A DNA stretch of 64,000 nt, taken from assembly GCF_040932485.1 (NCBI RefSeq), contig NZ_JBFRBH010000001.1:3088212-3152211 (forward strand), read 5' to 3'. Below, one piece after another: positions 1-64,000 of this stretch. The notes beneath the pieces were generated by a model. That model saw nothing but the letters and a program-made list of their open reading frames with translations. It ran no database searches and was not told where the DNA came from. This DNA comes from Gymnodinialimonas sp. 202GB13-11 (GTDB lineage Bacteria > Pseudomonadota > Alphaproteobacteria > Rhodobacterales > Rhodobacteraceae). The position numbers were made by a program, and so were the translations under genes. The first letter of the stretch is position 1. The number at the start of each line of letters is the position of its first letter.

Positions 1-138
1 GGCGTACTGGTTCGCCTTGTCGACGGCCTGCGTGGCGGTGCGGAAATTCCGCGAACGTGCGCCATAATAACCTTTGGCCGCGTCAAGAACCTTCTTGTGG
101 CGGCGATGAGTGACGGTTCCACCTTTGGTACGGGACAT
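1..138 (-). CDS. rplT: 50S ribosomal protein L20 (partial, N-terminal 46 codons)
   Basis: Large-subunit ribosomal protein L20, which binds 23S rRNA early in 50S assembly. Only the first 46 codons lie in the window; the rest runs off the left edge. The N-terminus begins [18 protein letters not shown] and continues with the family block [13 protein letters not shown]. The start is the ATG at 138, with a GGAGAA-type ribosome site just upstream. It follows rpmI by 12 bp on the same strand, the usual rpmI-rplT operon. infC is not beside them here. Confidence 0.96.
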
Positions 139-150
139 ATCCGGTTCTCC

Positions 151-351
151 TTAGCGGTCGTAGGGCATGTAGGATTTGGCGATCTTGGTGTCGGGAGCAG
201 ACAATTCGCTTGTCCCCCGAGCATTGCGGAGGAACTTGTTCGTCCGCTTGATCATCCCGTGCCGCTTACCGGCCTGACCGGCGAGTACCTTACCGGTGCC
301 CGTCACTTTGAAGCGCTTCTTGGCGCTCGACTTCGTCTTCATCTTCGGCAT
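151..351 (-). CDS. rpmI: 50S ribosomal protein L35
   Basis: Ribosomal protein L35, 66 residues, the normal family length. It starts [20 protein letters not shown] and is very rich in Lys and Arg, with the later block [16 protein letters not shown] typical of L35. The ATG at 351 follows a strong GAGGAGTTGGAA ribosome site. A longer in-frame extension exists to 567 but has no family resemblance, so it is not used. It is the first gene of the rpmI-rplT operon and is transcribed away from the ExoD-family gene at 525. Confidence 0.97.
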
Positions 352-432
352 TTCCAACTCCTCAAGTCTTACGAGTGGTTCGGGCGCGTCGCGGCATGCC
401 GTTTTAGGCCGGACGCACCGTTCGGAAGCTGC

Positions 433-461
433 CGCATAAAGCCAATCCCGCCGTCTGACAA
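433..461 (-). promoter_or_regulatory. Candidate sigma-70 promoter for rpmI-rplT
   Basis: On the minus strand, a TTGTCA -35 (456-461) and a TATGCG -10 (433-438) are separated by exactly 17 bp. This would start transcription near 425, about 75 nt before rpmI. It is read from sequence alone; the 5' leader shows no clear autoregulatory L20 structure. Confidence 0.45.
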
Positions 462-524
462 GAGGAGTCTGCATAGGCAATGGGTTCTTGATGAAAGCAG
501 TGTGGCCGCATAGGTCGGAGCGCA

Positions 525-1127
525 ATGGAAGAGACGACCACATCTGATGCCGAGGCACCGCCCGCATCCCTACCCGAGATCATTGACCGGGTCCTTCAGG
601 CCGCTGAGGCCGAAACCACAGACATCCGTGCGATCCTGCATTCCTTCGGTCGAGCCAGTTTCACTCCGGTATTGCTTCTGCCCGCCATCGCCGTGGCCAC
701 GCCGCTCAGCGGTATACCCCTGTTCTCGTCCCTGATGGGGATCTTCATCGCAATCGTATCCGCGCAGATGCTTGCCCGCAGACGACACCTCTGGCTGCCG
801 AATTTCATCCTGTCGCGTCGGATCAGCGGGGAAAAGCTACGCGCTGCCTTCAACTGCATTCGCCCAACCGCCGTCTGGATTGATGCCCGCACCGCCAAGC
901 GCCTCCGCCTATTGTCGCGTAGGCCGTTGATTTTCATCCCGCAGCTGATCTGCCTGCTGTCAGGGCTGCTGATGCCGTTCCTGGAATTTGTGCCATTCTC
1001 TTCTTCTGTCGCAGGCCTCGGCGTGGCGATCCTCGCCCTTGGCATGTTGGCCCGGGACGGCGTGGTTATTCTGCTGGGGTTGCTGCCATACGCGGGCGTG
1101 GCCTGGCTGATCCTGCGCGTCATCTGA
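525..1127 (+). CDS. ExoD-family integral membrane protein
   Basis: A 200-residue membrane protein of the ExoD family, named after a Rhizobium exopolysaccharide synthesis gene whose biochemical role is unknown. An N-terminal soluble stretch of about 40 residues is followed by hydrophobic segments near 47-65, 68-83, 133-155 and 160-198. The block [20 protein letters not shown] around residues 79-98 matches the family core. The ATG at 525 has a GGAG site about 5 nt upstream. It is monocistronic, divergent from rpmI and convergent with the gene ending at 1181. Function here is by family only. Confidence 0.8.
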
Positions 1128-1180
1128 AGCGTAAGATGACTCTCTGCGCCCAATAAGGCTCCTGAGATCGAGCAGCCGTT

Positions 1181-1411
1181 CTAATTTACCACACGTGCAG
1201 CGACCGAGATGAAAGCGTTGGGCACATCCAGCGGCGTAAGCCCATCGGTCATCTCAAAATGCAGGTAGGCGAAAAGACCAATCGCAATGCTGAACGAGAT
1301 CATGGACAGCCAAGGCCAGCGTTTGACTGTCCAGGCCCCGATGATGGACGAGAAGGAGAAGACCGCCACAATCGTGGCGATCACCAGAAGAATATCTGGC
1401 GTGACCTCCAA
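1181..1411 (-). CDS. Small membrane protein downstream of pyk
   Basis: A 76-residue protein with two hydrophobic segments (about residues 6-28 and 34-52) and a short polar C-terminus. I do not recognise a named family. It starts 2 bp after the pyk stop codon on the same strand, so it is almost certainly translated from the pyk message. Its size, hydrophobicity and tight coupling support a real gene; function is unknown. Confidence 0.7.
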   Translation of the reverse strand: MEVTPDILLVIATIVAVFSFSSIIGAWTVKRWPWLSMISFSIAIGLFAYLHFEMTDGLTPLDVPNAFISVAARVVN

Positions 1412-1413
1412 AC

Positions 1414-2862
1414 CTATTCCAGCTCGGACGCGTAGATCAGGCGCTCATCACATGGGGCAATCCGCAGAATGTTGGTCGAGCCGGATTGGCCAAACGGCAC
1501 ACCTGCGGTCACAACGATCAGGTCCGACTGATCCGCCAGCTTTTCTTCAGTTGCTGCACGCACGGCGTTGATCACTGCTTCTTTGAAACGGCCGACGGTA
1601 CCGACTTTGACGCAATGGCAGCCCCAGGTCAGGCACATACGGCGCGCGGTCGCCTGGCGGCTGGTGAGCGCAAGAATAGGGACGTTAGGACGCTCACGCG
1701 CGGTCAGCGCGGCGGTGGAGCCACTTTCCGAGAAACAGCAGATCAGCTTGATGTTCGTCGTCTCGGCGATTTCCCGTGCGGCGGAGACGATCGCGTCGGC
1801 CACGGTGTCCTTGTCGCCGCCACGGGACGCTTCGATGATATTGCGGTAGGTCGGGTCGTTTTCGACCTCCTTGGCCACGTTATTCATCGTGGTCACTGCC
1901 TCAATCGGGTAGTCACCTGCTGCCGATTCCGCACTCAGCATCACGGCGTCTGCACCTTCGTAGATCGCGGCCGCGACGTCCGACACCTCAGCGCGCGTTG
2001 GCATGGGCGACTCGATCATCGATTCCAGCATCTGAGTGGCCACGATTACGGGCTTGGCGGCATTCCTGCATTTGCGCACAAGGCGCTTCTGGATCGGCGG
2101 CACGGCCTGCACCGGGCATTCAACGCCCAGATCGCCGCGCGCAACCATGATCCCATCAGAGGCCTCAAGGATCGCTTCGAAATTCTTCACGGCTGCGGGC
2201 TTTTCGATCTTCGACAGGATCGCGGCGCGGCCTTTGGCCAATGCGCGGGCTTCCTCAACATCATCGGGGCGTTGCACAAAGGACAGCGCCAGCCAGTCCA
2301 CCCCAAGCTCGCATACGAATTCCAGATCCTTGCGATCTTTCTCGGACAACGCTGCCAGGGGCAGAACCACGTCCGGCACGTTCACGCCCTTTCGGTTGGA
2401 GATGCGACCACCGGCCAGTACCTCGCAATTGGCATAATCAGTGCCACACTCCAGAACCTTCACCCGGATCTTGCCGTCATTCACCAGAAGTGTTGCGCCG
2501 GGCTCCAATGCATCGAAGATTTCCTTGTGGGGAAGCTGGACGCGGGTCTCATCGCCCGGGGTGTCATCAAGATCGAACCGGAACGATCCGCCGTCTTCCA
2601 GATCATGGCCTTCGTCATTGGCGAACACGCCGCAGCGCAGTTTCGGGCCTTGAAGGTCGGCGAGGATGGCGATGGGACGGCCCAGATCGACCTCAATCTG
2701 GCGAATGATGGCGTGGCGCGCTGCAATTTCTTCGTGATCGCCATGGGACATGTTCAGGCGGAACACATCGGCGCCCGCCTCGTTCAGGGCGCGGATCATC
2801 TCATAGTCGTTGGACGCGGGTCCAAGTGTGGCGACGATTTTGACGTTGCGGTCGCGTTTCAT
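1414..2862 (-). CDS. pyk: Pyruvate kinase
   Basis: Converts phosphoenolpyruvate and ADP to pyruvate and ATP, the last step of glycolysis. The 482-residue length is normal. The N-terminus has KIVATLGPAS, then RLNMSHGD, ILADLQGPKLR, the active-site block ILSKIEKP (catalytic Lys), the metal and phosphate region MVARGDLGVE, VATQMLESM and PTRAEVSDVA, all in the expected order. The ATG at 2862 follows a GGGGGA ribosome site. It heads a two-gene unit with the small membrane protein ending at 1181. Confidence 0.97.
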   Translation of the reverse strand: MKRDRNVKIVATLGPASNDYEMIRALNEAGADVFRLNMSHGDHEEIAARHAIIRQIEVDLGRPIAILADLQGPKLRCGVFANDEGHDLEDGGSFRFDLDDTPGDETRVQLPHKEIFDALEPGATLLVNDGKIRVKVLECGTDYANCEVLAGGRISNRKGVNVPDVVLPLAALSEKDRKDLEFVCELGVDWLALSFVQRPDDVEEARALAKGRAAILSKIEKPAAVKNFEAILEASDGIMVARGDLGVECPVQAVPPIQKRLVRKCRNAAKPVIVATQMLESMIESPMPTRAEVSDVAAAIYEGADAVMLSAESAAGDYPIEAVTTMNNVAKEVENDPTYRNIIEASRGGDKDTVADAIVSAAREIAETTNIKLICCFSESGSTAALTARERPNVPILALTSRQATARRMCLTWGCHCVKVGTVGRFKEAVINAVRAATEEKLADQSDLIVVTAGVPFGQSGSTNILRIAPCDERLIYASELE

Positions 2863-3036
2863 GGATTTTTATCCCCCAGGTCCCGTGCATCCGCCTGAAA
2901 ACAGGCATGTTGGCGCTATCATTCAACAGTCGCGCCTCTATTGACGCAAATCATCGCGCGGAACAACCGCTGACCGGCTGGTCTTTGACGATGCGGCGAT
3001 TTACGCAGGCGTGAAGCATTCCATTGCGACAGAGGC

Positions 3037-3786
3037 ATGACAAGCAAGATGGGCGAGGCCTTTACTTTGACCGGCGCAGACCGGACTGGGCGGTGGGTGG
3101 TGACCTGCGACCATGCCAGCAATGCCGTGCCATCTGAAGTCGCCAATGGCGATCTGGGGCTACCGCGGACTGACATGGAGCGCCACATTGCTTATGATGT
3201 TGGGGCGATGGGCGTGGCGCTGGCTTTGGGGGAGGCCCTTTCCGCACCCGTTGTCGCCTCCACCTTCTCTCGACTAGTTATTGATCCGAACCGGGGGGAG
3301 GATGATCCGACCCTTTTGATGCAGGTCTACGACGGCTCGATCATCCCTGCCAATCGCGGTGCAACGCCTGATGAAATCGAACGGCGGTTAGAGCTTTTCC
3401 ACCGCCCCTATCACCGTACGGTCGCCGAGGTGCTGGACGCCCGTGAGGATCCGCTGATCATCTCCATCCACAGCTTCACCCCACAATTCGTGGGGCGCCC
3501 GCCGCGCCCTTGGCATGTGGGTGTCCTTTATGCCGAAGACCGAAGGCTCGCCGTTCCGCTGATCGACCGGCTGATTGTGGAGGGCGATTTGTGTGTCGGG
3601 GACAATCAACCCTATTCTGGGCACCTACCAGGCGACGCGATGGATCGGCACGGGGTGCAAGCGGGGCGGAAGCATGTGCTGATCGAGGTCCGCAATGATC
3701 TGATCGAGACACCTGGGCAACAGGATGTATGGGGCAAGCGGCTGGCACGGGTGCTTGAAGACACGCTGGCGCACGCCGATCTATGA
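3037..3786 (+). CDS. N-formylglutamate amidohydrolase family protein
   Basis: 249 residues, the length of the N-formylglutamate amidohydrolase family, which hydrolyses N-formyl-glutamate or related N-acyl amino acids. The family block VVTCDHASNAVP lies near residue 22, followed by DPNRGEDDPTLL and HSFTP. No other histidine-degradation gene is nearby, so the hutG role is not certain. It is followed after 21 bp by the DUF1244 gene on the same strand, probably one transcript. Confidence 0.88.
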   Translation: MTSKMGEAFTLTGADRTGRWVVTCDHASNAVPSEVANGDLGLPRTDMERHIAYDVGAMGVALALGEALSAPVVASTFSRLVIDPNRGEDDPTLLMQVYDGSIIPANRGATPDEIERRLELFHRPYHRTVAEVLDAREDPLIISIHSFTPQFVGRPPRPWHVGVLYAEDRRLAVPLIDRLIVEGDLCVGDNQPYSGHLPGDAMDRHGVQAGRKHVLIEVRNDLIETPGQQDVWGKRLARVLEDTLAHADL

Positions 3787-3807
3787 TTTGAACAGGAGGA
3801 GGTCTTT

Positions 3808-4104
3808 ATGTCTGAGCCGACCCAAACCGAATTGGAAGCCGCCGCGTTCCGGCGCCTTCTGAAGCATCTGGATGAGCGCAAAGATGTCCAAAATATAGAC
3901 ATGATGAACCTGGCCGGGTTCTGCCGGAATTGTCTGAGCCGTTGGTATGCCGAAGAGGCCGCCGCGCGGGGTGTGGAGATGGACAAGGAAGCTGCGCGGG
4001 AGGTGGTTTACGGAATGCCCTACGCGGAGTGGAAGGCGAAGTATCAGACCGAGGCGAGCGCGGATCAAAAGGCTGCGTTTGAGGCATCGAAGCCGGATCA
4101 CTGA
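3808..4104 (+). CDS. DUF1244 family protein
   Basis: A 98-residue cytoplasmic protein of the DUF1244 family, recognised by the conserved block MMNLAGFCRNCLSRWY near residues 31-46 and the later YGMPYAEWKAKYQ. The two cysteines three residues apart are conserved in the family. No biochemical function is established. A strong AGGAGGAGG ribosome site precedes the ATG at 3808. It is paired with the amidohydrolase gene upstream. Confidence 0.85.
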   Translation: MSEPTQTELEAAAFRRLLKHLDERKDVQNIDMMNLAGFCRNCLSRWYAEEAAARGVEMDKEAAREVVYGMPYAEWKAKYQTEASADQKAAFEASKPDH

Positions 4105-4240
4105 TCGCAGCTCCTCCTCGAGCCTTGCGGCTCTCCTCGCAGCTGAGAGTTGATTTGCTCACGCGTGAGCAGGGGGTCCATATCGTTGATTTTGCGGCAG
4201 TTTCTGCAAACTGTTTACGTTTCACTAACCGTGAATAAAT
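4105..4240. other. Structured intergenic stretch after DUF1244
   Basis: Non-coding gap between convergent genes. It starts with a CU-rich fold in which GAGCC pairs with GGCTC at about 4124-4137, flanked by CTCCTC-type runs. It also contains a perfect 14-bp palindrome, GCTCACGCGTGAGC, at 4157-4170. The rest is AT-richer and shows nothing further. It probably includes the 3' end of the DUF1244 transcript. Confidence 0.4.
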
Positions 4241-4301
4241 GGGGGCGCTACCCCCGTCGCCAAAGGCTCCTCCCCCGGGATATTTTAAGCACATGGAAGA
4301 C
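4241..4301 (+). repeat. Extragenic element, copy A
   Basis: A GGGGG/CCCCC stem-loop (4241-4255) is followed by CTCCCCCGGGATATTTT and then AAGCACATGGAAGA. The same order of parts (G/C stem, C-run, T-rich step, AAG..ATGGA tail) recurs at 56854-56899 and, reversed, at 63709-63755. All three sit between convergent genes. It probably acts as a transcription end for one or both neighbours. Confidence 0.6.
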
Positions 4302-4314
4302 GGGGGTTGCGCGC

Positions 4315-5094
4315 TCAGGCGGCGGCTTTTGCCTTGGCCTCGGTGCGGAAGAAGGCAGGCTTGCCCGGCGCGCTGAGATCGGGGGCATGTTCATAGCCGC
4401 CGGTGTCGAATTCGAGGATCTGGTCTGCTGACGTCAGGCGGCGTTCGACGATAAAGCGGGCCATGGCACCGCGGGCCTTCTTGGCGAAGAAGCTGACGAT
4501 CTTGGGGCCGTTTGGTTTGTCTTCGAAGAACTGCGGGGTGATGATGTCGAGATTCAGGGCCACTTGATCCACGGCGCTGAAATATTCGACCGAGGCGCAG
4601 TTCACGAGCGTATCTGTACCTGTGGCCTGCGCCTGTTCATTCAGCGCCTCTGCGATGCGCGGGCCCCAATAGGCATAGAGATTGGCCCCTTTGCGGGTCT
4701 TCAGGCGGCTGCCCATTTCAAGGCGATAGGGACGGATCGCGTCGAGCGGGCGCAGCAGGCCGTATAGGCCTGACAGAATCCGCAGGTGGTCTTGCGCGTA
4801 GGCCATGGTGTCGGGCTCAAAGCTTTGCGCCTCCAGCCCCGTATAAGTGTCACCGGCAAAGGCCAAAGCGGCGGGGCGTTCGCCTTCGGGCGCGTCCTCA
4901 AAGGCCTTGAAGCGGTCCGCGTTCAGCTTGGCGAGATCCGGGCTGATATCCATCAGCTTGGACAGGTCTTTCTGGCTGAGCCGTTTGGCCACGCGCGCCA
5001 GTTTCACCGCGTCATTGGCGAAATCGGGCGCCGTCATATTTATGGAGCGTTCCGCCCAATCGAGGCGTTTGGCGGGTGAGATCACGGTCAGCAT
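4315..5094 (-). CDS. yaaA: Peroxide stress protein YaaA (DUF328)
   Basis: A 259-residue member of the YaaA/DUF328 family. In E. coli the protein lowers free iron during peroxide stress, and a family structure shows DNA-binding features. It begins MLTVISPAKRLDWAER and contains LSGLYGLLRPLDAIRPYRLEM, both hallmark blocks. An AAGGAGGA ribosome site sits 7 nt before the ATG at 5094. It follows recQ by 42 bp on the same strand, so the two may share a transcript. Confidence 0.93.
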   Translation of the reverse strand: MLTVISPAKRLDWAERSINMTAPDFANDAVKLARVAKRLSQKDLSKLMDISPDLAKLNADRFKAFEDAPEGERPAALAFAGDTYTGLEAQSFEPDTMAYAQDHLRILSGLYGLLRPLDAIRPYRLEMGSRLKTRKGANLYAYWGPRIAEALNEQAQATGTDTLVNCASVEYFSAVDQVALNLDIITPQFFEDKPNGPKIVSFFAKKARGAMARFIVERRLTSADQILEFDTGGYEHAPDLSAPGKPAFFRTEAKAKAAA

Positions 5095-5136
5095 GGGCGG
5101 TCCTCCTTTCGGTTGGATGTAAGCGGCAGTGTGGGC

Positions 5137-7197
5137 TTATCCAGCCTCGCGCAGAACTTCGAGGAAGACTTCGCCGAAACGGTCCACCTTCTGGTCGTTC
5201 ATGCCATTGATCCGCGCCATGGCATCGAGGCTGTCGGGTTTTCGTTCGGCGATCTTGCGCAGGGTAGTGTGGGGGATCGACAGGTATTTGCCGGTACCAT
5301 CATCGCCGCGCATCAGTTCCTGACTGGCTTCCATCAGGCGGTCGAAAACATCGCCCGCGTCTCGACCTGCCAGCGCGCGGCGGGCGGGGTGGATCGGTTC
5401 GGGCGCATCGCCGGTGATGACCTGCAGAAAGGCGTCACCGTAGCGGTCGAGCTTGGTCGCGCCGACGCCGGAGATCCGCGCCATGGCGTCGAGGGTCGTG
5501 GGGCGGGTTTCGGCCATTTCGATCAGGGTCTTGTCAGTGAAGATGACGTAAGCCGGCACGCGGGCGTCTTCCGCCAACGCACGGCGCTTGGCCTTGAGGG
5601 CAGACATCAGCGGGGCGTCTTCTTCGCTGACCAGCATCTTCACGGCAGGGCGGCGGGGGGCCTTGGTGATCGTGTCTTTGCGGAGCGTGATGGAGGCCTC
5701 GCCGCGCAGGATCGGGCGGGCGGCCTCGGTCATGCGGAACGCGCCGTGGCGGGCAGGATCGGGGCGGACGAGGTCGCGACCCATCATCTGGCGGAAGACG
5801 GCCTGCCACTGGCGTTTGTCGAATTCGGTGCCGACACCGAAGACGCTGAGCCTGTCATGGCCGCGCTGGCGAATCTTGTCGTTGTCCGCGCCAAGCAGCA
5901 CGTCGATCAGATGGCCCGCGCCGAAGTATTCGCCGGTGCGCAGCATCGCGGACAGCGCCTTTTGCACGGCGACGGAGGCATCGAACAGCTCAGGCGGTTT
6001 TTCGCAAAGGTCGCAATTTCCGCAGCCCTCAGCCTCCTCCCCGAAATAGCCAAGCAGCACCTGACGGCGGCAGCCTTGCGCCTCGGCCAGACCGAGCAGC
6101 GCATTCAGGCGGGCATGGTCTGCGTCTTTGCGTTCGGGGGGCGCGAGGCCTTCGTCGATCTGCTGGCGGCGGAAGCGGATATCGTCGGAGCCGTAGAGCG
6201 TGAGCGTATCGGCCGGCGCGCCATCCCGGCCGCCGCGACCGATTTCCTGGTAGTAGCTTTCGATCGACTTGGGCAGGTCGGCATGGGCAACCCAGCGGAT
6301 GTCGGGTTTGTCGACGCCCATCCCGAAGGCCACTGTGGCGCAGACGATCAGGCCGTCTTCCGCGTTGAAGCGGTGTTCCACCACGCGGCGGTCATCAACG
6401 TCCATCCCGGCGTGGTAGTGGCAGGCGTTGTGGCCAGCTTCCCGAAGGCCCTGCGCCAAGGTTTCGGTCTTGGCGCGGGTACCGCAGTAGACGATGCCGG
6501 ACTGGCCCTTGCGGGCGGCGGCGAAGCTGAGGATTTGTTGGCGGGGCTGGTTCTTGACCTCGAACGCGAGGCTCAGGTTGGGGCGGTCGAAGCCGCGCAG
6601 GAAAATGTCAGGCTCTTGATCGTCGAAGAGGCGGTGGCAGATTTCCGTGCGCGTTTCCGCGTCGGCGGTCGCGGTGAAGGCGGCGATGGGGACGTTCAGC
6701 GCGCGGCGGAGCGCGCCGATGCGCAGGTAGTCGGGGCGGAAATCGTGGCCCCATTGGCTGACGCAATGGGCTTCATCGACGGCGATCAAGGAGACGCCTG
6801 CGCGGCTGAGCATCCGCTCGGTGCCGCCGGAGGCGAGGCGCTCGGGGGCAATGTAGAGGAGTTTGAGACTGCCCTGTTCGAGCGCGTTCCAGACGGCATC
6901 GGTTTCCTCGGGCCTGTTGCCGGAGGTGAGCGCGCCAGCCTCGACCCCCGCTTCACGCAGGCCGCGGACCTGGTCGCGCATGAGGGCGATGAGGGGCGAG
7001 ATGACGACAGTGACGCCGTCGCGCATGAGCGCGGGCAGCTGGAAGCAGAGCGATTTGCCGCCACCGGTGGGCATGATGGCAAGCACGTTTTTGCCTGAGG
7101 CCACAGCCTCCACAATCTCGGCCTGTCCGGGCCGAAAGGCATCGAAGCCGAAGGTCGACTTCAGGATGGCAGAGGCGTCTGGATGCGCGACCAGCAT
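5137..7197 (-). CDS. recQ: ATP-dependent DNA helicase RecQ
   Basis: 3'-5' DNA helicase acting in recombination and replication repair. Of 686 residues, the N-terminal helicase core has Walker A MPTGGGKS (Lys48) and the DEAH box AVDEAHCVSQWGHDFR. A zinc-binding RQC segment with CGNCDLCEKP follows. The C-terminus carries two HRDC-like repeats (around ARVPAYVIFTDKTL and around GDDGTGKYLSIPHTTL), a double-HRDC layout that makes it longer than E. coli RecQ. No clear ribosome site precedes the ATG at 7197. The 107 bp upstream, before the HAD gene, holds no other gene. Confidence 0.96.
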   Translation of the reverse strand: MLVAHPDASAILKSTFGFDAFRPGQAEIVEAVASGKNVLAIMPTGGGKSLCFQLPALMRDGVTVVISPLIALMRDQVRGLREAGVEAGALTSGNRPEETDAVWNALEQGSLKLLYIAPERLASGGTERMLSRAGVSLIAVDEAHCVSQWGHDFRPDYLRIGALRRALNVPIAAFTATADAETRTEICHRLFDDQEPDIFLRGFDRPNLSLAFEVKNQPRQQILSFAAARKGQSGIVYCGTRAKTETLAQGLREAGHNACHYHAGMDVDDRRVVEHRFNAEDGLIVCATVAFGMGVDKPDIRWVAHADLPKSIESYYQEIGRGGRDGAPADTLTLYGSDDIRFRRQQIDEGLAPPERKDADHARLNALLGLAEAQGCRRQVLLGYFGEEAEGCGNCDLCEKPPELFDASVAVQKALSAMLRTGEYFGAGHLIDVLLGADNDKIRQRGHDRLSVFGVGTEFDKRQWQAVFRQMMGRDLVRPDPARHGAFRMTEAARPILRGEASITLRKDTITKAPRRPAVKMLVSEEDAPLMSALKAKRRALAEDARVPAYVIFTDKTLIEMAETRPTTLDAMARISGVGATKLDRYGDAFLQVITGDAPEPIHPARRALAGRDAGDVFDRLMEASQELMRGDDGTGKYLSIPHTTLRKIAERKPDSLDAMARINGMNDQKVDRFGEVFLEVLREAG

Positions 7198-7304
7198 GGG
7201 TGGAGGGCAGCCTGCTTAGAGTTTGTTTCGAATGCTCGTTATTCTGGTGAACGTCCCATATTGAGATTCGGTAAACAAGACCAACAAGATGCGGTTTCTG
7301 TGGA

Positions 7305-7958
7305 TTATTTCAGGTGCAGGAGGGCGGGAAGGTCGGCCATGTCGCGGAAGACATGCGCGCCCTGTTCGGCCAGTTTGCCGCCGCCCTCGGGTGCGTAGCC
7401 GAAGCACGGCATGCCGGCGCGTTTTGCGGCCAATGCGCCGGAGGGGCTGTCTTCGATCACCACGGCGCGGTCTGGGGTAACGCCCATTTCGCGGGCGGCG
7501 ATCAGAAAGAGGTCTGGGTCGGGCTTGGCAACGCCAAGCTCATGGGCCGAGAAGCGTTTGCCGTCGAAGCGCGGCGCGAGGCCGGTGCCGCCAAGGGTGA
7601 TGTCCATCTTGGCCTGCGAGCCGTTGGTGGCGACGCAGAAGGGGATGGCGTTGCCGTCGAGCGCATCGAGGACATTTGTAATGCCGGGGATCAGGTCAAC
7701 GCCTTGGCGGAGGCGGGCATAGCCTTCCTCGTAAATCTCGTCGATCCACTGGTTGTCGGTGCCGGGGTAGGACGCGCCGAGATCGCGCGCCTTTTGGACG
7801 ACGCTGGTCATGGAACTGCCGATGAAGGTCGCCATGACGTCGGGCAGGGTCATCGACAGGCCGTAGCGGGCGAGGTTGGCGGCGAGGACTTCGTTGAAGG
7901 GCGGCTCGCTATCCACAAGCACGCCGTCGCAGTCGAAGATGACGAGGTCAGGGGTCAT
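7305..7958 (-). CDS. HAD-superfamily phosphatase
   Basis: A 217-residue haloacid-dehalogenase phosphatase of the phosphoglycolate phosphatase/beta-phosphoglucomutase type. Motif I is FDCDGVLVD with nucleophile Asp9 and Asp11; motif II is VATNGS; motif III/IV includes KPDPDLF and VIEDSPSG. Substrate cannot be told from sequence. The start is set at 7958 because its ATG overlaps the rsmD stop as ATGA, implying translational coupling; a longer frame to 8054 would overlap rsmD heavily. Confidence 0.9.
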   Translation of the reverse strand: MTPDLVIFDCDGVLVDSEPPFNEVLAANLARYGLSMTLPDVMATFIGSSMTSVVQKARDLGASYPGTDNQWIDEIYEEGYARLRQGVDLIPGITNVLDALDGNAIPFCVATNGSQAKMDITLGGTGLAPRFDGKRFSAHELGVAKPDPDLFLIAAREMGVTPDRAVVIEDSPSGALAAKRAGMPCFGYAPEGGGKLAEQGAHVFRDMADLPALLHLK

Positions 7959-8512
7959 GGGAACCTCAGAAGTGTGATGGTGGTGTTGCCGTAGGTGCGT
8001 TGGTCGAGCGTCTCGAATGGGGCGGGGATAATGGGGGCGGCTTCCTCCTCCCACACGATTGTTGCGCCGCGGGCGAGCCAGCCTTCGGAGGTGAGGATCG
8101 GCAGGACCTCTTCGCCGAGGCCCTGGCCGTAGGGCGGGTCCAGAAAGACGAGGTCGCAGGGGCGCTGCGCGGGGCCGATCTGGCGGGCGTCTTTGCGGAA
8201 CACCTTGGTGATGCCTTGGGCGGCACAGGCGGCGATGTTTTCGCGCAGGAGCGCGCGGGCGGCGGTGCCGTTGTCGACGAAGGTGGCATGGGTGGCACCA
8301 CGGCTGAGCGCCTCTAGGCCAAGTGCGCCAGTTCCTGCGAAGAGGTCGAGCACACGAGTGCCTGTCACCAGATCGCCGTTGCGCCCATTGGTCAGAAGGT
8401 TAAACAGGCTTTCGCGGACGCGGTCGGTGGTCGGGCGCAGATGCGCCGCCGCATCGCCTGCACCGACATCGGCCAGTTTCTTGCCGCGCAGGCGGCCTCC
8501 GACAATTCTCAA
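7955..8512 (-). CDS. rsmD: 16S rRNA (guanine(966)-N2)-methyltransferase
   Basis: SAM-dependent methylation of G966 in 16S rRNA. The 185-residue length fits. It begins MRIVGGRLRGKKL, has the conserved RPTTDRVRESLFN, the SAM motif VLDLFAGTGALGLEALSRG and the catalytic motif DPPY in LVFLDPPYGQGL. It lies in a minus-strand group: FAD reductase (10 bp upstream), rsmD, HAD phosphatase (4-bp overlap). Confidence 0.95.
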   Translation of the reverse strand: MRIVGGRLRGKKLADVGAGDAAAHLRPTTDRVRESLFNLLTNGRNGDLVTGTRVLDLFAGTGALGLEALSRGATHATFVDNGTAARALLRENIAACAAQGITKVFRKDARQIGPAQRPCDLVFLDPPYGQGLGEEVLPILTSEGWLARGATIVWEEEAAPIIPAPFETLDQRTYGNTTITLLRFP

Positions 8513-8522
8513 TGATCTGGCC

Positions 8523-9731
8523 TCATGCCTTGAGCAGTGCCTTCAGGTCACTCTCCGGGTCAGCCACAACCTCAGGCGCAGGCGATTTCCCAGCCTCGAT
8601 CAACCGCTTACCGATCATGTAGCCGCGCGGGTCGTTCATGGCGTCTACGGCCAGCAACTCATCGCCCTTATAATACCAATGCGACCGACCCTTTTCGCCG
8701 TCGCGCACCGCCACTTTGTCGTAGCCGATATTCAGGCCCGCGATCTGGAGCTTTACGTCGTATTGATCCGACCAGAACCACGGCTTTGGCACGTAATCCT
8801 CATCCGCGCCGAGGATGTTCTTGGCGACTGCTTCGGCCTGATCAATCGCGTTCTGGACCGACTCCAGCCGGATGCGCTCACCGCGATATGGCAACGACGC
8901 GCAATCGCCCGCCGCCCAGATATTCGCATCCGACGTGCGCCCATGAGCATCGGTCGCAATCCCGTTTTCCAAGGACACCCCAGCCTCAGCCGCCAATGCA
9001 TCGTTCGGCGTCACCCCGATCCCGGCGATGACCAGATCATAGGGATGCTCTTCCCCATTTTTCAGCATGGCGCCAACCACTTTACCGTCCGCCGCGTCGA
9101 GGCACTCCAGCCCGACACCTTCCTTGATCGTCACGCCATGGCTTTCGTGCAGCCCGCGAAAGTAATCCGCCGTCTCGGTGCAGGCCACGCGGCCCAAAAT
9201 GCGCGGGGCGGCTTCGATCAGGGTCACGTCCATGCCACGCTTGCGGGCGACAGCTGCGGCTTCCAAGCCGATGTAACCACCACCGACGATCAGGCAGCGG
9301 CGATCTTGCGTCACCGAGGGTTCCATGGCGTCCACATCTGCTAGCGTCCGCACCACATGCACGCCAGCAAGGCTCCCGCCAATCTCTGGTGGCAAGTGAC
9401 GCGGCGTGGACCCTGTTGCGAGGACAAGTGCGTCGTAAGGCAGCGCTTCGCCGCCAACCGTCACCGTCTTGGCAGAGGCGTCAATGGCCTCAACCGGCTG
9501 CCCCATACGCAGATCAATATTGTTTTCGTTGTACCAATCCAGCGGGCGGAGGTAGAGCCGCTCCAACTCCATATCGCCGAGCAGGTAAGCCTTGGACAGC
9601 GGCGGGCGCTGGTATGGCGGAACCGGTTCGTCCCCGATCAGTATGATCGTGCCGTCAAACCCTTCGGCCCGCAATTTCGCAACACAGGCAGACCCGGCCT
9701 GCCCCGCCCCGATGACAATGATACGATCCAT
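8523..9731 (-). CDS. FAD/NAD(P)-dependent ferredoxin reductase-type oxidoreductase
   Basis: 402 residues resembling putidaredoxin/rhodocoxin reductases, which pass electrons from NAD(P)H to a 2Fe-2S ferredoxin feeding a P450 or dioxygenase. The FAD site VIGAGQAGSACVAKLR is at the N-terminus, the NAD site IVGGGYIGLEAAAVA mid-protein, and the second FAD motif IWAAGDCAS is near residue 277. The C-terminal reductase domain contains WFWSDQYDVKLQIAG. No ferredoxin or P450 gene is adjacent, so its partner is unknown. The AGGAAAG site supports the ATG at 9731. Confidence 0.9.
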   Translation of the reverse strand: MDRIIVIGAGQAGSACVAKLRAEGFDGTIILIGDEPVPPYQRPPLSKAYLLGDMELERLYLRPLDWYNENNIDLRMGQPVEAIDASAKTVTVGGEALPYDALVLATGSTPRHLPPEIGGSLAGVHVVRTLADVDAMEPSVTQDRRCLIVGGGYIGLEAAAVARKRGMDVTLIEAAPRILGRVACTETADYFRGLHESHGVTIKEGVGLECLDAADGKVVGAMLKNGEEHPYDLVIAGIGVTPNDALAAEAGVSLENGIATDAHGRTSDANIWAAGDCASLPYRGERIRLESVQNAIDQAEAVAKNILGADEDYVPKPWFWSDQYDVKLQIAGLNIGYDKVAVRDGEKGRSHWYYKGDELLAVDAMNDPRGYMIGKRLIEAGKSPAPEVVADPESDLKALLKA

Positions 9732-9806
9732 GGCGCTTTCCTGTTGGCGTGCTTCTGGCGGACCCTATATCCGCATCAACGAACTCGACAAGCAGGAGAG
9801 ACCCAG

Positions 9807-10295
9807 ATGTCCATTTCCGCCGGCGATACACTGCCCAACGCAACCGTCCTTCGCATCGGGGCCGAAGGGCCGGAGCAAGTCGATATGGACAGCCTGACCA
9901 AAGGCCGCAAGGTCGTGATCTTCGGCCTGCCCGGCGCCTATACCGGCACCTGCACCTCGGCCCATGTGCCATCTTTCATGCGCACCAAGGACGGGTTTGA
10001 TGCGAAGGGTGTGGATGAGATCATCTGCGTATCGGTGAACGACCCGTTCGTCATGGATGCGTGGGGGGCTTCGACAGGTGCGAAAGATGCGGGTCTTACT
10101 ATGCTTGGGGATGCGAGCGCCGAATTCACCAAGGCCATCGGCATGAACTGGACAGCAGAGCCCGTGGGTTTTTACGACCGGTCACGCCGCTATGCGATGT
10201 ATGCCGAGGATGGCGTGGTGAAGGTGATCAACGTCGAGGAAGGCCCCGGCGTCTGCGAAGTATCCGCTGGCGAGACGCTGCTGGAACAAATCTGA
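9807..10295 (+). CDS. Peroxiredoxin (Prx5/AhpE-like, hybrid type)
   Basis: A 162-residue thiol peroxidase reducing hydrogen peroxide and alkyl hydroperoxides. The active site is PGAYTGTC with peroxidatic Cys49 in the PxxxTxxC motif; a possible resolving Cys150 lies in GPGVCEVS near the end, the Prx5 pattern. AGGAGAG precedes the ATG at 9807. A longer upstream frame starting at 9357 is antisense to the reductase and was discarded. It is followed by a strong terminator. Confidence 0.93.
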   Translation: MSISAGDTLPNATVLRIGAEGPEQVDMDSLTKGRKVVIFGLPGAYTGTCTSAHVPSFMRTKDGFDAKGVDEIICVSVNDPFVMDAWGASTGAKDAGLTMLGDASAEFTKAIGMNWTAEPVGFYDRSRRYAMYAEDGVVKVINVEEGPGVCEVSAGETLLEQI

Positions 10296-10322
10296 GCGCC
10301 GTCTTCTCGAACGCCATGGAAA

Positions 10323-10350
10323 AAAGCCCCGGAGCTTCCTCCGGGGCTTT
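10323..10350. terminator. Bidirectional Rho-independent terminator
   Basis: Stem of 11 bp (AAAGCCCCGGA with TCCGGGGCTTT) around a 6-nt loop. A T-run follows on the plus strand after the peroxiredoxin gene. The A-run before it gives a T-run on the minus strand after the MscS gene, so it serves both convergent units. Confidence 0.9.
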
Positions 10351-10354
10351 TGCT

Positions 10355-11248
10355 TTATTCGGCCGCAACCTCTTGCGGGTTAGCCGCCAATCGGATCGGC
10401 GCATTGTCGTGAATGACCGTGCGGGTCGGGAACGGAATGTCGATGCCCTTCTCATCAAACGCCTCTTTCAGCTTGCGTTTGATGTCGGCCTGATAGTCCC
10501 AGTATTTCGGCTGATCGACCCAAGCGCGGACGAGGAAGTCGACCGACGAGTCGTTCCAGTTGTTGATCTGAACCCAAGGTTCAGGCTCGGCATGGGTGCG
10601 GTCATCGCCCGATAGCACATCTCGAATGATCCGCTCGGCCTCGGCCAGATTGACGCCATATCCCACACCGAACGTCCATTCGGCGCGGCGGGTGTCGTAG
10701 CCGGAGTAATTCTTGATCTCGTTGCCCCAAACCTCGGAATTCGGGACAAAGATCTGGACGTTTCCGATGCTGGCCAGCTCCGTCATATTGAGCGAGATGT
10801 TCCTCACGGTCCCCATTTCATCCCCGACCTCAACGAAATCGCCGATCTTGATGGGGCGGAAAAGGATGATCATGATGCCCGCCGCCACGTTGGACAGTGC
10901 GCCTTGCAACGCGAGGCCGATCGCCAGACCGGCCGCACCGAGGGCCGCAATGATCGAGGTCGTTTGCACGCCAAAGGTATTCAGGACGAACAGCAGGCCA
11001 AACGCCATGATCACGTAGCGCGCGATGTTGCCGAGGAAGGTGAACAGCGTGTTGTCGAGGTGCCGATGGTTTTCGCCAATCGCGCGGATACGTTTGCGGA
11101 CCCAACCCGCGAAAAGAACGGCTACGACAAGGATCAGCAGCGCTGCGACGACGCTGCCGAGCACGCTTGCCATGAATTCAATGGTGAAGATATCGCCTAC
11201 GGTCGTGCCGGCGGCGATTTCGGTGTTCAGGATATTCTCAAAGTCCAT
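10355..11248 (-). CDS. Small-conductance mechanosensitive channel (MscS family)
   Basis: A 297-residue inner-membrane channel that opens on membrane tension to release solutes on osmotic downshock. Three transmembrane segments fall at about residues 27-50, 69-90 and 95-118. The pore helix region GAAGLAIGLALQGALSNVAA and the beta-domain start IGDFVEVGDEMGTV are the family signature. The AAGGG site supports the ATG at 11248. It is the last gene of a five-gene minus operon starting at ridA and ends at the bidirectional terminator. Confidence 0.93.
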   Translation of the reverse strand: MDFENILNTEIAAGTTVGDIFTIEFMASVLGSVVAALLILVVAVLFAGWVRKRIRAIGENHRHLDNTLFTFLGNIARYVIMAFGLLFVLNTFGVQTTSIIAALGAAGLAIGLALQGALSNVAAGIMIILFRPIKIGDFVEVGDEMGTVRNISLNMTELASIGNVQIFVPNSEVWGNEIKNYSGYDTRRAEWTFGVGYGVNLAEAERIIRDVLSGDDRTHAEPEPWVQINNWNDSSVDFLVRAWVDQPKYWDYQADIKRKLKEAFDEKGIDIPFPTRTVIHDNAPIRLAANPQEVAAE

Positions 11249-11275
11249 TTCGGGCCCTTGTTGTGGCCCCGGAGT

Positions 11276-11575
11276 TTAACCCGCCAGACGATCCATCTTG
11301 GACGCCATGGCGATGTCGAGTGTCGAAAGCCCGCCGACATCGTGTGTCGTCAGCGTGACCTCAACCGTCTTGTAGACGTTCGACCATTCCGGGTGGTGGT
11401 TCATTTGTTCTGCCACCATCGCCGCGCGGGTCATCCAGCCAAAAGCGTCCGAGAAATCCGTGAAGGTGAAGGTCTTGGAGATCGCATCCCGGTCAGGATC
11501 ATGGGTCCAGCCACGGTCTGTGACTTCGGCCAAAGCCGCGTCGCGATCTGCGCCTTGCAGGGTCTCCGCCGTCAT
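11276..11575 (-). CDS. phhB: 4a-hydroxytetrahydrobiopterin dehydratase
   Basis: Pterin-4a-carbinolamine dehydratase, which recycles the pterin cofactor of aromatic amino acid hydroxylases. The 99-residue length is normal, and the conserved HHPEWSNVYKTVEV and TTHDVGGLSTLD blocks with their catalytic histidines are present. Its start overlaps the upstream FemAB-like gene by 4 bp (ATGA). No phenylalanine hydroxylase is in the window. Confidence 0.94.
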   Translation of the reverse strand: MTAETLQGADRDAALAEVTDRGWTHDPDRDAISKTFTFTDFSDAFGWMTRAAMVAEQMNHHPEWSNVYKTVEVTLTTHDVGGLSTLDIAMASKMDRLAG

Positions 11576-12753
11576 TCCGGCTCCTCCACATTTGCTTTTC
11601 TGAACGGGCCGTAGCCTGTCAGAACCTCGATTTCTTCGTCCACTGCGGCGCGTTCGGCTTCAAGATATTTGCCGATCGCCTCAGCGAATCCCGCATCGCG
11701 CACCCAATGAAGTGAGTGCGTGGTGACGGGCATATAACCCCTGGCAAGCTTATGGGTTCCCTGTGCGCCTGCTTCGACGCGCTTGAGGCCGTTTTTGATC
11801 GCGTAATCAATGGCCTGATAATAGCAGAGCTCGAAATGCAGGCAGGGGTGATCTTCGGTGCAGCCCCAGTAGCGGCCATAGAGCGTTTCTGCGCCGATGA
11901 AGTTGAGGGCACCTGCGACGGGTTGGCCTTCGCGGATGGCGAGGCAGAGGAGCATGTCTTGGGCCATCGTCTGGTGGGCGATGTCGAAGAAATCTCGCGT
12001 CAGGTAAGGCTGGCCCCATTTGCGCGCGCCGGTGTCTTGGTAGAAACGCCAGAAGGCGTCCCAATGCTCGGGTCGGATGGCATCGCCGGTCAGCGAGACA
12101 ATCTCTCCGCCGAAGTTCTGCGCGCGTTCGCGTTCCTTGCGGATGTTCTTGCGCTTCCGGCTGGAGAGGGAGGCGAGGAAGTCGTCGAATGTCTCGTAGC
12201 CGTCATTCATCCAATGAAATTGCTGCGAAGCGCGGCGCATGAGGCCGATTTTTTCGCCTGCGATGGCCTCATCCTCGGTGCAGAAGGTGACATGGAGGGA
12301 GGAGAGGTCATTGTCGGCGGCGACCTGAACCGCGCCTTGGATCAGGGCGGAAATCCCGACGGCTTCCCAGCCGGGCCGAGTTAGAAACCGGCGTCCTGTG
12401 GCAGGCGTGAAGGGGGCTGCGATCTGAAGCTTGGGGTAATACTCGCCACCCGCATTTTCATAGGCATGGGCCCAGTTGTGATCGAAGATGTATTCGCCCT
12501 GCGAATGACCCTTGGCGTACATCGGGGCGCAGGCGATGGCCTTATCTTCATGACGGGCGACGAGGTAGCGGGGTTGCCAGCCGCTGCCGGGGCCGACGCT
12601 GCCCGATTGTTCCAGCGCATCGAGAAAGCGGTACGTTGTGAAGGGGTCACTGGGGCGGCCTTCTTCCGGACAGGCGCAGGCATCCCATTCTTCCGCGTCG
12701 ATCTGCGAAAGGCTGCTGAGCAGGTCAATCGTGATGGGGGTGTCGCCGTCCAA
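11572..12753 (-). CDS. FemAB/GNAT-like protein (DUF482 family)
   Basis: A 393-residue cytoplasmic protein of the DUF482 group, related to GNAT acetyltransferases and FemAB aminoacyl ligases. Blocks include YIFDHNWAHAYENAGGEYYP, SSRKRKNIRKERE and GRYWGCTEDHPCLHFELCYY. Its substrate is not known. The start is a TTG at 12753 with a GGAG site 7 nt upstream; no in-frame ATG suits the family N-terminus better. It overlaps phhB by 4 bp. Confidence 0.85.
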   Translation of the reverse strand: MDGDTPITIDLLSSLSQIDAEEWDACACPEEGRPSDPFTTYRFLDALEQSGSVGPGSGWQPRYLVARHEDKAIACAPMYAKGHSQGEYIFDHNWAHAYENAGGEYYPKLQIAAPFTPATGRRFLTRPGWEAVGISALIQGAVQVAADNDLSSLHVTFCTEDEAIAGEKIGLMRRASQQFHWMNDGYETFDDFLASLSSRKRKNIRKERERAQNFGGEIVSLTGDAIRPEHWDAFWRFYQDTGARKWGQPYLTRDFFDIAHQTMAQDMLLCLAIREGQPVAGALNFIGAETLYGRYWGCTEDHPCLHFELCYYQAIDYAIKNGLKRVEAGAQGTHKLARGYMPVTTHSLHWVRDAGFAEAIGKYLEAERAAVDEEIEVLTGYGPFRKANVEEPE

Positions 12754-12813
12754 CGGGTCGCTCCAAATCTGGCTTACCCCAAAGATGGGTTCGCGCAGGC
12801 GATGGTCAACGGA

Positions 12814-13578
12814 TCAGCCGGGAAACGGCGCGGCGTATCCCTCGAACGTGATATTGTCGGCGACTTTACGGGCCATCGCCTCATCTTCGGGCGATTTCAC
12901 GGTCCAGCAGAGGATCGGCACGCCCCTCGCCTTCAGTTCTAACACGCGCGGTGCGCCCAATTGGTGGCAATTGTGGCTGATGAAGCTGGCACCAACGGCA
13001 TCGAAGGCCGCAATCTCACGCAGTTGGTGGAGCGAGTCAGAGGAGAGGTCAGGCCATTCCTTCTCGGCATAGCCATCGGTCGTGATCCCACGCACGACCT
13101 GAGGGGCGCGTTTGGCGAGGTTGGCGACCATGTGCGGATTGAACGACATGACCGCCACGGGGCCTTCATAGCCTTCCAATGCCTGCGCCACGGCGCGCTC
13201 AAGATCATCAGGCGCAGAGCCGGTTCCGCCGGACTGGTCTTTGAGCTCGATCAGCAAGGGCACCTGCCCTGCAACCACCTCCAACACTTCGGGCAGGGTC
13301 GGCACACACTCGTCCGAGCCCGTAAGCCGCAGCGTTCCCAGATCGCGGGAGGCCCAGCCCCGGATCGGGCCGCTTTCGCCGGTCAGACGATCCAATCGAT
13401 CATCATGGAACACCATTGCCGCATTGTCGGAGGCCAATTGGACGTCAACCTCGATCCCATAGCCCGCCGCAATGGCGGCCTTCACGGCGCCCATGGAATT
13501 CTCGATCACGCCATTCGCGCGGTTATGCAACCCGCGATGCGCCAGCGGGATCGTCAGAAAGGAAACGTCGAGCGTCAT
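12814..13578 (-). CDS. Glycerophosphodiester phosphodiesterase
   Basis: 254 residues of the GDPD TIM-barrel family, splitting glycerophosphodiesters to glycerol 3-phosphate and an alcohol. Catalytic elements: AHRGLHN near residue 13, IEVDVQLASD (Glu and Asp metal ligands) near 42, and FHDDRLDRLTG near 57. There is no signal peptide, so it is cytoplasmic, like UgpQ. The start overlaps the ridA stop by 4 bp. Confidence 0.92.
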   Translation of the reverse strand: MTLDVSFLTIPLAHRGLHNRANGVIENSMGAVKAAIAAGYGIEVDVQLASDNAAMVFHDDRLDRLTGESGPIRGWASRDLGTLRLTGSDECVPTLPEVLEVVAGQVPLLIELKDQSGGTGSAPDDLERAVAQALEGYEGPVAVMSFNPHMVANLAKRAPQVVRGITTDGYAEKEWPDLSSDSLHQLREIAAFDAVGASFISHNCHQLGAPRVLELKARGVPILCWTVKSPEDEAMARKVADNITFEGYAAPFPG

Positions 13579-14042
13579 GGCTTGATCTGAAAAATGCCTT
13601 CGATCTCGACGGCGACGTTGAACGGCAAAGCCCCTGCGCTGACCGCGGAGCGCGCGTGGCGACCTGCATCGCCCAAAGCTTCCACAAGGAAATCGGAGCA
13701 GCCATTGATCACCGCAGGCTGTTGCTCAAAATCAGGGGTGGAATTCACGAAACCAGTCAGCTTCACAACCCGTTCCAGACGATCCAGATCGCCACCACAG
13801 GCCGCTTTCACCTGCGCTAGAAGGTTTATGCCGCAGACCCGCGCGGCAGCCGCACCCTGTTCAACACTCAGGTCAGCGCCGACAGTCCCCTTGATCATCT
13901 CACCATTTTCCATGCTGATCTGACCGGAGACATAAAGCGTCTCACCGACCTGCACGAAGGGCACATAATTGGCGGCGGGCGCTGTCGCCTCGCCCAATGT
14001 AACGCCGAGCTCAGCCAATCTTGCTTCGAATTTCCCGCTCAA
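13575..14042 (-). CDS. RidA family protein (enamine/imine deaminase-like)
   Basis: A 155-residue YjgF/YER057c/UK114 family protein, of the longer subgroup. Family RidA proteins hydrolyse reactive enamine/imine intermediates. Blocks: NYVPFVQVGETLYVSGQI and the C-terminal FNVAVEIEGIFQI. I place the start at TTG 14042, which has a GGGAGG site 6 nt upstream and gives the normal N-terminus SGKFEARLAELG; the ATG at 14099 adds 19 residues without family support. It is the first gene of the operon that ends with MscS. Confidence 0.85.
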   Translation of the reverse strand: MSGKFEARLAELGVTLGEATAPAANYVPFVQVGETLYVSGQISMENGEMIKGTVGADLSVEQGAAAARVCGINLLAQVKAACGGDLDRLERVVKLTGFVNSTPDFEQQPAVINGCSDFLVEALGDAGRHARSAVSAGALPFNVAVEIEGIFQIKP

Positions 14043-14283
14043 ACCGAGCCTCCCTTGAACCTTGGATTCGCCGCGAACCGTAAGCCGCGTCACCGCCAAG
14101 GGAAAGGGGCGTCAGATGCGTGCGTCACCCGGTTTGTGAGTTGATATCCGCCCAAATCTCGCGGTCTTGTCATCTGAAACGACAATTCAGGTGTCGTGCC
14201 CTGCGCCCTTGCCCTATATCGTTAGGAACAGGCTTCGGTTTCCGCACTGCCATGTTGGGGCCGCGACGCATTTGGGGGATATC

Positions 14284-15114
14284 GTGCGCAATCGGATTTC
14301 TATCCATTCAGCAAGCACCATGGGCGTCCTGGCGCTGACGTTGCTGATCACCGCATGCGGCCCCGCGACTTTGCCGCCAGGTGATCAGGTCGAAGATCAG
14401 TATGAGGCCCGCAACCGCGCGGCCCACGAATTCAACCTGTCGCTGGATCAGTCCTTGCTGGGGCCAACGTCGGACGCCTATGGCAATTCCGTACCCGAGC
14501 CTGTGCGCGACGGCGTATCGAATTTTGCGTCCAACCTGAACCAGCCCGGCTATGTGATTAACAATCTGCTGCAACTTCGCTTGGGCGATGCGGCGCAGAA
14601 CACGCTGCGGTTTGCAATCAATTCGACGCTTGGTGTGGCAGGCCTGTTCGATGTTGCGTCTGAGCTAGGCGTGCCCGCCGAGTCGACAGATTTCGGTGAG
14701 ACACTACACATCTACGGCTTCGGGGAGGGCGACTACATCGTGCACCCGGTGCTTGGTCCGTCCACCACGCGCGACACGGTGGGCATGGTTGTCGACTTCG
14801 CCATGAACCCGCTGCGCCACCATGTGGATACGCCCGAAAGCTACTACCTCACCGCGACCTCCGTCGCCTCAGGCCTCGACAGCCGCTACCAGTTCGATGG
14901 CACCATCGACTCGATCCTGTACGAGTCAGCGGACAGCTATGCACAACTCCGTTCCCTCTACCTGCAACAACGCCGGTTTGAACTTGGCGGAGCGGCTGCC
15001 ACCTACGAAGACCCGTACGCCGGGGATGACCCAGCAGCCGCGGCAGAAGCCGTTGCCGCCGATCCCTATTATGACCCTTACTCGGACCCGTATTTTGATC
15101 CCTATGCCCAATAA
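14284..15114 (+). CDS. mlaA: MlaA/VacJ family outer-membrane lipoprotein
   Basis: Outer-membrane part of the Mla phospholipid transport system, which removes misplaced phospholipids from the outer leaflet. A short signal ends in the lipobox LLITAC; the mature part contains DQYEARNRAAHEFN, GYVINNLLQLRLGDA and FGEGDYIVHPVLGPSTTRD, all MlaA hallmarks. I use the GTG at 14284 (site GGGGGAT, 276 residues), which starts directly before the signal peptide; upstream ATGs at 14167 and 14251 lack a signal. The C-terminus ends in a DPYx repeat tail. mlaC overlaps by 11 bp. Confidence 0.9.
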   Translation: MRNRISIHSASTMGVLALTLLITACGPATLPPGDQVEDQYEARNRAAHEFNLSLDQSLLGPTSDAYGNSVPEPVRDGVSNFASNLNQPGYVINNLLQLRLGDAAQNTLRFAINSTLGVAGLFDVASELGVPAESTDFGETLHIYGFGEGDYIVHPVLGPSTTRDTVGMVVDFAMNPLRHHVDTPESYYLTATSVASGLDSRYQFDGTIDSILYESADSYAQLRSLYLQQRRFELGGAAATYEDPYAGDDPAAAAEAVAADPYYDPYSDPYFDPYAQ

Positions 15115-15718
15115 CCTGCTCAAATTCCGCCGCCGCGCCTTTCTGTCCACCGCCCTTGCCGGGACGACCTTGCCGTTCCTGCCACGTCAGGCGCAGGCCC
15201 TGAATGCCGCCCAAGCGCAGGCTCTGGTCGATGCCGCCGTGGCCGATGTGAACCGCGTGATCGCTTCTGGCGGGTCAGAGGCGCAGGTCTTGCCGCAGAT
15301 GGAGCGGATATTTCAGACCTACGCAGACGTGCCCACCATCGCACGTTCGGTTCTTGGACCGCCCGCACGCAGCGCAAGCCGCGCCCAGATGCGTGCCTTC
15401 ACAGACGCATTCCAAGACTACTTCTCCGCCAAATACGGCCGCCGCTTCCGCGAATTCATCGGTGGTTCCATCGAAGTGAATTCCACCCGTGCCGTGCGCT
15501 CATTCTTTGAGGTCATTACGACCGTAAACATGCGTGGAGAGGCCCCGTTCGAATTGCGGTGGCTGGTGTCGGACGGTTCAGGCAGCCCGCGCTTTTTCAA
15601 CCTGATCATCGCGGGCGTGAACCTGATGATCTCGGAGCGGACAGAGATTGGTGCGATGTTGGAGGCCCGCGGCGGATCCATCGACGCGCTGACGCAGCAC
15701 CTGCGTACGCTCGCCTGA
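15104..15718 (+). CDS. mlaC: MlaC/Ttg2D family periplasmic phospholipid-binding protein
   Basis: A 204-residue periplasmic shuttle that carries phospholipid between MlaA and the inner-membrane MlaFEDB transporter, which is not in this window. The N-terminus KFRRRAFLSTALAG has a twin-arginine motif and a hydrophobic stretch ending near ALA, so export may be by Tat. Family blocks: QMRAFTDAFQDYFSAKYGRR and FNLIIAGVNLMISERTE. The start lies inside the end of mlaA, so translation is probably coupled. Confidence 0.88.
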   Translation: MPNNLLKFRRRAFLSTALAGTTLPFLPRQAQALNAAQAQALVDAAVADVNRVIASGGSEAQVLPQMERIFQTYADVPTIARSVLGPPARSASRAQMRAFTDAFQDYFSAKYGRRFREFIGGSIEVNSTRAVRSFFEVITTVNMRGEAPFELRWLVSDGSGSPRFFNLIIAGVNLMISERTEIGAMLEARGGSIDALTQHLRTLA

Positions 15719-15725
15719 GCCTGCT

Positions 15726-16052
15726 TCAGTTCAGCTGATATTCCAGCGGGTAATGCCCGTCCTGAAAATCACCAAACAGATCCGGCAAATCGGGGTGGCC
15801 CACGGGCTCTCCGGTTTCGTCCGGGATCAGGTTCTGTTCGGACACATAGGCCACGTAGTAGGTCTGATCATTCTCGGCCAGCAGGTGATAGAACGGCTGT
15901 TCCTTCCGAGGGCGCGCCTCTTCGGGAATCGCTTCGTACCACTCATCGGTATTCGAAAATTCGGCGTCGATGTCGAAAACCACCCCACGAAAGGGGTGTT
16001 TCCGGTGCCGAACCACCTGGCCGATATTGTATTTGGCGTGTGTCTCAAGCAT
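15726..16052 (-). CDS. hspQ: Heat shock protein HspQ
   Basis: A 108-residue HspQ family protein. In E. coli and relatives this small protein binds hemimethylated DNA and is a specificity-enhancing factor for the Lon protease. The start KYNIGQVVRHRKHPFRGVVF and the block YHLLAENDQTYYVAYVSEQN are diagnostic. It is divergent from the AEC transporter gene (87 bp between) and convergent with mlaC (7 bp between). Confidence 0.93.
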   Translation of the reverse strand: MLETHAKYNIGQVVRHRKHPFRGVVFDIDAEFSNTDEWYEAIPEEARPRKEQPFYHLLAENDQTYYVAYVSEQNLIPDETGEPVGHPDLPDLFGDFQDGHYPLEYQLN

Positions 16053-16139
16053 GGCTTGCCCCCGGGTAGTAGCCTGTTTGTTAACGAAAACGGGCGCGGT
16101 TTGTCCATGCCGAGACGCGGAATCTAAGGGAAACAGTCT

Positions 16140-17027
16140 GTGAACCTTGCCCTAACAGTGCTTGAGATCACGGCGCCTGTGTTCCTTCTGGGCGCGGCTG
16201 GCTTTGGCTGGGTGCGGTTGGGTTATGACTATCCGACCGAGTTCGTGACACGCCTTGCGATGACGTTAGCAGTACCCTGCCTGATCTTCACGGCTTTGGT
16301 TTCGGCGGATATCGATGCGGGCGCGGTCCTGTCGCTTGGGTTGGCCACAGCGCTCGCCTACGGGGTCGCGGCGGTGCTGGTGCTGGGCCTTTTGCGGCTG
16401 ATCGGTCGTAACCTGCGCGCCTTCTCTGCCCCGCTCACGTTCGGCAATACCGGCAACCTCGGCCTGCCGCTTGCCCTCTTCGCATTTGGCGATCAGGGGC
16501 TTGGCCTGGCCGTCGTTGTCTTCGCCATCATGGCTATTGTGATGTTCACGTTTGGTCTGTGGATGGTGGCAGGGGCCGCCAACCCGTTGCGCGTTTTGAA
16601 AGAGCCGATCCTTTGGGCATCCGTTCTTGGCGTCGTTTTCCTGTCGCTCGATCTGACTCCGCCCGAGGTTGCGATGAATGCGCTGGGTCTGATGGGGCAA
16701 ATGGGCATTCCCCTGATGCTGCTGACCCTTGGTGCGGCGGTCGCTCGGCTGAAACCCGCCGGCGTGGTACAGGCACTTGGCCTTTCTCTGGCCAAGCTGG
16801 CAATCGGGCTTGCGGCGGCCATTGTGGCTGTGTGGGCGCTTGGCCTGACAGGTCTGCCCGCCGCCGTCCTGATCCTGCAAATGGTCACGCCTGTTGGGGT
16901 CACGTCCTACCTGCTGGCCGAACGCTACAAGCAGGAGCCTGAGGCGGTCGCCGGCCTTGTCGTGATCTCCACCCTGCTCGCCATTGCCACGCTGCCGGTC
17001 ACATTGTCGTTTCTGCTCGCCAACTGA
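16140..17027 (+). CDS. AEC family transporter
   Basis: A 295-residue membrane protein of the auxin efflux carrier family, with about ten hydrophobic segments covering nearly the whole length. The family signature region FGNTGNLGLPLALFAFGDQG lies near residue 100. Bacterial relatives export small carboxylates such as malonate or malate; the substrate here is unknown. It starts with GTG at 16140, about 9 nt after an AAGGGA site. Confidence 0.9.
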   Translation: MNLALTVLEITAPVFLLGAAGFGWVRLGYDYPTEFVTRLAMTLAVPCLIFTALVSADIDAGAVLSLGLATALAYGVAAVLVLGLLRLIGRNLRAFSAPLTFGNTGNLGLPLALFAFGDQGLGLAVVVFAIMAIVMFTFGLWMVAGAANPLRVLKEPILWASVLGVVFLSLDLTPPEVAMNALGLMGQMGIPLMLLTLGAAVARLKPAGVVQALGLSLAKLAIGLAAAIVAVWALGLTGLPAAVLILQMVTPVGVTSYLLAERYKQEPEAVAGLVVISTLLAIATLPVTLSFLLAN

Positions 17028-17113
17028 GGCATTCCACCAGTTTTACTGCGCGGCTTTTTCGGCTATACTTATCCACAACGTCGAAAAATCGGCACCAGAG
17101 GCAGAGCAGGCCC

Positions 17114-17689
17114 ATGTACAGACGAACATTTACGGTGGGCCTTGTGGCCCTTGTCAGCGCGTGTGGATCGCGCGAATTCGAATCTCCCCGCAATCTGGAT
17201 GATGCCTGCGCGCTACTGCGCGAACGGCCCAATTACGGGCGAGCCATGCGTCGAACGGAACGGCGCTGGAATGTGCCGGTGCATGTGCAGATGGCGATTA
17301 TTCATCAAGAAAGCCGGTTTGATGGCGATATCCGCCCGCCCTTTCGCTACGCGCTTGGTGTGATCCCGATGGGTCGCCAAAGCTCGGCCATTGGCTACAG
17401 CCAGGCACTGGATGGGACGTGGGAAGAGTATCAGGAGGCCGAGGGTCGGCCCCGTGCGCGCCGCACCGATATCGACGATGCCACGGATTTCATGGGCTGG
17501 TACATGAACCTGACGCTGGAGCGGAACAACATCCCGCTCGATGACACGCGCCGCCAGTACCTCGCGTATCACGAAGGCCATACCGGCTATGCACGCGGGT
17601 CGTACAATTCAAAGCCTTGGCTTCTGGATGTCGCCCGGCGCGTCGAAGAACGCGCCGAGATGTATCGCCAACAGCTTGAGCGCTGTTAA
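17114..17689 (+). CDS. Transglycosylase SLT-domain lipoprotein
   Basis: A 191-residue predicted lipoprotein (lipobox LVSAC, Cys17) with a lysozyme-like transglycosylase fold. The catalytic Glu66 lies in AIIHQESRFDG, followed by IGYSQALDGTW and YLAYHEGHTGYARGSY. It should cleave peptidoglycan glycan strands from the outer membrane side. The stop codon TAA shares a TTAA tetramer with the stop of lolA on the opposite strand. Confidence 0.9.
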   Translation: MYRRTFTVGLVALVSACGSREFESPRNLDDACALLRERPNYGRAMRRTERRWNVPVHVQMAIIHQESRFDGDIRPPFRYALGVIPMGRQSSAIGYSQALDGTWEEYQEAEGRPRARRTDIDDATDFMGWYMNLTLERNNIPLDDTRRQYLAYHEGHTGYARGSYNSKPWLLDVARRVEERAEMYRQQLERC

Positions 17690-18303
17690 CCGGCGCGTGC
17701 GTTGATTTCTTGCTGGATTGCGAAGTAGCGGGCGGGGATTGAGCCGCCTGTCTCTAACCCGCCCAACACGACCGTTGTGCGCTGGCCGCCTTCATCAGTG
17801 ATAATCCACTGGCGCAGCTCAATCGGGTTCGGCGTGAAGACCAACGTGATGGAGCCGATATTCGGACGCTCCGGGTCGCGGGCCACCACGCGCGTTGATG
17901 TGCCATCGAACGAATGCTCGCTGACCATGCCCGATTGGCCAAGGTTCACGTTGCGCTGCAGGATGATGCGCAAGGGTGTCTCACTCAGCGGATATTGCTC
18001 AGGCGGGCCCGAGGCGCGGCCATCGAAGATCGCTACCTGGCTGCCGCCGGCCATCACCAATAGATCTTCGCCGTCATACTCGAAGCGCACGCGGCCCGGG
18101 CGGTGAATGAACACGGTACCGGTCGAAACAGAGCCGTCCGAGTTGATTTGGGTAAACGGGCTTTGCGCCGTCTGAATACCATTCAGGTAGTTGGACAATT
18201 GCCCGAGCGGAATGGCGTTTGCGTGGGCCGCCCGCACGCCCAGAAGCGAGGCAGAGGTTGCGGCGGCGGTGGCACCCAGCAGGGCGCGTCGTGTGATCGG
18301 CAT
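17686..18303 (-). CDS. lolA: Outer-membrane lipoprotein carrier protein LolA
   Basis: Periplasmic chaperone that takes lipoproteins from LolCDE to the outer membrane. 205 residues; the N-terminus MPITRRALLGAT carries a twin-arginine motif and an Ala-rich signal ending near AHA. Mature blocks: NGIQTAQSPFTQINSDGS, HRPGRVRFEYDGED and PNPIELRQWIITDEGGQ. The start at 18303 has a GGAGAG site; a longer frame to 18393 does not begin with a signal. Its TAA overlaps that of the transglycosylase gene. Confidence 0.93.
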   Translation of the reverse strand: MPITRRALLGATAAATSASLLGVRAAHANAIPLGQLSNYLNGIQTAQSPFTQINSDGSVSTGTVFIHRPGRVRFEYDGEDLLVMAGGSQVAIFDGRASGPPEQYPLSETPLRIILQRNVNLGQSGMVSEHSFDGTSTRVVARDPERPNIGSITLVFTPNPIELRQWIITDEGGQRTTVVLGGLETGGSIPARYFAIQQEINARAG

Positions 18304-18357
18304 GGGGATTTCTCTCCGATTCGAAATGCTTACCCGAAATATAGGCATAGCCGGGTC

Positions 18358-18373
18358 GCTATACGATAACAGC
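18358..18373. promoter_or_regulatory. TATNCGATAAC motif upstream of lolA
   Basis: GCTATACGATAACAGC, 55 bp before the lolA start. It differs at two positions from the 16-mer at 61656-61671 and is similar to the one at 60985-61000. Each copy lies in the same orientation upstream of a minus-strand gene for an exported protein. Possible operator; unproven. Confidence 0.3.
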
Positions 18374-18425
18374 AGCGGAAAACCCGCAATCAAAGGCGCG
18401 TGACACCGAAGGAGGGGCGGGCCGC

Positions 18426-18974
18426 CTATCGCCCGTAGGTTGCCGTGATACGGGACGAGCCAAGGGCATTTTCCTCTATAGCCGCCTGCACGTCTGCCGG
18501 GCTTGCCGCATCCGCCAGTCCAAGGGAGGCCACGCCCAGCGCGTAGACGGTGAATTCATAACGATGATCTTGGCCTTGCGGCGGGCAAGAGCCATCATAG
18601 CCCGTCTCTCCGAAGTCCGTCATGCTTTGTACGGTTCCGGCTGGCATCGTGCCATCATCCGAACCCGCGCCTTGTTCCAGCGACATGACATCCGCTGGAA
18701 TGTCGAAGGCCAGCCAATGCCACCACCCGCCGTCCCGCGGGGCGTCTGGATCGAAGACGGTGAACGCGAAGCTTTCCGTGCCCTCTGGCGCATCGCTCCA
18801 TGCAAAGGCGGGGGAGGTATTGCCCCCGGTGCAGCCGAACCCGTCGTAGATGAATGCGTCGTCAATGCGCTCTCCTTCCACAATGTCGGGGCTGGTCAGG
18901 GTGAAGGCGCCATCCGCATAAAGCGGCCCGGCAAAGGCCAAGCAAACGGCGAGATACGCAAATCCTCTGGGCAT
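18426..18974 (-). CDS. YbhB/YbcL-type PEBP family protein, exported
   Basis: 182 residues of the phosphatidylethanolamine-binding/Raf-kinase-inhibitor-like family. A signal peptide MPRGFAYLAVCLAFAGPLYA leads to mature blocks GGNTSPAFAWSDAPEGTESF, FDPDAPRDGGWWHWLAF and CPPQGQDHRYEFTVYAL, the conserved ligand pocket. I use the second of two close ATGs (18974) because the AGGAG site is 7 nt before it. Function of the bacterial proteins is unclear. Confidence 0.9.
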   Translation of the reverse strand: MPRGFAYLAVCLAFAGPLYADGAFTLTSPDIVEGERIDDAFIYDGFGCTGGNTSPAFAWSDAPEGTESFAFTVFDPDAPRDGGWWHWLAFDIPADVMSLEQGAGSDDGTMPAGTVQSMTDFGETGYDGSCPPQGQDHRYEFTVYALGVASLGLADAASPADVQAAIEENALGSSRITATYGR

Positions 18975-19075
18975 CGACATGCTCCTGTCCGGGTTATGAT
19001 CACCGCAATGGATAACAGACCGGATGCAGTGGATGAACCATTGCACCGCGCAAGGCCCAGAACCGGCGGATCACG

Positions 19076-19630
19076 TCACCTGGTGCCCACGGCCCAGGCT
19101 ACAATCGGGAATTTCGGATCATTCTCCAACGAGTGGATCGAAGCATCGTACTTCGTCCACTTCTTGCGGCAATCCGCCTGCGCGACCTGCAGATTTCCCC
19201 ATTGGTCGGACCAGATCTTGTCTTCTTCAAAACCGCATTCGATCAGCAGGTTCTTCAGCCCGCGCGCGGACCAGCGGCTGCAATCGACCGGGAACTCGTG
19301 ATAGCGCACGTAGAATGGCGTGCAGACGTAGAACTGCCCGCCCTTCTTGAGTATCTGGTAGACGTTCTTCGTGGCCGCATAGGGCCGTTCCAAATGCTCC
19401 CACACCTGATCGGCGATAACGACGTCAAACTTGCGCAGCTTGCCTTTTTCATCCCGGAACGGGCCTTGGCAGATGTCATAGTCGGGGAAGTGAAATTCCT
19501 CGTATTCCTTGAACCCGAAGCCCTTCCCGAACCCGCCAGAGATCTCCGCACAGCTCATATTGGCCGTGTCCATCTCTTTGAAGATCCGCGTCGCCTCGTT
19601 TTTGTAGGCAACGCGATTGTAGAAGGCCAT
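19076..19630 (-). CDS. Class I SAM-dependent methyltransferase-like protein
   Basis: A 184-residue protein with parts of a SAM methyltransferase fold: CAEISGGFGKGFGF resembles motif I in modified form, then FDVVIADQVWEHLERPY and LKKGGQFYVCTPFYVRYHE. The HLERP and TPF blocks are typical of methyltransferases acting on sugars or lipid-linked substrates. Motif I lacks the standard GxGxG, so activity is uncertain. It begins 12 bp after the ftsK stop on the same strand, with an AAGGGG site. Confidence 0.78.
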   Translation of the reverse strand: MAFYNRVAYKNEATRIFKEMDTANMSCAEISGGFGKGFGFKEYEEFHFPDYDICQGPFRDEKGKLRKFDVVIADQVWEHLERPYAATKNVYQILKKGGQFYVCTPFYVRYHEFPVDCSRWSARGLKNLLIECGFEEDKIWSDQWGNLQVAQADCRKKWTKYDASIHSLENDPKFPIVAWAVGTR

Positions 19631-19642
19631 GTGCTGCGCCCC

Positions 19643-22513
19643 TTATTCCTGTTCAGGCACGAGGATTTCGCGCTTGCCGACGTGGTTAGCGGCTGAGACC
19701 AGCCCTTGTTCTTCCATCTGCTCCACTAGGCGCGCGGCCTTGTTGTAGCCAATGCCGAGCTTGCGCTGGATGTAGCTGGTCGAACATTTCCGGTCTTTCA
19801 CCACGACGGCGACGGCCTGATCGTAAAGCGCGTCCTCGCCGTTGGTGTTGCCGCCCGTGTTCAGACCCAGAACGGCGTCAATGTCAGCTTCCTTGTCTTC
19901 CGCTGGCCCGTCGAGGACGGAGGTCGCGTATTCCGGTGGCCCGAAGCTTTTCAGGTGGCGGACGATTTCCTCGACCTCTTCATCGGAACAGAACGGCCCG
20001 TGCACGCGGGTGATCTTCGACCCGCCGGCCATGTAAAGCATGTCACCCATGCCCAGAAGCTGCTCGGCGCCCATCTCGCCCAGAATGGTGCGGCTATCGA
20101 CTTTCGAGGTCACGTGGAACGAAATCCGCGTCGGGAAGTTCGCCTTGATCGTGCCGGTGATCACGTCGACCGAGGGGCGCTGTGTGGCCATCACCAAGTG
20201 GATGCCGGAGGCACGCGCCATCTGCGCAAGACGCTGGATACAAGCCTCAATCTCCTTGCCCGCGACCATCATCAGGTCGGCCATCTCGTCCACGACGACG
20301 ACGATGTAGGGCATCTTCTCGGGCAGATACTCTTCGGTCTCGAAGACGGGTTCGCCGGTTTCATCATCAAAGCCGGTCTGGAACGTGCGCGAGAACATCT
20401 CCCCCTTGTCCAGCGCGTCTTTCACCCGGCCATTGTAGCCGTCGATGTTCCGCACGCCCATCTTGGACATCTTGCGGTAGCGTTCTTCCATCTCGCCCAC
20501 GACCCATTTCAGCGCGACCACGGCCTTTTTCGGGTCGGTCACAACGGGGCTGAGCAGATGCGGAATGCCATCATAGACGCTCAGTTCCAGCATCTTCGGA
20601 TCGATCATGATCATCCGGCAATCTTCTGGCTTCAGCTTGTAAAGCAGGCTGAGGATCATCGTGTTGATGGCCACGGATTTACCGGAGCCAGTCGTACCGG
20701 CGATCAGCAAGTGGGGCATCTTGGCGAGGTTGGCGATGATCGGCTCCCCGCCGATATCCTTGCCCAAAGCCAGCGGCAGCTTGTGGTTGCCGTCACCGAA
20801 ATCGCGGTGGGACAGCATCTCCCGCAAAACCACCATTTCGCGGTTCTGGTTCGGGAGTTCGATGCCAATAACAGTGCGGCCCGGAACGGTGGAGACGCGG
20901 GCGGAAAGTGCGGACATGGACCGCGCGATGTCGTCGGCGAGGCCGATGACGCGGGAGGCTTTGAGGCCAGGCGCAGGTTCCAGTTCGTACATCGTGACAA
21001 CGGGGCCGGGGCGGACCGAAACGATCTCCCCCTTCACGCCGTAATCATCGAGCACGTTCTCCAGCATCCGCGCGTTTTCTTCTAGCGCTTCATCGGAGAG
21101 GTGATGGCGTTCGATCGTCGTCGGATTGGTCAATAGCGTCAGCGGTGGGAACTCATAGGGTTCCGGCTCGGACAAAGGCAGCGAGGGCTGGCTGTCGGCC
21201 TTGGCCTGACGCGATTGCGCCGGGGCCTTGCGGGTCGGCTGTTGCACGACACGACGCTGGATACCGGGCTGAGCCGCGGGTGCCACCGGCGTCGGGATCG
21301 GTTCAGGCGCGGGTTCGTGCAGTTCGACCGGCTCGACTTCAGCCATCGGGGCCTCTGTGGGTGCAGCATGGGCGGCGGTCAGCGGCGGTTCCTGACGATT
21401 CAGGCCGGGCACCTTGGACGGCGTGCCGGGTGTCACACGGGCGCGAGCCGCGATCTCAGCGATTGTGTTGCCTGTCGGTTCAGGCGCAGACGGGCGTACC
21501 CGAGCGCGGATGGCGTCGGAGATGCGGGAGCGGACGCGCTCTTCACCGACCGGCGCATCGTGCAGGTCTTCCGCGAGCACGGGATCGGCTTCGGGCAGCG
21601 GGCCTTCCAGCGGCGGCTCCGCGTCACGCATCAGGCGGGGCATACGGGCGAACAGACCCTGCGGCTGCGGGGCCGGGGCAGGTGTGGGGTAGGGATCATC
21701 GACAACCTCGAAGTCCTGCTCAACCGGCGTTTCGGCGCGCAGAACGCGCGGCTCAGACGCGGCTGGGGCAGCGACCGGCGCATTGGCGCGGGCTTCGGCC
21801 CGTGCAACGCGCGCGGCCTGAATGGCATTGGCGGTGGCAGCGGTTCCCTGCCCGACGCCGCGGCCAAAGCTGCGCATCATCGCCATCACGGCAGAGCCGG
21901 TTGCGACCATACCGACCAGCAGGAAGCGCAAGGTCAGGCCGAATTCGCGCTTGGTTACTCCAAGCACGTAGAGAACCAAAACGGCGGTCGCGGCAAAGGC
22001 AAGGAACGCGGCGATCTTGATGCCGACTTGTGGCGCGAACGGCATGGCGCTGAGGAGCGCACCAAGGATCGTATCACCGAACAGACCACCAGCGCCAAAG
22101 TTGTGCGGCCAGACCTGCGGCGGCACATGGGACGCAGCATAGATCGCGGCCAACGCAATCGCGATGGGGAGGAACAGGACGCGGCCCAAGGCGCGTTCCT
22201 GCCCGCGATGGAACACGAAGCGCACGCCCCATGCCAACGCCGTGGCAGGTAATACCCAAGCCGCAAACCCCATGATCATGATCAGGATCGCAGCGACAGA
22301 CGCCCCACCCCGGCCCAGCAGGTTTTCAGGCTGCGCATCGGTCGCGGCCATCCAGTTGGGGTCTTCGGGCACGTAGCTCCACAATAGCGCAGCCAAGGCC
22401 AGACCCAGGCCGATCAGGGCCATGCCGATCATTTCCTGCCCGCGTCGGGCGAGGATTTCCTGCATGTGTCCGTCCAGAAGCGGTTCACGTCCGCTGCGGG
22501 TCTGATAGGCCAT
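19643..22513 (-). CDS. ftsK: DNA translocase FtsK
   Basis: Septal DNA pump that segregates chromosome ends and activates dif recombination. Of 956 residues, the first 200 or so contain four to five membrane segments. A Pro/Ala-rich linker runs to about 460; the motor has Walker A GTTGSGKS at 606-613 and the Walker B region [17 protein letters not shown] and [10 protein letters not shown]. The C-terminal gamma winged helix (from about 890) with [19 protein letters not shown] would read KOPS sites. An AGGAGG site precedes the ATG. It lies 12 bp after the aminotransferase gene. Confidence 0.97.
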
Positions 22514-22525
22514 TCTCTCGCCTCC

Positions 22526-23707
22526 TCAATCGTAGAGCGTTTCGCGGAGCGTTTTCAGCCCGCGTCGCATTTCTTCTTGTTCTGCCACCATGGCCACGCG
22601 GATGCGGTCGTGCCCGGGTGTGACCCCATCGACCTCGCGCGCCAGATAGGCGCCGGGCAGGACCCGAACGCCGGTTTCGCGCCACAGCTTCAGCGTGGCC
22701 TCTTCACCATTTTCGACCGGAAGCCACAGGAAAAACCCAGCCTCTGGCGCCTGATATCCGGGGACATCGGCGAGGATCTCGTCCGCGATCTTGTACTTCG
22801 CCTGATAGAGCGCGCGGTTGTCCTCGACATGGTCTTCGTCGGCCCAAAGCCGTTCCGCCACTGCCTGCAGCGGCATCGGCAGGGGCGAACCGGCATAGGA
22901 TCGCAACTGCTTCATGCGCGTGATGCTTTCGGCGCCACCCGCGCAAAAGCCTGAGCGTAGGCCGGGCACATTGGAGCGTTTGGACAGCGAGTGGAAGACC
23001 AGCACACGGTCCGGGTCCGCATCCATCTTTTGCGCCACCTGAAGCGCGCCGGGGGGCGGGGTGTCACGGTAGATCTCGGAATAGCATTCGTCCGCGAAGA
23101 TCTTGAAATCGTGCTTCTCGGCCAGCGTGATCAACGCTTCCCAGTACGCTTCGGATGCCACTGCGCCCTGCGGGTTGGCGGGCGAGCAGATATAGGCAAT
23201 CGCCGTGCGGTCGAGGATTGCGGAATCGACGGAATGAAAATCAGGCAAGTCGCCCGTGTCAGGGGTCGCGGGCAGGTAGATGGGCTCTGCCCCTACAGAA
23301 AGGGCCGCAACGGCATAGACCTGATAGAAAGGGTTCGGCGTGAGTACGACAGGCTGTTGGTCGTTCTTTTGCTCAGGGCACAAGGCCATGCAGGCATTGT
23401 AAAGCCCTTCGCGCGTCCCGTTGAGCGCTAGGACGTTCTGGGAGGGATCGACTGAGACGCCATAACGCTGCGCCAGCCACGCGGCTTGCGTTTCCCGCAG
23501 CGGATCGGAGCCTTCATTGACGGGGTAATTGCCGAAACTATTGAGGTTCTGCGCCAGGATTTCAGCAATCCAGGGCGGGAAAGCGTGGCGCGGTTCGCCA
23601 ATGGTCATGGCAATGGGATCGCCGCCCGGTTCATGGACGTCCAGAAGCTTCCGCAGACGCGGAAACGCATAGTCCGGAAGGTTCGAAAACCGCTCAGGAA
23701 ACACCAT
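22526..23707 (-). CDS. PLP-dependent class I/II aminotransferase (DapC-like)
   Basis: 393 residues of fold-type I aminotransferases, closest in layout to succinyldiaminopimelate aminotransferases of the DapC type used in lysine and peptidoglycan precursor synthesis. PLP-binding Lys243 is in HSLSKRSNVPGLRSGF; the substrate Asn/Pro block is CSPANPQGAV and ADECYSEIY holds the PLP-contacting Asp. The exact substrate is inferred. It is directly upstream of ftsK. Confidence 0.87.
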   Translation of the reverse strand: MVFPERFSNLPDYAFPRLRKLLDVHEPGGDPIAMTIGEPRHAFPPWIAEILAQNLNSFGNYPVNEGSDPLRETQAAWLAQRYGVSVDPSQNVLALNGTREGLYNACMALCPEQKNDQQPVVLTPNPFYQVYAVAALSVGAEPIYLPATPDTGDLPDFHSVDSAILDRTAIAYICSPANPQGAVASEAYWEALITLAEKHDFKIFADECYSEIYRDTPPPGALQVAQKMDADPDRVLVFHSLSKRSNVPGLRSGFCAGGAESITRMKQLRSYAGSPLPMPLQAVAERLWADEDHVEDNRALYQAKYKIADEILADVPGYQAPEAGFFLWLPVENGEEATLKLWRETGVRVLPGAYLAREVDGVTPGHDRIRVAMVAEQEEMRRGLKTLRETLYD

Positions 23708-23812
23708 AACTGCCTCAATTTCAGGGTCATTGACGCCCTGTTTGGAGGCAGAATAGCGAAGCCGGGCCCTGTGGTCCAGAAAAAGGCGAGGGGAATCAGG
23801 CGGGTGTGGCCG

Positions 23813-25135
23813 TTAGGCCAGCGCCTTCTCCGCCGCCGCCGCCAGCCTCAAAAGCCGCGCATCACTGCCCGGCGCCCCCATCAGCATGATGCCTGTGGAC
23901 GGTTCGCCGGTGGGCAAGGTGATCGCACACAGGCCCATCAAGTTACCGACCCGCGTATTGCGCAAGGTCAACAGGTTCTCAGTGACGAAATAATCGTCAT
24001 CGCTATCGAGGCGCTCAACATCGGGCGGAAGGTTCGCAGCCGACGGGATCAGTACCGCGTCATAGGTGGCTGTGGCGCGCTGATAATCTGCCCGAAGAAC
24101 GCGCAGGCGCTGCCAAAGGGCTACGAAATCGGCGGCTTTTACGTCCGCCCCTTGACGGAAGCGATCACGGATTCGGTGGAACATCTTCTCCGGATCAGCC
24201 TCGATCACCTTCCCCCATGTTCCGTAAGCCTCTGCGGTATATAGCGAAAGTGTCGTCTCCATCGCTTCATTGACGGCAGGAATATCCCCCGTCTCAATCC
24301 GCGCGCCCGCGTTGCTCAGGCGCTCGACAGCCGATTGAAACGCCGCCCCCGGCGCCTCGCGCACGTCAGAAGCATAGGGGTTCAACACCAGCATCCGCGT
24401 GCCATCCAGCGAGGCTTCGCGCAGATCAGGCGGCGCTGTGTTGCCCATAACGGCAAACAGTTCTGCGCAATCCTCAACCGTGCGGCAGAGCGGGCCAACT
24501 GTGTCGAAGCTCTCGCAAAGGGGAACAACGCCCTTCAAAGACAGCGCGTTATGCGTCGGCTTGAAGCCGACAAGGTCGTTCCATGCCGATGGCAAACGCA
24601 CCGACCCGCCCGTGTCCGAGCCGATCCCGGCCGCCGCCAGACAAAAGGCCACAGAAGCTGCAGCTCCCGAAGACGAACCACCCGGCGCAAGATCGGCCCC
24701 GTGCACGTTGGGCGGCGTCGCGGTGGACGGGTTCACGCCAAGGCCCGAGAAGGCCAGCTCCGTCATGTGGGTCTTGCCCAAACAGACCAGCCCGGCATGG
24801 GTCGCGTTGGCCAAAACCTCTGCATCGTCGGACGGCACCCGCCCCTCAAGTAACTTGCTGCCAGCTTCCGTCGCGACGCCCGCCGTATCGAACAGGTCCT
24901 TCCAACTGATCGGCACCCCGTCGAGCAAGCCGCGCCTTATGCCGAACTTCGCGCGGTCATGGGCGGCTATCGCCTCAGACAAGGCGCGCCCTCGGGTGCG
25001 GCGGGCGTAGATATGATCGCCATGGGGGTGGTCTTTTGCGGCATCCAGATAGGCTTCGGTCAATTCAACCGGGTCAACGCGGCCCTCGCCGATGCCGCGC
25101 CCGATCTCGCAGGCGCTTTTCCACATCCAGTCCAT
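23813..25135 (-). CDS. Amidase signature family protein
   Basis: A 440-residue amidase-signature hydrolase. The Ser-cisSer-Lys triad is visible: Lys79 in PISWKDLFDTAG, the cis-Ser near 154 in GGSSSGAAASV, and nucleophile Ser178 in GSDTGGSVRLPSAW. It could hydrolyse a small amide. It is not GatA: there is no gatB or gatC nearby and the C-terminal half differs. Divergent from the UbiH-type gene. Confidence 0.9.
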   Translation of the reverse strand: MDWMWKSACEIGRGIGEGRVDPVELTEAYLDAAKDHPHGDHIYARRTRGRALSEAIAAHDRAKFGIRRGLLDGVPISWKDLFDTAGVATEAGSKLLEGRVPSDDAEVLANATHAGLVCLGKTHMTELAFSGLGVNPSTATPPNVHGADLAPGGSSSGAAASVAFCLAAAGIGSDTGGSVRLPSAWNDLVGFKPTHNALSLKGVVPLCESFDTVGPLCRTVEDCAELFAVMGNTAPPDLREASLDGTRMLVLNPYASDVREAPGAAFQSAVERLSNAGARIETGDIPAVNEAMETTLSLYTAEAYGTWGKVIEADPEKMFHRIRDRFRQGADVKAADFVALWQRLRVLRADYQRATATYDAVLIPSAANLPPDVERLDSDDDYFVTENLLTLRNTRVGNLMGLCAITLPTGEPSTGIMLMGAPGSDARLLRLAAAAEKALA

Positions 25136-25219
25136 AGGCTTGCCCCCTTTTGCCGCAGCGAAAGGCTAACCGGGGGCTGCGGCATGGACAATCCCCGCCC
25201 CGCCCCCATTATCAAAGGC

Positions 25220-26437
25220 ATGGCACAAGTAGACGCAGATATCCTGATTGTTGGCGGCGGGTTGAATGGCCCGTGCCTCGCCTTGGCCTGTGCGCAAGCG
25301 GGGCTGAGCAGCATTGTGCTGGATGCCCTGCCGGAAGAAACCCGAACCGAGCATGACTTCGATGGCCGCGCCTATGCGCTGGCGCTGGCGTCGGTGCGGA
25401 TGTTGGGGGCGCTAGGTATCTGGGACGAAGTCGCAGATCACGCGCAGCCGATGTTGGAGATCAAAGCCTCTGACGGGCGGGCCGGCGAAGGGGCCGCGCC
25501 GTTCTTCCTACATTTCGATCACGCCGAGATCGAGGAAGGCCCGATGGGTCACATGCTCGAAGATCGCTATCTGCGCGGGGCGCTGATGGCGGCGTTGTCT
25601 GCTGAACCGCTTGTTCAACACCGGCCCAACGCGCGGGTTGTGGCGCAAGACGGTGCATCCGTTACGCTGGATGGCGGCGACGTGCTGCATGGCCGCCTGC
25701 TGGTAGGTGCCGATGGGCGGCGGTCGGGCGTGGCTGAACGCGCCGGGATCAAGCGCACCGGTTGGGGGTATGAGCAGACAGCACTTGTCTGCGCCGTCGA
25801 TCACGAGCTGCCCCATAACGGCACCGCGCACCAATTCTTCATGCCCGGTGGGCCGCTAGCAATCCTGCCGCTGCCCGGCAACCGATCCTCCATCGTCTGG
25901 TCCGAGACGGAACCGCGCGCTGGCGAACTCGCCGCTTCGGACGATGAGACGTTCCTCGCTGCCCTGCGCCCAGCCTTTGGCGATTTCCTGGGCGAGATCA
26001 CACTAACCGGCAAGCGCCACAGCTACCCACTTGGCCTGTCTCTCGCGCAGTCGTTCATTGGTGATAGGCTCGCCCTTGTTGGAGATGCCGCACACGGCAT
26101 TCACCCCATTGCCGGTCAGGGCCTGAACCTTGGCCTACGCGATGTCGGTGCCTTGGCGGAAGTGCTGGCCGATGCCAAACGGCGCGGCGAGGACATTTCG
26201 GCCCCAGATGTGCTGGCCCGCTACCAGCAGTGGCGGCGCTTCGACACGGCTGGCCTTGCCGTTGCCACTGATACAGTCAACAGGTTGTTCTCGAACGATA
26301 ATTCGGCACTAAGGGCTGTGCGTGATATAGGTATGGGAGCGATCAGCGCCCTGCCCGGCCTGCGTCGCCGCTTTATCCGGGAGGCCGCTGGCCTGACCGG
26401 CGATCTGCCCCGTCTGATGCAAGGTCGTACGCTCTGA
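25220..26437 (+). CDS. UbiH/UbiF-type FAD monooxygenase
   Basis: 405 residues of the aromatic-ring hydroxylase family that adds oxygen during ubiquinone synthesis. The dinucleotide site ILIVGGGLNGP is at the N-terminus, the DG motif LLVGADGRRSGVAE mid-protein, and the second FAD motif GDAAHGIHPIAGQGLNLG near residue 290. The position hydroxylated (C5, C6 or C1) cannot be decided. An ATG at 25184 would add 12 residues and has a GGGGG stretch upstream; 25220 fits the family N-terminus better. Confidence 0.88.
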   Translation: MAQVDADILIVGGGLNGPCLALACAQAGLSSIVLDALPEETRTEHDFDGRAYALALASVRMLGALGIWDEVADHAQPMLEIKASDGRAGEGAAPFFLHFDHAEIEEGPMGHMLEDRYLRGALMAALSAEPLVQHRPNARVVAQDGASVTLDGGDVLHGRLLVGADGRRSGVAERAGIKRTGWGYEQTALVCAVDHELPHNGTAHQFFMPGGPLAILPLPGNRSSIVWSETEPRAGELAASDDETFLAALRPAFGDFLGEITLTGKRHSYPLGLSLAQSFIGDRLALVGDAAHGIHPIAGQGLNLGLRDVGALAEVLADAKRRGEDISAPDVLARYQQWRRFDTAGLAVATDTVNRLFSNDNSALRAVRDIGMGAISALPGLRRRFIREAAGLTGDLPRLMQGRTL

Positions 26438-26534
26438 CCCCAACGCTGTGTGGGGCCGGAAATCCGCACTTTTGCGCATCGTTTAAACCAGCCTAAACTG
26501 CGCCCGACATATTCATTCTACGAAAGCCTTTTCC

Positions 26535-26978
26535 ATGTCCGGCCCAAAACTCACCGCCCTTGTCTTGTTCTGCGCCCTCGCCCTTCTGTTCGGCTTCATC
26601 CTGAGCGTCGGGGTCGTCGGCGGCTTCGGCGGATTTCTGACAGGCGTAATCGCCGCGGCCGGCACAGGCGCTTTCATCTGGTTTGCTGATATCGGGAAGA
26701 TCGCTTTCGCTCGCGGGTTTCTCGCCCTTGGCGCGGTCTTCATCGTGGTCCCAATTGTTGGTCTGGCCGGGCTTGGGGAGCAAGTGGGTGATGTGGCGGT
26801 CGAAACACTGACGACCGAGCAAAGCCTGACCGAAGAGCAATTCAATCAACTGGCCATAACCTCCATCTTCGCTTCGGCCGGTCTGATCTTCGGCATCGTG
26901 GTCGGCCTAATACTGATCCTGATCGGTGGCCTGATGCACAAACGCCCTGCCCCACCGGCACCCACGTCCGATGGCTAA
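26535..26978 (+). CDS. Membrane protein, tandem paralogue 1
   Basis: A 147-residue protein with hydrophobic segments near residues 6-30, 33-52, 58-78 and 108-135. I recognise no named family. Its central block GFLTGVIAAAGTGAFIWFAD, followed by AFARGFLALGAVF, lines up with the next gene's GFLLGAFAGVLVWFAK and AVARGIISVGATA, so the two are tandem paralogues. It overlaps the next gene by 8 bp. Confidence 0.75.
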   Translation: MSGPKLTALVLFCALALLFGFILSVGVVGGFGGFLTGVIAAAGTGAFIWFADIGKIAFARGFLALGAVFIVVPIVGLAGLGEQVGDVAVETLTTEQSLTEEQFNQLAITSIFASAGLIFGIVVGLILILIGGLMHKRPAPPAPTSDG

Positions 26979-27375
26979 TCGTCACCCCGCCATCCTGATC
27001 GTCACAGTCGCAATTGTCGCTGTGCTCAGCTATCTGATCGTGGCGCAGATCACCTACCCTTGGCGCGGTGCGGCTGCTGGGTTTTTGCTTGGGGCGTTCG
27101 CGGGCGTGCTCGTCTGGTTCGCAAAAACCAGGCGCCATGCCGTTGCACGCGGCATCATCTCGGTCGGTGCGACGGCCATTGCCGCGCCTGCCGCAGGGCT
27201 CGCAGCCGCCCAGAACGATTTTCTATTCAATATCATCACAGACGATGGCGATCTGAACGATGCCGCCTTCGACGGGTATGAGGCCGCCATGGCGACCGGA
27301 CTAACCCTTTTGTGGATGGGTGCGATCGCAGCACTTGTCCTGTTCATCACCGGATGGCGACTACACCGCCGCTGA
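26971..27375 (+). CDS. Membrane protein, tandem paralogue 2
   Basis: A 134-residue protein with hydrophobic segments near 7-25, 31-50, 58-80 and 108-130. It shares spacing and a central motif with the preceding gene, including the WFA..., AxARG and GLA positions. Both have a short acidic region before the last membrane segment. Function is unknown; conserved side-by-side duplication suggests a heteromeric membrane complex, which is inference. Confidence 0.75.
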   Translation: MANRHPAILIVTVAIVAVLSYLIVAQITYPWRGAAAGFLLGAFAGVLVWFAKTRRHAVARGIISVGATAIAAPAAGLAAAQNDFLFNIITDDGDLNDAAFDGYEAAMATGLTLLWMGAIAALVLFITGWRLHRR

Positions 27376-27387
27376 CGTAAGCCCTGC

Positions 27388-27567
27388 TCAATCCAGCTTG
27401 CGGGCTTCTTCTTCCAACATGATCGGAATACCGCCCCGGATCGGGTAGGCCAAATGCGCGGCCTTCGAGATCAACTCCTGCGTCTCCGCATCATAGGTCA
27501 AAGGCGCTTGGGTGACGGGGCAAACCAACGCCTCCAACATCCGGCGATCAACCGGCGCGTCGCTCAT
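27388..27567 (-). CDS. Trm112/UPF0434 family protein (59 aa)
   Basis: A short protein, [20 protein letters not shown] at the start, with the Trm112-type block LVCPVT and later [18 protein letters not shown], which is nearly diagnostic. In eukaryotes and archaea Trm112 activates methyltransferases; the bacterial role is not settled. This copy keeps one Cys (Cys16); the usual second Cys of the zinc pair is not seen. The start overlaps the LON-domain gene stop as ATGA (27564-27567). It is too short to be found by a 60-residue cutoff. Confidence 0.92.
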
Positions 27568-28208
27568 TGCATCCGCTCTTCATCGGACCCCGCCCGCAAT
27601 GCGAATTCCAACAAAGTCACGATGGTTTCGCGTCGCGTGCTCAGCGACGGGGCCTCCAGAAGCGCCTGCTTCTCTTCGGGATCGAACGGGCAGAGCATAG
27701 ACAGCGAGTTGATCAACAACTCATCATCCGCCTCTTTCAGGCTTTCCCAATCCGTCGACAGCGACAGGGCATCGAAATACCGCGCCAGAAGATCAAGGAA
27801 CGTGTCGCGGTCAAAGCCCTTGTCGACCTCAGCCGGGCCAAGATCAGCGCTGAACCCGTCCCAGGACACATCGCATCGGCGATAGGGCGTGAAGCCCGTC
27901 ACTTCCTGCTGAATACGAAAGCGCGACATGCCCGAAAGAGTGATCATGTAGCGGCCATCCTCGGTTTCCGAGAACTGGGTCAACCGACCAGCACAGCCGA
28001 TGGTATGCAGCTTTTTCTCGCCCCCGCCCGGCGCATCGTAGGGCTGCACCATACCGATCAAGCGGTGCGAGGTCTTCAGCGTGTCATCCAGCATCTGAAG
28101 GTAGCGCGGCTCGAACAGATGCAACGGCAGACGCGCACGCGGCAGCATCAAGGCGCCCGGCAATGGAAAAACCGGGATCGTGTTCGGGAGGTCGGCCGCA
28201 GACATCAT
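27564..28208 (-). CDS. LON peptidase substrate-binding domain protein
   Basis: 214 residues matching the N-terminal substrate-binding domain of Lon protease without the ATPase or peptidase parts. Blocks: [51 protein letters not shown] and GMSRFRI. A second ATG lies directly after the first. Such stand-alone proteins are common in Alphaproteobacteria with no fixed role. It sits in the minus-strand run xthA, CnoX-like, LON, Trm112. Confidence 0.92.
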
Positions 28209-28260
28209 GGGATCAGAGGTAGGCTGATACTTGTATTTGGCAACGATTACGCCGCCTTGC

Positions 28261-29181
28261 TCACATGAAAATCATGGAGCTCAGGCGGCGGCGACCATTC
28301 AGGGCCACCGGATCCTGCGGCTTCAGCGCATCAAAAATGGTAAACAACTGCGCCTTCGCAGCCCCGTCATTCCACTCCCGGTCCCGCTTGAAGAGGTCCA
28401 GCAATTGCTCAACCGCTTCCTCCACATTGCCATCGGCATGGAGCGCCTGCGCATAGTCGAAGCGCGCCTGGTGGTCGTCCGGGTTGGCCTCCACGGCGGC
28501 TTGCAGATCGCCCAGCGGCCCGGCCCCGGCAGCCTGCCGCGCCAGCTCGATCTGCGCACGCACGGCCTCGATCTCGGGCGCATTGAATATCGCTTCAGGC
28601 GCGGTGTTCAGCAGGCTCTCCGCCTCATCAATCTGATCCATCGCCAGATGCGCGCGGGCCAAACCGCCCATCGCCGCCGCATTCTCAGGCTCTTCGCCCA
28701 GGATCGCGGCAAAGGTCTGCGCGGCATCGGCCACGGCCCCCTGCGCCAACATCTCTTCCGCAGCTTCAAGCGCTTCGCCCAGGCCGCCATCGCTGCCCGC
28801 CATGTCGCAGAGCTTCTTGATGAACTCCTTGATCTGGCTTTCCGGCACCGCGCCTTGGAACATGTCCACCGGGCGGCCCTGCACAAAGCCCACAACGGTC
28901 GGGATCGACTGGAGCGGCAAGCCCTGTTGCGCCAACGCACCTGCCAAACGCTGCTCGGCGTCGACGTCGATCTTGACCATCTTCACCTTGCCCTTGGCCT
29001 CGGTGACGGCATTCTCCAGCATCGGACCGAGCGTTTTGCAGGGCCCGCACCAAGTCGCCCAGAAATCGACGATCACGGGCACCTCGGCGCTGCCTTCGAT
29101 GACATCGGCCATGAAGCTGGCTTCCGTGCCGTCCTTGATCAGGTCGGTGGGGGCGGCGGTGTCGGTTCCGAATTCGAGCAT
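28261..29181 (-). CDS. CnoX-like thioredoxin with TPR-type C-terminus
   Basis: 306 residues: a thioredoxin domain (about 1-125) with active-site WCGPC (Cys45, Cys48), then helical TPR-like repeats to the end. This is the YbbN/CnoX architecture; CnoX is a redox-active holdase that hands clients to GroEL or DnaK. Unlike E. coli CnoX this one has an intact CxxC. GGAG lies 5 nt before the ATG. It follows xthA by 63 bp. Confidence 0.92.
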   Translation of the reverse strand: MLEFGTDTAAPTDLIKDGTEASFMADVIEGSAEVPVIVDFWATWCGPCKTLGPMLENAVTEAKGKVKMVKIDVDAEQRLAGALAQQGLPLQSIPTVVGFVQGRPVDMFQGAVPESQIKEFIKKLCDMAGSDGGLGEALEAAEEMLAQGAVADAAQTFAAILGEEPENAAAMGGLARAHLAMDQIDEAESLLNTAPEAIFNAPEIEAVRAQIELARQAAGAGPLGDLQAAVEANPDDHQARFDYAQALHADGNVEEAVEQLLDLFKRDREWNDGAAKAQLFTIFDALKPQDPVALNGRRRLSSMIFM

Positions 29182-29244
29182 GACGGGCTCCGTCTGTAAG
29201 GCGTGTTGCGGCCTATATGCGGGCGCGACCCGGCGGGGACAAGG

Positions 29245-30036
29245 TTATAGGTCGAATGTCGCAAAGACCGGCGCGTGATCCGAGGGTTTTTCACTCCACC
29301 CACGCGCGGCGCGCAGGATGCGGCTGGAATGACCCGCATTGGAAATATCCGACGTTGCCCAGATATGGTCCAACCGCCGCCCTTTGTCGGCATCCGCCCA
29401 GTTCGGCGACCGGTAAGACCACCAGCTGTAGAGATTGCCTTCGGGGATATCCTGCCGCGTGATATCGACCCATTTACCGGCCTCCTGCGTCTCGGCCATA
29501 TGCTCCACCTCGATCGGGGTATGCGACACGACCTTCAGCAATTGCTTGTGGCTCCAAACATCATCCTCGCGCGGGGCGATGTTGAGATCCCCCACAAGAA
29601 TGGACTTCCCAGGCTTCTCCTTGTGCGCCCAATCCCGCATGTCGGTCAGGTAGTCGAGCTTCTGGCCGAACTTCACGTTCTTCTCCCGGTCCGGAACGTC
29701 ACCGCCGGCTGGCACGTAGAAATTGTGGACCGTCACACCGTTTTCCAGCCGTCCGGCGATATGGCGTGCATGGTCAAGACCGGCAAATTCAAAGCTGCCC
29801 GCCTGCTCCATCGGGATTTTCGAAAGGATCGCGACGCCGTTGTACATCTTCTGCCCACGCGCAACCATGTGGGTGTATCCCAGCGCCTGAAACACATCGA
29901 AGGGGATCTGCTCTTCCAGGCATTTACATTCCTGCAGGCACAGAACGTCCGGCGCTTCCTCTTCCATCAACTGCGCTACGATGCCCTGCCTCAAACGGAC
30001 TGAGTTGATGTTCCAAGTGGCAAGGGTGAAGGGCAT
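29245..30036 (-). CDS. xthA: Exodeoxyribonuclease III
   Basis: 263 residues of the ExoIII/APE1 family: AP endonuclease and 3'-5' exonuclease in base-excision repair. It begins MPFTLATWNINSVRLR and contains LCLQECKC (metal Glu), NFYVPAGGD, LVGDLNIAPREDDVW and the C-terminal RRLDHIWAT and SDHAPVFATFDL. The start is placed at 30036; the frame continues upstream to 30414 but the family N-terminus is here. A GGAG site is about 9 nt upstream. Confidence 0.95.
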   Translation of the reverse strand: MPFTLATWNINSVRLRQGIVAQLMEEEAPDVLCLQECKCLEEQIPFDVFQALGYTHMVARGQKMYNGVAILSKIPMEQAGSFEFAGLDHARHIAGRLENGVTVHNFYVPAGGDVPDREKNVKFGQKLDYLTDMRDWAHKEKPGKSILVGDLNIAPREDDVWSHKQLLKVVSHTPIEVEHMAETQEAGKWVDITRQDIPEGNLYSWWSYRSPNWADADKGRRLDHIWATSDISNAGHSSRILRAARGWSEKPSDHAPVFATFDL

Positions 30037-30149
30037 GATGTGGGCTCCGTCCTGTAATGGAGCGCGGAGGATAGGCGCATGAATTCCAGTGTCCAGAGCC
30101 CTCCTGACACGGAACCAATGCACACCTTCAAGGAGGGGCGCCTCGCGGC

Positions 30150-31115
30150 CTAGCGGGTGGTATTGCGCGCCAGTGCGGCCAGTAACGCCTGGTGGAACGC
30201 CACCTCGTCTTCGATCATCGGGATATGCCCCACATCCGGGATCACGGTCAGCGTCGCATTCGGGATCAACGCGGCGAGGTTTTCGCCTTCCGTAAGGGGC
30301 GTGGTCGCATCCTCCGCGCCCCAGATGAGTTCGACCGGCAGGAAGAGGTCGCGATACGCCTCCGATTGCGCCGATGGCAGGTCGGTTGGCGGTACGAGCA
30401 GGGTCGGCAACCATTGCGCCAGCGCCTCGGTCGCGCCCTCTTGCGTCGCGGGCATCCGCAGGACCGAAAGGACCTCATCAGTCGCGGCCTCATCGCGGTG
30501 CAGGAAGGCCTGAAGCAGGGGGCGCGCAGCAATCGGGTTGGTGACGGTCGCGGATACAATCACCTCGCGCAACCAGACCGGGCGCAAGTAGAAGGGCAAT
30601 TCGGCTTCGCCGTCCGGGTCCAACGGAAGCGCGCCCGCGATGATCGTCAGCGATTGGGCGCTGGCTGGCCAATCCATGACCGATTCCACGGCAGCCCCCG
30701 CCCCAAAGGAATGGGCAACGATGTGCGGGTCCAGACCAAGTGTGTCTATAAACGCAAGTATGCGGTCAGCACTTGCGGCGCGGCCGTAGTCAGCGCCCGG
30801 CGTGCGACCGGAATAGCCCATGGGCGGGACGTCGATGGCCACCGCGAAATACCCCGCATCGGCCAGCACCTCCAACGTATGCAACCAAGAGCCCGACCAC
30901 CCGACCGATCCATGGATCAGCAGAACATGCTCCCCCTCAGGCGGGCCCATGGCGATGGCATAGATCGGCCCGTTTTCCGTGTGAACAAACCGCCCCATGT
31001 CCGGGCTGGCATTGGCATCCTCCGTTTCGCGGAGATGGGCAGCAAGCCGCAGCCCTGCCAGCGCCAGGACAGTCAGCACGAGCAAAAGCATCATAAGGCG
31101 GAAGAGAAATCGCAT
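30150..31115 (-). CDS. Alpha/beta hydrolase with N-terminal membrane anchor
   Basis: A 321-residue alpha/beta hydrolase. An N-terminal hydrophobic helix (about residues 5-25) anchors it in the inner membrane, followed by VLLIHGSVGWSGSWLH (oxyanion region), the nucleophile elbow IVAHSFGAGA (Ser) and a late VIPDVGHIPMIED with the catalytic His. The substrate is unknown. ATGs at 31115 and 31124 are both possible. The promoter region is shared with the divergent MFS gene. Confidence 0.87.
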   Translation of the reverse strand: MRFLFRLMMLLLVLTVLALAGLRLAAHLRETEDANASPDMGRFVHTENGPIYAIAMGPPEGEHVLLIHGSVGWSGSWLHTLEVLADAGYFAVAIDVPPMGYSGRTPGADYGRAASADRILAFIDTLGLDPHIVAHSFGAGAAVESVMDWPASAQSLTIIAGALPLDPDGEAELPFYLRPVWLREVIVSATVTNPIAARPLLQAFLHRDEAATDEVLSVLRMPATQEGATEALAQWLPTLLVPPTDLPSAQSEAYRDLFLPVELIWGAEDATTPLTEGENLAALIPNATLTVIPDVGHIPMIEDEVAFHQALLAALARNTTR

Positions 31116-31159
31116 GATCCACATTGTGCGGAACGGCTGCATCTGCGCAAGCTGTTGGC

Positions 31160-32398
31160 ATGGCTGCATTGCTCAAGGAAAACCGCAACTTTCGCCTGCT
31201 GATGTCCGGCGCGGGTCTGTCGAACCTGTCGGACGGGATCGGCGTTCTTGCCTTTCCCTGGCTTGCGACCCTTATCACCACAGACCCCCGCGCGCTCGCC
31301 ATTGTGGCTTTTGCAACGCGCGTTCCCTGGTTCCTCTGGTCCTTGCCCGTGGGCGTCCTGACCGACCGTGCGGATCGCCAGCGCATGATGGTGCGGGCTG
31401 ATCTGACGCGCATGGCGCTGGCGCTAGCGGTCGTTGCCTTGATCCTGTCGGGGCCTGGGGCCGGGGCAGTCGGCTGGCAAATCGCCGGGCTGTCCGCACT
31501 CGCTTTCCTGATGGGAACCGCCGAAGTATTCCGTGACAACGCCGCGCAAACGGCCCTGCCAAGCCTTGTCCACAAGGACCGGCTGGAGGAAGCCAATGGC
31601 CAGATCTGGTCGGTCGAGCAGATCATGGGCCAGTTCGTCGGCCCACCTTTGGCCGGCCTTCTGATCGCGCTGGCCGTGCCAGCCCCGTTTCTGTTCGAGG
31701 CCATGGGATTTGCCCTCGCCGCCTGGGCCGTCTGGGCCATCGCCTTTCCCGCCCGTGCGATTGTCAGCCAACGCGACGGCTTCTGGAAAGAGATGCACGC
31801 CGGATGGGCCTGGATCCGCGAGCACAAAGTCATTCTGCAACTGGCCCTGATCCTCGGCGGGTTGAACGCCGCGCACATGGCGGGCTTCACGATCCTCGTT
31901 CTTTACAGCCAAGAGGTCCTCGGCCTCGGCGCGGTCGGCCATGGTATGTTGCTAACGGCGGGCGCGGCAGGTGGCGTGGCGGGCGGGCTTCTATGCCCTG
32001 CGCTGGCGCGCCGTTTCGGGTCCGAACGCAGCTTGTGGATCGCTCTCGCCCTGATGCCGCTGCCTTTCATCGGCCTATATCTGTCCAGCTCAGTTCCCCT
32101 CGCGGTTGGGCTGCTGTTTCTGGAGACTTTCGTCGCGGTGCTGTGGAACGTCGTAACCGTCTCCTACCGCCAGCGCGTCATCCCCGATGCACTGCTAGGG
32201 CGCGTGAACGCGATCTACCGTTTTTTCGGCTGGGGCATGATGCCGATCGGGGCCTTGGCGGGCGGCTGGATCATGGCGTTTGCCGAACCCACTATGGGCC
32301 GAGAAGATGCACTGCGTCTGGTGTTCCTGATCGGCGCTTGCGCCTTCATCGCGCTGTTTGCCTATGGCGTCGCCCGCCTGCGCTTGCCAAAGGCGTGA
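31160..32398 (+). CDS. MFS transporter
   Basis: A 412-residue major facilitator with about twelve membrane segments. The start ENRNFRLLMSGAGLSNLSDG and the loop 2-3 motif PVGVLTDRADRQRMMV resemble the enterobactin/macrolide exporter-like (MFS_3/EntS) group. Substrate unknown. I use the ATG at 31160; an in-frame ATG at 31124 would overlap the hydrolase promoter region. A terminator on the opposite strand begins 2 bp after its stop. Confidence 0.9.
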   Translation: MAALLKENRNFRLLMSGAGLSNLSDGIGVLAFPWLATLITTDPRALAIVAFATRVPWFLWSLPVGVLTDRADRQRMMVRADLTRMALALAVVALILSGPGAGAVGWQIAGLSALAFLMGTAEVFRDNAAQTALPSLVHKDRLEEANGQIWSVEQIMGQFVGPPLAGLLIALAVPAPFLFEAMGFALAAWAVWAIAFPARAIVSQRDGFWKEMHAGWAWIREHKVILQLALILGGLNAAHMAGFTILVLYSQEVLGLGAVGHGMLLTAGAAGGVAGGLLCPALARRFGSERSLWIALALMPLPFIGLYLSSSVPLAVGLLFLETFVAVLWNVVTVSYRQRVIPDALLGRVNAIYRFFGWGMMPIGALAGGWIMAFAEPTMGREDALRLVFLIGACAFIALFAYGVARLRLPKA

Positions 32399-32399
32399 C

Positions 32400-32430
32400 A
32401 AAAGAAAACCCGACGCGTGAGCGCGCCGGG
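32400..32430 (-). terminator. Rho-independent terminator of the glyoxalase-fold gene
   Basis: Nine-base arms (CCCGACGCG with CGCGCCGGG, one mismatch) around a TGAG loop, followed on the minus strand by TTTTCTTTTG. It lies about 70 bp after the stop of the gene at 32497. The stretch between the stop and the terminator holds a second small hairpin (AATCGGA with TCCGATT) and a CCTCCC run. Confidence 0.75.
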
Positions 32431-32496
32431 CATAGTCGCAACGGGAGGTTGTGATCCTTTTCTAATGAATCGGATGAGCCTCCGATTTGACCCAAA

Positions 32497-32874
32497 TCAA
32501 TATTCCACCACTTCGATCTCCAGCCCATTCTCATCGCGGAAATAGAAGCGGCGGCCCGGCTCGTAATTCCCGTGGCTGTAGGCCGTGTATCCACGCGCTT
32601 TGACCCGCGCCTCGACCGCATCCAGATCGTCGACGGTCACACCCAAATGGTTCAAGCCGCCGACCCGTGTGTAGGAATTGCTTGGCTCCTTCAGCGGCGT
32701 GCCGGGCGCATAAAGCGCCACATAGCTGTCGTCGGCACCGACATGGACAGAATACCCATCATCTTTGGCACTGCCCTGCCAGCGAATGCGCCAGCCAAAT
32801 ATATCTTCCAGCATAGCCGCAGTGGCTTTGGGGGCCGGCACCGTGACGTTGAGATGTTCGAGTTGGGCTTGCAT
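32497..32874 (-). CDS. VOC superfamily protein (glyoxalase-like)
   Basis: 125 residues of the vicinal-oxygen-chelate fold, one glyoxalase-type module pair. Probable metal ligands are His7 (LEHLNVTV), His76 (GLNHLGVTV) and Glu121 (LEIEVVEY). Relatives include lactoylglutathione lyases and antibiotic-binding proteins; the reaction is not determined. AGGAG lies 8 nt before the ATG. The gene is preceded by a SoxR-type promoter, so it is probably induced by redox-cycling compounds. Confidence 0.9.
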   Translation of the reverse strand: MQAQLEHLNVTVPAPKATAAMLEDIFGWRIRWQGSAKDDGYSVHVGADDSYVALYAPGTPLKEPSNSYTRVGGLNHLGVTVDDLDAVEARVKARGYTAYSHGNYEPGRRFYFRDENGLEIEVVEY

Positions 32875-32905
32875 GAGTCTTCTCCTGAAATTCGGGGCGA
32901 CTCAG

Positions 32906-32936
32906 CTTATAATTCCTCAAGCTAACTTGAGGTAAA
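32906..32936 (-). promoter_or_regulatory. SoxR-type operator and promoter
   Basis: On the minus strand: -35 TTTACC (32931-32936), a 19-bp spacer, -10 TATAAG (32906-32911). The spacer holds the dyad CCTCAAG-TTAG-CTTGAGG (32915-32932). The E. coli soxS promoter has the same -35, the same dyad apart from one central base and the same 19-bp spacing. The 19-bp spacer is the hallmark of MerR-family activation. It drives the VOC gene 32 bp downstream. soxR itself is not in the window. Confidence 0.9.
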
Positions 32937-32944
32937 GCGCTTTT

Positions 32945-33020
32945 CGAAAAAAGACCCGGGCACGAAGCCCGGGCCAAGTCCAACAGGGAGAGATGATGCC
33001 GTAACCCGGGCATCTACGGG
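32945..33020 (-). ncRNA. Candidate 3'UTR-derived small RNA with terminator
   Basis: Directly after the response-regulator stop, the minus strand has a hairpin GATGCC/GGCATC (33009-33014 with 32995-33000), a single-stranded CU-rich linker with TCTCTCCC, then a strong terminator CCCGGGC-TTCGT-GCCCGGG followed by TCTTTTTT (32947-32973). The terminator is near certain; that the transcript end is kept as a separate small RNA is inference from its Hfq-RNA-like layout. Confidence 0.5.
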
Positions 33021-33034
33021 TACTGAACTACTGT

Positions 33035-33721
33035 TCACGCAACCAGACGATAGCCGCCCGATTCGGTCACAAGAAGGCGCGCATTGGACGGATCTGGTTC
33101 GATTTTCTGCCGCAGGCGGTAGATATGCGTCTCAAGCGTGTGGGTAGTGACACCGGCATTGTAGCCCCAGACTTCGTGCAGAAGAATGTCCCGGGCAACG
33201 ACGCCATCCTGTGCACGATACAGGAACTTGAGGATGTTTGTTTCCTTCTCCGTAAGGCGAATCTTACGCTCATCCTCGGTGATCAGCATCTTCATGGCGG
33301 GCTTGAAGGTGTACGGCCCAAGCTGGAAAACCGCGTCTTCCGATTGCTCATGCTGCCGCAATTGCGCCCGAATGCGGGCCAGAAGCACCGGAAAGCGGAA
33401 GGGCTTCGTGACATAATCGTTGGCGCCTGCATCCAGACCCAGAATCGTGTCGGCATCGCTATCATGGCCCGTCAGCATCAGGACCGGGCATTTCACACCT
33501 TGCTTGCGCATCAGGCGGCAAAGCTCGCGGCCATCCGTGTCGGGCAGACCCACATCGAGGATCACAAGGTCATAGATGCCTTCCTTGGCACGCTCCATTG
33601 CCTGAGACCCGTTGGCGGCCTCAAAGACATCGAAGTCTTCAGTCATCACCAATTGCTCACTCAGCGCTTCGCGCAGATCGTCATCATCATCGACGAGAAG
33701 GATTTTCTTGAGGTTTGCCAT
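33035..33721 (-). CDS. OmpR/PhoB-family response regulator (orphan)
   Basis: 228 residues: receiver domain (1-120) with acidic pocket Asp11-Asp13, phospho-acceptor Asp56 in LVILDVGLP, Thr84 and Lys106 in YVTKPF; then a winged-helix DNA-binding domain with LTEKETNILKFLYRA and THTLETHIYRLRQKIE. No histidine kinase is adjacent, so its signal is unknown. A GGGGA site precedes the ATG. It is divergent from ribA. The end is followed by a strong terminator. Confidence 0.93.
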   Translation of the reverse strand: MANLKKILLVDDDDDLREALSEQLVMTEDFDVFEAANGSQAMERAKEGIYDLVILDVGLPDTDGRELCRLMRKQGVKCPVLMLTGHDSDADTILGLDAGANDYVTKPFRFPVLLARIRAQLRQHEQSEDAVFQLGPYTFKPAMKMLITEDERKIRLTEKETNILKFLYRAQDGVVARDILLHEVWGYNAGVTTHTLETHIYRLRQKIEPDPSNARLLVTESGGYRLVA

Positions 33722-33798
33722 GTTTCGCGTCCCCGTGATTGCTGTTCCGTTGCAATGACATGACCTCGCGGCACCCAGTTTGTCTATGGATGTAACCG

Positions 33799-33830
33799 TC
33801 CCTCACGCGCGTGTGTGAGATGGTGAGGGA
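33799..33830. promoter_or_regulatory. Inverted repeat upstream of ribA
   Basis: TCCCTCAC and GTGAGGGA form perfect 8-bp arms around 16 nt that themselves contain CTCAC and GTGAG. It lies 40 bp before the ribA start, between divergent genes. It could be an operator or leader hairpin. It does not resemble an FMN riboswitch. Confidence 0.35.
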
Positions 33831-33870
33831 ATGTTTCAATTTCTGTCATTGGGGGGTTATGTGGGGTGAA

Positions 33871-34944
33871 ATGACCTTGTTGCCGACCCCATCCGAACTT
33901 GTCGCCCGCGCCCGCAGTGATTTGCGGGTTGGTTTGCCTGTTGTCTTGCAGGGCGCAGATGGCCTGCTGATGGTTATGGCTGCAGAGACGGCGGGGGAAG
34001 ATCGGCTGGCCGCTATGCGCGCCCTTGGCCCGGTGGATGCGGCCATCACCGGCTGGCGGGCGGCCACCCTGAAGGTGCGCGTCTATGACGGGGACATTGC
34101 CCGCATTGCGCTTCCTGCTGATGCAGGGGCGGCCTGGCTTTGCGACCTGGCCGATCCTGCCTGTGATCTGGCGGCGCCGCTGCGCGGCCCGTTTCGGGAG
34201 ATACGTGAAGGCGATGCCACGTTGCATCGCCTCGCGCTGGTGCTCGCCAAGTCGGCGCAGCTTCTCCCGGCGGTAGCGGCTGTTGCAGTTGCCGACGTGC
34301 CCGAGGGGCTGACCGTTTTGAACGCAGGGTTGGCGGCGCAGGATCTGGCAGCGGCTCCGGCACTGGCCCCGGTTGCGGCGGCGGGTCTGCCGATGGAGGC
34401 CAGTGAAGCCGGGCGGCTCCATATCTTCCGTCCCGACAATGGCGAGATTGAACATTACGCGATCGAGATCGGGCGGCCCGACCGCTCCAAACCGGTTCTC
34501 GCGCGTCTCCATTCTGCCTGTTTCACCGGCGACGTTTTGGGCTCGCTCAAATGCGATTGCGGGCCGCAGCTGCGGACGGCCCTGGCCGATATGGGCAAAG
34601 CCGGTGCGGGCGTGCTGCTCTACTTGAATCAGGAAGGGCGCGGCATTGGCCTGGCCAACAAGATGCGTGCCTACGCGTTGCAGGATCAGGGATTTGACAC
34701 GGTGGAGGCCAATCACCGGCTGGGGTTTGAGGATGATGAACGCGATTTCCGCCTCGGCGCAGGCCTGCTGAAACGCATGGGCTTTGGGGCAGTTCGGTTA
34801 ATGACGAACAATCCCCGCAAGGTCGAAATGATGGGATCCGAAGGAATCGAGGTGGTCGAACGTGTCCCACTCGTGACGCCAACCAATCGGTTCAATGCCC
34901 ATTACCTAGACGTGAAGCGTGAAAAATCGGGGCATCTGCTGTGA
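33871..34944 (+). CDS. ribA: GTP cyclohydrolase II with degenerate RibB-like N-terminus
   Basis: First committed enzyme of riboflavin synthesis, opening GTP. The C-terminal half (from about 180) has zinc ligands Cys217, Cys228 and Cys230 (HSACFTGDVLGSLKCDCG), YLNQEGRGIGL and RLMTNNPRKVE. The first 140 residues resemble dihydroxybutanone-phosphate synthase (DLRVGLPVVL then MAAET), but the acidic DDEDRENEGD loop of active RibB is missing, so this part is probably not catalytic. The start could also be ATG 33859. Confidence 0.9.
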   Translation: MTLLPTPSELVARARSDLRVGLPVVLQGADGLLMVMAAETAGEDRLAAMRALGPVDAAITGWRAATLKVRVYDGDIARIALPADAGAAWLCDLADPACDLAAPLRGPFREIREGDATLHRLALVLAKSAQLLPAVAAVAVADVPEGLTVLNAGLAAQDLAAAPALAPVAAAGLPMEASEAGRLHIFRPDNGEIEHYAIEIGRPDRSKPVLARLHSACFTGDVLGSLKCDCGPQLRTALADMGKAGAGVLLYLNQEGRGIGLANKMRAYALQDQGFDTVEANHRLGFEDDERDFRLGAGLLKRMGFGAVRLMTNNPRKVEMMGSEGIEVVERVPLVTPTNRFNAHYLDVKREKSGHLL

Positions 34945-35005
34945 TCAACGCATCTTCACCGCCCGCCCTCCGGTATCTCGCCGTCCTCGCAACTGTGACC
35001 TGAGA

Positions 35006-35521
35006 ATGCGGACCACGCCGGAAGATATGGTGCTGACGCCCTCTGGCTTAAGATTCTGGGGGGCGCGTCTGCCGTTTTCCGTTGGGCGCGGCGGGGTGGT
35101 CCGAGACAAACGCGAAGGCGATGGCGGGACACCAGTCGGTGTGCATCGCATTGTCGGCTGCCTCTATCGCCCGGATAGGCTGGCGCGGCCTTGCGATTGG
35201 GCTGTGCCCATCGGACCCAGCGATCTTTGGTCGGATGCCTCCGGTTTGAACGACTATAACACCATGGTCCGCGCGCCCTACGGCGGCTCCGCCGAGCGGC
35301 TGATGCGGGGCGATCCGCTCTACAACATCATCTTGATCACCGATTGGAACTGGCCCCATGCCGAGGCCGGTCGAGGCTCCGCCATCTTCATCCACCAATG
35401 GCGCGGGCCTGGGCGACCGACAGAGGGCTGCGTCGGATTGCGCCCGGATCACCTGCGCTGGATTGTCCCGCGGATCAGCTATGCGACGCGGTTGATCGTG
35501 CCCGAGGCTCTCGCGGACTAG
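35006..35521 (+). CDS. L,D-transpeptidase (YkuD domain) family protein
   Basis: 171 residues matching a YkuD-type domain with KREGDGGTPVGVHRIVG, the catalytic His130 in AIFIHQW and Cys142 in PTEGCVGL. Such enzymes form 3-3 crosslinks in peptidoglycan or attach proteins to it. No signal peptide is visible in this frame, which is common for this short group, so its location is uncertain. The start at 35006 is chosen by family N-terminus; 35027 is an alternative. Its TAG stop overlaps that of yggS as CTAG. Confidence 0.87.
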   Translation: MRTTPEDMVLTPSGLRFWGARLPFSVGRGGVVRDKREGDGGTPVGVHRIVGCLYRPDRLARPCDWAVPIGPSDLWSDASGLNDYNTMVRAPYGGSAERLMRGDPLYNIILITDWNWPHAEAGRGSAIFIHQWRGPGRPTEGCVGLRPDHLRWIVPRISYATRLIVPEALAD

Positions 35522-36171
35522 CCGTAATCCCGTTCCCCGAAGATCGCAGACCCGACGCGGATATGGGTGGCCCCCTGCCCGATGGCCGTTTCAAAGTCAG
35601 ACGACATGCCCATTGAGAGCCCCTCCAGACCATTGCGCGCAGCGATCTTGGCGAGCAGCGCGAAGTGCAGGCTGGGTTCTTCTTCCACCGGTGGGATGCA
35701 CATCAGGCCCTTCAGAGGCAAGTCGAGCGCGCGAACCTCAGCGATAAAGGCGTCCGCATCCGACGGGAGGCAGCCCGCTTTCTGCGGCTCCTCCCCCGTG
35801 TTCACTTGCACGAAAACCTCTGGGCTCCCCCCCCGTTCCTGCGCAAGACGCGCCAGGGTCGTCGCCAGCTTGGGTCGGTCTACCGTGTGGATCGTCGAAA
35901 ACATCTCAATCGCCTGCCGCGCCTTGTTGGTTTGCAGCGGGCCAATCAGATGGAGGTGGATATTATCGAATGCCTCCTGAAACGCAGGCCAACGCCCTTG
36001 CGCCTCCTGCACCCGGTTCTCGCCGTAGATGCGATGACCTTCGTCCAGCACGGCCTGCACCCGTTCGGGCGGCTGCACCTTGGAGACAGCGATCAAGGTG
36101 ATGTCGGCTGCGTCGCGGCCATGGGCCTGCGCGGCAGCCTCAATGCGGGTGGTGATTTCAGACAGAGACAT
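35518..36171 (-). CDS. YggS family PLP homeostasis protein
   Basis: 217 residues of the PLPBP/YggS family, which binds pyridoxal phosphate and balances B6 vitamers but has no known catalysis. The PLP Lys31 lies in LIAVSKVQP; other blocks are YGENRVQEAQGRW, LHLIGPLQTNKA, GLMCIPP and GLSMGMSSDFETAIGQGAT. The start at 36171 gives the family N-terminus. It lies downstream of the porin terminator. Confidence 0.94.
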   Translation of the reverse strand: MSLSEITTRIEAAAQAHGRDAADITLIAVSKVQPPERVQAVLDEGHRIYGENRVQEAQGRWPAFQEAFDNIHLHLIGPLQTNKARQAIEMFSTIHTVDRPKLATTLARLAQERGGSPEVFVQVNTGEEPQKAGCLPSDADAFIAEVRALDLPLKGLMCIPPVEEEPSLHFALLAKIAARNGLEGLSMGMSSDFETAIGQGATHIRVGSAIFGERDYG

Positions 36172-36185
36172 GTGTGCCGTTCCAC

Positions 36186-36217
36186 CAAAAGAAAAGAGCG
36201 GGCACAAGGCCCGCTCT
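36186..36217 (-). terminator. Rho-independent terminator after the porin gene
   Basis: Nine-base perfect arms (AGAGCGGGC with GCCCGCTCT on the plus strand) around ACAAG, followed on the minus strand by TTTTCTTTT. It separates the highly expressed porin gene from yggS. Confidence 0.9.
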
Positions 36218-36242
36218 CTCCGTATCCGATAATCCGTTAGGA

Positions 36243-37442
36243 TTAGAAGGACATTGCCACGCCGAGCGACCAGTTGGAGCTCGTGCCGGTTGCAGCTGCG
36301 GGGCCGGAGGCACCGTAGTAACCGTCGGCCGATGCGTTCAGAGCATCGATCGAGGAGGAACCGTAGCCGATGTGAGCCGAGAGACCGCCGCCCAGATCGT
36401 AGGACGCTGCCAGGCCGTAGCCCGAGGAGTCATACGCATAAGCTGTGGGGTCCCAGTCGTACTGGCCATAGTTGGCGTGCACGGTGATGTCGCCGAACGC
36501 ATAGGATGCGCCGATCGCCATGTGCGTACCGGAGAAGTTGGACGCGATGACCGCGGCACCAAGTGCGTCGGGTGCGTTACCCGCGCGAGCTGCGATACCC
36601 AGACCTTCAACGTCGATCTGCGAGTAGTTGAAGCCAGCCGAGAAGCCGCTGTCCAGAGCAACCGTTGCCGAGATGCCCATGATGGTGATGCCCTGAGCGC
36701 CAGCAAGATCGGCGTCAAAGTCTTGGACCGTCTGGTAGCCAGCACCAACAGTGTAGGAGCCGCCGCCGAACGAGCCGGCATAGCTTGCGCCGATGCCGTA
36801 GATTGCATCGCCGGTAAGGCCGTCACCAGCAAGGATCGCGCCAGCGTAGCCAGGGATGTTGAACGGAGCAGGATCGGCACCGGTGACGGGAGCAACAAGT
36901 GCGCCGTCGATTGCACCGTTGTTTGCGCCGACGAATGCAGCAGTTGCGCCTGCATCATCGTCCATCTCGATCGAGCCGGTGATCGTGAAGCCCGAAACCG
37001 AGTAGGAGTAGGACAGGATCTGGCCGTCATACAGACCGTCGAGGCCCGAGTTGCCCGAGTAACCAGAGTGCGTGGTCTCGTTGTCGTTGATCGAACCCGG
37101 CGAACCGATGTTCACTTCCTGCATACCTGCGTCGAAGCCGCCGTCGGTGTCGCCCATGGTGAGCGTGCCGAAGTCGCCGGAAACGAAGATCGCAACGCCT
37201 GCGTCGTCGGTGCCAACGCCCGAAGCCGATTCGTCGAGATCGATAGCTGCACCAAAGGTGATGCCGCTGTCGGTTTCACCGGACATGGTGAAAGTTACGT
37301 CGATGTCCTGAACGAACTGGGTGATCGTGGTGCCGGAGCCACCCTGGACGCCCATTTGTGCCGAACCGCTGAGCGCGACGTCGGCCGATGCGTAGCCAGC
37401 AGTCGCAACAAGCGCTGTGGTCGCAAAGAGAACCTTTTTCAT
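36243..37442 (-). CDS. Gram-negative porin
   Basis: A 399-residue outer-membrane beta-barrel. The N-terminus MKKVLFATTALVATAGYASA is a clear signal peptide, cleaved before DVALSGSAQMG. The mature protein is acidic, poor in Lys and Cys, with alternating Gly/aromatic/hydrophobic strands and the family-typical end SNWSLGVAMSF (C-terminal Phe, the BAM signal). GAGGGA lies 7 nt before the ATG. A frame extends upstream to 37736 but the signal marks the true start. Probably the major general porin. Confidence 0.95.
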   Translation of the reverse strand: MKKVLFATTALVATAGYASADVALSGSAQMGVQGGSGTTITQFVQDIDVTFTMSGETDSGITFGAAIDLDESASGVGTDDAGVAIFVSGDFGTLTMGDTDGGFDAGMQEVNIGSPGSINDNETTHSGYSGNSGLDGLYDGQILSYSYSVSGFTITGSIEMDDDAGATAAFVGANNGAIDGALVAPVTGADPAPFNIPGYAGAILAGDGLTGDAIYGIGASYAGSFGGGSYTVGAGYQTVQDFDADLAGAQGITIMGISATVALDSGFSAGFNYSQIDVEGLGIAARAGNAPDALGAAVIASNFSGTHMAIGASYAFGDITVHANYGQYDWDPTAYAYDSSGYGLAASYDLGGGLSAHIGYGSSSIDALNASADGYYGASGPAAATGTSSNWSLGVAMSF

Positions 37443-37955
37443 GGTTTTTCCCTCGTGTTCACTTAGAAGGTGCACCCCAAAACGGAACATCCGTGCTGGG
37501 TATGCCTCTGTCTCGCTCTTTGCCCCTGTGAATGCAAGAAACCGTCCCAGAGCCTCAAAAGGTTGCCTCACGCATGGTGCAGACATGCCACAGTCTGCCC
37601 CATGGCCCGGCACAACAACGCCCCAACCCTGCCGAAAAGTGGCGGAAATAAGGCAGATGCCAAGGAAAAGGTTGGTAAATTCAACGGGCATCTTAATCGG
37701 GGCGACTCGCACCGGCCACAATCCGAGAGCGTTCATTTAACTCCGCGCACGCGCGAGGGAACCGCGCCCCCGCAAACGAATCGACGGCGGATAGGGGCCG
37801 TTTGTAGCGGCACCCGCGGCACCTTGTTGCCGCGCAAGCGCGGCGATTCCCGGCAGCCTTTTGCACGCAATCGCCCGACCAACCCGTCTGTGGCCTTGCC
37901 GCTCTAGGTGCGCTTGGGTAGAACAGCGCGACAGATTTGAGCAGGGCAGTTGAGA
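37443..37955. other. 513-bp divergent promoter region (porin / DUF3576)
   Basis: No convincing gene. Frames crossing it read as Cys- or Arg-rich nonsense and are shadows of the porin side. It should hold the porin promoter; I see TTGAGG and TGCATT 16 bp apart on the minus strand about 100 bp before the porin start, only moderately convincing. On the plus side TTGCCG, 17 bp, TAGAAC lies about 45 bp before DUF3576. A small GCCGCG-CAAG-CGCGGC hairpin lies near 37830. Confidence 0.4.
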
Positions 37956-38447
37956 ATGGGTATGCGTTCAGGAAACTTTGTCGCCTTTGGCGCGGTGCTG
38001 GCCCTCTTGGCGGCGTGCGGTGGAACAAGCGACTTTGCCAATGACACTGACCTGCAAGCCGAGCGGCTGCAGCGTGAAGGCATTCTGCGTGATCCCGATC
38101 GCGAGACCATCTGGGATCTGTTCGGCGATAACGAAGACCCGTCCGTTACGGTCGAGGTGAACAGCTATCTCTGGCAAGCGTCGCTCGAAATCCTCGACTT
38201 CATGCCGCTTGAAGCCGCAGACCCCTTCACCGGAATTATCGCGTTTGGCTATGCGACCCCGCCCGGTGGCAATCGCGCCTATCGCGCGACCGTCTACGTG
38301 TCTGACCCTGCGCTGGAGGCCCGCAGCCTGCGTGTGGCCCTGCAAGGACGGAACGGCACCGCCGTCAGCCGCGCCACCGCCCGTCAGGTCGAGGATGCCA
38401 TTCTGACCCGCGCGCGCCAGCTACGCGTGGCGGACGGTCGGCTGTAG
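37956..38447 (+). CDS. DUF3576 domain lipoprotein
   Basis: 163 residues. A signal with lipobox LLAACGG (Cys near 21) precedes a DUF3576 domain recognised by REGILRDPDRETIWDLFG, VNSYLWQASLEILDFMPL and ATPPGGNRAYRATVYV. Family members occur in Alphaproteobacteria just before leuS, as here. No function is established. The start could be ATG 37956 or 37962. Confidence 0.88.
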   Translation: MGMRSGNFVAFGAVLALLAACGGTSDFANDTDLQAERLQREGILRDPDRETIWDLFGDNEDPSVTVEVNSYLWQASLEILDFMPLEAADPFTGIIAFGYATPPGGNRAYRATVYVSDPALEARSLRVALQGRNGTAVSRATARQVEDAILTRARQLRVADGRL

Positions 38448-38475
38448 ACCAGCCCGACTTGTCCGCTTAAACACA

Positions 38476-38501
38476 CGCCGGGTTCTCAACCCGGCGTTTT
38501 C
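38476..38501 (+). terminator. Rho-independent terminator between DUF3576 and leuS
   Basis: Ten-base perfect arms ACGCCGGGTT and AACCCGGCGT around CTC, then TTTTC. It ends the DUF3576 message 30 bp before leuS, so leuS either reads through or starts in this short gap. Confidence 0.85.
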
Positions 38502-38531
38502 ATGTCCGCTCTACCTTTTAGGAAAAATACG

Positions 38532-41105
38532 ATGTCCCGCTACGACCCCGCAAAGATCGAGCCCAAATGGCAAAAGGCCTGGGAAGAGGCCGGGACGTTC
38601 CTTGCGAAAATGTCCGCCGATAAGCCCAAGTATTACGTGTTGGAAATGTTCCCCTATCCGTCGGGCCGCATCCATATCGGGCATGTGCGCAACTACACGA
38701 TGGGCGACGTCATCGCGCGCTACAAGCTGAGCACCGGCCACAACGTCCTGCACCCGATGGGCTTCGACGCCTTCGGCATGCCGGCTGAGAACGCGGCTAT
38801 GGCGCAAGGCGGCCACCCCGCAGATTGGACCTACGAGAATATCGACACGATGGTCGCGCAGATGAAGCCCCTGGGCTTTGGCATCGACTGGTCGCGCATG
38901 TTCGCCACCTGCGACCCGGAATACTACGGCCAACAGCAGGCCTTGTTCCTGGATATGCTGGAAGCAGGCTTCATCGACCGCAAGAACGCTGTCGTAAACT
39001 GGGACCCGGTCGATATGACCGTTCTGGCCAATGAGCAGGTGATCGACGGCAAAGGCTGGCGCTCGGGCGCTGAGGTCGAACGCAAAGAACTCACCCAATG
39101 GTTCTTCAAAATCTCCGACATGGCGGATGAGCTGTTGGGGGCGTTGGACGGTCTGGATGACTGGCCAGCCAAGGTAAAGCTGATGCAGGAAAACTGGATC
39201 GGCAAATCGCGCGGCCTTCAATTCGCCTTCGGGCTGGTCGATGCGGTGGGCGGCCACGACCGGGTCGAAGTCTACACGACCCGCCCCGACACGCTGTTGG
39301 GCGCAAGTTTCGTGGGCATCTCGCCTGACCATCCCATCGCCAAGGAGTTGGAAGCCAAGGACGATGCCGTCGCGGCTTTCTGTGCCGACTGCCGCAAGGG
39401 TGGCACCACGGCGGAAGCCATCGAGAAGGCCGAGAAGATGGGCTACGACACCGGCCTGAAGGTGCGCCACCCGTTCGACACGGCGGCAGAGCTGCCCGTC
39501 TACATCGCCAACTTCATCCTGATGGACTACGGCACCGGCGCCATCTTCGGCTGCCCGGCCCATGATGAACGCGACCTCGAATTCGCGCGCAAGTACGACC
39601 TGCCCGTGGTGTCTACCTACGTGCCGGAAGCAGGTGAAGACGACTTCACGCGCCCCGAGGACGGCGGCGAAGCCTATGTGCCGCCAAAAACCGAGCCCGT
39701 CCGCTACGTGGCTGGTTTCGCAGGTGACGAAGTACAATCCGGCAACGCTGCCATCGACGCAGCTATCGCCTTTTGCGAAAGCGAAGGTGTGGGCCAGGGA
39801 GTCACCAAATTCCGCCTGCGCGATTGGGGTCTCAGCCGGCAGCGCTACTGGGGCGCGCCGATCCCCGTTGTCCACTGCAAAGCCTGCGGTGTCGTGCCCG
39901 AGAAGAAAGAGAACCTCCCCATTGAGCTGCCCAAGGACGTCAGCTTCGACATCCCCGGCAACCCGCTGGACCGTCACCCAACCTGGCGCGACGTGCCCTG
40001 CCCCTCTTGCGGTGCGCCCGCTCAGCGCGAGACGGACACGATGGACACGTTCGTCGACTCAAGCTGGTACTTCGCCCGCTTCACCTCCCCCCATGCCGAC
40101 ACACCCACGGCGCGCGAGGAAGCGGAATACTGGATGAATGTCGATCAATATATCGGCGGCATCGAACACGCGATTCTGCACCTGCTCTACAGCCGATTCT
40201 TCGCCCGCGCGATGCACCTGACCGGCCACCTGCCCCGCAAATCGCTGGAACCGTTCAACGCGCTCTTCACGCAAGGCATGGTCACCCACGCGATCTTCAA
40301 GACGACCGGCGATGATGGTCGCCCCGTCTACCACTACCCCGAGGCCGTGGACCTGCGGGACGGCAAAGGCTTCCTCGAGGATGGCACCGAGGTAGACATC
40401 GTCCCCTCCGCAAAGATGTCCAAGTCCAAGAACAACGTCGTCGACCCGGTCGCGATCATCGAGCAATACGGCGCCGATACCGCGCGCTGGTTCGTCCTGT
40501 CCGACTCACCACCCGAGCGTGACGTCGAATGGACCGCCGCCGGGGCCGAGGCCGCCTACAAGCACTTGGGCCGGGTTTGGTCCCTGTGCGACCGCATCGG
40601 CAACATGGACCGCAATGCGCCCGGCGACGGAGACGACGACCTGCTGCGCGCCATGCACAAGGCGATCCATGATGTGACAATGGGCGTGGAAAGCTTCGGC
40701 TTCAACGCCGCCATCGCCAAGCTTTACGGCTTCACCAATACGCTGCAGAAGTCGAAAGCCTCGTACGCCGCGCAACGCGAAGCGATGCTGACGCTGGCCC
40801 AACTGATGTCGCCCTTCACACCGCATCTGGCAGAAGACATCTGGGCCTATCAAGGCGGCAAGGGTCTGATCGCCAACGCCGATTGGCCCGAGGCGGACGA
40901 GGCGATGCTGGTCGAAGACACCGTCACCATGCCGATCCAGATCAACGGCAAACGCAAGTCCGAGATCAAGGTCGCCAAGGATGCCAGCAAGGAAGAGGTT
41001 GAAAAGATCGCGCTGGCGGACGACGCTGTGGTCAAAGCTTTGGATGGCAACCCGCCCAAGAAGCTGATCGTTGTGCCCGGACGGATCGTGAATGTCGTCG
41101 TTTAA
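38532..41105 (+). CDS. leuS: Leucyl-tRNA synthetase
   Basis: Class I synthetase charging tRNA-Leu; 857 residues, normal length. HIGH is at residues 48-51 ([16 protein letters not shown]) and KMSKS at 628-632 ([14 protein letters not shown]). The editing CP1 domain includes [20 protein letters not shown]. The start at 38532 has AGGAAAAA upstream and gives the standard [14 protein letters not shown]; a frame from 38502 is shorter in support. It is the first gene of leuS-lptE-holA-GST, with each gene overlapping the next. Confidence 0.98.
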
Positions 41106-41574
41106 TCGCCGCCTTGCCCTGACCATGTTGCTGGCCCCACTGGCGGCCTGCAACTTCCAGCCGGTTTACGGACCGGGAGGATCAGGTACGGCTCTTCGCA
41201 ATCAGATTCGCCTCACGAACCCCGATACACGGATCGAATTTGAAGTGCTGTCGCGCTTTGAAGATCGATTGGGCACCGGCTCTACCTACGACCTCGACTT
41301 CGCCATCGAAACGGGCCAGCGAGACCTTGCAATTGACGGGGCCGAAAATATTGGTCGGATCAACGTGGTCGGGTCGCTGGCCTTCACTTTGCGAGAGGCG
41401 GCAACCGGGCGGATCCTCCAACAAGGCGAAGTTGCGACCTTCACCGCCTATGCCACCACCGACTCCCCGGTTGCCACGGCGTCCGCCCGGCGCGACGCGG
41501 AAAATCGGCTCGCCGTGGCGCTTGCGGATCAGCTCGTCACCCGCTTGCTGGCTGGTGCACCCACCTGGTCATGA
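41092..41574 (+). CDS. lptE: LPS-assembly lipoprotein LptE
   Basis: 160 residues. The N-terminus [20 protein letters not shown] carries a signal and lipobox; the mature start [10 protein letters not shown] is typical of alphaproteobacterial LptE. It plugs the LptD barrel that inserts LPS in the outer membrane. It starts 14 bp before the end of leuS, and the order leuS-lptE-holA is conserved in Proteobacteria, which supports the call despite weak sequence conservation. Confidence 0.9.
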
Positions 41575-42605
41575 AGCTCAGCACCCGCGACGCAAATACC
41601 TATTTCAAGCGCCCCGACCAATCAGCGGCCGGCTGTCTGATCTTCGGCGAAGACGCCATGCGCGTTTCGCTCAAACGGCAGGATCTTCTTGCCGCCCTTC
41701 TCGGTCAGAATGCCGAAGAGGAAATGCGCCTTACCCGGCTGACAGGGGCCGACCTCCGCTCCGATGGCGCGGCCCTGCTCGATGCCGTTAAGGCCGTAGG
41801 ATTCTTCCCCGGTCGGCGCGCGGTGCTTGTAGAGGGGGCAACTGATGGCCTCTCCAAGGTCTTTGCCGCCGCGATGGAGGATTGGGCCGAAGGCGACGCG
41901 CAGATCATCGCCACCGCCGGGCGGCTCACACCGAAATCGGCCCTGCGGAAGGTCTTCGAAGGTTCGAAAATGGCCTATGCCGCCGCGATTTACGATGATC
42001 CGCCTGACCGCGCCCAGATCGAGGACTGGGTGAAAGAAGCGGGCCTTTCCGCTCCCGACCGCGATGCCATGGCTGACCTGGAAGGGCTCGCCCGCACTGT
42101 CCCGCCCGGCGACTTCCGGCAAATGATCGACAAGCTTGGACTCTACAAGCGCGGCGACGCCACGCCCATCTCGTCCGCCGACATCGAAGCCGTCGCCCCC
42201 CTGACGCGCGAAGCCGAACTCGACGACATCCTGCACGCCACAGCGGAGGCTGAGACCGGCGCCATCGGCCCGATCCTCAACCGCCTTAAGCAGCAAGGCA
42301 CCACGCCCGTCTCGCTGTGCATCGCGGCGCTTCGCCACTTCCGCGCATTGCATATGGCCGCCAGCCACCCAAATGGCCCCGCCGCCGGTTTGCAGGCCAT
42401 GCGCCCGCCCATCTTCGGCCCGCGCCGTGATCGCATGGTCCGACAAGCCAGCCGCTGGGGCCGCGACGCGCTGGAATCCGCATTATCCATGTTGGTCGAA
42501 ACCGACCTGACCCTGCGCTCGGCCAGCACTGCGCCGCAGATGGCTATCATGGAACGCACGTTAATCCGGCTGGCCATGCTGCCGGGTCGAGGAGGAAGAC
42601 GATGA
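41571..42605 (+). CDS. holA: DNA polymerase III subunit delta
   Basis: 344 residues. The delta subunit opens the beta sliding clamp in the clamp loader. Recognisable parts include YFKRPDQSAAGCLIFGEDAM, ARTVPPGDFRQMIDKLGLY and the C-terminal domain LNRLKQQGTTPVSLCIAALR. It overlaps lptE by 4 bp (ATGA) and the GST gene by 4 bp. Confidence 0.93.
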   Translation: MKLSTRDANTYFKRPDQSAAGCLIFGEDAMRVSLKRQDLLAALLGQNAEEEMRLTRLTGADLRSDGAALLDAVKAVGFFPGRRAVLVEGATDGLSKVFAAAMEDWAEGDAQIIATAGRLTPKSALRKVFEGSKMAYAAAIYDDPPDRAQIEDWVKEAGLSAPDRDAMADLEGLARTVPPGDFRQMIDKLGLYKRGDATPISSADIEAVAPLTREAELDDILHATAEAETGAIGPILNRLKQQGTTPVSLCIAALRHFRALHMAASHPNGPAAGLQAMRPPIFGPRRDRMVRQASRWGRDALESALSMLVETDLTLRSASTAPQMAIMERTLIRLAMLPGRGGRR

Positions 42606-43201
42606 ATATTCAAGTCTATGGACATGTCCGCAGCCGCGCGATCCGGGTCCTCTGGACACTCGAAGAACTGGGCGCGGAGTACGAATTTATCGAAGCCGCC
42701 CCCCGCTCGCCCGAAGCCAAGGCCGTAAACCCGTCCGGCAAGGTGCCCTACATGGTGGCGGACGGTCAGATGATCCCCGACTCGGTCGCTATCATGACGT
42801 TCCTCGCCGACAAACACGGCGCACTGACCGCGCCCACCGGAACCCTCGCCCGCGCCCAGCAGGACTCGTTCATCCAACTGGTGAACGATGAGATCGACTC
42901 GCTCTTGTGGACGGCCGCACGCCACAGCTTCATCCTCCCGGAAGACCACCGTGTGCCCGCGGTGAAGGAGTCGTTGAAGTGGGAATTTGCCACCACCCAA
43001 AACACTGTCGCAGATCGGATGAGCGCTGATGGCCCCTTCGTCGCCGGGGAAGAAATGTCGATCGCGGATATTCTTCTCAGCCACTGCGTGGGATGGGCGG
43101 GAAATGCGAAATTCGACGTGACGAATGACCGCCTGATCGAGCACAACGCCATGATGCGCGCGCGGCCTGCATTCAAGCGCGCACTGTCTCAGGGCGGTTA
43201 A
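42602..43201 (+). CDS. Glutathione S-transferase family protein
   Basis: 199 residues with a thioredoxin-like N-terminal domain (SRAIRVLWTLEELG, NPSGKVPYM, then DSVAIMTFLAD as the glutathione gamma-glutamyl site) and a helical C-terminal domain ending with FVAGEEMSIADILLSHCVGW. The catalytic position near residue 11 is Ser, as in many bacterial GSTs. Substrate unknown. A strong GGAGG site lies just upstream. It is the last gene of the leuS operon. Confidence 0.9.
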   Translation: MNIQVYGHVRSRAIRVLWTLEELGAEYEFIEAAPRSPEAKAVNPSGKVPYMVADGQMIPDSVAIMTFLADKHGALTAPTGTLARAQQDSFIQLVNDEIDSLLWTAARHSFILPEDHRVPAVKESLKWEFATTQNTVADRMSADGPFVAGEEMSIADILLSHCVGWAGNAKFDVTNDRLIEHNAMMRARPAFKRALSQGG

Positions 43202-43214
43202 TGCCATCGGGCGA

Positions 43215-43259
43215 GTGTAGTTACAGAAAAACTACAAAAAAACTACAGGTTCACTACAC
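43215..43259. repeat. AT-rich repeat cluster between convergent genes
   Basis: GTGTAGT (43215-43221) pairs with ACTACAC (43253-43259). Between them AACTACA occurs twice, 11 bp apart (43230 and 43241). It is markedly AT-richer than its surroundings. It may mark the transcript ends of the GST and flavoprotein genes, or bind a protein; neither is proven. Confidence 0.45.
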
Positions 43260-43264
43260 CGGTT

Positions 43265-44464
43265 TCAGGGCCAATATCGGGCGGCATGCTCCCCAGCCCA
43301 GCGGCCCGTCGCAAGGCAGGCGCTGATCAGATAACCCCCCGTCGGCGCTTCCCAATCCAGCATCTCACCGGCCACGAAAACACCAGGCATCTCCCGAAGC
43401 ATAAGGCCAGATGTAAGGGCCGATTGCATGACCCCGCCAGCGGTCGAAATCGCCTCATCTATCGGGAGCGGACCGTTGTGTTTAACTGGCAGCGACTTGA
43501 TGAGAGCCGCCAAGTCAGCGGCGCTGTCCGGTAACGGTCGCGCGAATTCTTGTAGAAGAGCGCGCTTCGCATCATCCAACCCAAGTTTCGTGAGTGCCTT
43601 GGTCAAAGTCTGCTTCTTCGGGCGCCTCGACAAGCGCCGCGCAAGCTCCGCCACGTCCCGCCCAGGCAGCAAATCAATCGCCAACCCGGCCCCATCCCGG
43701 ACGGCGGCGGCCACAGTGTAGATGCCGCCACCCTCCAACCCGCGTGCAGAAATTACAGCCTCGCCCTTCACGCTTTTTCCATTCACAATCAATGCGATGT
43801 TCTTGAGCGGTGCTCCAAAAAACGGCTCCATATGCGCAGACCACGAGACGACGAACCCCATATTGGCAGGCTTGAACGGGGCGATATCAACGCCTTTGTC
43901 CGCCAGCCAAGGGGCCCAGCTACCGTCACTACCCAACCGCGCCCAAGAGGCGCCGCCAAGCGCCAGAACCATGGTTTCGGGATACAAGGTTTGCACCCCA
44001 TCCGGCGTTTCAAACCGCAATCTATCCCCGTCAAATCCGGTCCACTGCCACCGCAGCCGCAACTCCGCATCGATCCGCCGAAGCCACGCGCGCAACAAGG
44101 GCGAGGCCTTCATTGCACGCGGAAAGACCCGACCGGTCGAGCCCGTGAAGACGGGCTGTCCAAGGTCCTCGGCAAAGGCCATAACCTCCACCGGGTCAAG
44201 CTTTGCGATCATCGGATAGAGCCAATCCGCAGCCTCCCCATAGGCCCTAACGAACCGCCCTAAATCCTCATCCTTCGTTAGGTTCAGCCCCGACTTCCCC
44301 GCCATCAGGAACTTCCGCCCCGCCGAGGGTTTGCCTTCACAGATCAGCACCTTACGCCCGTTCCGCGCAAGCGTCTCCGCCGCCATCAACCCCGCCGGGC
44401 CCGCGCCCACAACCAGCGCGTCTACCTTGCCATCTGCGCTCAGCACACCATTCTCATCCGCCAT
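43265..44464 (-). CDS. TIGR03862 family FAD flavoprotein (HI0933-like)
   Basis: 399 residues of the HI0933/YhiN flavoprotein group. FAD site ALVVGAGPAGLMAAETLARN at the N-terminus, then GRKFLMAGKSGLNLTKDED, FTGSTGRVFPRAMKASPLLR and the C-terminal STAGGVM and GEMLDWEAPTGGYLI blocks that define the family. Function unknown. The start at 44464 uses an ATG that shares a CATG with the ATG of the divergent HNH gene; 44503 is an upstream alternative. Confidence 0.9.
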   Translation of the reverse strand: MADENGVLSADGKVDALVVGAGPAGLMAAETLARNGRKVLICEGKPSAGRKFLMAGKSGLNLTKDEDLGRFVRAYGEAADWLYPMIAKLDPVEVMAFAEDLGQPVFTGSTGRVFPRAMKASPLLRAWLRRIDAELRLRWQWTGFDGDRLRFETPDGVQTLYPETMVLALGGASWARLGSDGSWAPWLADKGVDIAPFKPANMGFVVSWSAHMEPFFGAPLKNIALIVNGKSVKGEAVISARGLEGGGIYTVAAAVRDGAGLAIDLLPGRDVAELARRLSRRPKKQTLTKALTKLGLDDAKRALLQEFARPLPDSAADLAALIKSLPVKHNGPLPIDEAISTAGGVMQSALTSGLMLREMPGVFVAGEMLDWEAPTGGYLISACLATGRWAGEHAARYWP

Positions 44465-44768
44465 GGACGACACCCCGATCTGCCCGCTCTGCGACCGCCC
44501 CATTCCGCCAGACGCTCCACAAAGTCTGCACTACCTCGTGCCCAAACTGCGGGGCGGCAAAGGCGGGCCAACGGTGCTGATCCATCAGATCTGCCATAAC
44601 GAAATTCACGCCACGCTGTCCGAAGCCGAATTGGCCCGTGCTTTCAACACCCCCGAGGCCCTGCGCGCCCATCCGCGCCTCTCTAAATTCTTCAAATGGG
44701 TCGCCAAACGCTCGCCCGATTTCCATTCCAAGACTTCTGGCGGGCGCCGCGCCTGGAAAAACCGATAA
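44463..44768 (+). CDS. HNH endonuclease-like small protein
   Basis: 101 residues with a zinc-type CPLCDRPIPP and an HNH core LHYLVPKLRGGKGGPTVL then HQICHNEIHATLSEAEL. The C-terminus is basic. Proteins of this group are common in Rhodobacterales; whether they cut DNA is not known. The start ATG overlaps the divergent flavoprotein ATG, leaving no intergenic space and no visible ribosome site, so the promoter must lie in the flavoprotein gene. Confidence 0.85.
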   Translation: MDDTPICPLCDRPIPPDAPQSLHYLVPKLRGGKGGPTVLIHQICHNEIHATLSEAELARAFNTPEALRAHPRLSKFFKWVAKRSPDFHSKTSGGRRAWKNR

Positions 44769-44803
44769 GCTGTGAGGACGGCCCCAAGCCGGAGGAGAGA
44801 AAC

Positions 44804-45412
44804 TCACCCAACCATCGCCTTGATCGTACGCACATTTGCAGTGTCGCCCGTCAAGGCAGGCGCACATAGAGCCTCGGCGTAAGCCATCAAATCAGCCCGC
44901 GCGACGACTCGGTCTACCAGCCCGAAGGCCAGCGCCTCCTCCGTGGTCAGCTTCGCGCCTGCCATCAGCAGCAATTTCGCCCGCGACGGCCCAACCAACG
45001 CCGCGAGCCTCCCGGGATCAGACGGCTGTGGTAGAAATCCCAGCTTTGCAACAGGGTAGAAGAAGGACGCGCCCGGCACGCACAGCCGTATGTCGCAGGC
45101 CAAAGCCATACCAAAGGCGCCACCCGCCAGCGTGCCGTTCAAGGCTGCAATCGTGGGGCACGTCAGCGCGGCCAAAGCGCCTGAGACACGCTCCCACAAT
45201 GGTGACGTTGCCAACCCTGCACGCGCTTCCTCCAGATCCGCCCCGGCGGAGAACACCTTCTCCCCCGCACCGGTCAGGACCAGAGCCAACGGGTCAGCAT
45301 TTTCAAACAGGTCTGCGAGCTCCGAAAGCATATCGCCGGTCAACGAATTTGCCTTGTCGGGTCGGTTCAGAGTGACGGTGAGCAATCCGTCCTTTTCGTA
45401 CGCTTCGATCAA
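44804..45412 (-). CDS. Enoyl-CoA hydratase/isomerase family protein
   Basis: 202 residues, shorter than a typical 255-residue crotonase. It has VTLNRPDKANSL, the oxyanion region VFSAGADLEEA and AALNGTLAGGAFGMALACD. The usual catalytic Glu positions are not clearly both present and the C-terminal helical part is short, so the reaction is open. It overlaps the SDR gene by 4 bp on the same strand. Confidence 0.87.
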   Translation of the reverse strand: MIEAYEKDGLLTVTLNRPDKANSLTGDMLSELADLFENADPLALVLTGAGEKVFSAGADLEEARAGLATSPLWERVSGALAALTCPTIAALNGTLAGGAFGMALACDIRLCVPGASFFYPVAKLGFLPQPSDPGRLAALVGPSRAKLLLMAGAKLTTEEALAFGLVDRVVARADLMAYAEALCAPALTGDTANVRTIKAMVG

Positions 45413-46161
45413 ATCAAGCCCACCGCCTTGCGAATGCCCTCATCCCGCAGCGAGATGTCGCCGCCAAGGTATGCATCGGCGGCCTCCGTGCACATCCAGG
45501 CCAAGGTCTTTGCGGGCCATTCCGGAGGGATATGGTCTTCCCAATTCAACGCGCTGACGGGGTTCACGCCGGAGGCTTTGATCTCTTTCTGCATCTGGGT
45601 CGCAACGGTGCCAGGGCTCAAACCCAAAGCGCGAACACCTTTCTCGCCCATCTCCTTGTGAAGACACCGGGTCAACATCAGGGCAGCCGCTTTGGACGAG
45701 CAATAATGCGACCAGCCCTCAAGTGCATTGGTCGCCGCGCCGGAAGATATGCCAATGATCGTGCCGCCCTTCCCTGCCATGTGTGGCAGGGCCGCGCGCG
45801 CGCCGTTGAATGTGCCTTTCAGGTTGATGTCGATGACCTGCCCCCAAGCCTCTGGATCAACGTCTTCGATCCGCGCCACGGGTTCGATCACGCCTGCATT
45901 GTTGATCACGATGTCCAGCGACCCGAAGGTGTCAACCGCCGCGTTGTAGGCCGCCTCAACCTCCCAATACCGGGCCACGTCACACGGTACGGCAAGAGCG
46001 GCGTCCCCGATCTCGCCCGCAAGATCGACGATGGCATCCCGACTGCGCGCCATCAGCACGACCTTCGCACCGAGAGATGCGAATTCCCGCGCGGTGGCGG
46101 CCCCGATCCCACGGCTGGCCCCCGAAATTGCGACGACTTTTCCAGAAACAGCATGTGCCAT
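45409..46161 (-). CDS. Short-chain dehydrogenase/reductase
   Basis: 250 residues of the classical SDR family. NAD(P) site AISGASRGIGAATAREF, NNAGV, catalytic SGAATNALEGWSHYCSSKAA (Ser, Tyr, Lys). The end ISLRDEGIRKAVGLI is family-typical. The start at 46161 gives the normal N-terminus; the open frame continues to 46458 without support. It is transcribed before the enoyl-CoA hydratase-like gene, perhaps as a 3-hydroxyacyl pathway pair, which is inference. Confidence 0.9.
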   Translation of the reverse strand: MAHAVSGKVVAISGASRGIGAATAREFASLGAKVVLMARSRDAIVDLAGEIGDAALAVPCDVARYWEVEAAYNAAVDTFGSLDIVINNAGVIEPVARIEDVDPEAWGQVIDINLKGTFNGARAALPHMAGKGGTIIGISSGAATNALEGWSHYCSSKAAALMLTRCLHKEMGEKGVRALGLSPGTVATQMQKEIKASGVNPVSALNWEDHIPPEWPAKTLAWMCTEAADAYLGGDISLRDEGIRKAVGLI

Positions 46162-46345
46162 CCGCCCGACCTTTCGCGTTTGAGTTTCCCTTGGTTCAGC
46201 CCTAGCGCCCCAGCCCTTCTTGGACCAGCCCTCACGCCTCAGGACACCGACAACCAGCAAGCTAGGGTGATCCCTACTTGACCGAATGCGCGCGGCGGCA
46301 GACCCTACATGTATACGCTTTCCCGCAGATGGAGCCGAAGATTTG

Positions 46346-47836
46346 ATGACACGTTTCTGTATTTCCCTTTCAACTCTGGCACTTGTCGCCGCCAGCCCCG
46401 CATTTTCAGACACATTGGCCACCGAAGTATGGGCCGAGTGGCAGGCGCAAGCCACCATTTCGGGTCAAACTATCACTGCTACCGAGACGCCGACTGACAG
46501 CGGTTTGACCCTGACGAACTTCATCTCGTCCTTCGAGGATGATGACATCATGACCCGTGGCGTCATTGATGAAATCCAGATGACCGAGAACCCGGATGGG
46601 ACGCTCTCAATCACGTTCTCGGAGCTTTACTCGCTCACCTTCACCTTTGAGGTCGACGAGGGCGATCCGCCCGGCAACATCGAATTGCAGTTGCGCTATG
46701 AAGGGCTTGATGTGCGTGTTTCGGGTGATGCGGGCAACCGGATCTATACCTATACCGCTGACCGCATCTTGATCACCGACGGTGCCATCTGGGGCGGCGG
46801 AAGTGAACCACCGACCATCGACCTCGATATGTTGATGACAGATGTCGCCAGCACCTATTCCGTGACCGGCGACAGCCCCGAGACGATGCGCTTTTCCAGC
46901 ACTGGGTCTGCCGGTGGCATGCAAATGGCGTTGGAGGTTCTGCCCCCGCCCGACGAGACCGGTCGCCTGAAGGCCGGCATGGTCGTGGGGGCAATCGAAG
47001 GGTCGAGCAGTGGCACATTTTCATCCATCGCGGCGCTCAACCAGGTCAGCACCGAATTGCCCGAGGGCGTAGAGCTGAGCGGCACAACGGCCTACGAGTC
47101 CTTCGCCCTGGAATTCGAATTCGAGGATGTGGGTGAGCAGTTTGCCATCGCCTATTCCAACGAGGGTGGCAGCCTTGGCGTCGCCTTCAGTGAAGAGGAA
47201 GTGTCTTACGACATCAGTGGAACAGGCATGCAGACCCGCATCACTGCAATCGACTTGCCAGTTCCAGTCGATGTCTCGGTCGCATCGTCCGAGATTGCCT
47301 TTGCCGTGCCGCTATCTGCAGGCGACGACCCGCAGGATGTATCGGTTCGACTGGCTTACGAAGACCTCACCATGGGCGATGGGATTTGGGCGATGATGGA
47401 CCCAACCAACTCCATCCCGCGTGATCCGGCCAACCTGATCCTTGATGCAACGGGTCAGATTCAGCTGTTCGTCGATCTCATGACCATTGACCCCGAAGAG
47501 ATGACAGGCCCACCGGGTGAGTTGCGCGCGTTGAACGTCAGCGAATTGCGCATTGGTGCGGGTGGTGCGGAGCTTTCGGGCACCGCTGATGTGACCTTCG
47601 CGCCGGGCCAGTTGATGCCGATGCCTGTGGGCGCGGCAGAGCTGCAACTCTCTGGCGGCAACGCGCTTCTGGATGCGTTGATGGCGGGCGGACTTGTGCC
47701 GTCCGATCAGGGCGCATTCGTGCGCGGCATGGCCAATGTCTTCGCCCGGCCCGGTGCCGCGCCGGATACGCTAGAGACAACGGTGCAGTTCGGAGCCGAT
47801 GGGTCGATCACGGCAAACGGAATTCCGCTGCAATAA
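46346..47836 (+). CDS. DUF2125 domain protein, exported
   Basis: 496 residues with an N-terminal signal peptide (MTRFCISLSTLALVAASPAF) and a long, acidic, beta-rich mature part with repeated strands and no Cys after the signal. The block LDMLMTDVASTYSV and late PVDVSVASSEIAFAVPLSAG fit DUF2125, an alphaproteobacterial periplasmic family without known function. A GGAG lies about 11 nt before the ATG. It is divergent from the SDR gene and ends in a terminator. Confidence 0.82.
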   Translation: MTRFCISLSTLALVAASPAFSDTLATEVWAEWQAQATISGQTITATETPTDSGLTLTNFISSFEDDDIMTRGVIDEIQMTENPDGTLSITFSELYSLTFTFEVDEGDPPGNIELQLRYEGLDVRVSGDAGNRIYTYTADRILITDGAIWGGGSEPPTIDLDMLMTDVASTYSVTGDSPETMRFSSTGSAGGMQMALEVLPPPDETGRLKAGMVVGAIEGSSSGTFSSIAALNQVSTELPEGVELSGTTAYESFALEFEFEDVGEQFAIAYSNEGGSLGVAFSEEEVSYDISGTGMQTRITAIDLPVPVDVSVASSEIAFAVPLSAGDDPQDVSVRLAYEDLTMGDGIWAMMDPTNSIPRDPANLILDATGQIQLFVDLMTIDPEEMTGPPGELRALNVSELRIGAGGAELSGTADVTFAPGQLMPMPVGAAELQLSGGNALLDALMAGGLVPSDQGAFVRGMANVFARPGAAPDTLETTVQFGADGSITANGIPLQ

Positions 47837-47858
47837 ACAATACCAAGAACGATTGTGG

Positions 47859-47890
47859 CGGCCCGGTCCCAATAGGATCGGGCCGTTTCG
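47859..47890 (+). terminator. Rho-independent terminator after DUF2125 gene
   Basis: Arms CGGCCCGGTCC (47859-47869) and GGATCGGGCCG (47875-47885) pair with one G-T, around CAATA, then TTTCG. The weak T-run lowers certainty, but the stem is strong. Confidence 0.7.
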
Positions 47891-47948
47891 CTTGCATGGC
47901 TCGGGCCCGCGCCCTACGTCGAAGACAACACGAGCCGAAGGGGTATCC

Positions 47949-49298
47949 ATGAGCCATTCCGAGATTGCACCGCTGACCGACGCCCTCCTGACGGCAGCCA
48001 AAACGGCCGGAGCCGATGCCGCCGATGCGATAGCGGTCGACGGCACCTCGATCCGCATCGAAGTGCTGAATGGCGCGTTGGAACTGGCGGAACGCTCGGA
48101 AGGGGTGGAGCTTGGGCTTCGGGTTTTGGTGGGTCAACGGCAGGCCTGCGTATCGGCCTCTGACGTCGAACCCAGTACGTTGACCGAGATGGCCGAACGC
48201 GCCGTCGCCATGGCGCGCCTTGCACCCGAGGATCCCAATATCGGTCTCGCCGATCCCGATGCCTTGTCCGATGTCCGGGATGGTGACGCGCTGGACCTGA
48301 ATGATCCGGGCGAAAACCCCGACCCTGCCGGGCTGGAAGCGCGCGCGCTCGAGGCAGAGGCCGCAGCGCTTGGTGTTCAGGGGGTCAGCCAGGTCTCAAC
48401 TGCTGGCGCCGCTTACAGCCGACGCCGCATCCACCTTGCGGCGTCCAACGGCTTTTCCGGCGGCTATGCCCGCAGCGATCACGGCGTTTTCTGCGTTGCC
48501 ATCACTGGTGAAGGCACGGGGATGGAGCGTGATTATTTCGGCGACAGTCGCAATCATCTGGGCGATGTGATGTCCGCCGCCGAAATTGGCCGGATCGCCG
48601 GGGAACGCACGGTTGAGCGGGCCGGTGCGAAGAAGCCGCCGACTGGAGCTTATCCGGTGATCTACGATGAGCGCATCTCCTCCGGGCTGATCGGGCATCT
48701 TCTATCGGCCACCAACGGCACCTCGATCGCTCGCGGATCGTCCTGGGCACGCGACCTTTTGGGCGAACAGGTTCTGCCCGCGCATCTGTCGCTGATCGAG
48801 GAACCCCACCGTCCGCGCACCTCGGGCAGTCGCCCATTTGATGCGGAAGGGCTGCCGACACGCAACCGCGCCATCGTCGAAAATGGCGTGCTGACCGGTT
48901 GGACGCTGGACCTTGCCACGGGCCGGAAACTCGGGATGCCCTCCACCGGCAATGCCAGCCGCGGCACCGGCGGCCCGCCTTCACCGAGCGTCGGCAATGC
49001 GCGCCTGACTGCCGGTGATTTTAGCCGCGAGGACCTGCTAGCACAGATGGGAACAGGCCTTTTGATTACTTCGATGATCGGGTCGTCGATCAACGCCACC
49101 ACCGGCGACTATTCACGCGGGGCCTCGGGCTTCTGGGTCGAGAATGGTGAGATTGCCTATCCCGTGAATGAATGCACCGTAGCAGGCAACCTCAAGGACA
49201 TGCTGCGCAGCATCGTGCCTGCCAACGATGCGCGCCCACATCTGAGCCGCGTTGTCCCATCGCTCCTCGTTGAAGGATTGACGATTGCAGGGGCCTGA
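47949..49298 (+). CDS. pmbA: TldD/PmbA family protein
   Basis: 449 residues. PmbA (TldE) with TldD forms a metalloprotease that matures microcin B17 and degrades CcdA; PmbA itself lacks the metal site. Blocks: LNGALELAERSEGVELGLRV, YSRRRIHLAASNGFSGGYAR, and the end GASGFWVENGEIAYPVNECT with NLKDMLRSI. tldD is not in the window. GAAGGGG lies 6 nt before the ATG. It overlaps the cysQ-like gene by 14 bp. Confidence 0.94.
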   Translation: MSHSEIAPLTDALLTAAKTAGADAADAIAVDGTSIRIEVLNGALELAERSEGVELGLRVLVGQRQACVSASDVEPSTLTEMAERAVAMARLAPEDPNIGLADPDALSDVRDGDALDLNDPGENPDPAGLEARALEAEAAALGVQGVSQVSTAGAAYSRRRIHLAASNGFSGGYARSDHGVFCVAITGEGTGMERDYFGDSRNHLGDVMSAAEIGRIAGERTVERAGAKKPPTGAYPVIYDERISSGLIGHLLSATNGTSIARGSSWARDLLGEQVLPAHLSLIEEPHRPRTSGSRPFDAEGLPTRNRAIVENGVLTGWTLDLATGRKLGMPSTGNASRGTGGPPSPSVGNARLTAGDFSREDLLAQMGTGLLITSMIGSSINATTGDYSRGASGFWVENGEIAYPVNECTVAGNLKDMLRSIVPANDARPHLSRVVPSLLVEGLTIAGA

Positions 49299-50061
49299 TG
49301 ACGACCTTGCCCTGCTGATCCAAGCCGCTGAAAGGGCGGGTGAGATTGCCGGGCAATTCTTCCAGCGTGATCCACAGATCTGGGACAAGGGCTCCGAGGG
49401 CCCCGTGACCGAGGCTGATCTGGCCATCGACACCATGCTGCGCGAAACGCTGCTTGGGGCGCGGCCCGACTATGGCTGGCTGTCGGAGGAAACCGAAGAC
49501 GACGCAGCGCGACTTTCCACTGATACTGTCTTTATCTGTGACCCGATCGACGGAACGCGGGCGTTTATCGAAGGCGGGCGCAGCTTTGCACACTCTCTAT
49601 CGGTGGTGCATCGCGGGCAGGTGACGGCGGGCGTCGTGTTTCTTCCGATGCGGGACAAGCTTTATGCTGCGGCAAAAGGCCAAGGCACCACGCTAAACGG
49701 GCAACCCGTTCGCGTGACCGGCGCCAAGGACCCGGCCCAATCCATATTTCTGACCACCAAGGCCAACCTTAAGCCCGAACATTGGCCGAATGGCATTCCT
49801 GCGGTGGAGCGCGCCTATCGGCCTTCTCTCGCCTATCGCATGTCATTGGTTGGGGAGGGTCGCTTCGACGGCATGATGACCTTCCGCCCGACATGGGAAT
49901 GGGACATCGCCGCTGGGGCGCTGATCATCGAAGAAGCCGGCGGCCGGGCCACGACAAGCCGAGGTGCGCCATTGGTGTTCAATGGGCAAAGCGCGCAGGT
50001 CGACGGGATATTGGCGGGGGCGCCAGACGTGCATCAGGCATTGGTCGCGCAGCGCGCTTAA
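49285..50061 (+). CDS. 3'(2'),5'-bisphosphate nucleotidase / inositol phosphatase family
   Basis: 258 residues of the lithium-sensitive Mg2+ phosphatase family. Metal and substrate motifs: GWLSEET, ICDPIDGTRAFIEGGRSFAH and FRPTWEWDIAAGALIIEEAGG. It is most like CysQ, which hydrolyses PAP from sulfate assimilation, but inositol monophosphatase cannot be excluded. TTG start at 49285, 7 nt after GAAGGA and inside the pmbA end. Its TAA overlaps the stop of the opposite 60-residue gene as TTAA. Confidence 0.88.
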   Translation: MQGPDDDLALLIQAAERAGEIAGQFFQRDPQIWDKGSEGPVTEADLAIDTMLRETLLGARPDYGWLSEETEDDAARLSTDTVFICDPIDGTRAFIEGGRSFAHSLSVVHRGQVTAGVVFLPMRDKLYAAAKGQGTTLNGQPVRVTGAKDPAQSIFLTTKANLKPEHWPNGIPAVERAYRPSLAYRMSLVGEGRFDGMMTFRPTWEWDIAAGALIIEEAGGRATTSRGAPLVFNGQSAQVDGILAGAPDVHQALVAQRA

Positions 50062-50240
50062 CGCCCCGAAATCTCGAAAATGATAACGTTCAACGGGCCG
50101 GTGGACATCATCTGCGCCGACGACAACGTGCCTTCGGCCTCAGGGGCAATGGCATAAGCGTCGGCGGGCAGGGAAAGCGTTGCAAGCACGGTGACAAACA
50201 GAAGCGAGGCCAGGAGAACAAGGGATATGCGAAGGGTCAT
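50058..50240 (-). CDS. Small exported or membrane protein (60 aa)
   Basis: A 60-residue frame starting MTLRISLVLLASLLFVTVLA, a textbook signal or anchor helix, then LSLPADAYAIAPEAEGTLSS and a short C-terminus PLNVIIFEISGR. No family is recognised. Support: signal-like start, an interlocked TTAA stop with the opposite gene as in two other convergent pairs, and a candidate small RNA just upstream. A longer frame to 50561 has no protein-like character. Confidence 0.5.
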   Translation of the reverse strand: MTLRISLVLLASLLFVTVLATLSLPADAYAIAPEAEGTLSSAQMMSTGPLNVIIFEISGR

Positions 50241-50365
50241 GGCAGCAATCTGTGGCTCAAAATGGGAGGGCGGCGAAATCTTCCGTTCGTCTACCGTGCT
50301 TACCCTTTGAACATACGCCTGCGCTTTGATTTGCACGAGTAAGGCTCTCCTTACCTCATTCAACA

Positions 50366-50490
50366 GAAGAAAAGCCCCCGGCGCGGAAGGGAGGACGCGC
50401 CAGGGGCCGGGGAGGGAGACGGACAAGTGTTTGGCGGAGCGGCCCCAGAGAGAGAGGGGAGAGGGACATGGGCCGCTCCGCAACGGCTGG
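50366..50490 (-). ncRNA. Candidate CU-rich regulatory small RNA
   Basis: On the minus strand: a perfect 12-bp stem GCGGAGCGGCCC/GGGCCGCTCCGC (50470-50481 with 50434-50445) with a 24-nt loop made almost only of C and T; a linker with CTCCCTCCCC; then a 12-base stem with one mismatch (50396-50407 with 50374-50385) whose loop is TCCTCCCTTC, followed by TTTTCTTC, a Rho-independent terminator. The repeated CCTCC-like unpaired segments resemble anti-Shine-Dalgarno RNAs of Alphaproteobacteria such as CcsR-type RNAs. No promoter is assigned. Confidence 0.62.
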
Positions 50491-50714
50491 TCAAAGGGAC
50501 AAGTGACCGGGCCAGATTGGGCAAAGAAGGGTTTCGTTCTCAAAAGTCTTTGTCGTTTCAATAGGGTTGATATGCCTTTTGTCGTCGCATCCTGCGAGGC
50601 AGGGAAACCCGACCCTCACAATGCCGTCAGCGGCCTGAAACAGGCCCTTTGCTTGACGCCCCGGCTGAGCCGCTTAAGGGTTCACGCGCAATCCAGAACG
50701 ACCGGAGACCTCCC
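50491..50714. other. Gap upstream of DUF4170 and of the candidate small RNA
   Basis: No gene seen. It should contain the promoter of the small RNA (minus strand) and of the DUF4170-waaA-lpxK operon (plus strand). A CGGCCTGAAACAGGCC hairpin near 50631-50646 and an AT-richer stretch at 50525-50580 are the only visible features. Confidence 0.35.
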
Positions 50715-50960
50715 ATGCCCCAACGCCTGCACCTTGTTTTCGGCGGTGAACTCGTCGATCCGCAACGCACCGAATTTGAAAACGTCGATGACATCCATAT
50801 CGTCGGTATGTTCAGCGACTATGACAGCGCCTATGACGCTTGGAAGTCGGAGGCGCAGCGCACCGTGGACAATGCCCATATGCGCTACTTTATCGCCCAT
50901 ATTCACCGTCTGCGGGATGAAGAGGCCGAAGCCTCCTCGACCGAAGAGCTGGGAAGCTAA
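50715..50960 (+). CDS. DUF4170 domain protein
   Basis: 81 residues, LHLVFGGELVDPQ at the start, then DIHIVGMFSDYDSAYDAWKS and AHMRYFIAHIHRL, a DUF4170 signature. GGAG sits 7 nt upstream of ATG 50715. It is followed after 8 bp by waaA. The family is often next to Kdo transferase genes in Rhodobacterales, suggesting a link to LPS core synthesis; function unproven. Confidence 0.87.
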   Translation: MPQRLHLVFGGELVDPQRTEFENVDDIHIVGMFSDYDSAYDAWKSEAQRTVDNAHMRYFIAHIHRLRDEEAEASSTEELGS

Positions 50961-50968
50961 AACGACCG

Positions 50969-52282
50969 ATGGCGCGCTCAATCTTCCTTGGCCTCTACCT
51001 TGCGTGGTCCGCCCGTGGGGGGCGCGCTTTCGCCGAGCGCAAGCTCCGCGAGCGTGTGGCCGAAGGGAAGGAGGACGCCGCGCGCCTCAATGAACGGCGC
51101 GGGATTGCCAGCCAACCGCGCCCCGATGGCCCGCTGATCTGGTTTCATGCCGCGTCGGTGGGGGAGTCTGTTGCGATACTCGAACTGGTCCGCCGGGTCC
51201 TTGAGGAACGCGATGATGCCCATGTCCTTGTGACCACGGGCACCGTGACATCCGCCGAGGTTATGGCCGACCGTCTGCCCGCGCGGGCGATCCATCACTA
51301 TGCCCCGCTTGATGCGAAAGCCTTTGTGACCGCATTCCTCGACCACTGGCGCCCCGATCTGGCGATTTGGACGGAGAGTGAGCTTTGGCCCACGTTGGTT
51401 GTGGAAACCGACGCCCGTGGCATTCCAATGCTGTTGCTCAACGCCCGCATGTCCAAGGCCAGCCATGACAAATGGCGCTTTGCGAAGGGCGTTGTGCGCA
51501 ATTTGCTTGAGCGGTTTCACATGGCGCTCGTGCAAGATGAATTGACCCAAAGCTATCTGCGCCGTCTTGGAATGCCATCGGACCGGATGAAGGTGCTTGG
51601 CACACTGAAGGAAGGGGCCGCCGCCCTGCCCTGCGACGAAGATGAGCGTGCGGAACTGGCCAAGGTCCTCGCGGGCCGCCCCGTCTGGCTGGCGGCCTCA
51701 ACCCATGACGGGGAAGAGAAGCTGGTTCTGAAGGCGCACCGCATGGCGATGCGGGCCTCCCCCCGTCTGCTCCTCATCCTGGTACCCCGCCACCCCGAAC
51801 GCGGCGATGAGGTGGCGACGCTGCTGCAAAGCGACGGCTGGCGCTTTACGCGGCGCGCGGCGGACGAAGGGCTATCGGACGACGCTCAGGTCTACCTGGC
51901 CGACACGATGGGCGAGATGGGCCTGTGGTATAGGCTCGCCCCGATCAGTTTCGTGGGTGGATCGCTGGTCGCGATTGGCGGGCATAACCCGTTCGAGCCT
52001 GCGGCCCTTGGCTCTGCCATTCTGCACGGCCCCTATGTGACGAACTTCGTCGACATCTACCAGCGGCTGTCGGAGGCCAACGCGGCGCGACTTGCTCCGT
52101 CCCCCGAAAAGCTCGCTGACCATGTGGTCACGCTGCTGAGCCCGGAAGAGGCGGCGGGTATGGCGGCGTCAGCCTGGGGTGTAATCTCCGACGGGGCGGA
52201 TGTGACGGACCGGGCGCTGGCACTGATCATGGATACGCTGGACGAGGCTGAGATGCGCACCCTGCGGGAAGGCGCGGCCTGA
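50969..52282 (+). CDS. waaA: 3-deoxy-D-manno-octulosonic acid transferase
   Basis: 437 residues. Transfers Kdo from CMP-Kdo to lipid IVA at the inner membrane. The catalytic block HAASVGE (residues 60-66, Glu66) is near the N-terminus; the donor-binding domain includes FVGGSLVAIGGHNPFEPAAL. The stop overlaps the lpxK start by 1 bp (TGATG). Confidence 0.95.
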   Translation: MARSIFLGLYLAWSARGGRAFAERKLRERVAEGKEDAARLNERRGIASQPRPDGPLIWFHAASVGESVAILELVRRVLEERDDAHVLVTTGTVTSAEVMADRLPARAIHHYAPLDAKAFVTAFLDHWRPDLAIWTESELWPTLVVETDARGIPMLLLNARMSKASHDKWRFAKGVVRNLLERFHMALVQDELTQSYLRRLGMPSDRMKVLGTLKEGAAALPCDEDERAELAKVLAGRPVWLAASTHDGEEKLVLKAHRMAMRASPRLLLILVPRHPERGDEVATLLQSDGWRFTRRAADEGLSDDAQVYLADTMGEMGLWYRLAPISFVGGSLVAIGGHNPFEPAALGSAILHGPYVTNFVDIYQRLSEANAARLAPSPEKLADHVVTLLSPEEAAGMAASAWGVISDGADVTDRALALIMDTLDEAEMRTLREGAA

Positions 52283-53274
52283 TGCGGGCGCCCCTGTTCT
52301 GGCATCAACCGGCCGGGCTGACCTCGACCCTGCTGTCACCCCTTGGGGCGCTTTACGCAAAGGGCACGGAACGGCGGCTTGCGAAGGGCCCGCGCGAGAA
52401 GGTCGGCGTGCCAGTGATCTGCATCGGCAACATCAACGCAGGCGGCACAGGCAAAACGCCAACAGTTATCGCACTGGCTGAAAAACTCCGCGACCGAGGG
52501 ATCAAGCCCCATGTCGTCAGCCGGGGCTATGGCGGATCAGTCGACGGTCCCAAGCAAGTTGATGAGCGCACCCATAGCGCCGATCAGGTGGGCGATGAGC
52601 CCCTGCTGCTGGCCGCGTTCCTGCCCACTTGGGTCGCCAAAGACCGCGCCGCCGGCGCGCGCGCGGCCGTGGCAGCCGGGGCGGAGGTGATCCTTCTTGA
52701 CGACGGGTTCCAGAACCCCGCGCTCCACCACGATCTGTCGCTTGTCGTGGTCGATGCCTGGCGGGGCTTTGGCAATGGCAAGGTCATGCCAGCGGGCCCA
52801 CTGCGGGAACCCGTAGCCTTGGGCATGGCCCGCGCAGATTTGCTGCTTTCCATCGGGTCTGAATCTGCGCAGCAACGCTTCGCCGACCATTGGGGGGCGT
52901 CCGTCACAAAGCCGCATCTCACTGGCGAGTTGGTACCGCTGCCCACTGGCCTGCCGCTGGACGGGATGCCCGTTCTGGCGTTTGCAGGCATCGGCCATCC
53001 GGAGAAATTCTTCGAAACGCTCCGTGGCCTCGGGGCAGACCTGCACGCAGCACACGCCTTGGCCGATCACCAACCGCTCAGCGACACGCTGATGACCCGG
53101 CTGATCCGCGAGGCGGATTTGCGGGGCGCTCAGGTGGTAACGACCGAGAAGGACGCGGTGCGCCTGAAGCCCGAATTCCGCGCGCGTGTGATGACCGTGC
53201 CCGTTCGGTTACGCCTGAACGAAGAAGGGCCGCTTGATGCGGCCCTTGATCGTATTCTTGATTTCGGCAGCTAA
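52282..53274 (+). CDS. lpxK: Tetraacyldisaccharide 4'-kinase
   Basis: 330 residues. Phosphorylates the 4' position of lipid A precursor. P-loop GNINAGGTGKTP at 49-60, then HVVSRGYGG, DEPLLLA and VILLDDGFQNPALHHD, which hold the catalytic acid. Acts right before WaaA in lipid A synthesis. It ends 3 bp from the stop of the opposite DsbA-family gene. Confidence 0.96.
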   Translation: MRAPLFWHQPAGLTSTLLSPLGALYAKGTERRLAKGPREKVGVPVICIGNINAGGTGKTPTVIALAEKLRDRGIKPHVVSRGYGGSVDGPKQVDERTHSADQVGDEPLLLAAFLPTWVAKDRAAGARAAVAAGAEVILLDDGFQNPALHHDLSLVVVDAWRGFGNGKVMPAGPLREPVALGMARADLLLSIGSESAQQRFADHWGASVTKPHLTGELVPLPTGLPLDGMPVLAFAGIGHPEKFFETLRGLGADLHAAHALADHQPLSDTLMTRLIREADLRGAQVVTTEKDAVRLKPEFRARVMTVPVRLRLNEEGPLDAALDRILDFGS

Positions 53275-53277
53275 GCG

Positions 53278-53967
53278 TCAGCCCGCAGCCTCAAGCTCTG
53301 CGTCAATCAGATCACTCAAAGCATCGAAGTTCATGTTGCCGTGCAACTCATCGTTCAGCACGAACGCGGGCGTGCCGGGAATATCATGGACTTCGATATT
53401 CGCCTCGTAGTTCGCAATCATCGCTTCTGCCATGGCGGCATCCGTCATGCAGGCATCCAGTTCTTCATTCGTCAGGCCCGCTGTGCGCCCGATCCGGCGC
53501 AAATTCTCGGCGACTTCCGCGGGGGAGCCTTGGGTCCATTCCGCCTGGTTTTCGTAGATCAGATCAACGATCCCGAAATAACGCAGCGGCCCGCCACAAC
53601 GCGCCATCATGCCGGCCCACAGACCATAGCGGTCAAAATAGACCTCGCGGTAGATGAAGTTTATCAGCCCGGGCTCGATATAATTGGCCTCAAGCTGTGG
53701 ATAGACGTTCTGGTGGAAGCTGCGGCAATGCGGGCAGGTGAAGCTGGCATATTCGATCAGCGTCACCGCGGCATCCGGATTGCCCTTCGACATTTCGATG
53801 ACTTCAGGCAGGTCGCCGGAAGCTGTTTCCTGCGCATTGGCAGGCTGGAACGGCAGAAGGTCCGATGCGGTTTCGACCGCCGGGCTGCCCTGGCCTTGCC
53901 ACCACAAGTAGCCGCCTGCGCCCAAAACGCCGGTGGCGCCGCCCAACAACATGGCTCTGCGATGCAT
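53278..53967 (-). CDS. DsbA family thiol-disulfide oxidoreductase
   Basis: 229 residues. The N-terminus MHRRAMLLGGATGVLGAGGY is a signal (twin-arginine-like). A thioredoxin fold with active-site CPHC (Cys78, Cys81) in YASFTCPHCRSFH, the helical insert, and cis-Pro GTPAFVLND follow. It introduces or isomerises disulfides in the periplasm. AAGGAG lies 6 nt before the ATG. It follows the DciA-like gene by 10 bp. Confidence 0.93.
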   Translation of the reverse strand: MHRRAMLLGGATGVLGAGGYLWWQGQGSPAVETASDLLPFQPANAQETASGDLPEVIEMSKGNPDAAVTLIEYASFTCPHCRSFHQNVYPQLEANYIEPGLINFIYREVYFDRYGLWAGMMARCGGPLRYFGIVDLIYENQAEWTQGSPAEVAENLRRIGRTAGLTNEELDACMTDAAMAEAMIANYEANIEVHDIPGTPAFVLNDELHGNMNFDALSDLIDAELEAAG

Positions 53968-53977
53968 CGTGATCTCC

Positions 53978-54514
53978 TTAGGTGTTCGAATTCGTTTGAT
54001 TGCTAACTATGTTCCCCGCCAGCTTGCGCAAGGCATCACGCAATGTGGGGTCGGTTATCGTGTCCAACCCTTCGGTCGCCTTGGACAGACGCTCTGGGTC
54101 GGGCTTGCGCTTCGCGCGCGGCTTTTGGCCTTCAAACGCAACCTTGCCCTCGGCAAAGCCCGTGGGTGCGGTTTGCGTGATCTGCACATCCTTGATCGCG
54201 GAATAGCCGTAGCAGGCATTCACGCGAATGATGATTACCTCTTTCTGCATGGCCAGCATCGGGGCGTGGGCCCCGGTGGTCAGCACCTGCAACGTGCCAC
54301 CCATGCCACGCCCGAACTTGATCTTCAGCGGCAGCGCTACATCGGCGATATCCGGCCCAACAATCTCGGCCCAATGGGTCAGCAGCTTCGTCTCGGCAAA
54401 CCCGCGCTTTTCCGCCGGGCTGCGCAGCTCTGGCCCCACAAGCGACACAGCACGCTCAAAGCCGCGCATACGGCGGCGCGGCGGAGCTTTGGTCGGGGAC
54501 GGGCTTTTCGCCAT
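53978..54514 (-). CDS. DUF721/DciA-like protein
   Basis: 178 residues. The centre HWAEIVGPDIADVALPLKIK, followed by LQVLTTGAHAPMLAMQKEVI and INACYGY-like region, matches DUF721, the family of DciA, a loader of the replicative helicase in many bacteria lacking DnaC. The basic N-terminus (PTKAPPRRRMRGFERAV) is typical of the alphaproteobacterial form. AAGGATC lies 8 nt before the start. It is divergent from mutY. Confidence 0.88.
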   Translation of the reverse strand: MAKSPSPTKAPPRRRMRGFERAVSLVGPELRSPAEKRGFAETKLLTHWAEIVGPDIADVALPLKIKFGRGMGGTLQVLTTGAHAPMLAMQKEVIIIRVNACYGYSAIKDVQITQTAPTGFAEGKVAFEGQKPRAKRKPDPERLSKATEGLDTITDPTLRDALRKLAGNIVSNQTNSNT

Positions 54515-54596
54515 GCCGGGTTGATCCTTTCGTCAGGCGCACTCTATGCGTTCAAGGAATGCTAACCAATAACAAGCGACACAGGTTGGATAACGC

Positions 54597-55661
54597 ATGC
54601 GTGAAGAGGCCATCGGGAACGAGCTTTTGGCGTGGTATGACGCGAATGCGCGCATTTTGCCATGGCGCGTGGCGCCTGGATCGTCTGAACGTGCCGATCC
54701 CTACCGTGTCTGGATGTCCGAGATCATGCTGCAACAGACGACTGTGGCAGCGGTCAAAGCGTATTTTGAGCGGTTCACGGCGCTCTGGCCGACGGTAGGC
54801 GACCTCGCGGCAGCGGAGGATTCGGCCGTGATGGGCGAATGGGCGGGCCTTGGCTACTACGCCCGAGCCCGGAACTTACTGAAATGCGCGCGGGCGGTCG
54901 TGGCCGACCATGGCGGCGCATTCCCCGACACCGAAGAGGGGCTACTGACTTTGCCCGGCATCGGCCCCTACACAGCCGCCGCGATCGCCTCGATTGCGTT
55001 CAACCGCCCCGCGCCGGTCATGGACGGCAATATCGAACGTGTGATGTCGCGGCTGTTCCGCGTGGAAGAACCTTTGCCTACGTCCAAGCCGGTGCTGAAA
55101 GACCATGCCACACGGCTGACACCAACCCATCGCCCCGGCGACCATGCACAGGCGCTGATGGATCTGGGCGCGACCATCTGCACTCCGAAATCACCGGCCT
55201 GCGGTATCTGCCCGTTGATGAGCGCCTGCGCCGCGCGCAAGGCCGGGATCGCAGCCGAATTGCCCCGCAAACTGCCAAAGAAAGCGAAGCCAACGCGGCT
55301 CGGCTATGTCTATGTTGCCCGTCGCGCAGACGGTGCGCTGTTGCTAGAGACCCGGCCTGATAAAGGCCTGTTGGGCGGCATGTTGGCCTTCCCGACCTCC
55401 GAATGGTCGGACGCCCCAACGGATACACCACCGCTCGACACGCAATGGCACGACCCGTCGCTGGAAGTGCGTCACACCTTCACCCACTTCCATCTGCGCC
55501 TTGCCTTGCGCATCGCAGACGCCCCGCAAGATGTGACACCCCACCGCGGCACCTTCGTGCCTTTCGCCCAATTTTCGCCAAGCACTTTGCCTACAGTCTT
55601 TCGCAAAGCCTTCGACCTTGGCCGTGGCGTCACCGTTGACGCGGCGTCCGCGAAAGGTTGA
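54597..55661 (+). CDS. mutY: A/G-specific adenine glycosylase
   Basis: 354 residues. Removes adenine opposite 8-oxoguanine. Catalytic Glu in VWMSEIMLQQT, helix-hairpin-helix LPGIGPYTAAAI, catalytic Asp in VMDGNIERVMSR and 4Fe-4S cysteines 195, 202, 205 and 211. The C-terminal NUDIX-like domain for 8-oxoG recognition contains LLETRPDKGLLGGMLAFP. The downstream alkB frame overlaps its stop; the mutY-dciA-dsbA neighbourhood is common in Rhodobacteraceae. Confidence 0.96.
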   Translation: MREEAIGNELLAWYDANARILPWRVAPGSSERADPYRVWMSEIMLQQTTVAAVKAYFERFTALWPTVGDLAAAEDSAVMGEWAGLGYYARARNLLKCARAVVADHGGAFPDTEEGLLTLPGIGPYTAAAIASIAFNRPAPVMDGNIERVMSRLFRVEEPLPTSKPVLKDHATRLTPTHRPGDHAQALMDLGATICTPKSPACGICPLMSACAARKAGIAAELPRKLPKKAKPTRLGYVYVARRADGALLLETRPDKGLLGGMLAFPTSEWSDAPTDTPPLDTQWHDPSLEVRHTFTHFHLRLALRIADAPQDVTPHRGTFVPFAQFSPSTLPTVFRKAFDLGRGVTVDAASAKG

Positions 55662-55690
55662 TTTTGCAAGGGAACCGCAAGGACGACCCG

Positions 55691-56824
55691 ATGATCGCAC
55701 CAAACGCTATGGCAAAACTGCACCGCGCGCTGCCGTTCTGGCTGAGCCTTTTGCTGATCCCGCTGATCGCCTTTGTGGCTTCGCAGGGCGGCTGGTGGCT
55801 GCTGCTGATGCCGCTCAGCACCTGGTGGCTGTTCTCGATCCTCGACCATTTCGCGGGGTTGGAGCTTGAGAATGCGGATTTGGAAACCTCTGACGACCAG
55901 CTGTTCTGGTATCGCCTGATCACCCTGATCTGGCCGCCCCTTCAGATCATCACGATCTTCGCGGTCATCGCATATGCGGTGCGGGCGGATCACCTTGGCT
56001 GGGTCGAGCTTTGGGCGCTGTCCTTCGGGATTGGCGTGCTGAGCGGCACCATCGGCATCAACTACAGCCATGAGCTGATGCACCAAAAGCCCAAGCATGA
56101 ACGCTGGCTTGGTGATATTCTGCTGGGGTCAGTGCTCTATTCCCACTTCCGCTCTGAACACCTGTTGGTCCATCACCGCTATGTCGGCACCCGCCGCGAT
56201 CCGGTGACCGCGCGCTACAATGAGGGCTTCCACCGCTTTTTCCCACGTGTGTTGCGGGAGTCGTTCCTGTCCGCGTGGAATGCCGAGAAGGCGATGCTTT
56301 CCCGAAAGGGCCTGCCGGTCTGGGACGGCTCGAATCCCTTCTGGCGCTATCTCGCGCTACAGGCTGGATTTCTGGCGCTTGCGATGATCGTCGGCGGTTG
56401 GATCGGCCTGTTGATGTTCCTCAACCAAGCCTTTGTCGCGATCTGGCAGTTGGAGCTGACCAACTACATCGAGCATTACGGCCTGACGCGAAAGCACCTC
56501 GGCAACGGAAAGTACGAACATGTCCAACCGCGCCATTCGTGGAACGCGGCACACAAAGCGTCGAACTGGCTGCTAATCAATTTGCAGCGGCATTCAGACC
56601 ACCACTACAAGCCCGACCGCCGTTTTCCGCTGCTGCAGAATTACACCGAAGCGGACGCCCCGCAGCTGCCCTATGGCTACCCGGTGATGACGGCGGCGGC
56701 GATGGTGCCGCCGCTGTGGAAGCGGATCATGAACAAGCGCGTGAAGCGGTGGCGGGCGATGTATTATCCCGAGATCACCGAATGGCAGGCCTATAATAAG
56801 GGCCAGCACCCCCTTCCGAGATAG
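55691..56824 (+). CDS. alkB: Alkane 1-monooxygenase (AlkB-type di-iron membrane hydroxylase)
   Basis: 377 residues with about six membrane segments. All histidine boxes of AlkB are present: NYSHELMHQKP, SEHLLVHHRYVGT, NYIEHYGL and LQRHSDHHYKP. It would hydroxylate terminal carbons of alkanes using rubredoxin electrons; no rubredoxin gene is adjacent. The ATG at 55691 follows AAGGA by 8 nt; a TTG at 55658 is a weaker option. It ends in extragenic element B. Confidence 0.92.
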   Translation: MIAPNAMAKLHRALPFWLSLLLIPLIAFVASQGGWWLLLMPLSTWWLFSILDHFAGLELENADLETSDDQLFWYRLITLIWPPLQIITIFAVIAYAVRADHLGWVELWALSFGIGVLSGTIGINYSHELMHQKPKHERWLGDILLGSVLYSHFRSEHLLVHHRYVGTRRDPVTARYNEGFHRFFPRVLRESFLSAWNAEKAMLSRKGLPVWDGSNPFWRYLALQAGFLALAMIVGGWIGLLMFLNQAFVAIWQLELTNYIEHYGLTRKHLGNGKYEHVQPRHSWNAAHKASNWLLINLQRHSDHHYKPDRRFPLLQNYTEADAPQLPYGYPVMTAAAMVPPLWKRIMNKRVKRWRAMYYPEITEWQAYNKGQHPLPR

Positions 56825-56853
56825 GGATCGCGCCGACTGCGTCGTCGCCCGCG

Positions 56854-56899
56854 CTGGGGCTCTGCCCCAGACCCCGGGGTTTTTGGGCAAGATGAAAGG
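56854..56899 (+). repeat. Extragenic element, copy B
   Basis: Stem CTGGGGC-TCT-GCCCCAG (56854-56870), then ACCCCGGGG, TTTTT and GGGCAAGATGAAAG. It matches the layout of the elements at 4241 and 63709 and lies between the convergent alkB and NAD(P)-binding genes. It probably terminates alkB. Confidence 0.6.
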
Positions 56900-56904
56900 G
56901 CGGT

Positions 56905-57534
56905 CTAGCGCTGGAGCGCCGGGGTTTTCCCAACCATCTCGGAGCCTTCAGCGGCGGTCACAAGGAAATCGGCCACGTCAGCACGTGAGATGAGACCGTT
57001 TCGCCATTCGGCCTTCTCGGTCAGCACCTTATAGGCGCCGCTCTTGCGATTGTCGCTTAGGATACCGGGGCGCGCGATGGTCCAGTCGAGGTCGCTGTCG
57101 CGGATCAATTGCTCCTGCACATCCTTGTCGGCATAGGCGCGGCCGAGGAAGGCCTTTTGCGTCAGGCGCTCGGGCGTGGAGAGCTTCTCAGCCGAGTCGC
57201 CCGCGCCGAAACCCGTCACGGTCAGCAGGCGCTTGATGCCGGCCTTTTCCATCTGTTCGATCAGCACGCGGGTGGCGTCCGAGAACAGGGTCGTTTTCTT
57301 CAGCACGCGCGCATCGCGTGGCACGCCAAGGGTCAGGATCACTGCATCGCAGCCGTCGATGGCGTTGAAAACATCCACGCCGTTCGTGGCATCGCCTTCC
57401 ATCCATTCGAACCCGTCCGCCTCCAGATCCATCTGGCTGCGCGACATGGCGCGGACCTGATGCCCGCGTTCCAGCGCTTCGTCGACGGCTTTGCGGCCAA
57501 TGCCGCGGCTTGCTCCGATAATGGCGAGTTTCAT
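56905..57534 (-). CDS. NAD(P)-binding atypical SDR protein
   Basis: 209 residues of the NmrA/YwnB-like atypical SDR group. The Rossmann start MKLAIIGASRGIGRKAVDEA, DVFNAIDGCDAVILTLGVP and LLTVTGFGAGDS fit the family; the C-terminus GLISRADVADFLVTAAEG is typical. No catalytic Tyr-x3-Lys is clear, so it may be a sensor or an epimerase-like enzyme. AGGAGGT lies 8 nt before the ATG. Confidence 0.88.
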   Translation of the reverse strand: MKLAIIGASRGIGRKAVDEALERGHQVRAMSRSQMDLEADGFEWMEGDATNGVDVFNAIDGCDAVILTLGVPRDARVLKKTTLFSDATRVLIEQMEKAGIKRLLTVTGFGAGDSAEKLSTPERLTQKAFLGRAYADKDVQEQLIRDSDLDWTIARPGILSDNRKSGAYKVLTEKAEWRNGLISRADVADFLVTAAEGSEMVGKTPALQR

Positions 57535-57586
57535 GAGCGATACCTCCTGTATGGATAGATAGGAAGGGATCGCGCAAAGCCCAACT

Positions 57587-58258
57587 TCAGGCGGCGGCCT
57601 GGAACGGCAGGTGCCCGGTTTTCACGTAGATCAGGCAGCCCTCGTCGGACCATGGCGTGTGCCGCGACATGTGCGGGGAACGGGTCCAGCTGCCCGCCGG
57701 ATAGTCGCCGTGTTCATCCTGAAAGGTGCCTTCGATCACGAAAATCTCTTCCCCGCCCCAATGGGTGTGCTGCGAGAATTTCGTGCCTGGCGCCCATCGC
57801 ACGAGGGCAACGTTTTCGCCCTCCACCGAATGCAATGGTAACACCGACAACCCCGGCGCTGATCCGGGCAGAAACTCCGCCGCCTTTGTGTCGATGGCGA
57901 ATTGCGCCGTATCGCCCTCATCAAACTGGCACAGCTTCACGAGGATCGTCGCGCCCTCTGGGCCGATATGGGGCGTGTGCGACGTGCCTATGGGGTTCCG
58001 CACATAGGTGCCCGCCGGGTAATCGGCGTGCTCGTCCGAGAACACGCCGTCAAGCACTAGAAACTCCTCCCCACCGCCATGGGCATGTGCGTCGAAACTG
58101 CTGTTCGGGGCAAAGCGCACGATGGTCGTGGCGCGCGCCACCTCATCCCCGATGCGGTCCAACATCATGCGATCCACACCGCTGGCGGGCGAGGAGACCC
58201 AGTTGTAATCCTCGGGCCGGATCACGACTCGTTCGTTGAAATCTGCATTCAGGCGCAT
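57587..58258 (-). CDS. Bicupin protein (ChrR-type cupin domains)
   Basis: 223 residues made of two cupin domains. Each has the metal-type motif: DAHAHGGGEEFLVLDGVF near 65-82 and SQHTHWGGEEIFVIEGTF near 165-182. Both repeats continue with DEHADYPAGTY or DEHGDYPAGSW, like the cupin part of the zinc anti-sigma factor ChrR, but the N-terminal anti-sigma domain is absent. Start at 58258 with a GGAG site 8 nt upstream. Function is unknown; an oxidant-sensing or dioxygenase role is possible. Confidence 0.88.
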   Translation of the reverse strand: MRLNADFNERVVIRPEDYNWVSSPASGVDRMMLDRIGDEVARATTIVRFAPNSSFDAHAHGGGEEFLVLDGVFSDEHADYPAGTYVRNPIGTSHTPHIGPEGATILVKLCQFDEGDTAQFAIDTKAAEFLPGSAPGLSVLPLHSVEGENVALVRWAPGTKFSQHTHWGGEEIFVIEGTFQDEHGDYPAGSWTRSPHMSRHTPWSDEGCLIYVKTGHLPFQAAA

Positions 58259-58359
58259 GGTCCCGTCTCCGTAAATCAAGCTGGCCCCAATCTAGGCGGC
58301 CCCCTTCGACGATACCACCGGCTGCCCGAGCAATGCGCAGGATCCGGGCCGCCGAGACG

Positions 58360-58385
58360 AAAAGACCCGCCGGAGGACCGGCGGG
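58360..58385 (-). terminator. Rho-independent terminator of ccrM
   Basis: Perfect 8-bp arms CCCGCCGG and CCGGCGGG around a 4-nt loop, followed on the minus strand by TCTTTT. Two more stem-loops lie between it and the ccrM stop: GTCCGCGC with GCGCGGAC (58394-58401 and 58418-58425) and CGGGGG with CCCCCG (58441-58446 and 58456-58461). Confidence 0.88.
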
Positions 58386-58467
58386 TTAAGTTGGTCCGCG
58401 CCACACCTGATAAAAGCGCGCGGACGGCAAGGTTCGGGATCGGGGGTCTTGGGAGCCCCCGAAAACC

Positions 58468-59664
<1,197 letters not shown>

Positions 59665-59680
59665 TCAGCCGCTTACGATT

Positions 59681-59689
59681 TTATCCACA
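59681..59689 (+). promoter_or_regulatory. DnaA-box-like nonamer at the end of rnhB
   Basis: TTATCCACA, an exact match to the high-affinity DnaA box, with an inverted partner TGTGGATGG (7 of 9) starting at 59698. It includes the rnhB stop codon and lies about 30 bp upstream of the ccrM -35. It may link ccrM to DnaA, or be chance. Confidence 0.4.
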
Positions 59690-60280
59690 CAATATCTTGT
59701 GGATGGGGGCAAAGCTGCGCCGGTGATGTGGCGTCACCCCTAGATCGTGTAGACCGGCCGTGTGTTTTGCTGTGCCGTAGCCCATGTTCGTCTCCCAACC
59801 GTAACCCGGATGCATCACCGCAAGCTCCTTCATCAGGGCGTCGCGCCGCACTTTCGCCACAATCGACGCCGCCGCGATAGAAACGGACCGACCATCGCCC
59901 TTCACGACGCAAGTCGCCGGGCACGGCAGGTCCGGCGGCACAGCGTTCCCGTCGATCAGGGCGTGGGTGGGGGCGGTAGCCAAACCGTCCATAGCCCGTC
60001 GCATTGCCAGAAAAGTCGCTTGCCGGATGTTGAGTGCGTCGATCTCTTCCACGCTCGCCCAACCTAAGGACACGTCCGCAACAGCCTCGATCTGCACAGC
60101 CAAGGCATCGCGCCGCGCCTCAGTCAGTTTCTTGGAATCGTTCAGCCCCTCAGGGATACGCGCCGGATCAAGCACAACCGCGCAAGCCGTCACTGGTCCG
60201 GCCCAAGGCCCCCGGCCCACTTCATCAACACCGGCGACAAAGCCGCCAAGCTCGGTTTCCAAAGAAAAGTCAGGTCCCAT
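59681..60280 (-). CDS. rnhB: Ribonuclease HII
   Basis: 199 residues. Removes ribonucleotides misincorporated in DNA. Catalytic Asp19 and Glu20 in AGVDEVGRGPWAGP, then LNDSKKLTEARR, LIDGNAVP and IAAASIVAKVRRD with the remaining acidic ligands. The start at 60280 fits family length; the ATG at 60322 lies in the loop of a terminator-like hairpin and is less likely. ccrM follows after 109 bp, an order also seen in Caulobacter. Confidence 0.94.
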   Translation of the reverse strand: MGPDFSLETELGGFVAGVDEVGRGPWAGPVTACAVVLDPARIPEGLNDSKKLTEARRDALAVQIEAVADVSLGWASVEEIDALNIRQATFLAMRRAMDGLATAPTHALIDGNAVPPDLPCPATCVVKGDGRSVSIAAASIVAKVRRDALMKELAVMHPGYGWETNMGYGTAKHTAGLHDLGVTPHHRRSFAPIHKILCG

Positions 60281-60296
60281 GTCCTGCGATGTGCGC

Positions 60297-60336
60297 CAAA
60301 GAAAGAGGCGACGCAACCGCATGGTCACGTCGCCTC
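60297..60336 (-). terminator. Probable terminator of the 150-residue secreted gene
   Basis: Arms GAGGCGAC (60305-60312) and GTCGCCTC (60329-60336) with a 16-nt loop, followed on the minus strand by TTTCTTTGG. The long loop makes it weaker than the others in the window. Confidence 0.55.
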
Positions 60337-60409
60337 GCTGCTCGGGTCGGCTACTGCCGCGCAGCTTGCCCGGCGATCTCACGCCACCGGACTGCGCCTT
60401 TGAATGGGC

Positions 60410-60862
60410 TTACCCGTGCGACCAACCGTGGTTGGCCAGGCATCGCGCGCCATAGATCTGGCGCTGGCCGCGCTGGGTCTGCACGGTCCGCAGGCAATTG
60501 GATGGCAGCAGATGCGCCTGTTGCGCGTGGTTCTGCATGCAGCGGCGCAAGTAGCCGCTGTAGTTGCCGTAATAGCCATGGCCCTGGATGTGGCAGCGCG
60601 ACGGTGCAACGCGGTGGTATTGCGGCTGGGGCTGAGGATGCGGCTGATGAATGACCGGCGGGTTATGACGGTTGCCATTGTTCCGGTTCGCCTGGCTAAG
60701 GCCATACAGAAGCAACAGACCGCCAAAGATCGCGGCGGCCTCTGCGCCTTGATTGCGGTGGTTGTTGGCCGCCGCTGGGGTTGCGGTTGCGGTGATACCG
60801 GTTGCCGCGAGAGTAAGGGCGAGAGCACCAGCCGTGAAGGTCTTGGAGAGATTACGAAACAT
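60410..60862 (-). CDS. Secreted Cys/His-rich protein of unknown function
   Basis: 150 residues. Signal peptide about 1-32 (SKTFTAGALALTLAATGITA, ending ATPAAA), then a hydrophobic helix near 43-58 (AAAIFGGLLLLYGLSQANRN), a low-complexity His/Pro/Gln segment (IHQPHPQPQPQYHR), and a C-terminal domain with four cysteines (PSRCHIQGHG, LRRCMQN, PSNCLRTV, GARCLANHG). The four Cys probably form two disulfides. No family is recognised. AAGGGA lies 8 nt before the ATG. Confidence 0.8.
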   Translation of the reverse strand: MFRNLSKTFTAGALALTLAATGITATATPAAANNHRNQGAEAAAIFGGLLLLYGLSQANRNNGNRHNPPVIHQPHPQPQPQYHRVAPSRCHIQGHGYYGNYSGYLRRCMQNHAQQAHLLPSNCLRTVQTQRGQRQIYGARCLANHGWSHG

Positions 60863-60984
60863 GTCTTGGGTCCCTTGTTTCGGTTGCGCTTGAGGGGTTC
60901 AGGTCTTGGGTTGGGGCGCACTCATTCGGCGCTTGTGGATCAACCCTCCCCCCTCGGCTCTCCGCCATGCAATTACGGCGGCGC

Positions 60985-61000
60985 GCTATCCGATAACGGG
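60985..61000. promoter_or_regulatory. TATCCGATAAC motif, copy 2
   Basis: GCTATCCGATAACGGG, 123 bp upstream of the 150-residue gene. The core TATCCGATA is a perfect odd-centred palindrome. CCATGCAA lies 12 bp before it, as also near the copy at 61656. Confidence 0.35.
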
Positions 61001-61006
61001 AACGTT

Positions 61007-61525
61007 TCACTCAACGATCACAGGGCCGATCAACGTGGGACGCAGTTCAAACACGTAGCAATCACCAAAGGGATTCGCGTCATCGGCATATGTGTCGTCC
61101 CACCCAAGGCACCGGTTGGTAACGACCCAGCCATCCGGGATGATTTGCGGAATCAGGCCGACATAACCGGGGCCGGGTATGCTGACTTGATAAGATGCAG
61201 TTTCGTCTCCCCAGGTGTCTGGCCGTGTCGACGACCAACGCAGAAAATCGATGTAACGCTCTGGTGCATCGATTTGCGTGAACACCCAATCCGGCACGTC
61301 AGCCGTCTCTGGCTGCGCGGGAGATGGCACAGCGAGCAAGACACTATCGATATCGTGCCAGACCAATTCAGCCAGTGGTGCAGGCCCGCCGTGGTAATGT
61401 TCCGACACCCAATCCGTGCCGAAGCGTTCAACGTAGTGCTGATAGTCTTGAAGGATATCTGCCGAGGCCGTCGACCCCGACGTCACGAGAAGAATCGCCA
61501 CAAGGGCGGAAAAGGATTTGGTCAT
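61007..61525 (-). CDS. Secreted protein of unknown function (172 aa)
   Basis: 172 residues with a signal peptide MTKSFSALVAILLVTSGSTA, cleaved near ASA. The mature protein is acidic and Trp-rich, with PDWVFTQIDAPERYIDFLRW and a C-terminal block DGWVVTNRCLGWDDTYADD with two cysteines likely bonded (RCLGW, DCYVF). No family is recognised. It is divergent from the 97-residue secreted gene and shares the TATCCGATAAC motif upstream. Confidence 0.75.
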   Translation of the reverse strand: MTKSFSALVAILLVTSGSTASADILQDYQHYVERFGTDWVSEHYHGGPAPLAELVWHDIDSVLLAVPSPAQPETADVPDWVFTQIDAPERYIDFLRWSSTRPDTWGDETASYQVSIPGPGYVGLIPQIIPDGWVVTNRCLGWDDTYADDANPFGDCYVFELRPTLIGPVIVE

Positions 61526-61655
61526 CGAAATCGCCTATCTGTAATCGCCAGCGGGCGGAAATGCCCAAGCGTGTGAAAAGGTGTTGTACGCGGCTGAAAT
61601 TGCCGTTGTGGCGACCTTCCCCAAATCCTGCCATGCAAGGCAAAAACGCCCCCCT

Positions 61656-61701
61656 GCTATCCGATAACAGGCCTGTGAACCGTCCCCCGTCATTGAATGA
61701 C
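61656..61701. promoter_or_regulatory. TATCCGATAAC motif copy 3 and a 13-bp dyad
   Basis: GCTATCCGATAACAGG at 61656-61671, preceded 17 bp earlier by CCATGCAA, and a perfect dyad GTCATT-G-AATGAC at 61689-61701. Both lie in the 243-bp gap between two divergent secreted-protein genes and could be operators for either. The rest of the gap shows nothing. Confidence 0.4.
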
Positions 61702-61768
61702 AGCCCGCATCTGCCCCATCTTCATCCGTGAAGCTGCCCCCTTTCAGCAAACGAAACGAGCCATCACG

Positions 61769-62062
61769 ATGAAACGATTATTCAAATCCCTCCTCGCCGC
61801 CGCCGCCCTTACGGTCCTGGCCGGCCCCCTCCACGCCGCATGTTTTGCGGACTATCGCGCAAGGATGGATAACCCCTTGCGTCTGCATTACGGTGTGATC
61901 GAAGTGCCCCAAAGCGCATGTTCGGTCGGCGCCGCCTCATCCGTCGTTTCCGGCCGCCTTGCGTCACAAGGCTGGACGTTGGTGCAGGTGATTTCGGTTT
62001 TTGACGATTCCGGACTCGCCTCAAGGAGGGCGGATGCCGGACAATACTACCTCAGTTTCTGA
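61769..62062 (+). CDS. Small secreted two-cysteine protein
   Basis: 97 residues. Signal peptide MKRLFKSLLAAAALTVLA ending near LHAA, then a 73-residue mature part ACFADYRARMDNPLRLHYGV with Cys25 and Cys51 (SACSVGAASS) as a likely disulfide, and WTLVQVISVFDD and AGQYYLSF at the end. No named family, but the compact conserved-looking core suggests a folded domain. It overlaps the winged-helix membrane gene by 29 bp, so the two are translated together. Confidence 0.8.
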   Translation: MKRLFKSLLAAAALTVLAGPLHAACFADYRARMDNPLRLHYGVIEVPQSACSVGAASSVVSGRLASQGWTLVQVISVFDDSGLASRRADAGQYYLSF

Positions 62063-62756
62063 CCCGAAACTGTCGGTCGCTGACACGCGAATTGCATCCA
62101 CGCGTGTCGTTCAATTGGGTGTCTTGGCGGTGGTCGCGGTCCTCGTGGTCTCCGCCATTCTGCTTTTTGTGAACCTTCCCGACGCCGAAGCTTTCAACAA
62201 CGCCGTTGTCACGGTGTTTGAAGTCAACGACGTGCGTGACCCGGACGCGACCCGCGTTCTGGAAATCATGGCGCAGACCGGCACGACCTTCTCCAAGGTG
62301 CTCGCCAGCTATCGCGCAGTGATCTTCGTCCTGCTCGTCTTTGCAACCGCGCTTCTGGTCGCCTGCCTCGTCTTTCTTGTCACCATCGTCACCCTCAATC
62401 GCCGCATCGGTGAGATTGAACGTCAGGGCATCCAGGTCTCCTCCCTGATCTTGTCGCGGGAGGAGCGTGTGGTGCTCATCAACAATCTCGAATTCAAGCT
62501 GACCGACGCCGCGATGGAGACGCTGTCGGTGCTGGCCGAGGCACGTCTGGATGATGACGTGCTGTCAGGTGCGCAGATTGAGGCGATGGTGTCCGGCAAG
62601 TCTGAAACGGATGTGGATGAAGCCGCCGGGGCCACCCGCATCAAACGCCTGCGTGATACGCTCGGCAACCAGATGGTGTCCGAACTGCTTGTGAAAAATA
62701 TCGCCCGGCGCGGCTACATCCTCGCCATCGACAAAGACGTCATCAAGATGGTCTAG
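62034..62756 (+). CDS. Membrane-anchored protein with C-terminal OmpR-type winged helix
   Basis: 240 residues: TM1 about 26-48, a periplasmic loop 49-94, TM2 about 95-122, then a cytoplasmic part. Residues 150-232 follow the OmpR/ToxR DNA-binding pattern: LTDAAMETLSVLAEA, ATRIKRLRDTLGN as recognition-helix end and LVKNIARRGYILAI as the wing. Classic ToxR/CadC proteins have the winged helix at the N-terminus, so the order here is reversed. AAGGAGG 5 nt before ATG 62034 is the strongest site in the region. Confidence 0.82.
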   Translation: MPDNTTSVSDPKLSVADTRIASTRVVQLGVLAVVAVLVVSAILLFVNLPDAEAFNNAVVTVFEVNDVRDPDATRVLEIMAQTGTTFSKVLASYRAVIFVLLVFATALLVACLVFLVTIVTLNRRIGEIERQGIQVSSLILSREERVVLINNLEFKLTDAAMETLSVLAEARLDDDVLSGAQIEAMVSGKSETDVDEAAGATRIKRLRDTLGNQMVSELLVKNIARRGYILAIDKDVIKMV

Positions 62757-62759
62757 GGC

Positions 62760-63671
62760 GTGAGCGACGCGCCCTATCCGGGCCTCGCGCCCGACCTTTG
62801 GGATTTGGTGGCCGACATGGCTGCCGATCCCAACCCCGTGCCGGAGCATGAGCGGCCTCTGGAAACCCTGCGCGCTGCGGTCGCCCGGATGGAGGCGACC
62901 TTGCCGCCCCTTCCCCAATCGATCAAAACCTGCGACTGGACCATATCCTGCAACGGGCGCGACGTGCCCCTGCGCAGCTATACCAGCCCCAAACGTGCCA
63001 AAGGCACGATGCTCTACTTCCACGGCGGCGGGTGGGTGCTCGGCTCACTCAAGGGCCACGATCTTGTCTGCGCCGACCTTGCACTGGAAACCGGCCTCAC
63101 CATCGTCAGCATCGACTACGCCCTTTCCCCAGAACATCCCTATCCGGCTGCGTTGAAAGAAGGTCTCGCCGCCATTGCGCATCTGGCCGAACAAGGCCCG
63201 CTCTGGCTCGGCGGCGACAGCGCCGGGGCCAACCTCGCCCTCGGCTGCGCGCTGCACCTGCGTGATCACAACGCCCCTGTGCCGGACGGCCTGTTTCTGA
63301 TCTACCCCGCAACGGACCGGACTTGTGCTTCCCCGTCCCACACCCACCACGCGAGGGCGCCCTATCTCTCCACCAAAGTCATGCACCGCTGCTGGCACGA
63401 ATATCTCGGAGCCACGGCAGATGCGCCTTACGCCGACATTGCCCACAGCAACCTGCAAGGCCTCCCTCAGTCCGTGATCCTAACCGCTGAGCTCGATCCA
63501 TTGGTGGATGAAGGCGATGCTCTCGCCAGAGCCATCGCCGGTCACGCCACCGTCTGGCACGAACAAGCAAAGGGTCTGATCCACGGCTTCCTGCGCTTCC
63601 GTGCCACATCACCAACCTCAGACGCCGCCTTCCGCCGCGCCGCGCGCGCGCTCGCCGACCGCCTCACCTGA
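62760..63671 (+). CDS. Alpha/beta hydrolase of the hormone-sensitive lipase family
   Basis: 303 residues. Oxyanion HGGG at 88-91 (LYFHGGGWVLGS), nucleophile Ser154 in GGDSAGANLALG, acid in ELDPLVDEGDAL and His in GLIHGFL. An esterase acting on short or medium acyl esters. It starts at GTG 62760, 3 bp after the winged-helix gene stop; ATG 62817 is a shorter option. Likely part of the same transcript. The end is followed by element C. Confidence 0.9.
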   Translation: MSDAPYPGLAPDLWDLVADMAADPNPVPEHERPLETLRAAVARMEATLPPLPQSIKTCDWTISCNGRDVPLRSYTSPKRAKGTMLYFHGGGWVLGSLKGHDLVCADLALETGLTIVSIDYALSPEHPYPAALKEGLAAIAHLAEQGPLWLGGDSAGANLALGCALHLRDHNAPVPDGLFLIYPATDRTCASPSHTHHARAPYLSTKVMHRCWHEYLGATADAPYADIAHSNLQGLPQSVILTAELDPLVDEGDALARAIAGHATVWHEQAKGLIHGFLRFRATSPTSDAAFRRAARALADRLT

Positions 63672-63708
63672 AAACACGAAACGGGCCGACCCAAAGGACG
63701 ACCCGCTC

Positions 63709-63755
63709 CATCTTTGTTCTTCAAATATGCTGGGGGGTTTGGGGGCTGGCCCCCC
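63709..63755 (-). repeat. Extragenic element, copy C
   Basis: Read on the minus strand: TGGGGGGCCAGCCCCC stem, AAACCCCCCAG, then CATATTTGAAGAACAAAG and ATGGA. Same order of parts as copies at 4241 and 56854; again between convergent genes. Between 63671 and 63709 the minus strand also holds an imperfect CGGGTCG/CGGCCCG hairpin followed by TTTCGTGTTTT, a possible extra terminator. Confidence 0.6.
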
Positions 63756-63761
63756 AATGCC

Positions 63762-64000
63762 TCAGCAGTAAGGTGCGCCGCGGCCCCAACCGGCTGCATC
63801 GGTGATCGAGCCGTTATCGGCGTCGGTCGCACCCGTAGCGACACCACCGCTGCCGCGCGGGCAGGAACCGGCGTCGGTCCAGGTGCCATTGTCGATGTCA
63901 GCGGCCGCTGCCGCCGTCGGGATCGTTGCAACTGCACCGGCTGCGCCACCGGCAGCCATCAGGCCAAGGAAGCCACGGCGGCCCTTCGGGCGATCCGTCG
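63762..64000 (-). CDS. Tat-exported microprotein with two DxDNG repeats (partial)
   Basis: Partial; the start codon lies beyond the right edge. In the visible 78 codons the N-terminus reads TDRPKGRRGFLGLMAAGGAA, a twin-arginine signal, with cleavage probably near AAAAA. The mature part is only about 45 residues and holds two imperfect repeats, DIDNGTWTDAGSCPRGSGG and DADNGSITDAAGWGRG, ending APYC. DxDNGxxxD resembles calcium-binding loops. An internal ATG at about 63959 would lose the Tat motif. No family name is certain. Confidence 0.7.
   Translation of the reverse strand, partial: TDRPKGRRGFLGLMAAGGAAGAVATIPTAAAAADIDNGTWTDAGSCPRGSGGVATGATDADNGSITDAAGWGRGAPYC

Follow-up and report, generated by a model that had tools for sequence, protein, structure and literature searches.

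On the minus strand of the window, by which the whole analysed stretch of 64,000 nucleotides is meant, positions 50481-50370 hold a two-hairpin RNA element which, judged by the conservation and covariation of its first hairpin, is a real structured RNA, conserved at genus level. We lean towards reading it as a new, genus-restricted small RNA derived from the 3'UTR of an mRNA, which would work like CcsR-type RNAs through pairing of its loop to purine-rich ribosome-binding sites; transcription, processing and target pairing of the RNA we infer. In nine relatives the element directly follows the coding sequence of a small protein, while in the genome under study (G000; other G numbers denote the genomes compared) this coding sequence has apparently been lost and the RNA retained.

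Structure and covariation of the RNA element

Hairpin 1 (50434..50481, minus strand) consists of a 12-bp stem, 50481-50470 paired with 50445-50434, and a 24-nt CU loop (50469-50446) with the motif UCUCCC. The perfect stem and the loop size proposed for this strand in the earlier note are borne out, in coordinates and in the arms forming a perfect 12-bp inverted repeat, and the loop, which had been called C/T-only-type, is indeed rich in pyrimidines (21/24, including an unbroken run of 20) but not purely C/T. An unpaired, CU-rich linker of 25 nt (50409..50433), with CTCCCTCCCC at 50418-50409, leads to the terminator hairpin (50370..50408), in which 13 pairs are formed within 50408-50373 and the loop UCCUCCCUUC lies at 50395-50386. 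As to the terminator, the hairpin with this loop stands, but the short U-run after it is weak, consisting of four T before it is interrupted. Similarly, of three proposed CCTCC-like segments, CCTCC stands literally in two, the linker and loop 2 segments, but not in loop 1, the shared motif there being UCUCCC.

Folding of the 125-nt stretch gives -57.4 kcal/mol (z -6.21), a stability reached by 0/200 shuffles. Perfect inverted repeats with arms of at least 12 and a loop of 3-40 occur twice in the window, the other one having a 6-nt loop, as compared with an average of 0.1 per shuffle when the window was dinucleotide-shuffled 20 times under the same criterion. Loop 1 is the sole pyrimidine run of at least 18 on either strand of the window, and across 20 shuffles two such runs were found in total.

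Comparison among relatives reveals compensatory changes in the stem of hairpin 1, the lack of which had been named in the earlier note as refuting the proposal. In an alignment of seven rows, 84/84 cells hold standard pairs and both sides have changed in four of the 12 pairs, with a covariation score of 0.452 vs 0.322 +/- 0.032 upon shuffling (0/500 reach it) and at most 0.190 in slid-partner controls. Extended by G001, G005 and G010 to ten rows, the alignment has standard pairs in 119 of 120 cells and changes on both sides in six of the 12 pairs; the 2-nt bulge in G001 and G005 was aligned by eye, and the placement by Infernal agrees for G001. The loop varies in length between 23 and 30 nt and has a pyrimidine content of 0.72-0.93, vs 0.52-0.56 in the flanks, and it carries UCUCCC in 10/10 and CUCUCC in 9/10 genomes. 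Shuffling the eight distinct loops 2000 times, with relatedness left out of account, never produced a hexamer present in every loop.

A terminator-like hairpin is present in all ten genomes, the UCCUCCC terminator loop being limited to the subclade of G000, G002, G004 and G006, and the terminator loops of the other genomes being C-rich or U-rich and of different sequence. As, in addition, loop 1 does not preserve CCUCC to the letter across the ten genomes, 'anti-SD' is to be taken as a loose label for these segments. The proposal of a small RNA whose unpaired segments are rich in C and U is nevertheless well supported by the conservation and covariation of hairpin 1. A minus-strand open frame of 167 codons across the RNA looks accidental, since the homologous segment is without a fully open frame in five of the nine relatives tested (L007, L010, L011, L014 and L015) and the loop length varies, and a coding reading was dropped.

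Distribution in the genus and the parent gene

The divergent region was read in the genomes of the genus with DUF4170 as the anchor, which is found in 12 of 13 and is absent from G007, a genome 83% complete. In the window, the DUF4170 gene (50715..50960, plus strand) is the divergent neighbour of the RNA and is followed by waaA (50969-52282, plus strand). At this syntenic locus, divergent from DUF4170-waaA, 10 of the 13 genomes have a match to the hairpin 1 covariance model. Seven of these ten sequences were used to build the model and the G010 sequence is identical to one of the seven. The model was built without G001 (E 0.0017) and G005 (E 0.086), whose matches, weak on a whole-genome scale, lie at the syntenic place. 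The 5' arm of hairpin 1 has been lost in G012 and the entire element in G003, which indicates that the element is dispensable.

Among 295 genomes of as many genera, searched with stricter filters by which weak relatives could be missed, the model gave a strong match in G000 and none in the 294 other genera. Weak matches in G276 (E 0.003) and G298 (E 0.009), on contigs that differ from the DUF4170 contigs, were taken as chance. A repeat-element reading was rejected, as there is one strong copy per genome and the second match in G000 has only E 0.03. Restriction of the RNA to the genus is the best reading of its distribution.

In the nine relatives (9/13 genus genomes), a coding sequence for a small secreted-type protein lies directly 5' of the hairpin, which its stop codon and the terminator enclose. 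This protein of 57-68 aa with LGSGR repeats is present in two copies in G006 and has no Pfam match over the cut-off. The coding sequence matches in these relatives at E <= 5e-25, and the best match of the protein in G000 has E 0.025 and lies at another place. Of the 295 genomes, 17 matched the small-protein profile with an E value of 0.01 or lower (best 2.3e-5); these matches are partial, lie mostly within longer frames and are taken as chance, signal-peptide-like similarities.

The place of the coding sequence is occupied in G000 by a leader (50482..50568, minus strand), from which the Shine-Dalgarno sequence (GGAGG) and the ATG are gone, with promoter block, hairpin and terminator kept. From the CATATC box to hairpin 1, this leader measures 87 nt, vs 229 nt in G004, 457 nt in G006 and 220 nt in G002. 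As G000 branches beside G004 (89/89) in a tree built from 1.6 kb of DUF4170-waaA and groups with G002 and G006 (99/100), that is, inside the clade with the coding gene, loss of the LGSGR coding sequence in G000 is the simpler reading. The promoter-like block (50569..50609, minus strand), with GGTTTCCCTGCCTCGC at the 5' end and, as a -10-like box, CATATC at 50574-50569, aligns upstream of the RNA or of its parent at 11 of the 12 genus loci and is missing in G003. As a promoter the block is putative; a scan with the sigma-70 consensus gave no minus-strand promoter and left the block unmatched.

After the coding sequence was lost, the stem of hairpin 1 still has 12/12 pairs in G000. Identity of hairpin 1 is 90% vs G004 and 92% vs G002, that of the leader 51-55% over the aligned part and that of the next 79 nt, between G000 and G002, 62%; vs G006, hairpin 1 has 69% and is no better conserved than its flanks (75-78%). 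Retention of the hairpin after gene loss suggests that the RNA has a function of its own, an argument that can only be suggestive in view of the comparison with G006 and of the short end branch of G000 (0.11 substitutions per site), due to which retention could partly be lag.

Several other elements surround the RNA. A 60-aa secreted-type ORF (50058..50240) downstream on the same strand has no Pfam match, and similar ORFs are visible beside the RNA locus in L008 and L012. Just 3' of the terminator and outside the RNA, the unstranded palindrome GTAAGGAGAGCCTTAC (50339..50354) looks like a candidate DNA operator for the next small gene; in the form GTAAGGNNNNCCTTAC it is present in 12/12 genus loci and at two places in the genome, with the other copy at C1:3540201-3540216 (control 0). 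Pairing of the loop with the palindrome, via GGAGAG, was rejected: four bases at its centre are not the same in G003, G005 and G008, so that conservation is limited to the palindrome arms. On the plus strand, right before the DUF4170 start codon, a short inverted repeat of the GGAG...CTCC type (50699-50714), conserved in the genus, could hide the DUF4170 ribosome-binding site.

Proposed mode of action and alternatives

In the ancestral state, the RNA would be the 3'UTR of the mRNA for the small secreted LGSGR-repeat protein, transcribed from the promoter of that gene and ending at the intrinsic terminator, with release probably by RNase E cleavage, as for SorX, CcsR and UdsC in Rhodobacter. 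In G000, with the coding sequence lost, the RNA would be made directly, as either a transcript of approximately 200 nt or an approximately 110-nt fragment from its 3' part. The stem would present the pyrimidine loop with its shared core UCUCCC, to which the four-genome subclade would add UCCUCCC in the terminator loop, and these segments would pair with GGGAGA/GGAGG of purine-rich ribosome-binding sites and thereby repress translation. Pairing with ribosome-binding sites appears the most economical mechanism, since a rigid stem exposes UCUCCC, which is complementary to GGGAGA. Small RNAs derived from 3'UTRs, including SorX and CcsR, are described for Rhodobacter, along with RNase E processing, in a part of PMC8625941, and a passage of PMC3927594 contains the proposal that loops bearing anti-SD CU motifs block ribosome sites.

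A target scan with the 12-letter wobble complement of loop 1 gave six places in the genome, one of them the antisense of the RNA itself, and three in the control. One of the five non-self matches, GGGGGGAGGGGG, lies 7 nt upstream of the ATG start codon of a 155-aa ORF, which we take to be UPF0262-like; against three control matches this is not significant. Pairing of the loop in cis with the Shine-Dalgarno sequence of the parent gene was rejected, as that sequence is gone in G000.

The alternative that survives best, unlikely as we consider it, is a solely cis-acting 3' end element, which would protect the LGSGR mRNA from 3' exonucleases and serve to terminate transcription, and which in G000 would be the remnant of a gene lost recently. 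The position directly after the coding sequence in nine relatives, the terminator-like hairpin in all ten genomes and the decay or loss of the element together with the gene in G012 and G003 are consistent with such an element, but a stabiliser leaves unexplained why UCUCCC is common to 10/10 loops and why the stem is perfect (12/12) in G000 after Shine-Dalgarno sequence, ATG and coding sequence are gone.

We give distinctly less credit to a protein-binding decoy, with the pyrimidine loop binding a small RNA-binding protein, such as one with DUF1127, in order to titrate or recruit it. A DUF1127 protein is encoded in this genome beside the CcsR-type cluster, and the variable position of the motif within the loop would be tolerable for a protein site; moreover, the DUF1127 protein CcaF1 of R. 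sphaeroides is reported, in a section of PMC10253847, to bind RNAs and to aid CcsR maturation. However, the UCUCCC-type motif differs from CUCCUCCC of CcsR-type loops.

Relation to CcsR/ar14 and other known small RNAs

Two identities had been offered in the earlier note, a member of the CcsR-type family or a new RNA. The second fits best, whereas membership in the CcsR/ar14 ('cuckoo') family is very improbable. CcsR/ar14 RNAs combine several hairpins with an intrinsic terminator, and the element has two adjoining CU-loop hairpins plus a terminator, located 3' of a small-protein gene in the relatives; furthermore, UCCUCCC of loop 2, read with the stem bases that close the loop, differs from the family motif by a single letter, and there is a sub-threshold ar14 match. 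At 15.7 bits this match is far under the gathering score of 58.8, and CcsR1 was unreported up to E 10. According to a passage of PMC3927594, each hairpin loop of the family carries CCUCCUCCC, which is absent from loops 1 and 2 in G000 and from loop 1 of all ten genomes. CcsR is placed downstream of, and co-transcribed with, a DUF1127 gene in a CIN1-type locus in a section of PMC10253847, but the RNA locus is without a DUF1127 gene, the neighbours being DUF4170, waaA and the 60-aa ORF, as well as the LGSGR protein in relatives.

In addition, an ar14-like cluster is found elsewhere in G000. An ar14 scan yielded sub-threshold matches in 13/13 genomes of the genus and matches over the cut-off in 0/13, the best one in G000 being a tandem pair at C1:909660-909875 (locus L119). 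The cluster (L119 1404-1895, minus strand) has a 73-aa DUF1127 gene, then successive CTCCTCCC copies that look to be set in hairpins, and lastly a terminator. With 53.3 bits for ar14 and 28 bits for CcsR1 it scores below both Rfam gathering scores; by its architecture it is, convincingly, the CcsR-type cluster of G000. An RpoHI/RpoHII stress promoter and stress induction are further traits of the CcsR/ar14 family. The RNA at 50481-50370 is, on these sequence grounds, not CcsR/ar14 and a separate RNA. A Rho-utilisation (rut) type C-rich site with the intrinsic terminator as backup is hardly credible: the unpaired stretches ahead of the terminator are C-rich and G-poor, but the C-rich parts are largely within strong hairpins, one with a covarying stem, and rut sites are as a rule unstructured.

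As a 3'UTR-derived small RNA with a CU loop, the new RNA would be ordinary in kind, with the twist that it has been kept without its gene in G000; judged by Rfam 15 and a limited literature search, it is undescribed so far. If transcribed, it represents a covariation-supported small RNA family outside Rfam 15 that is convergent with CcsR-type RNAs. The genus constitutes a natural experiment, with gene and RNA in nine relatives, the RNA alone in one genome and a decayed copy or neither in two, which lets one ask by what route an RNA from a 3'UTR gains independence from its gene. Tentatively, and with somewhat less than even confidence, an mRNA may, within a single genus, have evolved into a regulatory RNA that stands alone, through deletion of its coding sequence, with promoter, UCUCCC hairpin and terminator kept under selection; the 3'UTR and not the protein would then carry the retained function, in a family convergent with, and independent of, CcsR/ar14.

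Among known systems, SorX (RF02784) and UdsC of Rhodobacter resemble the new RNA in their origin from an mRNA 3'UTR that is ended by the terminator of the gene. SorX has no Rfam relation to the new RNA, of which, in addition, the parent coding sequence is lost in G000. A SorX small RNA (RF02784, 71.6 bits, above gathering) is also located in the window, at 32947-33022 on the minus strand, directly 3' of a response-regulator ORF (33035-33721), presumably OmpR-type, in the known 3'UTR arrangement. CcsR1-4 (RF02791) with ccaF1 and ar14 (RF02344), or 'cuckoo', RNAs have their motif in every loop and a DUF1127 parent, whereas the new RNA has neither, its parent encoding the LGSGR secreted-type protein, and is a single-copy, genus-restricted RNA with Rfam scores far under the cut-off. 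Shared with these alphaproteobacterial RNAs are the CU-rich loops on variable stems, the 3' terminator hairpin and, in the relatives analysed here, the location in the 3'UTR of a small-protein gene.

Follow-up and report, generated by a model that had tools for sequence, protein, structure and literature searches.

Closest described systems

In the co-component systems VtrA/VtrC, ToxR/ToxS, TcpP/TcpH and PsaE/PsaF, the transcription factor gene comes first and the partner gene lies downstream, often with overlapping reading frames (PMC9214523). The transcription factors carry their wHTH at the N-terminus, with a single TM and a C-terminal domain in the periplasm, and the partners often resemble lipocalins (PMC9214523). 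A survey of transmembrane transcription regulators (TTRs) covered 50,302 proteins in which a DNA-binding domain is combined with a TM; its accessible part notes associated proteins for ToxR-type regulators, and contains no regulon, operator or partner for a layout such as the one described here (PMC10269533).

The P0001/P0002 cassette occupies positions 61769-62756 of the window (the whole stretch of 64,000 nucleotides that was analysed; Table 1). The window spans 3,088,212-3,152,211 of contig 1 in a 4.0-Mb genome; among named relatives, Roseicyclus and Roseibacterium are the closest. Like the co-component systems, P0001/P0002 is a two-gene cassette with overlapping reading frames (29 nt here), encoding a tethered wHTH regulator (P0001) and a secreted, predicted periplasmic partner (P0002). 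Unlike in VtrA/VtrC, the partner gene lies upstream of the transcription factor gene instead of directly downstream, and mature P0002 is a 73-residue bbaba domain, not a lipocalin-like barrel. P0001 also departs from the co-component transcription factors in carrying its wHTH at the C-terminus after two TMs, which enclose a periplasmic loop of 46 aa. Given these differences in domain order, gene order and partner fold, the cassette is not a member of the ToxR/ToxS or VtrA/VtrC systems. Moreover, unlike the fast-evolving virulence cassettes, P0001 is a near-universal single-copy gene of its family.

Similar to CadC, P0001 has an OmpR-type wHTH on an inner-membrane protein, but its domain order is reversed and a large periplasmic sensor domain is missing; it shares the OmpR-type winged helix of ToxR and CadC and lacks their N-terminal wHTH and single TM. 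With the OmpR/PhoB-type response regulators (VanR, RitR and RstA) it has in common a C-terminal wHTH and an RLRxxL recognition helix, whereas the receiver is replaced by a histidine-kinase-like TM1-loop-TM2-stalk and there is no receiver phosphorylation site. The protein is laid out as a small input module of the histidine-kinase type (TM1-short loop-TM2-stalk) followed directly by a response-regulator output domain. With a DNA-binding domain and two TMs in the same polypeptide, P0001 is a TTR by definition, for which one TM is enough, and since the family falls below the Pfam cut-off, the TTR survey may have missed it. Literature searches found no description of a P0001/P0002 system.

Table 1 Features of the cassette and its surroundings, in window coordinates
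Feature	Position	Strand	Evidence or remark
CcrM-like DNA methyltransferase and rnhB	58468-60382	-	conserved divergent neighbour pair
q150, 150-aa secreted four-Cys protein, conserved divergent neighbour, candidate target	60410..60862	-	relatives' loci, alignment
Second site 0, GTAATTGCATGGC on -, 21 bp from second site 1	60964..60976		pattern search
Second site 1, GTTATCGGATAGC on -, q150 promoter	60985..60997		pattern search
Lineage-specific 172-aa secreted protein, between q150 and P0002	61007-61525	-	element on both sides
Candidate operator site 0, GCAAGGCAAAAAC (consensus GACAGGCAATAAC), degenerate in the window	61635..61647		comparison of relatives
Candidate operator site 1, GCTATCCGATAAC (consensus GTTATCSGATAAC)	61656..61668		comparison of relatives
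Candidate operator site 2, GTCATTGAATGAC (consensus GTTATTGAATAAC), 33 bp from site 1	61689..61701		comparison of relatives
P0002, 97-aa secreted protein, predicted signal peptide residues 1-23, bbaba fold	61769..62062	+	translation, alignment, AF2
P0002 C25	61841-61843	+	invariant, 59-row alignment
P0002 C51	61919-61921	+	invariant, 59-row alignment
P0001 Shine-Dalgarno AAGGAGG, within the P0002 reading frame	62023..62029	+	AAAGGA-type profile kept, 67 relatives
P0002 end/P0001 start overlap, 29 nt, out of frame	62034..62062	+	conserved in relatives
P0001, 240-aa membrane-tethered winged-helix regulator	62034..62756	+	translation, Pfam, AF2, VIA
P0001 TM1 core, residues 28-46	62115..62171	+	hydropathy; AF2 helix 11-47
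P0001 predicted periplasmic loop, residues 49-94, helical hairpin	62178..62315	+	AF2, hydropathy
P0001 TM2 core, residues 96-114, continuous with helix 70-130 into cytoplasmic stalk	62319..62375	+	AF2, hydropathy
P0001 winged-helix DNA-binding domain, residues 138-234; RLRxxL recognition-helix hallmark 205-210	62445..62735	+	Pfam, conservation, AF2, VIA
Hormone-sensitive-lipase-type esterase gene	62760-63671	+	begins 3 nt past the stop codon of P0001

Architecture of P0001

The original prediction described a 240-residue protein with two membrane helices first and an OmpR-type winged helix last, and translation, hydropathy, Pfam, AF2 and VIA all agreed with this description. The two hydrophobic 19-mers have Kyte-Doolittle means of 3.15 (28-46) and 3.16 (96-114). 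The 46 residues between them form an acidic loop and the flanks on the other side are Arg-rich, so that, by the positive-inside rule, both termini are expected in the cytoplasm (N-in/C-in). The predicted reversal of the ToxR/CadC layout was likewise recovered, with N-terminal TMs and a C-terminal wHTH in both the hydropathy profile and the AF2 model. This model, built from 61 sequences, has a mean pLDDT of 77.6 (mostly 80-90 in the wHTH core and 55-64 near residues 211-230) and contains helices at residues 11-47 and 53-64 and a continuous helix at 70-130, followed by the strand-helix order of OmpR-type domains.

P0001 matched the whole profile of Pfam PF00486 (Trans_reg_C) with an E of 9.5e-5 and 22.8 bits in the protein search, 3.4 bits short of the curated cut-off of 26.2 bits, and reached 25.1 bits in the genome search; the profile was matched by 42 of 61 P0001 homologues. 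VIA aligned residues 135-234 to PDB chains with Z scores from 11.3 (RitR) to 9.2, including VanR, PhoB, CadC (5ju7, Z 10.6) and ToxR. The AF2 model and the VIA comparison with the PDB thus identify the C-terminal domain as a winged helix and not another fold. The RLRxxL motif and the helix preceding it are nearly invariant across homologues. A PDB sequence-profile search found no relative of P0001, and naming by NCBIfam was rejected, the matches being response regulators below threshold.

P0002 and the gene overlap

P0002 was modelled by AF2 with a pLDDT of 87.8 overall and 90-98 in the mature part, which is made up of three strands and two helices. Nothing significant was found for this fold with Foldseek (best E 0.42), and the best VIA hits in the PDB (Z up to 5.5) were mostly ribosomal or RNAP small subunits, with no clear match among them. 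A PDB sequence-profile search also found no relative. Assignment to DUF4177 was rejected as weak (15.7 bits and E 0.019 versus a curated cut-off of 25 bits), this profile being matched at E ≤ 1 by 7 of 59 P0002 members; a weak match to PepSY_2 was rejected as well. In addition, P0002 was rejected as a lipoprotein, as no lipobox precedes C25 and position -3 is not L.

The 29-bp overlap of P0001 with the gene for a small secreted two-Cys protein, noted in the original prediction, measures exactly 29 nt in 66 of the 79 named loci and in no fewer than 26 of 30 relatives. The ribosome site of P0001 indeed lies inside the end of the P0002 gene, and a purine-rich Shine-Dalgarno sequence is kept in relatives. 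Since both the exact length and the Shine-Dalgarno sequence inside the P0002 frame are conserved, the overlap is evidently not due to chance. A shorter P0002, ending about 18 residues earlier in ..LLKVLSV, was found in 11 loci (L094, L095, L101, L112, L115, L121, L130, L131, L142, L087 and L088), among them several of Roseovarius, Planktotalea and others; there, the 29-nt overlap is gone and P0001 starts elsewhere. In the midpoint-rooted P0001 tree, the short forms fall inside the long-form group with four changes, two of which are forced by well-supported branches. The tail and the overlap therefore look ancestral and appear to have been lost a few times.

A compact one-component envelope sensor had been proposed for this pair of genes. 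The membrane-tethered regulator and the translational coupling between P0002 and P0001 are well supported, whereas the sensing role is something that we infer.

Distribution of the cassette

Of 391 Rhodobacterales genomes sampled, 344 (approximately 88%) carried P0001, as a single match in all but one of those listed, whereas none of 140 genomes sampled elsewhere in the class did. In a set of 61 genomes, P0002 was found in 30 of 30 with P0001 and 0 of 31 without it (Fisher 4e-18; the species are related, so that neither these counts nor the genome counts and Fisher value given below represent independent events). Moreover, 26 genomes without P0001 all lacked P0002. The two genes were thus together and adjacent in nearly all genomes tested, as anticipated. 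Wherever P0002 was found, it lies upstream of P0001; of the 80 named loci, one (L098) yielded no match to P0002. Locus L179, at the start of contig 4 of genome G419, matches P0001 weakly and over part of its length (E 1.3e-20), and its P0002 match is interrupted by a stop codon; it is a decaying or truncated cassette copy at a contig edge.

The upstream neighbourhood is also conserved. In most of 81 loci, q150 lies upstream and divergent together with the genes for a CcrM-like DNA methyltransferase (69 of the 81) and for RNase HII (rnhB, 73 of the 81). The methyltransferase scored 633 bits with the NCBIfam CcrM model, below the cut-off of that model. The q150 protein combines a signal peptide with a hydrophobic segment and four cysteines that are invariant, and is nearly absent where P0001 is missing (1 weak match in 25 genomes).

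A three-site element upstream of the cassette

A previously unreported element lies 5' of the cassette and has the form GACAGGCAATAAC-N8-GTTATCSGATAAC-N19/20-GTTATTGAATAAC, with three 13-bp palindromic sites (0, 1 and 2 in this order). The cassette shares this element with the divergent q150 gene, and the three sites, between q150 and P0002, are common to about 75 of 80 named relatives. With the distances left free at 17-25 and 28-39 bp, sites 0 and 1 were 21 bp apart in 75 of 76 promoters, and sites 1 and 2 were 32 or 33 bp apart in 67 of 76. The sites hold 1.5-1.6 bits of information per position versus 0.27-0.56 in spacers and flanks, and being far richer in information than their surroundings, they do not reflect simple shared descent of intergenic DNA. 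Identification as a CcrM site (GANTC) or a CenR site (TGA-N8-TGA, PMC9275681) was rejected, as the sequence fits neither.

In the window, the gene at 61007-61525, whose homologues were found in L069, L073 and L201 alone, has an element copy on both sides, which hints that both transcription units, q150 and P0002, may use the element.

Pattern searches provided the motif counts for whole genomes. The core of site 1, GYTATCNGATARC, has exactly three exact matches in the 4.0-Mb genome, two of them at the cassette locus and the third 134 bp before the gene for a 196-aa secreted protein; this arrangement recurs before a homologue of the gene in five species of the source genus. The composite of site 1-N8-site 0 was found in 76 of 121 genomes of the order, compared with 1 of 121 for a reversed control; outside Rhodobacterales, 7 of 140 genomes had it. 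It was present in 76 of 110 genomes with P0001 versus 0 of 11 without it (Fisher 8e-6), approximately one-third of the P0001 genomes giving no composite match at the cut-off used. In other genera, distal copies lie about 50-150 bp before genes for q150-like proteins, a lipoprotein and other signal-peptide proteins (L218, L249, L253-L257, L259 and L262). In the source genus, a composite lies about 155 bp before a dodecin gene in six genomes, in reversed orientation relative to that at q150 (L245 1983, L246 2011 and L232/L234/L235/L236 1501). Several distal copies have no evident target gene nearby. Co-occurrence and position suggest that P0001 acts on the element.

Proposed mechanism and alternative explanations

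Our main reading, with a probability of roughly two in three, is that the cassette encodes an autoregulated membrane-tethered regulator with a periplasmic co-regulator and controls a small envelope regulon. In its mode of action it would resemble ToxR/ToxS or VtrA/VtrC. The short, helical loop that P0001 is predicted to expose to the periplasm would be acted on by P0002, or by its disulfide or ligand state, and the change, transmitted along the continuous TM2-stalk helix (residues 70-130), would determine how two wHTH domains are spaced or dimerise. In the membrane, P0001 might then form a two-fold symmetric dimer, which palindromic sites would suit, and bind adjacent palindromes from the same face of the DNA: distances of 21 and 32-33 bp equal 2 and 3 turns, which would place all sites on one face, with the DNA along the membrane. 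P0001 would raise the expression of the secreted-protein genes, the direction and the signal both being guesses, and feedback on the P0001 operon would come from site 2, which lies near the start codon of P0002. More specifically, and only tentatively at somewhat less than even odds, P0001 may be a histidine-kinase-like membrane module fused to a response-regulator wHTH and gated by a periplasmic disulfide protein, with a membrane dimer reading phased palindromes. If this holds, the fusion would be a family-wide core envelope-sensing circuit, with palindromes common to its own operon and a secretome regulon.

Contact between P0002 and P0001 is a step that we infer. VtrA/VtrC-type pairs form an obligate periplasmic heterodimer; here, a mirror-tree comparison of the P0001 loop with P0002 gave no excess correlation (partial r 0.05, 211 of 1000 permutations), so the co-regulator role of P0002 is argued solely from the cassette genetics. 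It is therefore worth considering, although rather unlikely, that P0002 is a mere target product of tethered P0001, an envelope protein whose gene overlap only fixes stoichiometry. The absence of a co-evolution signal would fit such a product, as would the few losses of the P0002 tail in which P0001 was retained and the finding that the other candidate targets are likewise small secreted Cys proteins. The one-to-one presence and absence of P0002 and P0001 and the conserved overlap are nevertheless stronger than for an ordinary target, an argument weakened in turn by q150, which nearly follows P0001 too. OmpR-type wHTHs usually bind direct repeats, and palindromic sites are unusual for them. 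Another trans-encoded regulator or a nucleoid protein could thus bind the element while P0001 acts elsewhere, the structure comparison for P0001 showing its fold only; we consider this improbable, given that the element co-occurs with P0001, stands on the P0001 operon itself and is kept on both sides where the 61007-61525 gene splits the divergent pair in the window lineage. That P0001 is no transcription factor, its degenerate winged helix serving protein-protein contact or membrane tethering of DNA, would accord with a Pfam score under the curated cut-off but appears very improbable: few parts of the P0001 family are as conserved as the recognition-helix region (EAAGATRIKRLRDTLGNQ), as a DNA-binding role predicts, and the domain aligns full length to DNA-bound structures.

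Rhodobacteraceae are a major marine family within an order that is dominant among marine bacteria, and nearly all members of the family carry the cassette. If our main reading is true, P0001/P0002 would represent receiver-less, reversed-order membrane-tethered regulation outside pathogens. P0001 is conserved enough for study in several tractable roseobacters, and the conserved triple site before the cassette and secreted-protein genes makes the putative envelope-to-gene circuit directly testable. Additionally, the cassette and its element offer a function hypothesis for several hypothetical secreted-protein families.

Genes downstream of the cassette

The genes 3' of P0001 were not conserved, and the esterase-like gene was rejected as a conserved downstream partner, its adjacency not being kept in relatives. 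At 63762-64000 on the minus strand, a reading frame for a short Ala-rich secreted peptide with the imperfect repeats DNGTWTDAGSCPRG and DNGSITDAAGWGRG runs past the end of the window.
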